From Eggerthellaceae bacterium (GTDB lineage Bacteria > Actinomycetota > Coriobacteriia > Coriobacteriales > Eggerthellaceae), in the NCBI GenBank assembly GCA_017459805.1, contig JAFUCE010000012.1:1-38819 (forward strand): a DNA stretch of 38,819 nucleotides, in the 5' to 3' direction. Below are positions 1 to 38,819 of the stretch, in pieces. A program made the position numbers and the translations under genes. The notes below the pieces were generated by a model. That model made no database searches and had not been told where the DNA came from. It was given only the letters and a program-made list of their open reading frames with translations. The stretch's first letter is position 1, and each line of letters opens with the position of its first letter.

Positions 1-120
1 CATCGAGTACTATAACGAAGGGCGAATCAAGCAGTCGCTCGGCTGGAAGAGCCCGATGCAGTACAGAAGGAGCCTGGGCCTAGCCGCCTAGGAAGTCCAG
101 GAAAACGTCCGCACCCCCCA
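1..120 (+). mobile_element. Right end of an IS3-family insertion sequence
   Basis: The window opens inside an IS3-family element. The transposase reading frame stops at 91 and is followed by 29 bp of C-rich sequence ending in CCCCCCA at 120. IS3-family elements end in CA at the 3' inverted repeat, so 120 is the proposed boundary. The left end is outside the window, so neither the matching inverted repeat nor the target duplication can be checked. Confidence 0.6.
2..91 (+). CDS. IS3-family transposase (OrfB), C-terminal 29 residues only
   Basis: The frame starting at base 2 reads 29 codons to a TAG stop. The peptide contains IEYYNEGRIKQSLGWKSP and MQYRRSLG, the usual C-terminus of the IS3/IS150-group DDE transposase, where a YxNxxR-(I/P) motif is followed by a G-(L/W)-SPxxYR motif. 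The rest of the gene, including the catalytic DDE residues, lies left of the window. It is an edge fragment and cannot be called intact or broken. It matters because it places an insertion sequence about 150 bp upstream of the RiPP precursor. Confidence 0.8.
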   Translation: MEYYNEGRIKQSLGWKSPMQYRRSLGLAA

Positions 121-198
121 GTGTTGCGTTAAGAATTTCAATCAACCTTTGTGTTTAGCTAAGCAGTATTGCCCGAGACGTAAAGCATTACCAATGCG

Positions 199-204
199 TA
201 TAAT
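199..204 (+). promoter_or_regulatory. Possible -10 box upstream of the RiPP precursor
   Basis: A perfect TATAAT lies 62 bp before the precursor start. No convincing -35 element is found 16-18 bp upstream (the bases there read AGACGT), so this may be an extended or activator-dependent promoter, or chance. The 121-265 interval holds no gene. Confidence 0.3.
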
Positions 205-265
205 CGACAAGTGCGAAAATGAACAATGGCATCGCTTATTGCTAAATTGACGAAGGAGTAAGCTC

Positions 266-457
266 ATGAAATATGAAGATCTGAGCCCTGAAATGCAAGA
301 GAAAGTTAAGGCTTGCAAAAGCCCCGAAGAACTGCTTGCCCTTGCCAAGGAGGAAGGCTACGAGCTCACCGACGAGGAACTTGAGGGCGTAGCTGGCGGC
401 TGGGGCGACTGCGACAACTACGAGCCCGAGCATTGCAGGACCCCCTTCTGGCGCTAG
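266..457 (+). CDS. Nif11-type leader peptide RiPP precursor (63 aa)
   Basis: A 63-residue peptide with an AAGGAG ribosome-binding site 8 nt before ATG. The first 45 residues are an acidic helical leader (LSPEMQEKVKACKSPEELLA, then LTDEELEGVAGG) typical of the Nif11/NHLP leader family, ending in a double-glycine at 44-45. The predicted core is the 18 residues after it, WGDCDNYEPEHCRTPFWR, with Cys49 and Cys57, two Trp, a Tyr and a Phe. In known Nif11 systems such a precursor is modified (lanthionine, thiazole, radical-SAM crosslinks), then cut after GG and exported by a peptidase-containing ABC transporter. No LanM, cyclodehydratase, radical SAM enzyme or C39 peptidase lies in this window, so the modification and the function are unknown. 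The class assignment is strong; the product is inferred. Confidence 0.82.
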   Translation: MKYEDLSPEMQEKVKACKSPEELLALAKEEGYELTDEELEGVAGGWGDCDNYEPEHCRTPFWR

Positions 458-463
458 CTTCTG

Positions 464-682
464 TTGGCAAAGCAGACACTGGGTGACAGTCCTGTGGTAG
501 GCGGCTCTTCCACGTCGGGTTTAAACGCATCCTCGAGCGCAAGCTCGCGACGCCTGAACCTGCGGCAGATACTTTCGCTGGTGGCAAACCTGTGCATCGT
601 GCTGCTTACCGCCGTGGCGTGGTACATGACACTTACCGGCTGGCATAACGAATCCGCCACCACTTCTGAAAACGTGCTGTAA
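464..682 (+). CDS. Small single-pass membrane protein, possibly a remnant
   Basis: A 72-codon frame starting at TTG, 6 nt after the precursor stop, with no clear ribosome-binding site. Translational coupling to the precursor is possible. It has a low-complexity Ser/Gly N-terminus (about 1-28) followed by one hydrophobic segment (LRQILSLVANLCIVLLTAVA, about 33-52) and a short polar tail. The hydrophobic part resembles the first helix of larger multi-pass membrane proteins (Pr6Pr-like), so it could be a truncated N-terminus. It could also be a genuine small protein, or not translated at all. No function is assigned. Confidence 0.4.
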   Translation: MAKQTLGDSPVVGGSSTSGLNASSSASSRRLNLRQILSLVANLCIVLLTAVAWYMTLTGWHNESATTSENVL

Positions 683-836
683 ACAATCGTATGCAATTGA
701 CGCAGCTAGGCGTACAATAGAGCTGCACAGCGAACAAATAGACACACGCGGCAAAAACGAGAAAGGAATGCAGAACACGCCGGTGCGTCTTCTCAATCGC
801 ATGAAGCATATTTATCAACGTAAAGGAGGACTTATT

Positions 837-1292
837 ATGCAACCATCAAAAGCTCAAAAAGGTCTTAAGACCCTATCCATTATCAGCATCGTTTTAGCAG
901 CCCTCGGCATTCTTCTTGGCATCCTGTTCATTATGGGTGGCACTATCATCGGAAGCGACCCAGGCGTGCAGAATGCGGTTTCCAGCGAAACGGGTTTGAG
1001 CGGAACAATGGCCGGTCCGTTCCTGGGCATCATGGGCATTATTATGATTGTTTCGGCCGGTCTCGAATTGCTCATGGGTATTTTCGGAGTGCGCGCCGCT
1101 GGCGACAACCAGAAAATTATGCCCGCGTGGGTATTCGCGCTTCTTTCGCTCGTGTTCGGTGTAATTAGTGCCATAGGAAACGTTACTTCAGGCGGCGACC
1201 TTTCGCATGTGCTCAGCGTTATTGCCAGCCTGGTCATTTCGGTACTGTTCTTCTGGTTCGCCAACACTGTTAAGAAAGAAGCCGGCAAGTAA
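837..1292 (+). CDS. Four-helix membrane protein, unknown function (151 aa)
   Basis: ATG 837 is preferred over the in-frame ATG at 768 because AAAGGAGGA ends 6 nt before it, a near-perfect ribosome-binding site, whereas 768 has none at proper spacing. The 151-residue protein has four hydrophobic segments: about 13-33 (IISIVLAALGILLGILFIMG), 60-84, 97-115 and 125-142. Short loops separate them and the tail is basic (KKEAGK). This layout resembles small DUF4064/TM-helix-bundle proteins common in Firmicutes and Actinobacteria, but no catalytic motif is visible. It is followed by a strong hairpin at 1321 and is probably transcribed alone. Confidence 0.75.
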   Translation: MQPSKAQKGLKTLSIISIVLAALGILLGILFIMGGTIIGSDPGVQNAVSSETGLSGTMAGPFLGIMGIIMIVSAGLELLMGIFGVRAAGDNQKIMPAWVFALLSLVFGVISAIGNVTSGGDLSHVLSVIASLVISVLFFWFANTVKKEAGK

Positions 1293-1320
1293 AAGCGCAA
1301 TGCCAAAATGACACGCATTA

Positions 1321-1360
1321 TTCGACCTGTTCGTCCTGTGCGAACAGGTCGAACTGTTTT
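1321..1360 (+). terminator. Hairpin terminator after the four-helix membrane protein
   Basis: A perfect 13-bp stem: TTCGACCTGTTCG at 1321-1333 pairs with CGAACAGGTCGAA at 1341-1353 around a 7-nt loop, followed by CTGTTTTC. It lies 28 bp after the stop at 1292 and separates that gene from the lipoprotein operon. Confidence 0.75.
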
Positions 1361-1393
1361 CGGCGCCCCTATCCGCCAAAAGCCCACCAAGCC

Positions 1394-1423
1394 TTGGAGG
1401 AGCGCAGCCGCAATTGGTAAAAT
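1394..1423 (+). promoter_or_regulatory. Candidate promoter of the lipoprotein/ABC operon
   Basis: TTGGAG at 1394-1399 and TAAAAT at 1418-1423 are separated by 18 bp. The -10 matches the consensus in 5 of 6 positions, the -35 in only 3. It lies downstream of the hairpin and 64 bp upstream of the ATG at 1487, which fits its position but not strongly its sequence. Confidence 0.35.
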
Positions 1424-1486
1424 GTAAAGGACAAACTTACCAGTAAGATTCACTCGCGCGTTATGCACAAAAGGAGTTGAAACCGC

Positions 1487-2761
1487 ATGGATTCAAAACA
1501 AGGTTTAACACGTCGAGAGGCGCTCCAAGCAGGCGGAATGGCGCTTGCGGGCGTAGCTGGCGCAGCGGTATTAGGCAGTTGCACGCCCGAAACCGCCCAA
1601 ACCACGAGCGCAGAAAGCGCGGCAGCCGATGCCTCCACAGCCTCAAGCACCGACGGCAGCGCCTCCAACACCGCTAGCGCCTCTAATGCTCCTGACGCAT
1701 CATCAGCTGCCAACGAACGCGAAAACCTTCCTGTCGACAACACGGGGTCCGGCATCACAGAGCAAGACAGCATGGCCGAAGCCACCCACGAGCCCATCGA
1801 AATCGACGACCCTGGCGTGCCCATTCGCTACGACATGGTGGACGCCCACCTGCACTATTGCGACTTCACCGAACGCAGCGACGGCTTTGCCGAACTGGTG
1901 CGCGCCCAGGACATGTGCGGCGTGTCCGAATCGGTCATTTTTGGCCTGGGCATTGCCAAACAATGGGACGAACACGCGGCCAAGGCACCGACGTACTACC
2001 TTTCCGACGACAGCCGTTGCTACTACTATTCGGCTACCGACTTCCTGCTGGCTGAAGACCTGCTAGCACAGCCCGAAAGCATACAAGCGCGTTTCCACCC
2101 GTTCTGCTGCGGCATCAACAGCAACGACCGTTTCGCCGCCGACCACATTCGCCAACTCCTGAAGATATATCCAAACTTCTGGGCGGGCATCGGCGAACTC
2201 ATGAGCCGCCACGACGACCTAACGGCGCTCACCTACGGCGAACCGCCGCATATCGACCACCCAGCCTTCCTGGATATCTTTGACCTGGGCGCCGAAGAAG
2301 GGTTGCCCGTAATGGTGCATCACAACATTACGGCGCAACAGCACGAAGAGATTTTGTATCTGGACGAACTGAAGCGGGCCGTAGCGCACAATCCGGCGTG
2401 CAACATCATTTGGGCACACGTGGGCATATCGCGGCGCGTGGAAATTCAAAACCTGCCAGAGATTGCAGCGGACATGCTGGCCGCGCACCCGAATCTGTAT
2501 ACGGACATTTCCTGGGTGGTCTACGACTACTACTTCAAGGACGCGTTCCCCGATGGTTATTTCGACGGCAACACCATGGATGACTGGGCGCAGCTGTGCG
2601 AAGAATATCCCGACCGCATTATGATAGGCACCGACAAGGTGGGGCACTGGAAAACCTACCCCGCCGAAATCGTGAAGTATTATGACTTGCTTGACAGGCT
2701 TGAACCCGAAACCGCCCAAGCAATCTGCCACGACAACATCTTGCGCCTCGTGAAGCGCTAA
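1487..2761 (+). CDS. Tat-exported lipoprotein, amidohydrolase-family (TIM-barrel) hydrolase
   Basis: A 424-aa protein with AAGGAG upstream of ATG. Residues 1-32 are a twin-arginine signal (TRREAL) with a hydrophobic stretch ending in the lipobox-like LGSC, so Cys32 would be lipidated and the enzyme held outside the membrane. An Ala/Ser/Thr-rich linker runs to about residue 90. From about 115 to the end there is an amidohydrolase-2 type barrel: VDAHLHY (Asp119, His121, His123) as the first metal motif, MVHHNI and WAHVG later, and a late Asp in IMIGTDKVGHW. These are the metal-binding positions of the superfamily (PF04909-like). Family members do hydrolysis, decarboxylation or hydration on varied small substrates; the substrate cannot be told here. 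It is followed after 26 bp by the ABC ATPase, so the two may be co-transcribed. Confidence 0.85.
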   Translation: MDSKQGLTRREALQAGGMALAGVAGAAVLGSCTPETAQTTSAESAAADASTASSTDGSASNTASASNAPDASSAANERENLPVDNTGSGITEQDSMAEATHEPIEIDDPGVPIRYDMVDAHLHYCDFTERSDGFAELVRAQDMCGVSESVIFGLGIAKQWDEHAAKAPTYYLSDDSRCYYYSATDFLLAEDLLAQPESIQARFHPFCCGINSNDRFAADHIRQLLKIYPNFWAGIGELMSRHDDLTALTYGEPPHIDHPAFLDIFDLGAEEGLPVMVHHNITAQQHEEILYLDELKRAVAHNPACNIIWAHVGISRRVEIQNLPEIAADMLAAHPNLYTDISWVVYDYYFKDAFPDGYFDGNTMDDWAQLCEEYPDRIMIGTDKVGHWKTYPAEIVKYYDLLDRLEPETAQAICHDNILRLVKR

Positions 2762-2787
2762 CACACGCAGGGAACGGAGCAGGAACG

Positions 2788-4008
2788 ATGGACACTTCGA
2801 TGCTGAAACATTATCAGACCATCGCCGCAGTTAATAACGTCATTTCGAACGCGCAAAACCTGGACGAAGCCCTGCAGGGAAGCCTGCGTGCCATTGTTGA
2901 ACAAGCTGGCGCCCAGATGGCAATCATTTGGTATGCCGACAAGGCAGGCGACGGCAAGCTTCACCCCAGCTTTTGGATAGGCCCTGTTGACCTTACGAGC
3001 ATGGCCCACGCGTCCGGCGAAGGCATGGTAGGACGCGTGTACGAAAGCCAGAAGGCCGAACGCTTCCTGGACTACCACCCTGGCACCGACGCGTCAACAG
3101 AACAATATTTTACCGGCGCGGATATTGGTTCGGTGGTGTGCGTGCCCTTCTCCAGCCGCCATGACGACCTGGGCGCAATCCAGTTCATCAATCGAAGGGA
3201 CGGCCAGCATTTTACCGACGAAGACGCCGACGTCATGGAAATCATGGCCATGATGGCAGCCATCGCCATCGAAGAAAACCCCGACCTGGCCGAACCGTGG
3301 ACGCCAGGCAAACTTGTCATGAGCCTGCGCGACATCACGCGCGAATTCCAGAACGGCGACATTATCACCAAGGTGCTCAAGGGCGTGAACCTGGATGTCT
3401 ACGAGGGGGAGCTCCTTGTCCTGCTGGGCGAATCGGGCTGTGGAAAGTCGACCTTGCTCAATATAGTCGGCGGCATGGACCAGGCGACATCGGGCAGCTT
3501 CTTCTACCTCGACCAGGACTTAAGCCACGCAAGCCAACAGGAACTGACCGAATTTCGGCGCAACAACATCGGCTTCATTTTCCAAAGCTACAACCTCATG
3601 CCGAATCTAACGGCATTGCAAAATCTCAAGCTTATTGGCGAACTCGTCGAAAACCCCTTGGATGCCGACGAAGCGCTTGAGATGGTGGGCCTGGCCGATC
3701 GCAAGAAAAACTACCCGTCGCAAATTTCGGGCGGCCAGCAACAGCGTGTTTCGGTTGCCCGCGCGCTCGTTAAAAACCCGCGCATCATCTTGGCTGACGA
3801 ACCCACCGCCGCCCTCGACTACGCCACCAGTATCGAAGTGCTGCAAGTTATGGAGGAAGTCGTCAAGCGCGGCACCACCATGGTCATGGTAACGCACAAC
3901 GAAGAAATCACGCGCATGGCCGACCGCGTAGTGCGCATGCGTGACGGCCGCATACACGAAGTAAGTATCAACCGCCACCCCGCGCACGCAAGCGAATTGG
4001 TGTGGTAG
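2788..4008 (+). CDS. ABC transporter ATPase with N-terminal GAF domain
   Basis: A 406-aa protein with AGGA just before ATG. Residues about 10-165 form a GAF domain (GEGMVGRVYES, then GSVVCVPF, GAIQFINR and a final FTDEDADVMEIMA helix), a fold that binds small ligands such as cyclic nucleotides, haem or amino acids. Residues about 176-395 are a MacB/LolD-type ATPase: Walker A GESGCGKST at 214-222, Q-loop FIFQSYN near 264-269, signature SGGQQQR at 314-320, Walker B IILADE at 333-338 and switch His370 in MVTHN. All catalytic motifs are intact. The gene sits 15 bp before the large FtsX-type permease, its likely partner. MacB-type ATPases normally have no sensory domain, so the GAF fusion is unusual and suggests ligand control of the transporter. 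The GAF ligand cannot be told. Confidence 0.92.
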   Translation: MDTSMLKHYQTIAAVNNVISNAQNLDEALQGSLRAIVEQAGAQMAIIWYADKAGDGKLHPSFWIGPVDLTSMAHASGEGMVGRVYESQKAERFLDYHPGTDASTEQYFTGADIGSVVCVPFSSRHDDLGAIQFINRRDGQHFTDEDADVMEIMAMMAAIAIEENPDLAEPWTPGKLVMSLRDITREFQNGDIITKVLKGVNLDVYEGELLVLLGESGCGKSTLLNIVGGMDQATSGSFFYLDQDLSHASQQELTEFRRNNIGFIFQSYNLMPNLTALQNLKLIGELVENPLDADEALEMVGLADRKKNYPSQISGGQQQRVSVARALVKNPRIILADEPTAALDYATSIEVLQVMEEVVKRGTTMVMVTHNEEITRMADRVVRMRDGRIHEVSINRHPAHASELVW

Positions 4009-4023
4009 TCCCTTTTTAGCATC

Positions 4024-7000
4024 GTGAAGCCAACCCAGGTAACAGAGCTCTTTTCCAACATCAAGTCGACCATCGTGTCCTTCTTTTCCATCTTGATGTT
4101 CGTTGCCCTTGGCGTCGCCGTTTTCGCGGGCATCAATTGGATAGCGTCTGCCCTCTTCGACCGCGTCGACACCGAACTGGAAAACCAGGTCTTTCACCAC
4201 ATCCAGATCCAGTTTCCCTACGGGCTTGACGAAAGCGACCTCGAACAACTGCGGCAAGTTGAAGGGGTCGATGAAGTCGATGCTGCGCGCCAGTCCTTTC
4301 AAACCATGCTTGTTGACGGGGCACGTAAAACGGTTAAGGTGCAATCTTTACCTGGCGACATCGACCAGCTCCTCCTTGTTGAAGGCGAACTAGCCCGCTC
4401 CCCCGACGAAATCGTACTGCAGTCCTTTTCGGCAGCGCAGCTAAACCTTGGTGTAGGCGACACCTTACAGTTTGTGCCCGACGGCACCGATGGGGAAAGC
4501 GAAATGCAGTACCTGCGCAAACGCAGTTTTAAGATTGTCGGTATTGCAGAAAGCGCTGAATACCTGGCGGAGGCAAGCTACGCCTTTGGCTATGCCCCTA
4601 TTGGGTCGGGCGAAATCAATGCTGTCGGCTGGGTGCCGCTTTCGTCTTTCAAAACCAATGCCTTCTACGACGCCTATCCAGTGGTCAACATACGTTCCGA
4701 AAGCCTTGAAGGCCTGAACACTTTCACGTCTGCCTACAAGGACGCCTCCAGCAAACTCGAAACGCGCATCGCAGACCTAGGCGACAAGCTTGCAGACACG
4801 CGCTACCGCACGCTGCACGAACAGGCCGAAAAGGCAATCGACACCGGCGAAAGCAAACTTACCGATGCGCGCGAGCAGATTAGCCAAGGCGAAACTCAGC
4901 TTTCCGAAGCGCAGACACAAATCGATAAAGGCGAAACCCTCGTCACCGAAGGCAATGAGCAACTCGCCGAAGCTCAAGAAAAGATTGCAGCAGGCGAAAA
5001 GGAACTCGAGGATGCGCGCAGGCAGCTTGAAGACGGGCAGCGCCAACTTGCCGAAGGCCAAACGGAGTTCGAAGCGCGACAGCAAGAGGCGCTCGCCCAG
5101 CTCAACGAAGCGCTTGCCACGCTCGAGGAGGGCCAGGCTGCTTACGATGAAGCCGAACAGACCCTCAACCAAATTAAGGAAATGATTGCGGAACTGACCC
5201 CTCTGGTCGAAAGCGTACGCCAGCTCTACGACACGGTTGTAGACCGCCTAAAAAAGTTCGAAAGCACCTACGAAGAACTGCGGCGTCAATACAACGCGGG
5301 CGAAATTGACATGACGACTTTTTGGGAGCGCACGCGCCAAGCCTATGAAAACTTCCACACCGAATACGAGTCGCTTAACACTACGGTGGCGAATATCAAT
5401 GCATCTATCGAACTGGCGAAAATCCTCTACCCTGACAACCTCATCATAGGGCTGCTCCCTGAACTTCCTACCTTACCGAACATTCCCGACAACATCGACG
5501 GAGCCGAAGGCAGCCTGGATGACGCGCTTGCCCTGATTGATTCGGCAATCGAACTCGCGCGAAACGGACTAGATCGACTAAAGAAGGCCACAATTACCGT
5601 AGCCGGCCGAACGATTAGCTTCGACACGATTTCGCACATTAGTACCTACATCTCTGATTACATAGGTGAACGCGAAGAAGAATTGGCCGCGCAGAAAGCC
5701 AGTCTCGACGACGGCTGGGCACAATACGAAGACGGCGTTACCCGATACAATAACGAAATGGATCAGGCGCAATCGCAGTTCGAACAGGCCGAAGCACAAA
5801 TTGCCGAAATACGCGAAAGGATTGCCCAAGGCGAAAGGGAACTTGAAGACGCACGCGCCCAACTTGCCGCGGGACAGGCAGAAATCAAAGAAAAGACCGC
5901 GGAACTTGAAACGGGCAAAACAACAATCAAAGAAAAGACCACGGAACTTGAAGCCGCCAAAAGCGAAGTCGAACAGCAAAGTGCAAAGCTCGACGACGCC
6001 AAGGAGCAGCTGCGCCTGATGAAGGACTACGACTGGACGGTTGCATCGCGACAATACAATCTCAGCATCATCGAAGCGACCAACTACGCAAACGTTACCA
6101 CCCAACTCAGCATTTCGATGGCCGCACTTTTCTTGATAGTAGGTTTGTTGGTCAGCTATTCGGCTATCGGGCGCCTCGTCAATGAACAGATTAGCCAGAT
6201 TGGCACGAAAAAGGCCCTCGGGCTGCGCAACGGCGAAATCACAGCAAGCTTTTTGCTCTATGCCGCTTTGGCGGTAGCGCTTGGCAGCGTTTTTGGGCTT
6301 CTTATTGGTGTCTTTATTGTAGAGCGACTTCTTGGTGATGCCCTTGCGAAACGCTTCTACGTCGACGATATTCCTGCCTTTTTCAACCTCCCAGTAGCCG
6401 GCTTTATCACGGGGCTCGAGCTTGTCCTTATTGTCGGCACAGCCTGGTTCGCCTGCCGCAAGATTCTTGGAGAAAACGCCGTTGTACTGCTCAAAGGAGC
6501 AAAGCCTCCCGCAGGCAAAGAGCGCTTCTTCGAAAAATGGAAGCTTTGGGAAAGCTTGCCCCTCTATACGCAGACTATCGTTAACAACTGCCTCAACGAC
6601 AAGCGCCGCATGTTCAGCACCATAGTGGGTGTCGCCGGCTGCACCGCCCTGGTAGTCACAGCAATCACTCTCAACAACAACATTGTCGGCAGCTACAACA
6701 GGCATTACGACACCGTGTACCACTTCAATGCGGTAAGCTACGTGTCCGACGACGAACCCAAGGCTATCGACAATACTCTTGCCGTCCTTGAAAAGTCCGA
6801 CGCGCAATCGCTTCCCGTTCTCTACAAAAACCACGCCCTTCGTCTGCCAGATGGCAACCTTGGTCGTGCGCGCATCGTTGTACCAAGCAATACCGAAGAG
6901 TTTTCTTCCTTTATCCAAATTGTGCGCGTGGACGGGGCAGACAGCGCACTATCGGATGAAGGCGCTTGGGTCAACATTCAGTACAAAACGCACCAGGGTG

Positions 7001-7683
7001 CCCAAATCGGCGATGAAATAGAAATCATCGGCACCGACGGGTCGAACTACCGCATACCAATCGTCGGCTTCCATGACCACTACCTGCCCTATTATGAAGT
7101 ACTCATGAGCAAGAATGCTTACGAGCATTTCTTTGGCAACGAATTCAAGGCCAACGCCATCCTGTCCAACACGGGCGAAATAGCAGTTTCAGCCATAGAA
7201 CCAGAGCTTGTCAAAACGGCTGGCTTTGAACGAATAACGGACGACAAGATCTTCCAGGCGAGCAACTTCAAGGCTTTCTCGAACGTATCGTCCACTGTGG
7301 TGCTTATTTACCTGGTGCTTGCTATCCTGATGGCCATTGTGGTCTTGCTTAATCTTAATGTGATGTTTATTGACGAAAAGAAGCGCGAACTGATTGTGCT
7401 TATGATTAACGGCTTTTCGACCAAAGACGCCAAACGCTACGTCTACAACGACACGATAGTGCTGACTGTCATCGGCATTATCCTCGGGCTTGTACTTGGC
7501 AGCATTATCGGCATCATAAGCATTGCAAGCACCGAAATCGCGACCATGAACCTAATCAAGGAAGTCAACCTGCCAGCCCTTGCCATTGGTGCAGCAGTAA
7601 GTGCCGTGCTCGCTTTTATTATGAGTGCCATTGCCCTACGCCGCGTCCCGCGCTTCAACCTAACCGACATCAACCACATCTAA
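4024..7683 (+). CDS. Large FtsX/MacB-type ABC permease with extracytoplasmic coiled coils (1,219 aa)
   Basis: GTG start 15 bp after the ATPase stop with no strong ribosome-binding site, so translation is probably coupled. Helix 1 lies near residues 17-42 (SFFSILMFVALGVAVFAGIN). A MacB-like extracytoplasmic domain follows. It is interrupted by two long, highly charged heptad stretches at about 256-402 and 553-672 (repeated EQ/EAQ/LEDARxQL patterns), which would fold as a coiled-coil hairpin. Three FtsX helices lie at about 693-830. A fifth helix near 861-885, a second extracytoplasmic domain and three final FtsX helices (about 1089-1205) complete a doubled permease. This is the two-FtsX layout of single-chain MacB/LolCE-like permeases, which pump or extract peptides and lipids rather than act as channels. 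The substrate is unknown; with its GAF-ATPase partner it is likely a regulated exporter or stress transporter. Confidence 0.9.
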   Translation: MKPTQVTELFSNIKSTIVSFFSILMFVALGVAVFAGINWIASALFDRVDTELENQVFHHIQIQFPYGLDESDLEQLRQVEGVDEVDAARQSFQTMLVDGARKTVKVQSLPGDIDQLLLVEGELARSPDEIVLQSFSAAQLNLGVGDTLQFVPDGTDGESEMQYLRKRSFKIVGIAESAEYLAEASYAFGYAPIGSGEINAVGWVPLSSFKTNAFYDAYPVVNIRSESLEGLNTFTSAYKDASSKLETRIADLGDKLADTRYRTLHEQAEKAIDTGESKLTDAREQISQGETQLSEAQTQIDKGETLVTEGNEQLAEAQEKIAAGEKELEDARRQLEDGQRQLAEGQTEFEARQQEALAQLNEALATLEEGQAAYDEAEQTLNQIKEMIAELTPLVESVRQLYDTVVDRLKKFESTYEELRRQYNAGEIDMTTFWERTRQAYENFHTEYESLNTTVANINASIELAKILYPDNLIIGLLPELPTLPNIPDNIDGAEGSLDDALALIDSAIELARNGLDRLKKATITVAGRTISFDTISHISTYISDYIGEREEELAAQKASLDDGWAQYEDGVTRYNNEMDQAQSQFEQAEAQIAEIRERIAQGERELEDARAQLAAGQAEIKEKTAELETGKTTIKEKTTELEAAKSEVEQQSAKLDDAKEQLRLMKDYDWTVASRQYNLSIIEATNYANVTTQLSISMAALFLIVGLLVSYSAIGRLVNEQISQIGTKKALGLRNGEITASFLLYAALAVALGSVFGLLIGVFIVERLLGDALAKRFYVDDIPAFFNLPVAGFITGLELVLIVGTAWFACRKILGENAVVLLKGAKPPAGKERFFEKWKLWESLPLYTQTIVNNCLNDKRRMFSTIVGVAGCTALVVTAITLNNNIVGSYNRHYDTVYHFNAVSYVSDDEPKAIDNTLAVLEKSDAQSLPVLYKNHALRLPDGNLGRARIVVPSNTEEFSSFIQIVRVDGADSALSDEGAWVNIQYKTHQGAQIGDEIEIIGTDGSNYRIPIVGFHDHYLPYYEVLMSKNAYEHFFGNEFKANAILSNTGEIAVSAIEPELVKTAGFERITDDKIFQASNFKAFSNVSSTVVLIYLVLAILMAIVVLLNLNVMFIDEKKRELIVLMINGFSTKDAKRYVYNDTIVLTVIGIILGLVLGSIIGIISIASTEIATMNLIKEVNLPALAIGAAVSAVLAFIMSAIALRRVPRFNLTDINHI

Positions 7684-7882
7684 ACGCCGAAAAGCGTCAA
7701 TCGCTTTTTGCATTCTGAAATCACTAGAAAGAGAAGGACAGGTGCATCCTTCGCAACAGCCGCTCCGTTGCTCGCTTCGCTCGTGCGCTGCGCTGCTTCA
7801 TGCATTTAAATAATCGCTTCGCGATTTTCAGGAACAGCGTTCAGACAGTTGCTGCGGATACACCTGCCCCTTTCCTGTGCCA
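7684..7882. terminator. Convergent spacer with dyads, probable bidirectional terminator
   Basis: A 199-bp gene-free spacer between converging genes. CAGGTGCATCC at 7739-7749 faces GGATACACCTG at 7856-7866 (10 of 11 complementary), enclosing about 100 bp that includes a perfect small hairpin, AATCGC-TTC-GCGATT at 7812-7826 followed by TT on the + strand, and a GC-rich run of CGCTTCGCTCG type. This fits a bidirectional terminator or a REP-like folded element. Confidence 0.5.
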
Positions 7883-8668
7883 CTAACGTTCTTGTTGTTT
7901 GCGGAAGGGCAAGAAGAAAAGTGTTACAAGCACAACGACAAGAACAGCAAGAATGCCCAGATACACGTACCACTGCCAAAGCTCCGTCAGCTGGATACCA
8001 ATGGGAGTACGGTAGGTAAAGAAGAAATTCGGCGTATTCTCCACGCTCAAAAGCTCATTGCCCTGATACGTCACGTAAGCGAAAGCGGAATTAGTATAGA
8101 TTGACAGTATTCCCAAGGCTCCCAAAATGGCTAAGGTGGAATACACGTGCGAAAAACGCAGCTTCACTTCCCCGCTCATAGCGATATAGCAGCCCAGGAC
8201 AATAAGCATGGAATGGTAGATGAAGAACTGGTAGGCAATCGGATGTCTGAAAGCTTCACTTACCGGAATAGTGGTAGAAAAGATAGACGGCAGCAGAATG
8301 GCAGAAAAGGCACCGACAATGCAGGTTGGATACATAAAAGCGAGTATGGTTTCGCGCAGGCGCGAGTCCTTGGCAAGACGCGTGAAGAAGATAAAGAAGA
8401 TCTGAATTGAGCAGAGGTGCAGAGGCAGGTGGCGCCATTCGATAAAAAGATGCAGCGTGCTCCCGTCGGCAGAAGGCACCATCTGGGTGTAGGTAAGCAG
8501 CTTCATTACTTCAGAAACCGCAGCAATGACGCAGCAGACTGTCAGCACCTGGCGCAAACTTGGTCTGCGCGTTTTCAGCACATACAGCGCCCCAACGATA
8601 CCCGCAATACAAATCGCAAACCAAACGATATGCTGAACGCTAAACATGTACTCCTCTTCTGCGCGCAT
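7883..8668 (-). CDS. YwaF-like (TIGR02206) multi-pass membrane protein
   Basis: A 261-aa protein with about seven hydrophobic segments spaced through its length. The second-third helix region carries WRHLPLHLCSIQ (about residues 78-89), a conserved signature of the YwaF/TMEM164-like family, whose biochemical role is not established. Length matches the family (about 230-260 aa). The start at 8668 has AGGA 5 nt upstream; an alternative ATG at 8647 follows GAGGAG by only 3 nt, and starting there would remove seven residues. It is transcribed alone, divergent from the diguanylate cyclase, and converges on the 7.7-7.9 kb dyad spacer. Confidence 0.82.
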   Translation of the reverse strand: MRAEEEYMFSVQHIVWFAICIAGIVGALYVLKTRRPSLRQVLTVCCVIAAVSEVMKLLTYTQMVPSADGSTLHLFIEWRHLPLHLCSIQIFFIFFTRLAKDSRLRETILAFMYPTCIVGAFSAILLPSIFSTTIPVSEAFRHPIAYQFFIYHSMLIVLGCYIAMSGEVKLRFSHVYSTLAILGALGILSIYTNSAFAYVTYQGNELLSVENTPNFFFTYRTPIGIQLTELWQWYVYLGILAVLVVVLVTLFFLPFRKQQER

Positions 8669-8703
8669 AGCATTCCTGGAAACCCCACGTATGCGGCATA
8701 TAC

Positions 8704-8732
8704 TTTATCCGTGACGCATAATCGGCTTTCAA
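8704..8732 (-). promoter_or_regulatory. Candidate promoter of the YwaF-like gene
   Basis: Reading the minus strand, TTGAAA (8732-8727) and GATAAA (8709-8704) are separated by exactly 17 bp, matching the consensus in 5 and 4 of 6 positions. It lies 36 bp upstream of the preferred start. Confidence 0.4.
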
Positions 8733-8846
8733 ACTATTTTTCGGAGAATATTGTAGCCTTTTGTCAAAAAACCGAATGCCCACATTAATATCACGCACGG
8801 ATTTGGGTTCACCGTAGTGTCATTTATCTGCTAATATATGCATGGC

Positions 8847-8884
8847 AAAAGCACCGTAGGCAAACACGCAGCAGTGCTTTTTTC
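8847..8884 (+). terminator. Hairpin with U-tract at the start of the diguanylate cyclase leader
   Basis: AAAAGCAC at 8847-8854 pairs perfectly with GTGCTTTT at 8874-8881 around a 19-nt loop, followed by further T residues. This is the form of an intrinsic terminator, but it lies upstream of the coding start at 8924, not downstream of a gene. A TAATAT at 8832-8837 could be the -10 of the same transcript, which would put the hairpin at its 5' end. The octamer CACCGTAG occurs at 8810-8817 and again in the hairpin at 8852-8859. Confidence 0.5.
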
Positions 8885-8923
8885 ATCTGTATTAACGTAG
8901 TGGCATATGCAAGGTAGGCGGAC

Positions 8924-10075
8924 TTGGACTATCGGATCATATACGTGGGTGCGCAAGCTGTCTATGGCATCTTGTTCTTGACGCTGTTTATGCTTCGTCG
9001 CATTAATGAACGCGTGGGCCGTCCGGATAAGCTGGACGCCCTATATGCGCTCTTCATACTCACTATTGTCCTTGACGCCATTTGGATGTATATCGATGGC
9101 ATCCCGAGCTTGCGTGCGGCAAACATCATTCTTGAAGTGGTCGACATATCAGCCGTGGCCCTTGCCAGCTACCTGTGGTTCCTCTATATGCTCGACTTTC
9201 TGCCTGTTAAGGAAACGGCTCTTTACAAACATCGGTTCTTGCTGAGCATCCCTATGTATACCCAGCTCTTGCTTATTGTTACCTCCGTCTGGACGGGCTT
9301 GATTTTCACCGTGGATGAAGGAGGCACCTATATTCGCGGGCCCATACACACCTACATTGTTGTTGTGAACTATTTATATATGCTGCTTGGCTCCTTTGCT
9401 GCCCTACGGTCGAGGCGCGAAGCCCTGCTTACCATGGACAGGAATCGGTATACCGCAGCGGCACTCTTCCCCATTCCCGTTCTTCTTTTCTCGCTTACGC
9501 AGATGATGCTGCCGCCCGGTTTCCCGGGCATCCAGGGCGGGGTGCTTGTGAGCCTGCTCGTTCTTTACGGCATTTTGCAAAATACCCGCGTTACCCAAGA
9601 CCACCTTACGGGACTGCCCAACCGCTTTGCCTTCGAGCAAGACCTGTTGGGGCGCATTCGACGCCAGCAGGCAGGTGCTGAAACGCGGCTTTTCCTTTTG
9701 GAAGGCGACCTCGACAAGTTTAAGCATATTAACGACACCCACGGCCACCCTGTGGGGGACCTTGCGCTGAGTGAAGGCGCACAGGCCCTTAACCAGGTGT
9801 TTTCCGACCGCGGGGCTGCAGTATTTCGCACGGGCGGCGACGAATTCATGATGATTGCTGAATCTGAGGAAGGCATCGACCTTGACGCCTTGCAAAAAGC
9901 GCTTAACGAAAAGCTTAAAGAAGTCGCGGCTTCGCATGGTATTGAGCTTTCGATGACGCTTGGCATGAAAGAATACGATGGGAAGATGAGCCTTCGCGAA
10001 TTCATAGCTGAAGTTGACCAGCAGCTCTATGCTGCCAAGGATGTCGAACCGCAGGCCAGCGCTACGGTCGCGTAA
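8924..10075 (+). CDS. Membrane diguanylate cyclase (GGDEF)
   Basis: A 383-aa protein starting at TTG 8924, with AAGG about 10 nt upstream. Six to seven hydrophobic segments cover residues 1-220. The cytoplasmic GGDEF domain runs from about 222 to 372: DHLTGLPNR at 226-234 and GDLDKFKHINDTHGHPVGD at 261-279 are the conserved cyclase motifs, and TGGDEF (GGDEF at 304-308) is the intact active site. The enzyme should make c-di-GMP from two GTP. The product-inhibition I-site (RxxD five residues before GGDEF) is absent: positions 295-298 read DRGA, so feedback inhibition is not expected. The membrane part has no named sensor domain that I recognise. It ends 12 bp before the stop of the convergent reductase gene. 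Confidence 0.9.
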   Translation: MDYRIIYVGAQAVYGILFLTLFMLRRINERVGRPDKLDALYALFILTIVLDAIWMYIDGIPSLRAANIILEVVDISAVALASYLWFLYMLDFLPVKETALYKHRFLLSIPMYTQLLLIVTSVWTGLIFTVDEGGTYIRGPIHTYIVVVNYLYMLLGSFAALRSRREALLTMDRNRYTAAALFPIPVLLFSLTQMMLPPGFPGIQGGVLVSLLVLYGILQNTRVTQDHLTGLPNRFAFEQDLLGRIRRQQAGAETRLFLLEGDLDKFKHINDTHGHPVGDLALSEGAQALNQVFSDRGAAVFRTGGDEFMMIAESEEGIDLDALQKALNEKLKEVAASHGIELSMTLGMKEYDGKMSLREFIAEVDQQLYAAKDVEPQASATVA

Positions 10076-10087
10076 TCAACAAAACCC

Positions 10088-11263
10088 TTAACGCCCCATG
10101 ACCTTACGGGCAACCGCAAGGCCTACGCGGTACGGCGCAGGACGCAATTCGCGGTCAGCCTGCTTGAGCAAATCGCGAATGGGAAGATGCTGCGGGCAGT
10201 GCGCTTCGCAGGCACCGCATTCAGTGCAAAGTGAAGCAAAGCCAGGCCTCTTTTGCAGCCCAACGTTGCGCGCAAATTCAAAGCGTGCCCCATGTTTTGA
10301 ATACAAGGAACTAAGGTTGTAGTAGTGAAAGTTGCCCGGAATGTCCACGCCGGCAGGACAGGGCATGCAGTAACGACAGCCTGTGCAGGCCACTTTTTCA
10401 TGTTCGCGAATAAGCTGCTTAATGCGTTCAACCAGCACGAAATCGGCTTCCGTAAAATGCCCCGCCGTAGCACTGCTCGCAATGCGTGCGTTTTCTTCAA
10501 CCATCTCGAGCGAATTCATGCCCGAAAGCACGCAAGTCACCTCGGGCTGGTCCCACAGCCAACGAAGGCCCAGTTCAGCGGCCGTCCACCCCGTTCCGCT
10601 GGCAGAAAGTATGTCGCGGGCATCCGCTGGTAGTTCCACCAGCTTGCCACCGCGCAAGGGCTCCATGACCACGACGGGTATGCCACGCTGTGCCGCCGCG
10701 GCAAGGCCCACGCGTCCCGCCTGGCTGTGTTCGTCCAGGTAGTTGTACTGAATTTGGCAGAAATCCCAATCGTAGGCTTCAAGAATGGGCAGGAATGCGT
10801 CGGAGTTGCCGTGGTAGGAAAAACCGATGTTGCGGATGCTGCCATCCGCTTTGCGCGCCGCAATCCATTCTTCGATTCCAAAACTCTGCAGGCGCTGCCA
10901 TTCCAGCATGTCGGTAAACATGTGCATGAGGTAGTAATCCACGTAGTCGGTGCGCAAGCGCGTCAGCTGTTCGCGGAACGTTTTGTCGATGGCCGCGGCG
11001 TAACGTAAGGTGTATTGCGGAAGCTTGGTGGCCACCAGCACCTGGCTGCGGCATTTGTTTTGGTCGAGTGCACGCCCTAAAAACTCTTCGCTTCCTGGAT
11101 AGATATAAGCCGTGTCGAAGTAGTTCACGCCCAGCTCTATCGCGCGCAGTATTTCGCGTTCGGACTTTTCATAGTCGATGCCGCCGCCCTTGCGCGAGAA
11201 GCGCATGCAACCATAGCCCAGCTGGGAAATATCCTGTCCGTATTTGTCTTTGCGATACAGCAT
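10088..11263 (-). CDS. Aldo/keto reductase with C-terminal 4Fe-4S ferredoxin domain
   Basis: A 391-aa protein from ATG 11263; starting there gives the family's usual MLYRKDKYGQDISQLGYGCM opening. An in-frame ATG at 11293 would add ten residues, but it overlaps a TATAAT box and has no ribosome-binding site. Residues 1-280 form an aldo/keto reductase barrel with the catalytic tetrad Asp50 and Tyr55 (DTAYIY), Lys80 (ATK) and His114 (LMH). The C-terminal part has two cysteine clusters: CTGCRYCMPCP (Cys293, 296, 299, 302) and CTECGACEAHCP (Cys346, 349, 352, 356), each suited to a 4Fe-4S centre. This is the COG1453-type reductase of anaerobes; the substrate is unknown and the clusters suggest electron transfer from ferredoxin-like donors. 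Confidence 0.9.
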   Translation of the reverse strand: MLYRKDKYGQDISQLGYGCMRFSRKGGGIDYEKSEREILRAIELGVNYFDTAYIYPGSEEFLGRALDQNKCRSQVLVATKLPQYTLRYAAAIDKTFREQLTRLRTDYVDYYLMHMFTDMLEWQRLQSFGIEEWIAARKADGSIRNIGFSYHGNSDAFLPILEAYDWDFCQIQYNYLDEHSQAGRVGLAAAAQRGIPVVVMEPLRGGKLVELPADARDILSASGTGWTAAELGLRWLWDQPEVTCVLSGMNSLEMVEENARIASSATAGHFTEADFVLVERIKQLIREHEKVACTGCRYCMPCPAGVDIPGNFHYYNLSSLYSKHGARFEFARNVGLQKRPGFASLCTECGACEAHCPQHLPIRDLLKQADRELRPAPYRVGLAVARKVMGR

Positions 11264-11291
11264 TGTTGTGGCTTCGTTTCTCGTCGATGCC

Positions 11292-11332
11292 ATTATAGCA
11301 ACGGACCGCCCCAGGAGGGTGATGGGCGGTCC
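11292..11332 (-). promoter_or_regulatory. Promoter -10 box and adjacent perfect dyad before the aldo/keto reductase
   Basis: On the minus strand, TATAAT lies at 11297-11292, about 29 bp before the preferred start. Immediately upstream is a perfect 9-bp inverted repeat, GGACCGCCC at 11303-11311 and GGGCGGTCC at 11324-11332, with a 12-nt loop. It has no T-tract, so it is either the terminator hairpin of the upstream flavoprotein/giant-gene transcript or an operator covering the -35 region of the reductase promoter. No clear -35 hexamer is visible. The 11333-11456 interval holds nothing else I can support. Confidence 0.45.
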
Positions 11333-11456
11333 ATTGTGATAGTTCGTCGAGCGCGCAGGTGCACTCGATTACATGTAGGTGCGCTCAAGCGCGTGTGCGT
11401 GCCCCTCCGTATTCAAACGCCTGGGCGTGCTCGTACGCGTTGCGCGCGTCTTACGA

Positions 11457-11741
11457 CTAGGCTTCGAAAAGCTGTTCGGCCACCAGGCGTCCGCCCGTAG
11501 CGCACCAGCCCTGCTGCGAACCAGCCATGATGCCTACGTCGTAGCCAGCGCCGCAATAGGTGTTGTTGTCGCCACCAATGGCGTACAGGCCAGGAATAAC
11601 CTCGCCGCCCGCCTTCAAGACCTGGAACTGCTCGTTGCTGCGCACGCCACCAACGGTTGCGAACATGGCAGGCTGGTTAAGCACGCCGTAGAACGGTGCA
11701 GTCTGAACCGGAACGAGCGCTTCTGCGGGGTACCCAGAGTA
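11457..11741 (-). pseudogene. C-terminal remnant of a FAD-dependent fumarate-reductase-like flavoprotein
   Basis: The minus-strand frame ending at TAG (11459-11457) reads about 95 codons of clear flavoprotein sequence: YPAEALVPVQTAPFYGV, FATVGGVRSNEQFQVL, GEVIPGLYAIGGDN and the final GYDVGIMAGSQQGW. These are the C-terminal motifs of the FAD_binding_2/flavocytochrome c family, where TAPFY and the TxGG segment close the substrate/FAD region. Upstream of about 11741 the homology stops and the DNA becomes the 3' end of the giant surface-protein gene in a different frame. The dinucleotide-fold half and most of the enzyme are missing, so it cannot be active. A GTG at 11684 could start translation of a 75-residue scrap. 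It overlaps the giant CDS by about 65 bp out of frame. Confidence 0.8.
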
Positions 11742-14700
11742 TGCGGCGGCGGGCTGCCAGCATGGATGACAGCCCTACCATCGCTACTACCGCCAGAGGA
11801 GCAAGCGGTGCTTCATCGCTTGTCTTGGGCGTTCCCTTAACAGGCGTACCCGAAGACGATGTTCCCGTCGGCACCGGCGTCACCTTCGAAGGTGTCGGGG
11901 TCGACTGCGGGTTGGCGCAGTCAGATGCGTACTGAGCTACGTAGCCAAGAATGTTGCCGTTTTCGTCCTTGATTTCAGCCCAGCCGATGAAGCTGAGGCC
12001 GTCATGCGAAGGCGTGAATTCGGTCTCGGAGTACGAAGCGTCCTGGCCGTCATAGTAGAACGGCGTGACGGCAGGCTTCTCGTTGTACTTAGCAACCAGG
12101 ACCCAGTCGCCGAACTCGTCTTGGTTCAGAGCCCAGCCCACGAATTCGTAGCCGTCGTGCGACGGATTACCGGGCGCATCGGTCTGGCCGTTGGCCGCAG
12201 CATCGGCAGCTTCCTGGTTTCCATACTTCAGTGCAGACAGAATCATGGAGCCGTCAGCAGCCTTCGGGTCGATATACGTTACCTTGGGCAGCGCGTTCTC
12301 TTCGTCCTTAATCCACTGAGCCTGGTAGGTGACGTTGCCGTTTTCGTCAACCACGCGCGTCCAGCCCGCGAAGGTATAACCATCACGCGTCGGATTCGCG
12401 GGCGGTTCAGGTTCGGCGCTGCCATTATCGATGACTTCAATCAGATACTCCTCGCCCGTTACGGGGTCGACATACTTGATGGTCTTCTTGCCAATCTCGT
12501 TCCACTGGGCTTCGTAGGTCACGTTGCCGTCGTCATCCACCACGCGCTTCCAACCGGCGAAGGTGTAGCCATCGCGCGTCGGATTAGCGGGCTGATCAGG
12601 CTCTTTGCCGCCCTTTTCGATAACCGTCTTCTCAACATACACCTTGCCCGTTGCGGGGTCGACGTACTCGACCGTAATGCAGTTAAGCTTGTTCGTTACC
12701 GTAATGCTGAGTTCGCTTTCATCCGTGCTGTACACGCCGTCGGAATAGCTTGTGGTATAGCCATCCACCTTATCTTCCTCAACCGTATACTCGACTGCCT
12801 TGCCGTTGACAACCGTGGGTAGATTCGACCACGTAACGGTCAGGGCCTCACCGGTGGCATCAGCTTTGATGGTCCTGTCGTTGCTTGCGTCCATGCGCTT
12901 GCGGGCGCCATCAACCATCTGAACCAGATGCAAGGTTACATCGTCACGGAGGTCGAGGGCGTCGTCCTTGTCGTCCCACACCTTGGTGGCTTTCACCGTG
13001 ATAGACTTACCTGCCTCATGTGAGTTGAAGATTTTTATCTCGAACGTATCTTGACCCTCATAACCTTCGGTGTAACCGCTTACTTCGTCTTCGGTAACTG
13101 TGTACTTCGCAGGAGCACCCGCGGTATTCGCCGGCACCGTGTAGGTCTTGGTCCACTTGTCATCATCAGAGCCTCTATCGGCTTCTGTCAAGACGTCTTC
13201 AATCGTGAAGCCGTTGTCGCCCGTGATGGTGATGTTGATATGGTCGGGGCGAATGCCATCTTTATTGCTTTCGTCGTTCCAATTCTTGGTCACCGTAAGC
13301 ACAGCGGTGTCTTGCGTGCGCTTATTGATAGCCTTGAATTCGCCTGCTCCTGTGGACTCGATGATAGGTGCATCGTATCCAAGCTTCTGCAGGTTCAGGG
13401 CGTCGTCGACGGCTTCATAGACCTCCTTGACGAAGTAGATAACAGGCACTTCCTTCGTCGGTTGGACAGTTTCGTCTTCCTCTACCGCAACCTGGGTTTC
13501 TTCGTAGTCGGCCTTGGTCTTGGCACCAGCCGCAGGCAGGTTGTTGTAGTCGACAACGCTCATCGTTTCGTCAGAACCGATCTTCTTGTAGCCTGTCGTC
13601 TCTTCAACGGCTTCGTAATTTGCCCGATCATCTGGGCTTAAGCCATTGTAGTCGTTAACGGAAATGGTGTCCGTGCCGCCAATTACCTTATAGCCCGTTA
13701 CCTCAATGACCGCTTCATAGTCGGCCTGAGTTGCTGCACCAGCATCTGGAAGAGCGTTGTATTCTTCGACCGTGATGATGTCGTCCGCATCATTGATGTT
13801 TTGGTACTTCAGCTCGACACGTTCCTCGGTTGAAGCATCGCCGTCGTCCACCTCTTTAGTTGCCGGCAAGTTGGACCATCTGGCCGTTGCCGAACCGTCG
13901 GCGGCCACATCAATGGTCTGGCTTGCATCGTCGCGTGTAGAGAGCGCTGCTTCTTCGTCGCCAATCTTCTCCCACAGTTCATAGGTAACAGATGCGGGGC
14001 GTTTGCCGTCGACATTATCGTTGTCCTGCCATTCCTTGCTTACGCTGACTTCAGTGGTCGGTTCCGCGAAAGTATTGGTTACCGTGAAGCCATTTTCGGC
14101 GTCTCCGCTGACGCCTGAGGTATATCCGAATACCGCTTCTTCGACAACTTCCCAGCTCAGGTCGGTGTTGCTGTAATGGCGCTTCGGCACATTCCATTCA
14201 ACCGTGGCACCGCTGTTCTTTTCAATCTTCTTGGTGCCCGCATCGTAGACAATCAGGCCATCGGCGTTCTTACCATACAGGTGCAAAATGACATCGGTGC
14301 GCAAGCCTAAGGCGTCATCGTTGTCGCCCGCCCAGGCCTTGGTGGCTGTAATGGTCATGGCGTCAGCCTTGTGCGTGTTCGTAATGACATACGGATCATC
14401 TGGAGTACCGCTGCCCGTAACATCGCTGGTGTAACCGCTTGGAACAGTTGTCTCTTCCACGCTGTATGTGATAGCTGCACCTGCGGCGGTCTTTGTGGGC
14501 AGGTTCGTCCACGTGGCCGTCCAGTTGTTGGCGGCGCTGAGGCTCTTGGTTTGAACATCTGAGCCACTGGCGTCCTTGCCGTCCCAGCCATTGCTGCCCG
14601 AAAGCCTAACCTCAATGGCGTCTGTGCGCATGCCGTCCTGGTTGTCGGCGTCGTCCCACTGCTTCATGACCGTAATGGTGGTGACATTGCTGGTATTGGT

Positions 14701-17700
14701 GATGGTGAAGCCGTCGGTCATATTGCCCGTAAGTTCTGCACCCCAGGTGCTGCCATCAACTTCGGCAACCGTGTATTGAATCAGAGAGCCGTCGTTTGCG
14801 CCAGTGCCTGCGCTGCCAAGGTTGTACTTCGGCAGGGTGGTCAGGCCGTCGGCATCCTTCTTGAAGGTGTAGGTGTAGGAGCCGCTTGCAGCATCGGCGC
14901 TTGTAATCGTATGCGTTGCAAGAACGTTGTCGCCCAGCTTGAGTTGCACGTCCACGTCGCCCGCAGGAGCACCAATCCACTTCTTGGTTACCATGACCTC
15001 GGTTTCAACCTGATTGATGGTGTTGATGATTTCGCCGCCTGTCTTGGTGAGCGGGTCGGTGCCAGCCTCGGTTGCACCCGTTGCCTTGTAGGTGGTCGTG
15101 TAGCCAGAGATTTCGTTTTCCGTTACGCGGTAGAGGTATTCAACCTTCGGGTCGGCGTCGGCGTCCACGTACTTCGCAAGGCCACGAATCTTCCACGTGC
15201 TGTCGTTGCTACCGCTCCAGTCAATGTGGTAGTCGGCATCCTTGGTCAACGTGGTCCACGTGCTGCCATCAGTCGACTGCTCAACCTTCAGCGTAATTTC
15301 AGCGCTGTTGTTGTGCTCGGTACCTGCTGGATCGACCCAGACCTTGGTACCCGTAATGGTGGTAGCTTCGTAGATATTCAGAAGCGTAGTAAGAGTACCA
15401 GGGATGTTAAACCTTAAGCTGTCGGTTGCATAACCCTTCGGGCCAACCGATGCGGTTAAACCATTGGTCTTGTCGCCATTAACGGTTGTACCGTCCTGCT
15501 TGTAGCCCGTCTGGACAACACGATAGTTAATTGGTTCGCCAACATTGTCATAGGCGGGCAAATCTACGAAGGTGCCATCGAACCAGTTGTCCTTGTCTGG
15601 TTCACCAGCGTCGCTTTCTACTGTGTTGTCTTCCTGAGTAAGCGTTGCGCTCCAGGACTTAGTGCTGTCGCTTGGGTCGACTACGTCTTGCCACTTCGTA
15701 GAAACCGTAACGATGCCCCTATCTATGGCGTTCTTCACATCCAACAGGCTAGCTGGCGTGGTGCCGTCGCCCATGGCATTGCGCAGGTCATCCAGGGTGG
15801 TGTAGTCGGTGTCATTGTAGGTGTACTTGTCTACAACCTCCTGCTGCAGCGTGACCGTAACCTCGGTCGGGCGAGCCGTGCCCTTACTATTATTAGTATG
15901 GTCTGGGTCGCCACTTTCGCCGCTACCCACCGTGTCGTCAATTTCTGTGTCGTTTATCCAAGTGACGCGCACAGGCATGTTAACCGTAGACTGAATGGTG
16001 GTATTCACGAACGGAATGACCTTGTTCACGGTATCCACGGGCTTGGGGGCGCCCTCTTCTGCCGTAGCGGACCAGGAGGCCTCCAGATGGTCGACCGTCT
16101 CGTCATAGTCCGTATTTGGGTCGTCCTGATCAACGGCTTCGACATAGGTGACCGTCAGGGTAACCGTGCGCTCCCACTCGTCGTAGGGGTCGATTGTTAC
16201 GTCGTAGGGGTTCAGCTCGGTGAGCTTAAACGTATAGACGCCAGGTTCATCAACCAGGAGGCCCGGGAACGTCACGTTGCCGTCGGCGTCGTTAGCAGCC
16301 AATGCTACAACATTAGTTGCGTCCTTAGCGTTGGGCACATCGCTTGCTGCAGGCTGGCCTTCCAGCTTGAAGACGAACTCGTCGGGTTCGGGCGTGCGAC
16401 CCTGGTTGTCAAGGTCGAGAATATCCTTGTGCACCTGGTAGTCGTCCGTGAGGCTAGAGGTAAGCACGTCGGGAGCATAACTGTTCTCGAACGTGGGCAG
16501 CGTATCGGGGTCGTCCCAATCGACGTCTTCCCCATCGAGCTTCCAGGCAACCTCGAGGTGCTCCTCGACGGCGTCCGCGGACTCGTCGACGTCCAAAGTA
16601 GCCGGGTCGTCTGCGACTGCATCGGAGGCCTCGACGTAGGTGAGCGTTGCAGTGAGCGTCTTAGGCGCCAGATCGTAGACCACGCCAGGAGCACTGCCTG
16701 CCTTCTCGTAGATCAGGTACTCGTAGGTGCGCGAATCGGCGTACGTGCCGTCAAGCTTCTTCAGGTCGTCGAGCGTGAAGCTAAGCAACTTATCTGTGTC
16801 TGTAAATGTAACAACTTCGGTTGCTTTCTTGGTGTTGCTGTCAAGTGAAGCACCAGTGGTCACGCCATTCAGTGTGATGGTCTTGTCTAGACCTGTCTTT
16901 GCGTTGTCCTTCGGGCCGCCAAACAGGGCGAAATCGAACTTATACGTGCCGTCGATCGCATGGCCAGATAGTTCCTTCTTGACCTTAACCGTTTCGGAAA
17001 CCTTCAAGTTCTTATACTCGTTGTTGAATTCAGCGCTATCCGTAGGCTCACTAAGTGCCTCGTCGTTCTTGGCTACAACATTCCAGGCAACTTCCCATTC
17101 GCCCTTCGGGTCAGCGTCGTCGGTGACGTTGGCGAGCAGGACGTAAGTGGTGGGGTCGTAGGTAACGCCAGGGGCACTGCCCTTCTTCTCGGCCAGCTTG
17201 AAGGTGTACTTGCCAAGTTCAGCAAAGGCTGCGTCTGCGAAGTATACGTCGCCAGAGTCGATGCGTGAAGCTTCCCAACTAGACATGACTTCCGTGGCGT
17301 CTACAGTACTGCCATAGCTATCCTCCGGCAGACCGGTGAGCGTGAATTCAAATTCGTCGCCCTTCTTGGCTTCATCGATAACCTTGGTCGTCGCATTGCC
17401 ATAGACGTTTTCTTCACTTGCGTCTTTGTAGACCTTAGTAATGGTTACGCCGTCATCCGTCGGGCTGGAGCTTACCGCACCGTATTTGTTGGTGATGTTG
17501 CCATTCACGATACCGGCAGTCGTATTGGTATAAGTCGCGCCGTAACCTTCGACGCCAGCCTCCTCCACCATGTAGGTGTATTCGTAACCATTGGCGTCGT
17601 ACTTGTCGTAAGCGCCCGGAGTAAATTCCTGCGTAGCGTCATCGTAGGTACCGAACTGGTAGGTGGCATTGCCAGTCTCTTCGTTCCAGCTACCTTCGAC

Positions 17701-20700
17701 GCTCGCGCCATCCACGACCGTCTTGGACACCGCACCGCCATTGGAAGTGCTCTCGCGGGACAGTGTCAACACCAGAGCAGTGTTGTCATGCTCGGCATCG
17801 GCGCCGCCATCCCAAGTCTTGCTGCCAGCAATCGGAATGGTCGCCTGCAGCTTGTTGGTAACCGTGCCGCCATTGTAGATGGCGTCGTTCACAGTTTCGT
17901 CGAAGTCCGCTGTAGCAGTATTGTCCGTATTAGAGTACGTTGTTACATAGTCACCGCCGATTGCAGATTCACGCACACGGTAAATGTAGGTGTTGCCGTC
18001 TACATCCTTCGCAGGCAGGCCCGTAATAGTGAAGCTTTGCGTGTAGGGCTTGGTTGCAGTGGCTGCCACCCAATGCAGGTGACCAGTAACGCCGGTCCAA
18101 CCACTTTCGCCCGTTGCGTCGGTCGTGCGCTGCAGCGTGAGCTTGTCGGCAAGCTCGGTCACGTTGTCGTGCGTCTTTCCGCCATCCACCCACACCTTGG
18201 TGCCCGTGAACTCGGTACGCGCGTAGGTGTTGATAACCGTGTGCAGGTTGCCCAGTTTCACGTAGGCAGGAGCGCTGTAGTTGGGCAGCTGCTCCTCGGT
18301 AACCTCGTAGGTGATGAGCTCATCGGCCGCGTCGATCTTGGGCAACGCCCCGGTGGCCTTCTGCCAAGTCTCATCGGTCTGCTTGTCGTCGGCCTTCGTG
18401 AGCGTGAAGGTCTTGGTGTAGCTGGTGTCGGAGACCTTCGTGAAGCCCACCGTCTCGAGCGCCGGGGTGGCAACCGTTGTGGTAGCCGTTACCAGAAGAT
18501 CAACGCTGTCAGGACGTGCAGCAAGCACGGTGCCGTCAGCGTCCTTATCCACCCAAACCTTACGCAGGGTCAGGTTGACCGTGCCACCGTAGACGTTGGT
18601 GAAGGTGTTCTTTACGTTGTCGTCGCCCGTCCATGCGTAGGTAGCAGAAATGGTGCCATTCGCTTCACGCTTCAGCGTAACGGTGACAGTCTTTTCTGCG
18701 CCATCGTAGGCAAGGTCGTTAATAGTCTTGCCGCCGTTGACCTCTGTGACCTTATAAGTGAAGGTCTTGGTGTTGCCCGCGGCGGTCTTATCCGTCATGT
18801 CCGCACCGGTGAAGGTGATGGTCGGGAAGCTGATTGCTGCTTCCGAGCCGCTGGTGGGCTTGATGGTTACCCAATCTGGTGTCGGCGTCGGTGCGCTTGC
18901 CGCATTGTCGCCTGTAGCCTGCAGCAAGAAGGTGAACTCGTCTCCAGATTCAAATGCGCGACCAGTAATCTTCTTGGTCAATTTAGGTGTGAAAGTAACG
19001 CTGACCGGCGTATGGACGTTGGTCACGGTAATACCGCTGGTCTGGTCGCCAGAGCCGTCGACTGGCTGAGCAACGCCTTCGCCGCTCAGGTTGTAGCCGC
19101 GAACCGCATCTTCCACGATGCTGTAGGTGATGACCTTGCCGCCCTCACCATTCACGACACCGTACTTCGGGAATCCGCTAAGAAGAATACGTCCCAAAGT
19201 TCCCTGGGTGACATCGTTGTCGTTCGTGCTGACCGAGATCGTGCCGTTTTCGAAGGTGCCACCGGATACGCTGGCGCCTACAGGCAGCTCGGTAACTTGC
19301 GTCTTCTGGCCACCTTCGGGCTGCTGATACAGCTTGTAGGTGATAGTGTCAGGGCGCAGGTTGTCCACGTTGGAACCGTCGTTCCAGACTTTGTCCACCG
19401 TGAAGCTGACCTTGTCGGGTTCGTCAGTGTTGCTGATGTCGAAAGTGAGCGTGTCGCCCACGAACGTGCTCAGCAGAATCTGGCGAATAGCCGCATTGGC
19501 CGAAGCCGTGTAGTTGGCATCCAGCCCGGTCTCGGTGGCCGTGTAGTTGTACACCGCGCCATTAGCGTCGGCATAGGGCAGGTTCTCCCAAACGGCCGTC
19601 CAGGCCCAGACATCCTCGTTTACAAGGGTGTCAACGGACTTGGTCTTGGTTGCCGTAGCCTTCGTGAGTGTCTTTTCGGCATCAACATTCTCGATATCGA
19701 GTTCCACGCCATTCTGGTACAGCGTCACCTTAATGTCATCAGGGCGCTTGCCGTCGTTGTTGTCGTTGTCGAGCCACGCCTTCTTGACGTCGACCTTAAT
19801 CAGCTGCGTATTAGTAATGGTGCCGCCATTGTTGGCATGGTCGCCATCGCTATAGACAGGCGCCGCATAGCCGTTAACCTGCGTTTCCTTAACCGTGTAG
19901 ACACTGGGGTCGTCCACACCAGGCGTCTTGCCTTCGGCATACTGTGGCAGACCCGTCCAGGTGGCCGTGTAGGTGTTGTCGCTATTGTCGGTTACTGTAA
20001 GATTGGTAGCATGCGTGGCGGTAACGTCTGTGCCATCGGCAAACAGCTTCAGGCTGGACTTGTAGTCTTCAGCACTTGGGCGAACGCCGTTCTGGCCATT
20101 GTCCACCCACTTCTTCGTAACCACCAAATCCGGCGTGATACTGATGGTGTTGGTAAGCGTTTCGCCTGAAGCGGCCTTCTTTACCGTAGAAGCGACCGTC
20201 TCGTCGGGCGTTGGATCGGCGCCGGTGGCAGCAGCCGTGTAATTAGCAGGTATCGTTTCCTTCCAGTAATAGGTGTAGGCACGGGACTGCTTCTGTGTGG
20301 TCTCTACCTCCTTGAAGTACCTCGTGCCTGCAACAACCTCTATATCGGTAGCTTCCACATATTCTTCAGCGTCAAAATCATAGACAAGCCATCCCTCTTC
20401 AGACGGATTTTCTGTGCCCTCGGGGGTTATTTCTACAATTTCCGAGTCTATTACGACATCCACCAGTACATTCTTCGGTAGGTTGCCATATGCAAGCGTC
20501 CAGGTGTTCGCAGCGGTTTGGTCGTCTGCGGACATCAGATGCTTGATAGCGTTGCCGTCGGCGTCAGTCGAAACTTTTTCAAAGACGTCTTTGTTGTAAG
20601 CGTTCTTGTAAGTGCGCCAAAGCTCGACAGTCAGGGTGTTTGGACGCATGCCGTTGGCGTCGTTGTTGTCCGCCCACACCTTAGTAATGGTGGCCTCGGT

Positions 20701-23700
20701 GGACTCCTGCTCGTGCTTGTTGGTTACGGCGAAGCCATCCACCTGGTTGCCGGTTACCAGAGCCGTCTCGTAATCCTCGCTTACCGGATTCGGCGTTTCC
20801 TTAACGTAGTAGATGACGGTCTTCCCGCCCTTGGTGGCAGGCAGTCCAGCGAAGGTGCCATTCCATGTATTGGCGTCGGTAGGAGCCGTCTCGTGTACGC
20901 TTGCTTCAAGTGCAGCAACCGCAGCGTCGTAGTCGGCTTGCTCTTCGTCGCTTAAGCCTTCTACTCCGTCTGTGTCGTAGTCGGCCGAATTAATTGTGGG
21001 AGCCGTACCATCAAGAACAAGCTTTTCAACCTTAGTTATGCCATCGCCATAGGTAGCTTCGGCCTCGTCCTTGTATCCACCCGCACCGTTGTTCAGGGTT
21101 TCGTCCCAAACGCGTTCGTACAGAGTAAAGGTTGCGTTCGCAGGGCGCTTGCCGTCCACATTGTCGCCGTCGTCCCACACCTTAGTAACAGGCACTTCGG
21201 TGGTAGCGGGCACCAGGCTATTCTTTACGTCCACTACATCCACCGCGTCGGTGTCGTTCAGCTGGACAATGGTTGCATTGTCGCCTTCGGGCTTGTAAGC
21301 ATCGTCAGCCGTGCTGTTCACCGCGTAGGTGGTCGTGTAGCCCGCAACACTTTCCTCAACAACAATGTACTTAATCTTCGTGCCGTCAGCATTGTAGACA
21401 GGCAGGTTGTCCCACGTAATACCTGTTGTCCAAGCGTCATCGGAGTCGCCTTCTGCCTTCGCAATCTCCTTCTTGACAACTTCCACCTGAAGCGGCGTTC
21501 CGTTTGCTACCTTGTCAGCAAGTGCGTCGTCTATGGCCTTCTGCTTGGCCGCAACGAACTGCTCGGCTGCCGTGAGCTCGGTAATGCCCGTGTAGTCGCC
21601 CTGGCCAGGGTCAGCACCCTGGGCCGTATCGGCAGCTTCCTGTGCATCCGCTTCGGTGTCGTACTGGACGTCGTCATAGACCCACTTGCTCGAGTAATCT
21701 TCGACCGTGCCGGCCGTTGCTGCGGCAGCTTCCTCTTCTTCTTCGGTGAGCTCGATGCCGTCGATTACCTTGTACAGGTGCATGGTTACGCTTTCAGGCC
21801 GCAGGCCTTCCGCGTCACTCTCGTCGTCCCAAGTCTTAGTAACCTTCAGACTGTCGTAGCGTTGCTTCATGGTGTTCTTGAAGAACACGAACTTCATGCC
21901 TATTTGCTCCACATCGGCTGCATTGAAGCTGATGGTGTCGCCACTCTCAAAGTTACTCTGGTCATGGCTAACACTTGGCTGGTACAAATCGCTCAGTTTG
22001 TAAGGTCCTGCATTATGCTCGCCCAGCGTGTAGGTAATAGGCTTGCCATCCTCGTAAACAGGAAGGTTACCCTCATTGCCACCCCACTTGGACCAGGCGT
22101 ACACCTCGAACCAACTCTCCTTATTGTCATTAAGACCCACCTCAACATCCTGTATCTTTTCGCCGTTGGGATGCGAGTAGCTCTTGCCCGGCACCTTCTT
22201 GTACAGGTTGATCTTGGTCGCTTCGCGGGTGTTATTGACATTATTGCTGTCACCTGCCCATTGCTTCCATAGGCTGAGTGCGAAGGTTTCAGGCTCGTGC
22301 GTGTTCGTGAACCCGACCATAATCTGATCGGACGCGGTGTCGCAATCCTCGTAGCTGAACGTGACTTCGTTGCCGTCTTCGTTTACGAAGCCTTCGTCGA
22401 ACTTCTCATAGGTGGTCTCGTAGCCGCTCAGCTCTTCTTCAACCAGCTTGTAGGAGATGAGCTTGTCGCCATCGTAGGCGGGAAGCTCGGTATTGTCCGC
22501 AATACTCCATGCCTTTACCTGGAAGTTGTCCTCGGATGTGCCGTTCTTTCCAACAATTACCGTATCAACGAGTGTCCAGTCGGTCTCGCCAGCCACCTGC
22601 TTGTACAGGTGCAGCTTCGTTTCGGCGCGCTTGCCGTCCTGGTCTTCGTTGTCGTCCCAGGTCTTCATGGCCGTAAGGTTTATGGCCTTTTGCTTGTTGG
22701 CAACCTTGCCACCGTTGTAAATAGCGTCAAGTGCGTTCGGTACCGAATAGGTGACCTTGCGGAAGACATACAGGTCGTCCTCTTCGGTAGGCCAGCCACT
22801 AATCGGATCGTTCGAATCCTGGTATGCCACGTATTCACCGTTGGTGTTTCTGTAGTAGAACGTGGTTTCCGTGCCCGCGTTGTACAAGGCCTTGGCCTCA
22901 CGCACCTTAATTGCCAGATAGTACGTCTGCTCGGTGGCCTGCCCATCCAACGTGTACACCGGATCCTTGTAACCAGTAACAGCGGACTCTACCACACGGT
23001 AGGCATATTCTGTGCCCGTTGTAGTGTCGTACTTCGGCAGTCCAGTGATAGTAAAGCTTTGCGTGTAGGCATGACCGCTCTGTACGCCGTCGGCGTTCCA
23101 GTGGATGTGCGCGCCGGAAACAGGGGCCCAGCTACTGTCGACGTCCGGTGTGGTAGTACGCTGGACGGTGAGCTTGCTTGCCAGCTCGGTAGCGTTGTCG
23201 TGGACTTCGCCATCCTCCCACACCTTGGTACCGGTGAAGGTGGTGCGCTCGTAGACGTTCACCACTGTATAGAGATTACCCAACGTTACATAAGTCGGGG
23301 CCAAATAGTTCGGCAGTCGTTCTTCAGAGATAGTGTATGCAAGCTCTTTTCCTGCAACGTCGAACTGCGGCAGAGCCTCGGTGGCCTTATGCCAGGTGTT
23401 CGCTGCAGCAGACGCATCGCTTGTAGTAAGCGTGTAGTCCTTCGTGTAGAGCTTCTTGTTGTCCGTATCCTGGGTAAAGCCGGCGCTTACAAGGTCGGCT
23501 ACCGTATCGTCCGTTGTGGCCGTGGCGGTTACAGTAATCACCACGCTGCTCGGACGTACATCGAGCACGGTGCTATCTGCGTCGGTATCTACCCAAACCT
23601 TACGCAAGTTCAGCGTAACCGTATTCTTGTCATGCTTGTTGGTAAGCACAATCGCACCAGTCCAGTCGGTTGAACCCGTAGCTTGTGTCAACTCAGTTGC

Positions 23701-26700
23701 CGTGGGCTGCACGGTGATGGTGTAGCCAGAAGGCACCGTTTCTTCAACCGAATAGTTAATCTTGGTCGTGCCGTCCTTCTGGTAGATAGGCAGACCCGTG
23801 TAGGTAACCACCGTAGTGTTGGCGGTCGCGCCATCTACAGCCGTGCGCGTAATTACCGTGCCATCAACCGTAACCTTAGTGCTGTCCGCAAACAGCGTTA
23901 GGCTGCTGGCAAACGCGTCATTCGTCGGACGGATCTTGTCCCTGTTGTTGGCGTCGTCCCAGGTCTTAGTAACAGTCAGCGTGCCGCGTACAAGCGTATT
24001 GGTAAGCGTGGAGTTGTTGTTGACCCGAATGGTCTCTTCCCCATCGCCCACAACACTCACTGCACCCGTTGGGTTATCAGTTTCGTCAACTGCGCCTTCG
24101 TATACACCAGATGCCGTGTAGCCTTCTGGTACCACTTCTTGCCAGTAGTAGGAAATGGGGCGCGAAACGTAGGTGGTTACCCCTTCCGCTGTTACCGCAA
24201 CCAGCTTGTACTTCGGCAGGTTGTTGATGGTTTCCTTCCAGGTGTTGCCCGTTGTGTCGGTCGTGTCTTTGTCTTCCACGGAAAGCTTCAACACAGGTAC
24301 GTCGGTTGTTTCGTCTACCTGCTTGGCGCGTTCTGGGGTAATGGGGTTGCCATCTGCTCCGTCGTAAACGCGCATAAGCGTGAATTCCTGAACATCCGGG
24401 CGCGTATTGTATTTGTTGCTTTGGTCCGCCCATACCTTGGTGATAGTGGCAGTGGTGGTCTCGACCGTATTGGTGTAAACCGGCGTGAACTGGGTGCCTG
24501 TGGTGATGTCTTCTGGATGCTCTTCGTCGTAGTCGTAAGCAATTTGCACCTGAAGCGTTCCGGTGCGGTTCTCGCGCACCTTGACATGCACGGTATGTTC
24601 CTTGCTGTCGTAGGTGATGCCATCCTTAGAGAATCCGCCTGCGGCTTTTTCTTCTGCCGTAGCGTCGGCGTAGGCCTTGCCGTTTGCATTCTTAGCATCG
24701 GCCGGAACAACTTCCTTCATTACATAGAAGAAGTCGCCCTGCATGTGGCCGTCGGTTTCGTCGTAGACCAAATCGTTCACGTCGAACTTGATTGCACCGA
24801 AGCGTGCCAGACGTTCCAGGCCACCGTTCGGGTCGACGGTGTCCATGATATTCTTGGCGTGCGTGGTTGACTTGGCGTTCTTGGTGCCCGCGTCTTCAGT
24901 CGTGGACTCACGACCGGTGTCGGGCTCTGGCATGGGTACAGACGCCTTGGCGTCATTGCTGCCATCGATGCCGTTAAAGCTTCCATCCTCTTTATATTTA
25001 CCCTTGCCTGCCGGTTCCAGCGTGAACGCGAAATCGTCGCCATCCTGCCATGCACGGCCGAGGAGCTGCTTAACTGCTGCAATATTGGCTGTGTTGGTGG
25101 CTGTGACGGTGTTGGTGACCACAGGGTTGTCGCCCATGTTCAGGTAGTAACCACCCTTGTCAGAAAGTGTGGTTGTCTCTGCTTTTTCTTCGTACCAGAC
25201 TTCTGTTGACGGATTCTCTGTACCTTCCGCTGTGACGGCTGTATATTCTTCTGTTTCGCTGTCATACGTGTAATACGTCTTGTCAGGATTAACTGCTGTA
25301 TCCTCGGTCAATACGTATGTAAGCTCTGTACGCTCTGTCCTGTAGGTAGTCTGGTATGCGTCGGAGGTATTGTCCTCTTCCAGCTTGTAGATGGCGCGAT
25401 AGTCGACACCATTTTTTGTGACGTACATCGGGAGGTCTTTGTTGAAGTCTTCCTCGATATAATCCTTGCTCGCGGTGTTGCCTGGCTCTTCATCATACTT
25501 TGGTGTTCCGTCAGCATTTACGAAGTCTCCGCGCTTGACGTTGTATACCAGACCTACCGTCTCCCATGGATATGTTGCACTCAGGGTCTCAAGATTATCG
25601 TAGTTAACGCCAGCCATTTCGCTAACGGGAACGAGCATCCTCCTAAGATGCAGTGTTACGTCTTCAACGGCAGGACCGTCCTCCCATTCCTTAGTTACAA
25701 CTACACTGTCTGCTTTGACATTAGTATTTGTAATATGAAGGCCTTTTATAGAATCGGTATAGGAGGAAACATAATCTGTTTGCTGCTTGGTCTCTTCAAT
25801 ATAGTAGTCATAGATGTATCCATCCTTGTCTACTGCATTCAGATATGGATCAACGTAATTATTTCCATCTTTGGCCATGATGATATAGGTATATGGACCA
25901 TTACCATCGCCACCTTCCTGCTTTTCATAGGTATAGGTGGTACGATTTTCTGTTACAGCTTCGTACCAGCCATTATCAGATGGATCGCCTTCAGGATTAT
26001 CTACAGGTGTATAATTATCATCTTCTTTGGAGTAGTAAGTCTTACCAGCTACAACTGCTGAGTCTTCACTGAGCTTATACTCTCCTGTAGCCACAGTCTC
26101 GGTATTAGGCGTTCTCTTTACCCATACCACTACCAGGGGTCGTCCCGCGTTATCCTCTGAAATGGTTTCTTCTTTAGACCCTTCCTTATCAAGCTTTCTC
26201 TTAAGTTCAAGACCAAGCTTGTCCTCATTAGGAGTCTCTGCATTATCAACTACTGCGGTACTGTCTCCATTGAGATTTACAACACCGTTTACATGTTCAG
26301 CAGGTGTACCGCCAACCCAGGTCTTTGTGCCTTCCACCGGGGTTTCCATCAAAGCGTAGTTGGTGTAAACCGGCACAAATTCCCCTACTCCACGATCATC
26401 AAATCTAACCTCGGTATGGATTTCTTCGCCATTATCCTCGGCAAAAATGATGACAATATGTTCCTCTGTGGTGTACTTGATATTGTTCTCTCTGGCGTCC
26501 TTGGCAACCTTGTAGTTTACGTTATTGCCATTGATATCTTTTCCGCAAACTTCATTTGTTTCCTGAACATCTCTGTCCGGAACAACCTCTGTAATCTTAT
26601 AGACAAACTCACCTTCCATCTTACCTGTTGCAGGATTCAATGCCAGGTCTGTTCTATTGATTATAATAGGAGCAAAGTTTGCAGCATGCTCGTTAACGCT

Positions 26701-29700
26701 TACCGACTTGGAATTAATGTCGGCAATGGCCTCATCATTATTGTTTTTGAATTTAGGTAGCGTGTTAGTGACAGTTGTTTCATGCTTATCGTACTTATCT
26801 TTTTCAGTTGTATCAGTAATCGCATTGTATTCAGCCTCTGTAATAACCTGTTTAGTGTCCTTATGTACATAGTTAATAATCTTGCGTTCTGCGCCCTCAT
26901 TAACAGGAGCACTTTCTCCACCGATCTTACTCCTTACCGGAGTTGCCTCAAATGTGAATGACTCGTTGGTCCAATTCTTTCCTATGTACTGTTTAACCAC
27001 ACCAAAGCTTACCTCCTCGGTAATATTCTTCGGGAAGTTGGTTACATACATCTGCTTGACGCGGTCGTCAGGTGCCAAATATTCATCTTGATCTGTTGGA
27101 TCTGATTTTTCCTTAAACTGCGGTCCCGTGTGATATGCATCCGTCTTATACTTATCAGTATTGGTGATGAGTTCACCTGGTTCATAGGGAACCTCATTAT
27201 AGCGAATATCTGCAGTTCCACGCGGTGTAGTAGTTCTATCTCCGCTGCCCTCAATATCATACTTGCTTACTTCTTTTACCTGATAGTAGACCCACTTGTC
27301 ATTCAGGTCGAGATTGTCAGCTCCGGTGCTTCCGCCCTCAATACTGTAGCTCTTAATATTTGCATATGCAGGTAGATTCTCCCATGTAGCAGTGAGGTCA
27401 CTTCCTGTTGCATTCTTCGGAATCTCCTTGGTTCCTACAACGTTGGGGAACCAGTCAGTGCCATCTACATCATAGAAACTAGTTCCGTCGATGGACCACT
27501 GAAGCTTAAGCGTTACATCCTCTGTGGCAGTGCCTGCCCAAGCTTTGGTGACTGATAGGTCACGTTGCAGCTTGTTAACAAAGGTAACTACAGAGGCCTT
27601 CACACTTGTATTTTCTCCTGTTGCTGGATCCGGCACATAACGTGCTTGAGAACCATATCGATCCTCGAATATTTCCACATAGTGTTCCAGTTTGCCATTG
27701 CCGATGTCATAAACTGTTACACGGGCATACTCAGTGTCAGGATCTCTAGCAAGATCCTTAACATAGTTAGTATTAACATCGTCGAATTCATCAGTTTCTT
27801 CGATGGCATACATAAACTGACCGTATACTGTACCAACCGGAAGCAGATTACCATTCTTGTCATATACCCGAGTATCCGGCTTGTTTTCTTCAGGTTCCTT
27901 CTGTGTCTCAGCTGTCGTTATCTTATTTAGGTCAGCTAAAGTGATCTTGATTGCAGGATATGTAAAGTCAATAGGCTCATGAGTTCCAACCATTCCACTT
28001 GGCACCTTAACTCTCTTAACATGTTCACCTTCTTTATTGTGAACAGCGTTCCCCGCATCAAGTTTCTGGTTTCTATCAGCATGATCATACGTATCTTCTT
28101 CCGGGAAGTCTGTGGCATACGCATCTGTAAATGGTGCTCCTGCCATAGGAATCATCCTGAAGTCAAAGTTATCCCCTTCTTGCCACTCACGGCCCCTAAT
28201 ATATTTATTGACCTTTACGGTAAACTCAGTCTCTGCGTCGTAGGTATTGGTGTATACCGGTGTGAACTGGGTACCCTTGGTGATATCCGGCTTATAGTTA
28301 TTTGTTCCGGCACCGGTCTCGTCATAGGCCACCTGTGTGGACAGTTCTCTTGTACGGTCTTCGCGAACTCTTACGTGTACATAGTGCTCGTCGCAGTCGT
28401 AGGTGATACCGTTGTTGAACTTGACGGACTTAAGGGTCTCCCCTGTTGCAAGGGTTGGCATAGCCTTATTATCTATAGGCTTCGTCTCCGTGGTCTCATT
28501 GCTAGCACCCTTATTCTTAACTACGGTGTATTCAACAGGATAAAGCTGATTATCCCCTGTGGTCACGATTGTCGGCAGCTTCTCCTTCATGATATAGAAG
28601 AAGTCTCCCTGGAGGTGCTGTTTGCCGGTCTTGGCGTAGTCTAAATCTTCTGCGGTATAAGTTATGGCACCGAAACGAGCCAAACGTTCAAGATTACCGT
28701 TGGGATCAACAGTTGTTGTGTCTGTCTTTGCGTGGGTGTTGGACTTCTCCTGTGCCACAAAGTCCAGCTTGCTGGGTCCATCTGCAAGGGCATTATAAGC
28801 ATCCGCAGAAATGATGTCGTCCGGATCTTCTTTATTGACATACTTCGTTTCGTCGCCGGTAACCTGTTCATAGTTGCTCTTGGCGATCTCCGGAAGATTA
28901 ATGTACTCCGCTTCTGTCTTTGTAATGCTTGCATCGGTCTTACTTACGTATCCCGTGATGGTAGTTGTTGAATAAATCGCAGCATTTTCCGCCGGCATAG
29001 GCACCTTTGCCTTTCCGGCATCTGACGTATCAATGCTGGTGATATTGTCTTTATCATCATATACCGCCACACCGTAAGGCGTGAGTTCGAACTCAAAGTC
29101 ATCGGATGTAAGCCAGTTGCGTCCCTGGAGCTGCTTGACTGCAGCAATGTTGGCAGTATTCTTAGCCACAACAGTGTTCTTTACAACCAGTGCCCCTGTG
29201 TCATTACCCTTGCTGTCCTTGAAGCTCTTGTCATTGATGTAGTACTTGGGATCGTATTCCCTAGTGTAGGCATCTGACGTGTCATTCTCAATAAGCATAT
29301 AGACTGCACGGTATGTGATGCCGTTCTTCACGACATACTTCGGCAGATCCTTATTGAATCCTTCTTCATTTTCAATCAGCTTGGTGCTGGTTTTGCTTCC
29401 TGCTGAATCGTATTTGGGATCTCCGTTAGACTTCAGGAATTCTCCGCGCTTCACATCATAGACGTAGCCGACTCTCTGCCAGAAGTCGCCGGACAGCTCA
29501 TAGTTTTCTTTCTGATCAGCGGGAAGCGCATTGTATTCAGCCGGTGTCTTCACATCGTCATAATTCGTCTTATTTCTGTAATTCCCTGGTATCCACAGAG
29601 CTTCCTTTGCCTCAACAACACTCACACCGTTGTCGCCGTCCAGCTGCGCCTCATCTGTCAGCGGGAACAAGTGCTGCTCCAGGTGCAGGGTTACATCTTC

Positions 29701-32700
29701 CACCGCCGGACCGTCAATCCACTGCTTCTTGACCGGGATGTCTACGGTCTCGTAGTTGTCAAAGTGAACAACGTTAACTTCTCTGTAGCCCGCATCGTTC
29801 AGTCCCGCCGTATTGCCGGCCGCCTTCATTGCTTCTGCGGATTCTCTCTCTTCAGCTGTGAGCAGTCTCTTCAGCCGGTTGGTGTACTTGGCCTTGTCTG
29901 CGTCGCTCATGGCCTTGTACTCTGCAGCCGTCTTGGTAACAGAAGGATCGGCCTTGCTTACGTACTGATACTCTGTATTTAGGGTGTAATCCAGTTTGCT
30001 CGCACCGGTCGGCAGCGCGTTATAGGCTGTATCGGAAATAATATCTGTCGCATCATAGTTGTTGATGTATTGCGTTGTATCTTCCGGATTAACCGTATAG
30101 TTATCCTTTGTTGCTGCCGGCAATACGTCATACGCCGCCGGCGTTATGACATCAGTTGCATTGTTCTTATTGATGTAGCTTTCGACCGTCAGGATCTTGT
30201 CCACGATCCAGACTTTGTGCCTTGTAATCTCGTAGGCATCCTTGCAGGAAGCGTCGGTATAGTAATGTATGTCGAAGCTTAAGGTGCCGTCCCAGTTGTC
30301 GCTGACCTTGACTTTGGCATAAATCTTGCTGCTGTCGTAGGTCAGGCCATCCACGGTATAGTCACTCAAACCAAGAGAATCTCTTGCGTCTGAAGTTGCG
30401 CTTGGGTTTTCGGTCAGCTCGTAGATGAAGTTGGCCTCACCATTGCTTCCCAACATGTCGCCGGTATAGGGATTGCCGTTTATGCCAAAGGCCCACATAC
30501 TGCTTGCAAGCTGCTGCAGGTCCTTCTGCGGATTGTTCGTAGTAGTGCTGGTAACCAGCGGCATGGTAGTATAATAATCGTCCGTTGTAGCGCCCTGGGT
30601 ATTCAAGTTGGCGCCTGCAATGCTCGTAATGGTGAACTGGAATGCATCGCCTTCATTGTTAGCATAGTCATCCCACTCACGGCTCTGGATATTCTTCTCT
30701 ATCCACGCTTTCGCCTCGCCGGCAGAAGCATAGGTATTCTTGAATATTGGCGTCTCGGTCGTCCACTCGACGGTGGTCGTGCCTGCATCCGTGCTAATCT
30801 TTTCCCAACTGTGCTCTGTGGTCACAACATTGTTTGCGTCCGCGCTGGCAACAACCTTCAGAACTTCGGTCTTTGGCGTCCAGACGTTATTGACCGGCGT
30901 GCCGTCGTACGTAATTCCCTTATCGTCCTTTTCTTCGACGATGGTGCCCTTGTTATCCTTGGCCTCGTAGACCTTGTAATAGAAGGTCGATGTCTTGGTG
31001 TCGGTGTCGATGTCCGTTGCATCGTAAAGGATCGGCGAGAAGGAAACCTCACGCGCCGTGGTTCCCACGGCTGTATTCTGGCTCAAAGCGCGCCCATACT
31101 GCTGACCGTTGCCGGGCAGCGGAACCTTCGCCTTGGCGGCCTGGTCTTCCGTAGAATCCGTAAACTCTATGATTGCACCCGTATCCGGATCGACGCCCTG
31201 GATCGGCTCGATCCAGAAATAGAAGATGTCCTTATCTGCTTCTACGCCTGTCTTCTTGTACTTGGCATCCCAGTCTCTGCCGCTCAGGTCTTTGAGGACA
31301 TCCACGTTGGTGGAGCCTTCTTCCATCAGCTTGTTGATATTGGTGACCGTCAGGCCGTTTTCACTGTAGTGACCTTCAAAACGCTCGTCCGTCCAGCTTC
31401 CTGCTGTCGTGGTCTCAAAGACGCGGTAAACATACGGATTTCCGGACGGATCCATCTCCGGCAGGTTCTGGAAGACATGCTCTTCGTCGTCTCCCGGCAG
31501 AACGAGAGACGTATTGAATGCACTGGAAACGAAGAGGTGTTCGCCTCTGTCTGTTCCGTCTGTGACTCTCTCCCAAGCCGGATCCGGTTTGATGCTGTAG
31601 TTTTCCTTCGCCGTATCGCTTAAGGCATCGTATGCCGCCTTTGTAATTACATCCGAAGCATTCGTCTTGTTTACATACTGAGGATCACCATTCGAATCAA
31701 GGTCATACGGCGTCCAGGTATTGATCTTAATCGTAGCTACCGCATCGGCAATAGAGTACGGTTCTTCTGCCGTGCCCTTGCCAAGGATTTCGTGCCATTC
31801 CGGTGTGTCCGTGGTGCTCGTGTCCACATAGTTCTTGCCGTTGGCATGGTTATACACGTCATAGGTGTCCGTACCGATTGTTATCGTGGTACCGGACTTG
31901 ATTGGAGCCGCCGTACTGGTTTCTTCATCCAATGCGGGAACGACCGGTTCATAGTCAGCCTTTTGTGCGTCAGTCAGATTATTGTAAGCAGCTCTGCTGA
32001 TTACATCTGTGGCATCATTCTTATTGACATATTGCGTAACCGCTGTTCTATACAGATAGAAGCGAATGTTAGCGTTCGCGCCACCCAGCCAATACTTTTT
32101 GGTATCTACATTATTCTTACTGGTGTTGTCTACTCTTAAGGTAGCCGTCGTTGTCTCCGTGGTAATCGTTGACAAGACAGGATCCTTTGGCTGCGGGTCT
32201 GCTGCCGTGGTAAGGTCCACACTGCCGTTAGCGGCAATCTCGTAGTAAACGTACGGGTCTCCCTCGGTACCTGCACCGGTCCTTACATAGCGTTTGCCGT
32301 TCTTTACATAGACCTTATAGGTAACATTGTTGACTTCTATTTCTTCGTCTCTTACGTCGAACGTACGTTTAATGTCATTTGCAATCAGATTATCCGTGTC
32401 AGAAAGATTCACGGTCGTATCGTCTTTATCTGTGTAATTAACATAGTACTTGTTTACATACCAGGTCGCACCATCGCCGGTGAGTGTTTCTTCAAGACGA
32501 TATTTAATTGGCGCGCCATTTGAATACGCAGGAAGGTTCTTGAAAATTGCCTCCCAAGTATTGCCATCTGCATTGTCAACTTCATACACGCCGCTATTTA
32601 TAATTGCAGTAGCCGATGCTACAGCAGCATCATAAGCACCCTTTTCTGTTGTCTCAGGAGTGCCGTCTTCGTCCAAATCATATACAGGTGTCGTGTCATC

Positions 32701-35700
32701 AAGCTCTCCGTCTTCATCAAGGTCGAAGTCGCTTTCGTTCGGAATCTTCGTGCCATCTCCATCAAGGGTAAGTTCATAAAGCCTTGTCTCCAGATTATCT
32801 ACGTCTCTCCAAAGCGTAATCTTAAGCTCGCCTGGGCGATGCCTAAGTACATTGTCATTATCTACCCAATGCTTTACAGCGCTAATACTTAAAGTCTGCG
32901 GCGTATGGGTATTAGTAACTTCTACAATCTGGTTCGTCGTGCGGACGTTACTGTCGACCAGTTTGAAGCTTTCTTCACCTGTGGCAACTGTTTTGTTGGA
33001 AGTAATGGTGTAGGTACCGTTTGTTATAACGGTTCCTGTTTCCTTTATTCTGTAATAGACGACTTTGCCGTCGCGGTATGCCGGCAGGTCTGTCCATGTA
33101 TATGCATTGTTATTGTCCTTATGTATGGCACCACCGGCATAGCTTGTCTTCTTGCTTTCCACATCCTCCATGCCGGGGTCTATAGTTCCGGGGTCTGTCT
33201 CGCTCTCGCGGTTGGGGTTATAGATCTGCGCTGTGGCCCAGTCGCTTTCCTCTGCTTCGGTCGGGTCTTCCGTTGTGTACTGAAGCGTCATGGTGGGAAG
33301 ATCTGCGTCGGCACTCGGACGTCTGCCGTCCTGGTCGTTTGCGTCGTCCCAAACCTTTCTTACCAAAACATTAGCAGTTAGTGGCGTATCCTCCACGGTA
33401 AGCGTACCTGTCCGCTTGTCGGTCTGCTTCCAGTTGTCTTTGGTATTGGTCCTTGATCCGAAGATTAGGTCATATAGTCTCTGCCACCAGTGGGTGTCAT
33501 GGTCGTCGTTGGGGTCTAAGTATTTAACTTCTTTCAGCTCTTTGCTTACATCGAACTGGTACTGGTCGGTATCCGCCGTGTAGCCGGCAGGCGCCTTGGT
33601 TTCGATAATCGTGTAAATACCGGTCCTGTTGAACATGACCGTTGCTTCGCCGTTTGCGTCGGTCACGACCACGATCTCGTCCACTTCTCCTTCGACCTCG
33701 ACCCTGGTCAGGTCACCAGGAGTAGGCTGCGGGTCTGCCTTGGTAGATGCCACATTACCATCAACATCTACTTCAAAGTATTCGCTGCCTTTCAGAACAT
33801 AGTTATGCCCCTTCTTGTCGGTCCACACCTCATACTCGGCACCGTCGGATGTAACCTTCTTATAATTGGTATTCTTTTCTTTGCCAAGGCTTGCAGCATC
33901 TGGCTGCGGGTTTGCTGCTGTTGTGGCAATCGTATTGCCTGTTACCGCATAGTATTTTCCGTCGTCTTTCTTTACATAGCGATTCCCAGTGCTTACATAG
34001 GAAACGGAAGGGTTCGTGGGCTGCGTTGTCACAGGCGTGGTAAAGTCGACCGTGCCGTTGTCGTAAATGTAGTAATCGTAGGTTTCCGGATCTGTTCCTT
34101 TGGGTGTCCTTACGTATTTTGTTTTGCCTACTTTATATACGGTATACGTATTGCCCGTATCTGTAGACTTTTCTTCTTCCAGTTCTTCTAACACCGTCAG
34201 CCCGTCGATCTGCCTATACGTACTGGTGTCTGGCTTTTCATCGATGGCAGGATCTGTATAGACCGTGAATTCCGCGTTGGCAAGGGGCTGTCCTGTGTAT
34301 TCGTCGATTTTCTTGATTTTTACGGGAAGAGGCTCGTATTTGTCTTCCACGATGGGCGTATTGGTAAAGTTAGCCTTATACCCCTTCAGGTCCTGGTTTT
34401 CTTTCACCTGGTCCAGGTCAGACATGGTGTATCCCTTGACCGTTACATCACCGGTCGTGCTGTCCGTTTCCGTAACCTGTGTGATCGTCCCACCTGTAAC
34501 GGTAAAGGAATCTGCCTGCGTAAAGCCTTCCGTTACCGTGTACTTGATAAGCTGACCGTTATGATAGGCCTGGAGTCCTTCGAATACAGCACCGAAGTGG
34601 GAGCCATCCACCTTGTATGCAGTATTCAGGGCTTCTTCCATGTTGGATGTCTGCGGCTGCGGATTTGCGGCTGTGCTGGCATAGCTTCCCGAGGTCTGCG
34701 TGTTCGCGTCGTCGATTGAGTTTACTTTGTAGTACAAATAGGGGTCGGTCGTACTTCCGGAGCCTTGTCTTACATATTTCGTCCCCTGGTCGTCAGCAGT
34801 GTCAATATAAACCGTCTCGCCGGCTGCTGTCTGAACCCTAGCATTAAGCTCGTCTTTGCTGAGGGTGATGGTAAGGTCGGTGGTATTCGGATCGTTTTCG
34901 TCCAGATCAACGACTTGCGCAGACGTGCCTGTACCGATTGTGCCGTGCAGCGTAAACGTGATGTCCCTTCTGTTGTATTCGTTGCCATTCGTTACTGTAG
35001 TATCGAGAGGCTTATTGTTCACGCTGTCCCAAAGATAGGAGTCGTTCCATTCCTTGGTCACCTCAATATCGATGTCGGAAACATCATGTTCATTGCGAAC
35101 AGCCACTGATTTGTACGGATCCGCTTTGTCTGCGGTGTTGAACCCGTTGAGGGTGGCGTTGGTCGTGTTCATGAATTCAGCACGTTCAGCCGCATCTGTA
35201 GGAAGGGTTACTGCAACGTTACTCTTCTCGTTATAGATGACGCGATAATAATCCGAGCCAATCTGCACATATTCCTTACCCCTGTATTTAGAGTTGGAGG
35301 AGTTGTTTCGTAGAACCTGATATTTGGTTCCTCCCACATCAATTTTCTTGAGGTCGCTTGTCTGGGCAGCAGTTAAAGTACCAAGGGCAGGTTGCGGATT
35401 AGCTTCCTGATTATCCGCCTCCCAGTTGGTGACAGGATAGTACTTGTTATCCGACTTGAGCACGTATTCATCGCCGCTTGCATCTCTGTAAATCTGAAGT
35501 CCATCGATGGTTTTGGTCTCGTCGGAAATCAGGTTGAACTGCTGCACGTCATAAAACGTGGGTTTTCTATACCCTTCTAGTACTTCCTCATTTTTCGGAT
35601 TGCTGGTGGCATAACTTGGATCTGCCAGCTGCGTGGGAGTTCCTTCCACAATACGGTACAGAATCTCTCCCGCGGTTCTTCCGTTGGAGTCGTACTGGTA

Positions 35701-38049
35701 CATGGGCAGATATTCCCAGGTATATGGATGCGGCACTGCACCTGGACTGGTGTTGTTATCCATCTTGTATACGCCATCAAGATATTCTTTTGATGACGGA
35801 TTGGTTGGGTCGTAGTTCGGATTCTTGCCAGTGGGAAGATCCAAAGCCGTAATGGTGTCGCCATAAGCATTTGTCGTAACATCCGACCAGGTAAGTCCAC
35901 CATTTAAGGACCTTTGAAGCTTTACCTTGGGCCATTTCGCAGCATCTCCGTCTGCGCCCTTGCGCATACCGTCTTTATCGTTGTCGTCATACCAGGCCTT
36001 GGAGACCAGGATGTCTGCCGTGGTGGGTTCCCACTCGACGTGGATAGCTTCATCATGACCTGCGTGCGGGAACTTAAAGGTATAGGTTCCGTCAAGTTCG
36101 TATATGAGCTCGCCGGTTTCGCCGTCGGCTGTCAGCCAAGTAGCCGAGTCGCCCTTTTTCATTTTGTTGACGCCATCGCCAGCGGTGTTAATCGTGACGG
36201 TCTGGAGATTCCCGCTGGCATCAGCAATCTGAAGAGTTTTGATTTTATACCCGTAATCTGGGGTCATGGTGTACTTGACGGTTTTACCTTCTGCGATAAC
36301 ATAGGTGCCCTGCTCCAGAACATCCCCGCCGTCATCAAGCTTGCCGTTGAAGTTACCTTCGCTGGTGATTTGAATATTTCCGTTATCTCCGGTGCTGGAG
36401 GTATAGCGATACCAAATCTGCTTGCTGGAAAAAGGCTTTGTATTCATTGTGGTATAAAAGCCATCAGCGCTCATAGAAGTCGAACCACCGCCATAGCCGA
36501 TTCCGGTAACGCGGAATCCATCCGCTGCGTTTGCCAGAGTAACAAAACCTGATGAATAACTGTTATCATTTGCTTGATTTCCCTTATAAGCGTTGGAAGT
36601 AAATCTGATATGGTTGTTGGCATCTATTCCCACGTGAGGGAAGAAGTGTGAGGCCATATCGCCGGTCTGAGTCGGATTATCCGGGAGAGCATTATCATTT
36701 GACCTTACATAGATGTAGTCAGAAGCCTGACCATCATTTATGCTCATGGCTTCAGAGAAGAAGTTATAAGTTGGCGCGAAATCCTTCACATACCAAAGCG
36801 GCTTTTGAGCGTTCTGCGCCTCCCTCCCCGGGTCTCTGTCCAAATTAATGCCGGTGATAGCAAAGACAAAGGATCCATGGATTGGAACACCAACAGAGTC
36901 AACTATCTGGTACCTGGCATCCAAACTGCTACCAACGACTGGCGTCGAAGCATTGGAATTCTTGAAACTTCTATAATCGGTTGCAAGATTAACAAAATTA
37001 CTCTTTATGTAACTATCTACCAAAGTCTCCTGAGTAGCATTAAAGGACATGGTGCTCTTTACACCGTATGAAAAGCTGGACCCCTGCACAAGTCTAATCT
37101 CCCCGTCAAACCTTTTATCAGCCAGGCTATTGATTCTCTGATCAACTACGATTTTTGCGTTTGAGTATGTAATCTTTACGTTTGCTCTTGTTCCATCCGG
37201 AAGAATTGCTGCATCCTTGAACGTAAGGGCAAACAAATCACCATTAAATTCATTAATGGTGTTCGAATAAAGCGCCTTGGCAGATGATGCATCTGTTTTA
37301 TTGGTTTTGTATGACACCAGTCCCGTAGAAGTGTTGAAGTTGAGTCCAGCAAGAATAGACTGATCCTTCGTAATCCATTCTATATCAGCAATTCCGTCTC
37401 CATCTGCATCCGGTTTTTTCCCATCACCGATCTTGTCCTGATCGATAAATATGGTTCCCAGCGGAAGCCCTGCGGCAAAAGTCGTTGCGGATGTCGTACT
37501 GGTTGACTGCCGCACTAGACCATTGGTATCCGCGCTTGTGTAATAACCAAAACCGGGGCCATATTTTGCACTTATTCCTTGATCACCGAAATATGTATGT
37601 ATCTCGTCGCGGTAGTTTTCATCGCTCGGCACGGTATTATTCAGATCGTCAGCATAAGCTGTTGACGATGTCTGCGTGGGCGTCATGCCAAACGCCAGGA
37701 CGAAGGCCATCATCGCGGCAAGGATTGCAGCAAGCACGTTGCGCTTGGAGACTGGCTGCGTCGCTGCGGCGGTTGCGCCCTGCGCGTTCCCGGAGACATG
37801 GGAGGCAGCGGCGGCGGCCACGCGCGCGCGGTTGAGGCTAGAAACGGCATGAGCGCTGCCAGAGGCAACGCCACTTTCAGTACGATATGTCGACCCAGCG
37901 CGGGTGGCTCGGCCCTCCACGGACCCAGACTTCCCGCCGCTCAAGACCCGCGCATACATGCCGCGCTTTTTGCCTTCGCGTTCGGGTGAACCAAAGGGGA
38001 TACTTCCATTAGGTTCGGTTGTCATTGTCTTGTCGTATTCAGTGCTCAT
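11677..38049 (-). CDS. Giant modular cell-wall-anchored surface protein with Cna-B stalk (8,790 aa)
   Basis: One open frame of 26.4 kb without a stop. ATG 38049 is chosen because AAAAGGAG ends 5 nt upstream; the in-frame GTG at 38073 lies upstream of that site. Order: 133-residue signal region; head of about 540 residues; about 40 stalk domains of Cna-B type (K-x-W-D/E...RP...LP...YxVxE...NT), FctA/pilin-linkage type (GRxW...F) and one SpaA type (ETKAPAGY); four InlB/Flg_new-like repeats; Thr/Pro linker; PKTSD sorting signal with hydrophobic tail and RRR at 8767-8769. Lys, Glu and Asn of the isopeptide triad can be read in many domains, so a covalently locked, rigid stalk is expected. Likely role: very long adhesin or pilus-like fibre; the ligand is unknown. 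Domains carry inserted short cassettes. The last 21 residues come from flavoprotein DNA in another frame. Confidence 0.95.
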   Translation of the reverse strand: MSTEYDKTMTTEPNGSIPFGSPEREGKKRGMYARVLSGGKSGSVEGRATRAGSTYRTESGVASGSAHAVSSLNRARVAAAAASHVSGNAQGATAAATQPVSKRNVLAAILAAMMAFVLAFGMTPTQTSSTAYADDLNNTVPSDENYRDEIHTYFGDQGISAKYGPGFGYYTSADTNGLVRQSTSTTSATTFAAGLPLGTIFIDQDKIGDGKKPDADGDGIADIEWITKDQSILAGLNFNTSTGLVSYKTNKTDASSAKALYSNTINEFNGDLFALTFKDAAILPDGTRANVKITYSNAKIVVDQRINSLADKRFDGEIRLVQGSSFSYGVKSTMSFNATQETLVDSYIKSNFVNLATDYRSFKNSNASTPVVGSSLDARYQIVDSVGVPIHGSFVFAITGINLDRDPGREAQNAQKPLWYVKDFAPTYNFFSEAMSINDGQASDYIYVRSNDNALPDNPTQTGDMASHFFPHVGIDANNHIRFTSNAYKGNQANDNSYSSGFVTLANAADGFRVTGIGYGGGSTSMSADGFYTTMNTKPFSSKQIWYRYTSSTGDNGNIQITSEGNFNGKLDDGGDVLEQGTYVIAEGKTVKYTMTPDYGYKIKTLQIADASGNLQTVTINTAGDGVNKMKKGDSATWLTADGETGELIYELDGTYTFKFPHAGHDEAIHVEWEPTTADILVSKAWYDDNDKDGMRKGADGDAAKWPKVKLQRSLNGGLTWSDVTTNAYGDTITALDLPTGKNPNYDPTNPSSKEYLDGVYKMDNNTSPGAVPHPYTWEYLPMYQYDSNGRTAGEILYRIVEGTPTQLADPSYATSNPKNEEVLEGYRKPTFYDVQQFNLISDETKTIDGLQIYRDASGDEYVLKSDNKYYPVTNWEADNQEANPQPALGTLTAAQTSDLKKIDVGGTKYQVLRNNSSNSKYRGKEYVQIGSDYYRVIYNEKSNVAVTLPTDAAERAEFMNTTNATLNGFNTADKADPYKSVAVRNEHDVSDIDIEVTKEWNDSYLWDSVNNKPLDTTVTNGNEYNRRDITFTLHGTIGTGTSAQVVDLDENDPNTTDLTITLSKDELNARVQTAAGETVYIDTADDQGTKYVRQGSGSTTDPYLYYKVNSIDDANTQTSGSYASTAANPQPQTSNMEEALNTAYKVDGSHFGAVFEGLQAYHNGQLIKYTVTEGFTQADSFTVTGGTITQVTETDSTTGDVTVKGYTMSDLDQVKENQDLKGYKANFTNTPIVEDKYEPLPVKIKKIDEYTGQPLANAEFTVYTDPAIDEKPDTSTYRQIDGLTVLEELEEEKSTDTGNTYTVYKVGKTKYVRTPKGTDPETYDYYIYDNGTVDFTTPVTTQPTNPSVSYVSTGNRYVKKDDGKYYAVTGNTIATTAANPQPDAASLGKEKNTNYKKVTSDGAEYEVWTDKKGHNYVLKGSEYFEVDVDGNVASTKADPQPTPGDLTRVEVEGEVDEIVVVTDANGEATVMFNRTGIYTIIETKAPAGYTADTDQYQFDVSKELKEVKYLDPNDDHDTHWWQRLYDLIFGSRTNTKDNWKQTDKRTGTLTVEDTPLTANVLVRKVWDDANDQDGRRPSADADLPTMTLQYTTEDPTEAEESDWATAQIYNPNRESETDPGTIDPGMEDVESKKTSYAGGAIHKDNNNAYTWTDLPAYRDGKVVYYRIKETGTVITNGTYTITSNKTVATGEESFKLVDSNVRTTNQIVEVTNTHTPQTLSISAVKHWVDNDNVLRHRPGELKITLWRDVDNLETRLYELTLDGDGTKIPNESDFDLDEDGELDDTTPVYDLDEDGTPETTEKGAYDAAVASATAIINSGVYEVDNADGNTWEAIFKNLPAYSNGAPIKYRLEETLTGDGATWYVNKYYVNYTDKDDTTVNLSDTDNLIANDIKRTFDVRDEEIEVNNVTYKVYVKNGKRYVRTGAGTEGDPYVYYEIAANGSVDLTTAADPQPKDPVLSTITTETTTATLRVDNTSKNNVDTKKYWLGGANANIRFYLYRTAVTQYVNKNDATDVISRAAYNNLTDAQKADYEPVVPALDEETSTAAPIKSGTTITIGTDTYDVYNHANGKNYVDTSTTDTPEWHEILGKGTAEEPYSIADAVATIKINTWTPYDLDSNGDPQYVNKTNASDVITKAAYDALSDTAKENYSIKPDPAWERVTDGTDRGEHLFVSSAFNTSLVLPGDDEEHVFQNLPEMDPSGNPYVYRVFETTTAGSWTDERFEGHYSENGLTVTNINKLMEEGSTNVDVLKDLSGRDWDAKYKKTGVEADKDIFYFWIEPIQGVDPDTGAIIEFTDSTEDQAAKAKVPLPGNGQQYGRALSQNTAVGTTAREVSFSPILYDATDIDTDTKTSTFYYKVYEAKDNKGTIVEEKDDKGITYDGTPVNNVWTPKTEVLKVVASADANNVVTTEHSWEKISTDAGTTTVEWTTETPIFKNTYASAGEAKAWIEKNIQSREWDDYANNEGDAFQFTITSIAGANLNTQGATTDDYYTTMPLVTSTTTNNPQKDLQQLASSMWAFGINGNPYTGDMLGSNGEANFIYELTENPSATSDARDSLGLSDYTVDGLTYDSSKIYAKVKVSDNWDGTLSFDIHYYTDASCKDAYEITRHKVWIVDKILTVESYINKNNATDVITPAAYDVLPAATKDNYTVNPEDTTQYINNYDATDIISDTAYNALPTGASKLDYTLNTEYQYVSKADPSVTKTAAEYKAMSDADKAKYTNRLKRLLTAEERESAEAMKAAGNTAGLNDAGYREVNVVHFDNYETVDIPVKKQWIDGPAVEDVTLHLEQHLFPLTDEAQLDGDNGVSVVEAKEALWIPGNYRNKTNYDDVKTPAEYNALPADQKENYELSGDFWQRVGYVYDVKRGEFLKSNGDPKYDSAGSKTSTKLIENEEGFNKDLPKYVVKNGITYRAVYMLIENDTSDAYTREYDPKYYINDKSFKDSKGNDTGALVVKNTVVAKNTANIAAVKQLQGRNWLTSDDFEFELTPYGVAVYDDKDNITSIDTSDAGKAKVPMPAENAAIYSTTTITGYVSKTDASITKTEAEYINLPEIAKSNYEQVTGDETKYVNKEDPDDIISADAYNALADGPSKLDFVAQEKSNTHAKTDTTTVDPNGNLERLARFGAITYTAEDLDYAKTGKQHLQGDFFYIMKEKLPTIVTTGDNQLYPVEYTVVKNKGASNETTETKPIDNKAMPTLATGETLKSVKFNNGITYDCDEHYVHVRVREDRTRELSTQVAYDETGAGTNNYKPDITKGTQFTPVYTNTYDAETEFTVKVNKYIRGREWQEGDNFDFRMIPMAGAPFTDAYATDFPEEDTYDHADRNQKLDAGNAVHNKEGEHVKRVKVPSGMVGTHEPIDFTYPAIKITLADLNKITTAETQKEPEENKPDTRVYDKNGNLLPVGTVYGQFMYAIEETDEFDDVNTNYVKDLARDPDTEYARVTVYDIGNGKLEHYVEIFEDRYGSQARYVPDPATGENTSVKASVVTFVNKLQRDLSVTKAWAGTATEDVTLKLQWSIDGTSFYDVDGTDWFPNVVGTKEIPKNATGSDLTATWENLPAYANIKSYSIEGGSTGADNLDLNDKWVYYQVKEVSKYDIEGSGDRTTTPRGTADIRYNEVPYEPGELITNTDKYKTDAYHTGPQFKEKSDPTDQDEYLAPDDRVKQMYVTNFPKNITEEVSFGVVKQYIGKNWTNESFTFEATPVRSKIGGESAPVNEGAERKIINYVHKDTKQVITEAEYNAITDTTEKDKYDKHETTVTNTLPKFKNNNDEAIADINSKSVSVNEHAANFAPIIINRTDLALNPATGKMEGEFVYKITEVVPDRDVQETNEVCGKDINGNNVNYKVAKDARENNIKYTTEEHIVIIFAEDNGEEIHTEVRFDDRGVGEFVPVYTNYALMETPVEGTKTWVGGTPAEHVNGVVNLNGDSTAVVDNAETPNEDKLGLELKRKLDKEGSKEETISEDNAGRPLVVVWVKRTPNTETVATGEYKLSEDSAVVAGKTYYSKEDDNYTPVDNPEGDPSDNGWYEAVTENRTTYTYEKQEGGDGNGPYTYIIMAKDGNNYVDPYLNAVDKDGYIYDYYIEETKQQTDYVSSYTDSIKGLHITNTNVKADSVVVTKEWEDGPAVEDVTLHLRRMLVPVSEMAGVNYDNLETLSATYPWETVGLVYNVKRGDFVNADGTPKYDEEPGNTASKDYIEEDFNKDLPMYVTKNGVDYRAIYKLEEDNTSDAYQTTYRTERTELTYVLTEDTAVNPDKTYYTYDSETEEYTAVTAEGTENPSTEVWYEEKAETTTLSDKGGYYLNMGDNPVVTNTVTATNTANIAAVKQLLGRAWQDGDDFAFTLEPAGKGKYKEDGSFNGIDGSNDAKASVPMPEPDTGRESTTEDAGTKNAKSTTHAKNIMDTVDPNGGLERLARFGAIKFDVNDLVYDETDGHMQGDFFYVMKEVVPADAKNANGKAYADATAEEKAAGGFSKDGITYDSKEHTVHVKVRENRTGTLQVQIAYDYDEEHPEDITTGTQFTPVYTNTVETTTATITKVWADQSNKYNTRPDVQEFTLMRVYDGADGNPITPERAKQVDETTDVPVLKLSVEDKDTTDTTGNTWKETINNLPKYKLVAVTAEGVTTYVSRPISYYWQEVVPEGYTASGVYEGAVDETDNPTGAVSVVGDGEETIRVNNNSTLTNTLVRGTLTVTKTWDDANNRDKIRPTNDAFASSLTLFADSTKVTVDGTVITRTAVDGATANTTVVTYTGLPIYQKDGTTKINYSVEETVPSGYTITVQPTATELTQATGSTDWTGAIVLTNKHDKNTVTLNLRKVWVDTDADSTVLDVRPSSVVITVTATATTDDTVADLVSAGFTQDTDNKKLYTKDYTLTTSDASAAANTWHKATEALPQFDVAGKELAYTISEERLPNYLAPTYVTLGNLYTVVNVYERTTFTGTKVWEDGEVHDNATELASKLTVQRTTTPDVDSSWAPVSGAHIHWNADGVQSGHAYTQSFTITGLPKYDTTTGTEYAYRVVESAVTGYKDPVYTLDGQATEQTYYLAIKVREAKALYNAGTETTFYYRNTNGEYVAYQDSNDPISGWPTEEDDLYVFRKVTYSVPNALDAIYNGGKVANKQKAINLTAMKTWDDNEDQDGKRAETKLHLYKQVAGETDWTLVDTVIVGKNGTSEDNFQVKAWSIADNTELPAYDGDKLISYKLVEEELSGYETTYEKFDEGFVNEDGNEVTFSYEDCDTASDQIMVGFTNTHEPETFALSLWKQWAGDSNNVNNTREATKINLYKKVPGKSYSHPNGEKIQDVEVGLNDNKESWFEVYAWSKWGGNEGNLPVYEDGKPITYTLGEHNAGPYKLSDLYQPSVSHDQSNFESGDTISFNAADVEQIGMKFVFFKNTMKQRYDSLKVTKTWDDESDAEGLRPESVTMHLYKVIDGIELTEEEEEAAAATAGTVEDYSSKWVYDDVQYDTEADAQEAADTAQGADPGQGDYTGITELTAAEQFVAAKQKAIDDALADKVANGTPLQVEVVKKEIAKAEGDSDDAWTTGITWDNLPVYNADGTKIKYIVVEESVAGYTTTYAVNSTADDAYKPEGDNATIVQLNDTDAVDVVDVKNSLVPATTEVPVTKVWDDGDNVDGKRPANATFTLYERVWDETLNNGAGGYKDEAEATYGDGITKVEKLVLDGTAPTINSADYDTDGVEGLSDEEQADYDAAVAALEASVHETAPTDANTWNGTFAGLPATKGGKTVIYYVKETPNPVSEDYETALVTGNQVDGFAVTNKHEQESTEATITKVWADNNDANGMRPNTLTVELWRTYKNAYNKDVFEKVSTDADGNAIKHLMSADDQTAANTWTLAYGNLPKNVLVDVVIDSEIVEITPEGTENPSEEGWLVYDFDAEEYVEATDIEVVAGTRYFKEVETTQKQSRAYTYYWKETIPANYTAAATGADPTPDETVASTVKKAASGETLTNTISITPDLVVTKKWVDNGQNGVRPSAEDYKSSLKLFADGTDVTATHATNLTVTDNSDNTYTATWTGLPQYAEGKTPGVDDPSVYTVKETQVNGYAAPVYSDGDHANNGGTITNTQLIKVDVKKAWLDNDNNDGKRPDDIKVTLYQNGVELDIENVDAEKTLTKATATKTKSVDTLVNEDVWAWTAVWENLPYADANGAVYNYTATETGLDANYTASANAAIRQILLSTFVGDTLTFDISNTDEPDKVSFTVDKVWNDGSNVDNLRPDTITYKLYQQPEGGQKTQVTELPVGASVSGGTFENGTISVSTNDNDVTQGTLGRILLSGFPKYGVVNGEGGKVITYSIVEDAVRGYNLSGEGVAQPVDGSGDQTSGITVTNVHTPVSVTFTPKLTKKITGRAFESGDEFTFLLQATGDNAASAPTPTPDWVTIKPTSGSEAAISFPTITFTGADMTDKTAAGNTKTFTYKVTEVNGGKTINDLAYDGAEKTVTVTLKREANGTISATYAWTGDDNVKNTFTNVYGGTVNLTLRKVWVDKDADGTVLAARPDSVDLLVTATTTVATPALETVGFTKVSDTSYTKTFTLTKADDKQTDETWQKATGALPKIDAADELITYEVTEEQLPNYSAPAYVKLGNLHTVINTYARTEFTGTKVWVDGGKTHDNVTELADKLTLQRTTDATGESGWTGVTGHLHWVAATATKPYTQSFTITGLPAKDVDGNTYIYRVRESAIGGDYVTTYSNTDNTATADFDETVNDAIYNGGTVTNKLQATIPIAGSKTWDGGADAEHDNTALVLTLSRESTSNGGAVSKTVVDGASVEGSWNEETGNATYQFGTYDDATQEFTPGAYDKYDANGYEYTYMVEEAGVEGYGATYTNTTAGIVNGNITNKYGAVSSSPTDDGVTITKVYKDASEENVYGNATTKVIDEAKKGDEFEFTLTGLPEDSYGSTVDATEVMSSWEASRIDSGDVYFADAAFAELGKYTFKLAEKKGSAPGVTYDPTTYVLLANVTDDADPKGEWEVAWNVVAKNDEALSEPTDSAEFNNEYKNLKVSETVKVKKELSGHAIDGTYKFDFALFGGPKDNAKTGLDKTITLNGVTTGASLDSNTKKATEVVTFTDTDKLLSFTLDDLKKLDGTYADSRTYEYLIYEKAGSAPGVVYDLAPKTLTATLTYVEASDAVADDPATLDVDESADAVEEHLEVAWKLDGEDVDWDDPDTLPTFENSYAPDVLTSSLTDDYQVHKDILDLDNQGRTPEPDEFVFKLEGQPAASDVPNAKDATNVVALAANDADGNVTFPGLLVDEPGVYTFKLTELNPYDVTIDPYDEWERTVTLTVTYVEAVDQDDPNTDYDETVDHLEASWSATAEEGAPKPVDTVNKVIPFVNTTIQSTVNMPVRVTWINDTEIDDTVGSGESGDPDHTNNSKGTARPTEVTVTLQQEVVDKYTYNDTDYTTLDDLRNAMGDGTTPASLLDVKNAIDRGIVTVSTKWQDVVDPSDSTKSWSATLTQEDNTVESDAGEPDKDNWFDGTFVDLPAYDNVGEPINYRVVQTGYKQDGTTVNGDKTNGLTASVGPKGYATDSLRFNIPGTLTTLLNIYEATTITGTKVWVDPAGTEHNNSAEITLKVEQSTDGSTWTTLTKDADYHIDWSGSNDSTWKIRGLAKYVDADADPKVEYLYRVTENEISGYTTTYKATGATEAGTDPLTKTGGEIINTINQVETEVMVTKKWIGAPAGDVDVQLKLGDNVLATHTITSADAASGSYTYTFKKDADGLTTLPKYNLGSAGTGANDGSLIQYTVAEVDGSTWGAELTGNMTDGFTITNTSNVTTITVMKQWDDADNQDGMRTDAIEVRLSGSNGWDGKDASGSDVQTKSLSAANNWTATWTNLPTKTAAGAAITYSVEETTVPSGYTSDVTGSGTPDDPYVITNTHKADAMTITATKAWAGDNDDALGLRTDVILHLYGKNADGLIVYDAGTKKIEKNSGATVEWNVPKRHYSNTDLSWEVVEEAVFGYTSGVSGDAENGFTVTNTFAEPTTEVSVSKEWQDNDNVDGKRPASVTYELWEKIGDEEAALSTRDDASQTIDVAADGSATARWSNLPATKEVDDGDASTEERVELKYQNINDADDIITVEEYNALPDAGAATQADYEAVIEVTGYKVIGGTDTISVNDYNGLSPDDRANYEAVEETTGYKKIGSDETMSVVDYNNLPAAGAKTKADYEETQVAVEEDETVQPTKEVPVIYFVKEVYEAVDDALNLQKLGYDAPIIESTGAGEFKAINKRTQDTAVLTVTKNWNDESNKDGIRPDHINITITGDNGFTIEDVLTEADRGSDDDKWTKTYTVPANTAGAPAKYTVTEDEVSGYTEGYEGQDTFEIKIFNSHEAGKSITVKATKVWDDKDDALDLRDDVTLHLVQMVDGARKRMDASNDRTIKADATGEALTVTWSNLPTVVNGKAVEYTVEEDKVDGYTTSYSDGVYSTDESELSITVTNKLNCITVEYVDPATGKVYVEKTVIEKGGKEPDQPANPTRDGYTFAGWKRVVDDDGNVTYEAQWNEIGKKTIKYVDPVTGEEYLIEVIDNGSAEPEPPANPTRDGYTFAGWTRVVDENGNVTYQAQWIKDEENALPKVTYIDPKAADGSMILSALKYGNQEAADAAANGQTDAPGNPSHDGYEFVGWALNQDEFGDWVLVAKYNEKPAVTPFYYDGQDASYSETEFTPSHDGLSFIGWAEIKDENGNILGYVAQYASDCANPQSTPTPSKVTPVPTGTSSSGTPVKGTPKTSDEAPLAPLAVVAMVGLSSMLAARRRILWVPRRSARSGSDCTVLRRA
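11738..11937 (-). other. Thr/Pro linker and PKTSD sorting signal
   Basis: A Pro/Thr/Ser-rich stretch (TPTPSKVTPVPTGTSSSG) leads to TPKTSDEAP (residues 8740-8748), a hydrophobic segment LAPLAVVAMVGLSSMLAA and RRR at 8767-8769. This is a sortase signal of the LPxTG-like PKTxD variety found in Coriobacteriia. Sortase would cut between Thr8743 and Ser8744 and attach the protein to the wall. Confidence 0.8.
11938..12690 (-). repeat. Four InlB/Flg_new-like repeats near the C-terminus
   Basis: Four tandem units of about 50-70 residues: about 12507-12690, 12315-12505, 12090-12300 and 11938-12085. The first two share KYVDP/EYVDP, ANPTRDGYTFAGW and GNVTYxAQW almost exactly. The last two are diverged (SHDGYEFVGW, SHDGLSFIGW). 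These beta-repeats are typical of the wall-proximal part of surface proteins. Confidence 0.85.
13498..13809 (-). repeat. Cassette A, three tandem units in the GC-rich half
   Basis: Three units: KYQNINDADDIITVEEYNAL..., GYKVIGGTDTISVNDYNGL... and GYKKIGSDETMSVVDYNNL..., inserted within a Cna-B domain between SNLPATKEV and VIYFVKEVYE. This is the only A cluster in the C-terminal 13 kb and uses GC-rich codons, so it is not a recent copy of the others. Confidence 0.75.
15700..15835 (-). repeat. Cassette D, unit 2
   Basis: DKYTYNDTDYTTLDDLRNAM then LLDVKNAIDRGIVTV. It matches unit 1 in the YxYxDxxYxTxxD start and the K-x-A-I-D end, inside a Cna-B domain between VTLQQEVV and STKWQDV. Confidence 0.5.
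17833..18582 (-). repeat. Second duplicated two-domain block, copy 2
   Basis: LTLRKVWVDKDAD...LPNYSAPAYVKLGNLHTV followed by FTGTKVWVDGG...YTQSFTITGLP...DAIYNGG. This is the compact form of the 22684-23622 block, without a cassette. Confidence 0.8.
20298..20445 (-). repeat. Cassette C-like, unit 4, halves in swapped order
   Basis: EGTENPSEEGWLVYDFDAEE comes first and IEVVAGTRYFKEVETTQ second, the reverse of units 1 and 2. It looks like a circular permutation, or the overlap of two adjacent cassettes that lost their outer halves. Confidence 0.5.
21480..21750 (-). repeat. Cassette D, unit 1
   Basis: About 90 residues after a Glu/Ala-rich run (LTEEEEEAAAATAG): KWVYDDVQYDTEADAQEAAD then AAKQKAIDDALADKV. 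It is predicted helical, inside a Cna-B domain between LYKVIDG and QVEVVKKE. Confidence 0.5.
22684..23622 (-). repeat. Second duplicated two-domain block, copy 1
   Basis: Two consecutive domains, NLRKVWVDTDAD...LPNYLAPTYVTLGNLYTV and FTGTKVWEDG...YTQSFTITGLP...DAIYNGG. It aligns with 17833-18582 except for about 60 extra residues containing a C-like cassette before DAIYNGG. Confidence 0.8.
22745..22878 (-). repeat. Cassette C-like, unit 3
   Basis: TETTFYYRNTNGEYVAYQ, then SNDPISGWPTEEDDLYVF. It is the extra part of the 22684-23622 block compared with 17833-18582. Confidence 0.5.
24465..25720 (-). repeat. Duplicated two-domain stalk block, copy 2
   Basis: The paralogue of 28240-29745 (EDGPAVEDVTLHL, NTANIAAVKQLLGRAW, RLARFGAIK, GTQFTPVYTNT). 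It has no A cassette but one C cassette at 25171-25325 where copy 1 has none. Confidence 0.8.
25171..25325 (-). repeat. Cassette C, unit 2
   Basis: TYVLTEDTAVNPDKTYYTYD, then YTAVTAEGTENPSTEVWYEE. It is absent from the paralogous block at 28240-29745. Confidence 0.7.
25940..26088 (-). repeat. Cassette C, unit 1
   Basis: EYKLSEDSAVVAGKTYYSKE, then YTPVDNPEGDPSDNGWYEAV. Pattern: E-D-x-A-V, K-T-Y-Y, a Y-x-x-V strand, N-P-S-x-x-x-W-Y-E. Confidence 0.65.
26779..26874 (-). repeat. Cassette A, single diverged unit
   Basis: 32 residues, NYVHKDTKQVITEAEYNAI then TDTTEKDKYDKHE, placed in an FctA-type domain after APVNEGAERKI. Confidence 0.65.
28747..28953 (-). repeat. Cassette A, two tandem units inside stalk block copy 1
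   Basis: 69 residues: GYVSKTDASITKTEAEYINL... and KYVNKEDPDDIISADAYNAL... The unit ends just before SNTHAKTDTTTVDPNG. The paralogue has KSTTHAKNIMDTVDPNG without the two units. Confidence 0.75.
29497..29583 (-). repeat. Cassette A, single unit inside stalk block copy 1
   Basis: 29 residues, NYRNKTNYDDVKTPAEYNAL then PADQKENYE, between EALWIPG and LSGDFWQRVG. The paralogous block at 24465-25720 has no such sequence between LETLSAT and WETVG. Confidence 0.75.
29876..30180 (-). repeat. Cassette A, three tandem units
   Basis: Three units in a row: SYINKNNATDVITPAAYDVL..., QYINNYDATDIISDTAYNAL... and QYVSKADPSVTKTAAEYKAM..., each of about 30-35 residues. Similarity between neighbours suggests tandem duplication with later divergence. 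Confidence 0.75.
31594..31680 (-). repeat. Cassette A, single unit
   Basis: 29 residues, QYVNKTNASDVITKAAYDAL then SDTAKENYS. It follows PYDLDSNGDP within the same long inserted region as the unit at 31948. Confidence 0.75.
31790..31890 (-). repeat. Cassette B, short diverged unit
   Basis: TDTYDVYNHANGKNYVDTS then PEWHEI. It keeps the YxVY...NGKxYV core but lacks the NPQP tail. Confidence 0.5.
31948..32034 (-). repeat. Cassette A, single unit
   Basis: 29 residues, QYVNKNDATDVISRAAYNNL then TDAQKADYE. It is the clearest example of the A pattern: Y-V-N-K-x-D-A-T-D-V-I, then A-Y-N-x-L, then K-x-x-Y. Confidence 0.75.
32178..32333 (-). repeat. Cassette B, single unit
   Basis: VTYKVYVKNGKRYVRTGAG, then GDPYVYYEIAANGSVDLTTA and ADPQP. 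It is very close to the first unit at 33690-34200 (YVRT, YDYYIYDNGTVDFTT). Confidence 0.7.
32640..32745 (-). other. Two calcium-loop-like motifs inserted in a Cna-B domain
   Basis: DFDLDEDGELDD and YDLDEDGTPET occur in tandem between LYELTLDGDG and an Ala-rich helix (KGAYDAAVASATAIINSG). DxDxDG is the core of EF-hand and thrombospondin-3 loops, so calcium binding is possible. Confidence 0.5.
33505..34345 (-). other. SpaA-type prealbumin-like domain split by inserted cassettes
   Basis: The domain opens with PLPVKIKKIDEYTGQPLANA and AEFTVYTD and resumes with VVVTDANGEATVMF and IIETKAPAGYTADT, the standard SpaA order. Between AEFTVY and the VTDANGEA strand there are about 170 extra residues holding three B-type cassettes; a normal SpaA domain has a short loop here. 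Confidence 0.75.
33690..34200 (-). repeat. Cassette B, three tandem units in the SpaA domain
   Basis: TYTVYKVGKTKYVRTPKG...VDFTTPV, NRYVKKDDGKYYAV...TTAANPQP and EYEVWTDKKGHNYVLKGSEY...STKADPQP. All lie within one SpaA loop. Confidence 0.7.
34605..34815 (-). repeat. Cassette B, single unit
   Basis: VYIDTADDQGTKYVRQGSGS, then DPYLYYKV and STAANPQP, ending near AYKVDGS. It is embedded in a Cna-B domain before FGAVFEGLQAY. Confidence 0.65.
35220..35505 (-). repeat. Cassette B, two units
   Basis: IYRDASGDEYVLKSDNKYYP...ANPQP and KIDVGGTKYQVL...KEYVQIGSDYYRVI. The pattern is a short Y-x-V strand, then G-x-x-Y-V, then Y-Y-x-V, ending in NPQP or similar. Confidence 0.65.
36025..37650 (-). other. 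N-terminal head region of the giant surface protein
   Basis: About 540 residues before the first Cna-B domain, the part expected to be exposed at the tip. It includes a calcium-loop-like DADGDGIADIEW near its start and a bacterial-repeat-like segment (EGKTVKYTMTPDYGYKI) near its end. It resembles N-terminal regions of other Cna-B surface proteins, but I cannot name a ligand-binding fold. Confidence 0.55.
37651..38049 (-). other. Long signal peptide region of the giant surface protein
   Basis: Residues 1-133. A Ser/Ala/Arg-rich cytoplasmic extension of about 100 residues precedes a basic SKRN, a hydrophobic core (VLAAILAAMMAFVLAF, about 105-120) and an AYA-DD cleavage site near 133. The extended N-region is longer than usual and suggests a dedicated export path for a very large wall protein. 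The DNA here is GC-rich, unlike what follows. Confidence 0.8.
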
Positions 38050-38529
38050 GGTGTCTCCTTTTACCTTTCGCACATTAATCGCTATCGTTCTTCGCAGACT
38101 GCGACAACGAAGACAAGTCCCCTGTCACGCTTCGCTTCGCTTTGCGAGACAGATGCAGCCGGTCCGTTGTCAGCTCTGTCATAAACACGAATGAAGGCAG
38201 CGTCGCCTTTCGCGCTTTCGGAAAAATGTTTGGAATTACTTAACATGCTTCTACGTTGGCCCCTCTATCATGTACGTTCTGCTTAGCACGGAGGACAAAG
38301 CCTGCGTGTTTCGCATTTTGGTTTACGCATATATCCCCAGGATATATACGTATTTTCGCGGAATTTCTCCCGCTGTTTAGGCGCGAATGCAATACGGTTC
38401 CTCCTGCGTTTCTGTTTCGTTTACGTACCGTTGCTTTTTATGTGCAATACCGTCGTAATGCAGCCTCGGACGCCCCGGTTTTTTGAGCGCACGCATGCTA
38501 AAGCAAACGGAATCCGCCTAACTTAAGAA
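38050..38529 (-). other. Long untranslated leader of the giant gene
   Basis: A stretch of roughly 470 nt between the proposed promoter and the start codon holds no credible gene on either strand. Visible structure: a perfect palindrome ATATATCC-CCA-GGATATAT at 38329-38347, and a CTGTC/GACAG stem at 38122-38152 around CGCTTCGCTTCGC. Either could be an operator or an RNA control element. Confidence 0.4.
38055..38062 (-). promoter_or_regulatory. Ribosome-binding site that sets the start of the giant gene
   Basis: AAAAGGAG on the minus strand, 5 nt before ATG 38049. It lies between the GTG at 38073 and the ATG, which rules the ATG as the start. Confidence 0.8.
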
Positions 38530-38558
38530 ATTATACTCCTGAAATGCGAAAATGCCAA
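38530..38558 (-). promoter_or_regulatory. Candidate promoter of the giant surface-protein gene
   Basis: On the minus strand, TTGGCA (38558-38553) and a perfect TATAAT (38535-38530) are separated by exactly 17 bp. This is the best sigma-70-type match in the intergenic region. It would start transcription near 38523. Confidence 0.6.
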
Positions 38559-38576
38559 ATATTGTCAGGAAACTTT

Positions 38577-38696
38577 TTATGGCTTTTTCTGGCGCGCTTC
38601 AAGCATTTTTTCAAGCTGAATAACGATTGCCACTACCATCGATTCCTGCTCGGGCTGATAGATGTCGATGGAGTACTTGTTGTGAAGGGAAACCAT
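38577..38696 (-). CDS. Short open frame of 39 codons, unknown or remnant
   Basis: From ATG 38696 to TAA 38577: MVSLHNKYSIDIY, then ESMVVAIVIQLEKMLEARQK. The frame is open a further 42 bp upstream (ILEIIATIGKK) before a stop at 38741-38739. Its regular amphipathic pattern looks protein-like, so it may be the C-terminal scrap of a decayed gene. The promoter for the giant gene lies 19 bp past its stop. I do not recognise it. Confidence 0.35.
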   Translation of the reverse strand: MVSLHNKYSIDIYQPEQESMVVAIVIQLEKMLEARQKKP

Positions 38697-38739
38697 CTTC
38701 TTGCCGATGGTGGCAATTATTTCGAGTATCTGGCGATTT

Positions 38740-38807
38740 TAAAGCAGCACGCTCAACGAGCCACAAAAAGCGACTTCATAATGCCTGGTCAGAAGGGTGC
38801 TGCTTTA
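38740..38807. repeat. Perfect 11-bp inverted repeat at the right edge
   Basis: TAAAGCAGCAC at 38740-38750 and GTGCTGCTTTA at 38797-38807, with 46 bp between. It could be a hairpin, a short element's ends or an operator. It lies just upstream of the 39-codon frame and is cut off from its context by the window end. Confidence 0.5.
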
Positions 38808-38819
38808 GTCTATGCAAAC

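Follow-up and report, generated by a model that had tools for sequence, protein, structure and literature searches.

The window (the whole 38,819-nucleotide stretch of DNA analysed) contains a giant open reading frame in which two homologous blocks differ by short segments, named here A and C cassettes, that one block carries and the other lacks. The question raised by this locus is whether these cassettes are insertable units and, if they are, by what route they come and go. The host gene and the two blocks lie as follows.

11677–38073, minus strand: giant surface-protein ORF of 8798 aa, a single uninterrupted frame with an uncertain start codon, containing Cna_B and FctA (Spy0128-like) isopeptide domains
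28240–29745, minus strand: block 1, a paralogous stalk block defined by pairwise alignment
24465–25720, minus strand: block 2, the paralogous stalk block aligned with it

A Pfam scan of the ORF found many Cna_B and several FctA (Spy0128-like) domains, one SpaA domain, and one List-Bact repeat. Cna_B exceeded the gathering score in two segments (446 and 78 bits) and FctA did so with 103 and 45 bits; by these domain matches, the ORF encodes a Cna_B/FctA isopeptide stalk protein. By eye, its C terminus (GTPKTSDEAPLAPLAVVAMVGLSSMLAARRR) looks like an LPxTG-type signal, and a hydrophobic stretch can be seen at the N terminus. The genes flanking the ORF carry metabolic, transport, and signalling domains unrelated to it, and the draft assembly of the source genome comprises 2.1 Mb in 176 contigs. 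The homology of the two blocks, asserted in a preliminary description of the locus, was confirmed by the pairwise alignment of 363 residue pairs, which showed 54.5% amino acid and 57% nucleotide identity, and the flanks quoted for the cassettes (THAK...TVDPNG) were found in both blocks. Such identities, with much synonymous change, indicate that the blocks are ancient paralogs.

The coordinates of the A and C cassettes were refined by profile HMMs, and the ORF was compared with its counterpart in G003, a genome of the same genus assembled in 10 contigs. The G003 ORF is 8506 aa long, has the same architecture, and is 60% identical to the window ORF over 4194 aligned residues. In the window ORF, profile searches located 12 copies of A and two complete copies of C, which are listed here with two further segments.

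31942–32031, minus strand: A cassette; G003 has two at this site
31591–31677, minus strand: A cassette; G003 has one at this site
29878–30177, minus strand: array of three A cassettes (30091–30177, 29977–30069, and 29878–29964); G003 has two
29494–29580, minus strand: A cassette of block 1 with edges that are not sharp; block 2 lacks it, and G003 has it at the orthologous position
28861–28950, minus strand: A cassette, the first of a tandem pair in a block 1 loop (profile HMM and G003 comparison)
28753–28842, minus strand: A cassette, the second of the same tandem pair (profile HMM and G003 comparison)
26782–26871, minus strand: A cassette; G003 has two at this site
13498–13806, minus strand: three A cassettes arrayed near the C terminus, where a different Y-rich insert is seen by eye in G003
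25957–26079, minus strand: second full C copy, lying upstream of block 2; G003 retains a diverged version at its orthologous site
25186–25317, minus strand: C cassette of block 2, absent from block 1 and from the orthologous site of G003
20389–20430, minus strand: partial C-like segment ITPEGTENPSEEGW (profile HMM)
about 33985–34185 (boundaries approximate), minus strand: extra B-type segment (YVRxxxG...YYxxxxxGxVxxxT...QP), absent from G003

An A profile built solely from G003 retrieved all 12 window A copies with i-E values from 1.6e-12 to 0.009; 10 of them exceeded 10 bits. With a C profile derived from phage sequences alone, the two C copies of the window scored 41.8 and 21.1 bits, whereas no score with either profile exceeded 6.4 bits in 20 shuffles of the ORF. 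The A and C copies of the window are more than chance, nearly all of them lying well above the shuffled controls. Translated profile searches of the whole genome detected no copies of A or C outside the giant ORF, which also holds the partial C.

The G003 ortholog provided the comparison with a related genome that had been proposed as a check, and it revealed presence and absence of cassettes both at 28753–28950 and at the C site of block 2. In the loop that carries the tandem A pair in block 1 of the window, blocks 1 and 2 of G003 have one A copy each and block 2 of the window has none, and the insertion points within this one loop differ among the four blocks. At the other sites compared, the numbers of A copies in the window and in G003 were 1/2, 1/1, 3/2, 1/1, and 1/2. 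The block 2 C cassette is cleanly missing at the G003 site (TSDAYRTTYRT...GNGYYLN), and a permuted-order C-type segment (EYKEVTPEAADDPSAKGWYE...TYKLSEDDTVDGNKTYYE) is found in G003 where the window has none. Since the states of the ortholog are complementary at these two sites, the sharp edges claimed for the cassettes in the preliminary description are well supported for the 28753–28950 pair and for C; both are genuine extra segments, and the C interval in block 2 is now refined to 25186–25317. The same claim could not be upheld for the A cassette at 29494–29580: the alignment gap is split and wider than the cassette, and the 'NYDDVKT' of block 1 is partly like the 'NYDNLET' of block 2, so that block 2 may equally well have undergone a partial deletion there. 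The argument that the cassettes are multiples of three in length is uninformative within an intact ORF, and the C interval first proposed (155 nt) was itself not a multiple of three. The view of the cassettes as insertable units stood, as they are discrete in-frame segments accepted by loops, and their presence and copy number vary unit by unit across orthologous loops.

A was found in 2 of the 398 genomes of the class, both belonging to this genus, and no relative of it was detected in viral contigs. No A was found either among 12 genomes bearing C, 291 genomes from the class to which a Lachnospiraceae MAG belongs, and 119 from the order of a Parabacteroides MAG, a weak result obtained with no positive control. 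A resembles a stretch of ArdC-like proteins (YVNRNNPDDVITKEAYAELSDQDKQQYKGV) from gut phage records at 34 bits, compared with 15.4 bits for the best shuffle. ArdC was rejected as a second host of A inserts, since every ArdC homolog examined has this segment, next to PF08401, so that it is not an insert there. In the genomes searched, A is a genus-restricted loop repeat of about 30 aa that is separate from C.

The C cassette, about 42–45 aa long, has the consensus YxLTxDTxVVxGKTYYTxSGxxYTxVxSPxxxxLxxYYE. It lies in frame inside phage proteins at 25 and 30 IMG/VR loci in two partly overlapping scans, and at 24 loci on genome contigs from Clostridia, Coriobacteriia, Acholeplasmatales, and one Parabacteroides bin. 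The records of the genome scan include Lachnospiraceae, Atopobiaceae, Olsenella, and Enorma, and the host was a capsid gene wherever its family was identified; within the class, 32 of the 398 genomes carried C. The capsid sequences found within the class recur in the Atopobiaceae, Olsenella, and Enorma records, which makes Coriobacteriia the most likely class of the source genome. The proteins bearing it include members of the major head families phrog_422, 544, 247, 10, and 1357, the major tail family phrog_117, the minor tail family phrog_6211, and the head decoration family phrog_49. With the cassette masked, the host proteins form about 18–20 BLAST clusters, some of which are merged by PHROGs. 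One contig (L024) carries C in two different virion proteins, and giant bacterial ORFs of relatives (4960, 8075, and 21095 aa) also contain it, two of them in permuted order. The position of the cassette varies even within families: in capsid family 422, it occupies an internal loop (e.g., in L068) but lies towards the C terminus in L114, and in family 544 it is near the N terminus but at the C terminus in L030, L031, and L138. One early weak phage match (L002) turned out to be a genuine insert in a capsid protein, and another (L003), located on overlapping frames, was unconvincing and was set aside. The preliminary description had tied the cassettes to the isopeptide fold, a connection that found no support, as C is hosted mostly by capsid and other virion proteins of phages; the recovery of the window copies by the phage-only profile likewise shows that C is not peculiar to Cna-B domains.

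No relevant Pfam match was obtained for either C or A, a sequence search gave nothing significant for C among PDB sequences, and no paper on the C motif was found in the open-access literature. A likeness of GKxYY...P to the WW domain was dropped, having no Pfam match in its support. The best reading of C would be a previously undescribed promiscuous mini-domain, for which precedents are known both among in-frame inserts and among display domains, although it matches neither kind in full.

Searching the class with one capsid yielded a collection of relatives with and without the cassette. Cassette-plus capsids are mostly 338–347 aa and cassette-minus capsids 294–296 aa long, with GYxKA and xxxINFMVVEKSA on either side of the junction. 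The flanks of the plus allele L163 and the minus allele L181 are 88% and 100% identical at the amino acid level, while L165 and L186, which come from genomes of different families, share 89% nucleotide identity to the left and 93% to the right of a 132-bp insert. These capsid genes sit in Coriobacteriia-type prophages. A capsid tree built without the cassette required six state changes, five of them forced by well-supported branches, compared with 10.6 for shuffled labels. As the tree, which joins some long branches, is unrooted, it does not distinguish gain from loss. Together with the tree, the presence or absence of C between flanks of about 90% DNA identity, which again fits the notion of insertable units, is direct evidence of the repeated gain or loss, direction aside, of a C-family cassette as a whole and in frame.

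Considering these results together, we estimate at roughly two in three the probability that C is a promiscuous displayed mini-domain spread by recombination and A is a separate loop repeat. C would be inserted in frame, or added terminally, in outward-facing, high-copy virion proteins and in giant adhesin-like proteins. Ordinary recombination would carry the gene segments that contain it between phages and hosts, and copies landing in a tolerant loop would be retained through selection at the peptide level. A would expand and contract inside one gene via tandem duplication and deletion. The nearest neighbours of A copies are orthologous pairs across species as well as relatives within the gene, a pattern consistent with tandem duplication and loss and with occasional copying inside the gene.

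It is rather improbable, although it keeps some weight, that the cassettes are ancestral loop segments thinned out by lineage-specific deletions with nothing moving at all. Such a history would agree with the orthologous A copies found in G003 at several sites (P2704/G2633a, P2133/G2133, and P3735/G3735a), with the one C site common to the window and G003, and with the edges at 29494–29580. However, deletions alone would not readily account for C in unrelated families at different places, in a loop or at the C terminus even within a single capsid family (L068 and L114), for the different insertion points within one loop in the four blocks, or for A numbers, which favour the window at some sites and G003 elsewhere.

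The clean in-frame presence and absence of the cassettes, together with the precedent of coding inserts in loops (PMC2996958), could also suggest a mobile element of the Rickettsia palindromic type, that is, a short self-inserting DNA that is translatable by chance. Codon positions argue against this. Identity among the A copies is 0.62, 0.63, and 0.33 at the first, second, and third positions, and that among C copies of different host families is 0.64, 0.65, and 0.32, with a mean amino acid identity of 0.52; third positions are nearly randomised and first and second positions conserved, indicating that selection acts on the peptide. No inverted-repeat signal was seen in 14 cassettes, the folding of which gave z values between −2.0 and +1.7 against codon shuffles. 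Short direct repeats, which the preliminary description had suggested seeking at the insertion edges, were not found either (mean longest repeat 4.7, compared with 4.9 in random pairs), and the whole-genome translated searches placed copies only in the giant ORF. A DNA-level element is, therefore, distinctly unlikely. No pair of C copies from different families exceeded about 0.76 nucleotide identity and no near-identical copies were present in different genes, hence no transfer between families was caught in the act. Ordinary recombination combined with peptide selection is the remaining reading, its route being one that we infer rather than observe.

The segments are short and biased in composition (Y, T, D, and K), as convergent tyrosine-rich, low-complexity loops belonging to no homologous family would be, but the position-specific conservation (KTYY, YTxV, and YYE), the scores of 42 and 21 bits against 6.4 for the best shuffle, and the mean cross-family identity given above make convergence hardly credible. 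An assembly or alignment artefact, conceivable for a highly repetitive gene in a genome of 176 contigs, can practically be dismissed given the single uninterrupted ORF, the ORF of the same architecture in the 10-contig G003 assembly, and the divergence of the copies to about 53% nucleotide identity, as assembly cannot collapse or duplicate copies that far apart.

In a capsid model computed from four input sequences, the cassette reached pLDDT values of 63–85, compared with under 50 elsewhere and a capsid mean of 35, although some of this confidence may stem from the cassette being better conserved than any other part of the four-sequence alignment. The modelled cassette consists of a strand, a hairpin, a short helix, and a strand. 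The model of the window block had a mean pLDDT of 47 and the cassette was not confident in it. Neither Foldseek nor VIA yielded a usable result with the capsid model, and a fold search of a viral library found mainly a capsid relative, along with a 'DUF6273' phage protein matched over 53 columns at 32% identity. As far as this shallow modelling goes, C would probably fold independently as a beta-hairpin with a short helix and a strand. All identified hosts of C are virion proteins or giant surface-type proteins, and on virions the cassette would presumably be exposed at the surface. By analogy with the Ig-like domains of phages (PMC8718954), its most likely function would be adhesion through weak binding to a gut surface. 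It is possible, though doubtful, that C is a portable adhesion tag of about 42 aa on both gut phage virions and the giant adhesins of their hosts, that phages and bacteria living in one gut community exchange it and attach by it to the same surface, and that capsid genes gain and lose it in frame on short time scales.

C represents a domain without a Pfam or PDB-sequence match that recurs in giant bacterial surface proteins and, among gut phages, in many unrelated capsid and tail proteins. In several capsid families, it points to a loop that tolerates insertions, and the natural capsid pairs (294 versus 338–339 aa, with about 90% identical DNA) allow a direct test of the effect of the cassette on virions. 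C would also explain the odd loops of giant stalk proteins, which are foreign-looking, tyrosine-rich, and variable in number.

Contrary to the initial impression that no mechanism of this kind had been described, there are precedents in the in-frame inserts of Rickettsia and Wolbachia (PMC2996958) and in the Ig-like domains of phage tails (PMC8718954). The former are 'selfish' coding inserts in unstructured segments and, like C, are short, in frame, and located at assorted positions in unrelated proteins (PMC2996958). C is likewise an in-frame insert in loops of unrelated proteins, and A occurs in one gene only. Unlike these elements, which are palindromic DNA, the cassettes are conserved at the protein level only and contain no palindrome. 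PARCEL, known from Mollicutes and others, is a short coding repeat that is horizontally distributed, occurs in tandem, and is tied to mobile elements (PMC2996958); it is palindromic and amphipathic with a conserved leading Trp, whereas A and C have neither the palindrome nor the leading Trp. The Ig-like domains of phage virions (Big_1, Big_2, and FN3) are external and accessory, several of them are dispensable, and weak carbohydrate binding has been proposed for them (PMC8718954). C had no match among the Ig-like Pfam families. Examined for the seven- to eight-stranded beta-sandwich of an Ig-like fold, its 42 residues appear in the shallow model as short strands and one short helix. C is about half as long and lies mostly inside a capsid loop, whereas the reviewed tail Ig domains are C-terminal; nevertheless, Ig-like domains, like C, are accessory modules present on some relatives only (PMC8718954).

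C cassettes occurred in two unrelated virion proteins on a single phage contig (L024/L025; ORFs 519–1568 and 2833–3603 of L024), one of which is a phrog_10 major head protein and the other a phrog_117 major tail protein. The halves of the cassette were found in swapped order, with YTxV...WYE preceding YxLTxDT...GKTYY, in the capsid proteins of families 544 (loci L030 and L031) and 422 (L114), at loci L076 and L080, and at aa 3263–3306 of the orthologous giant protein of the same-genus genome G003. These permuted cassettes look as if they had been excised from a tandem array in a different phase.

The B segment is the third type of repeated element, after A and C, in the window ORF:

about 32190–35500, minus strand (ORF aa 860–895, 1100–1140, 1320–1450 and 1920–1960): B segment, YVRxG...YYxxxxxGxVxxTxADPQP, about five copies

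The copy at about 33985–34185 is missing from the G003 ortholog. The end-to-end alignment of the window ORF with G003 (L052, L053) covered the first ~4500 aa only; in number and order of the Cna_B domains, the C-terminal halves of these two proteins seem more divergent than the N-terminal ones.

A tandem C cassette was also observed in another genome from the same family as the window (L081, G278:C3, around 69934–70047), inside an ORF 21,095 aa long that also has DUF285/BspA-type leucine-rich repeats; the part of its sequence that was read covers 1038 aa.

The A cassette closely resembles a stretch of ArdC-like antirestriction proteins in gut phage records (L087–L090), which falls in a segment common to all aligned ArdC homologs.
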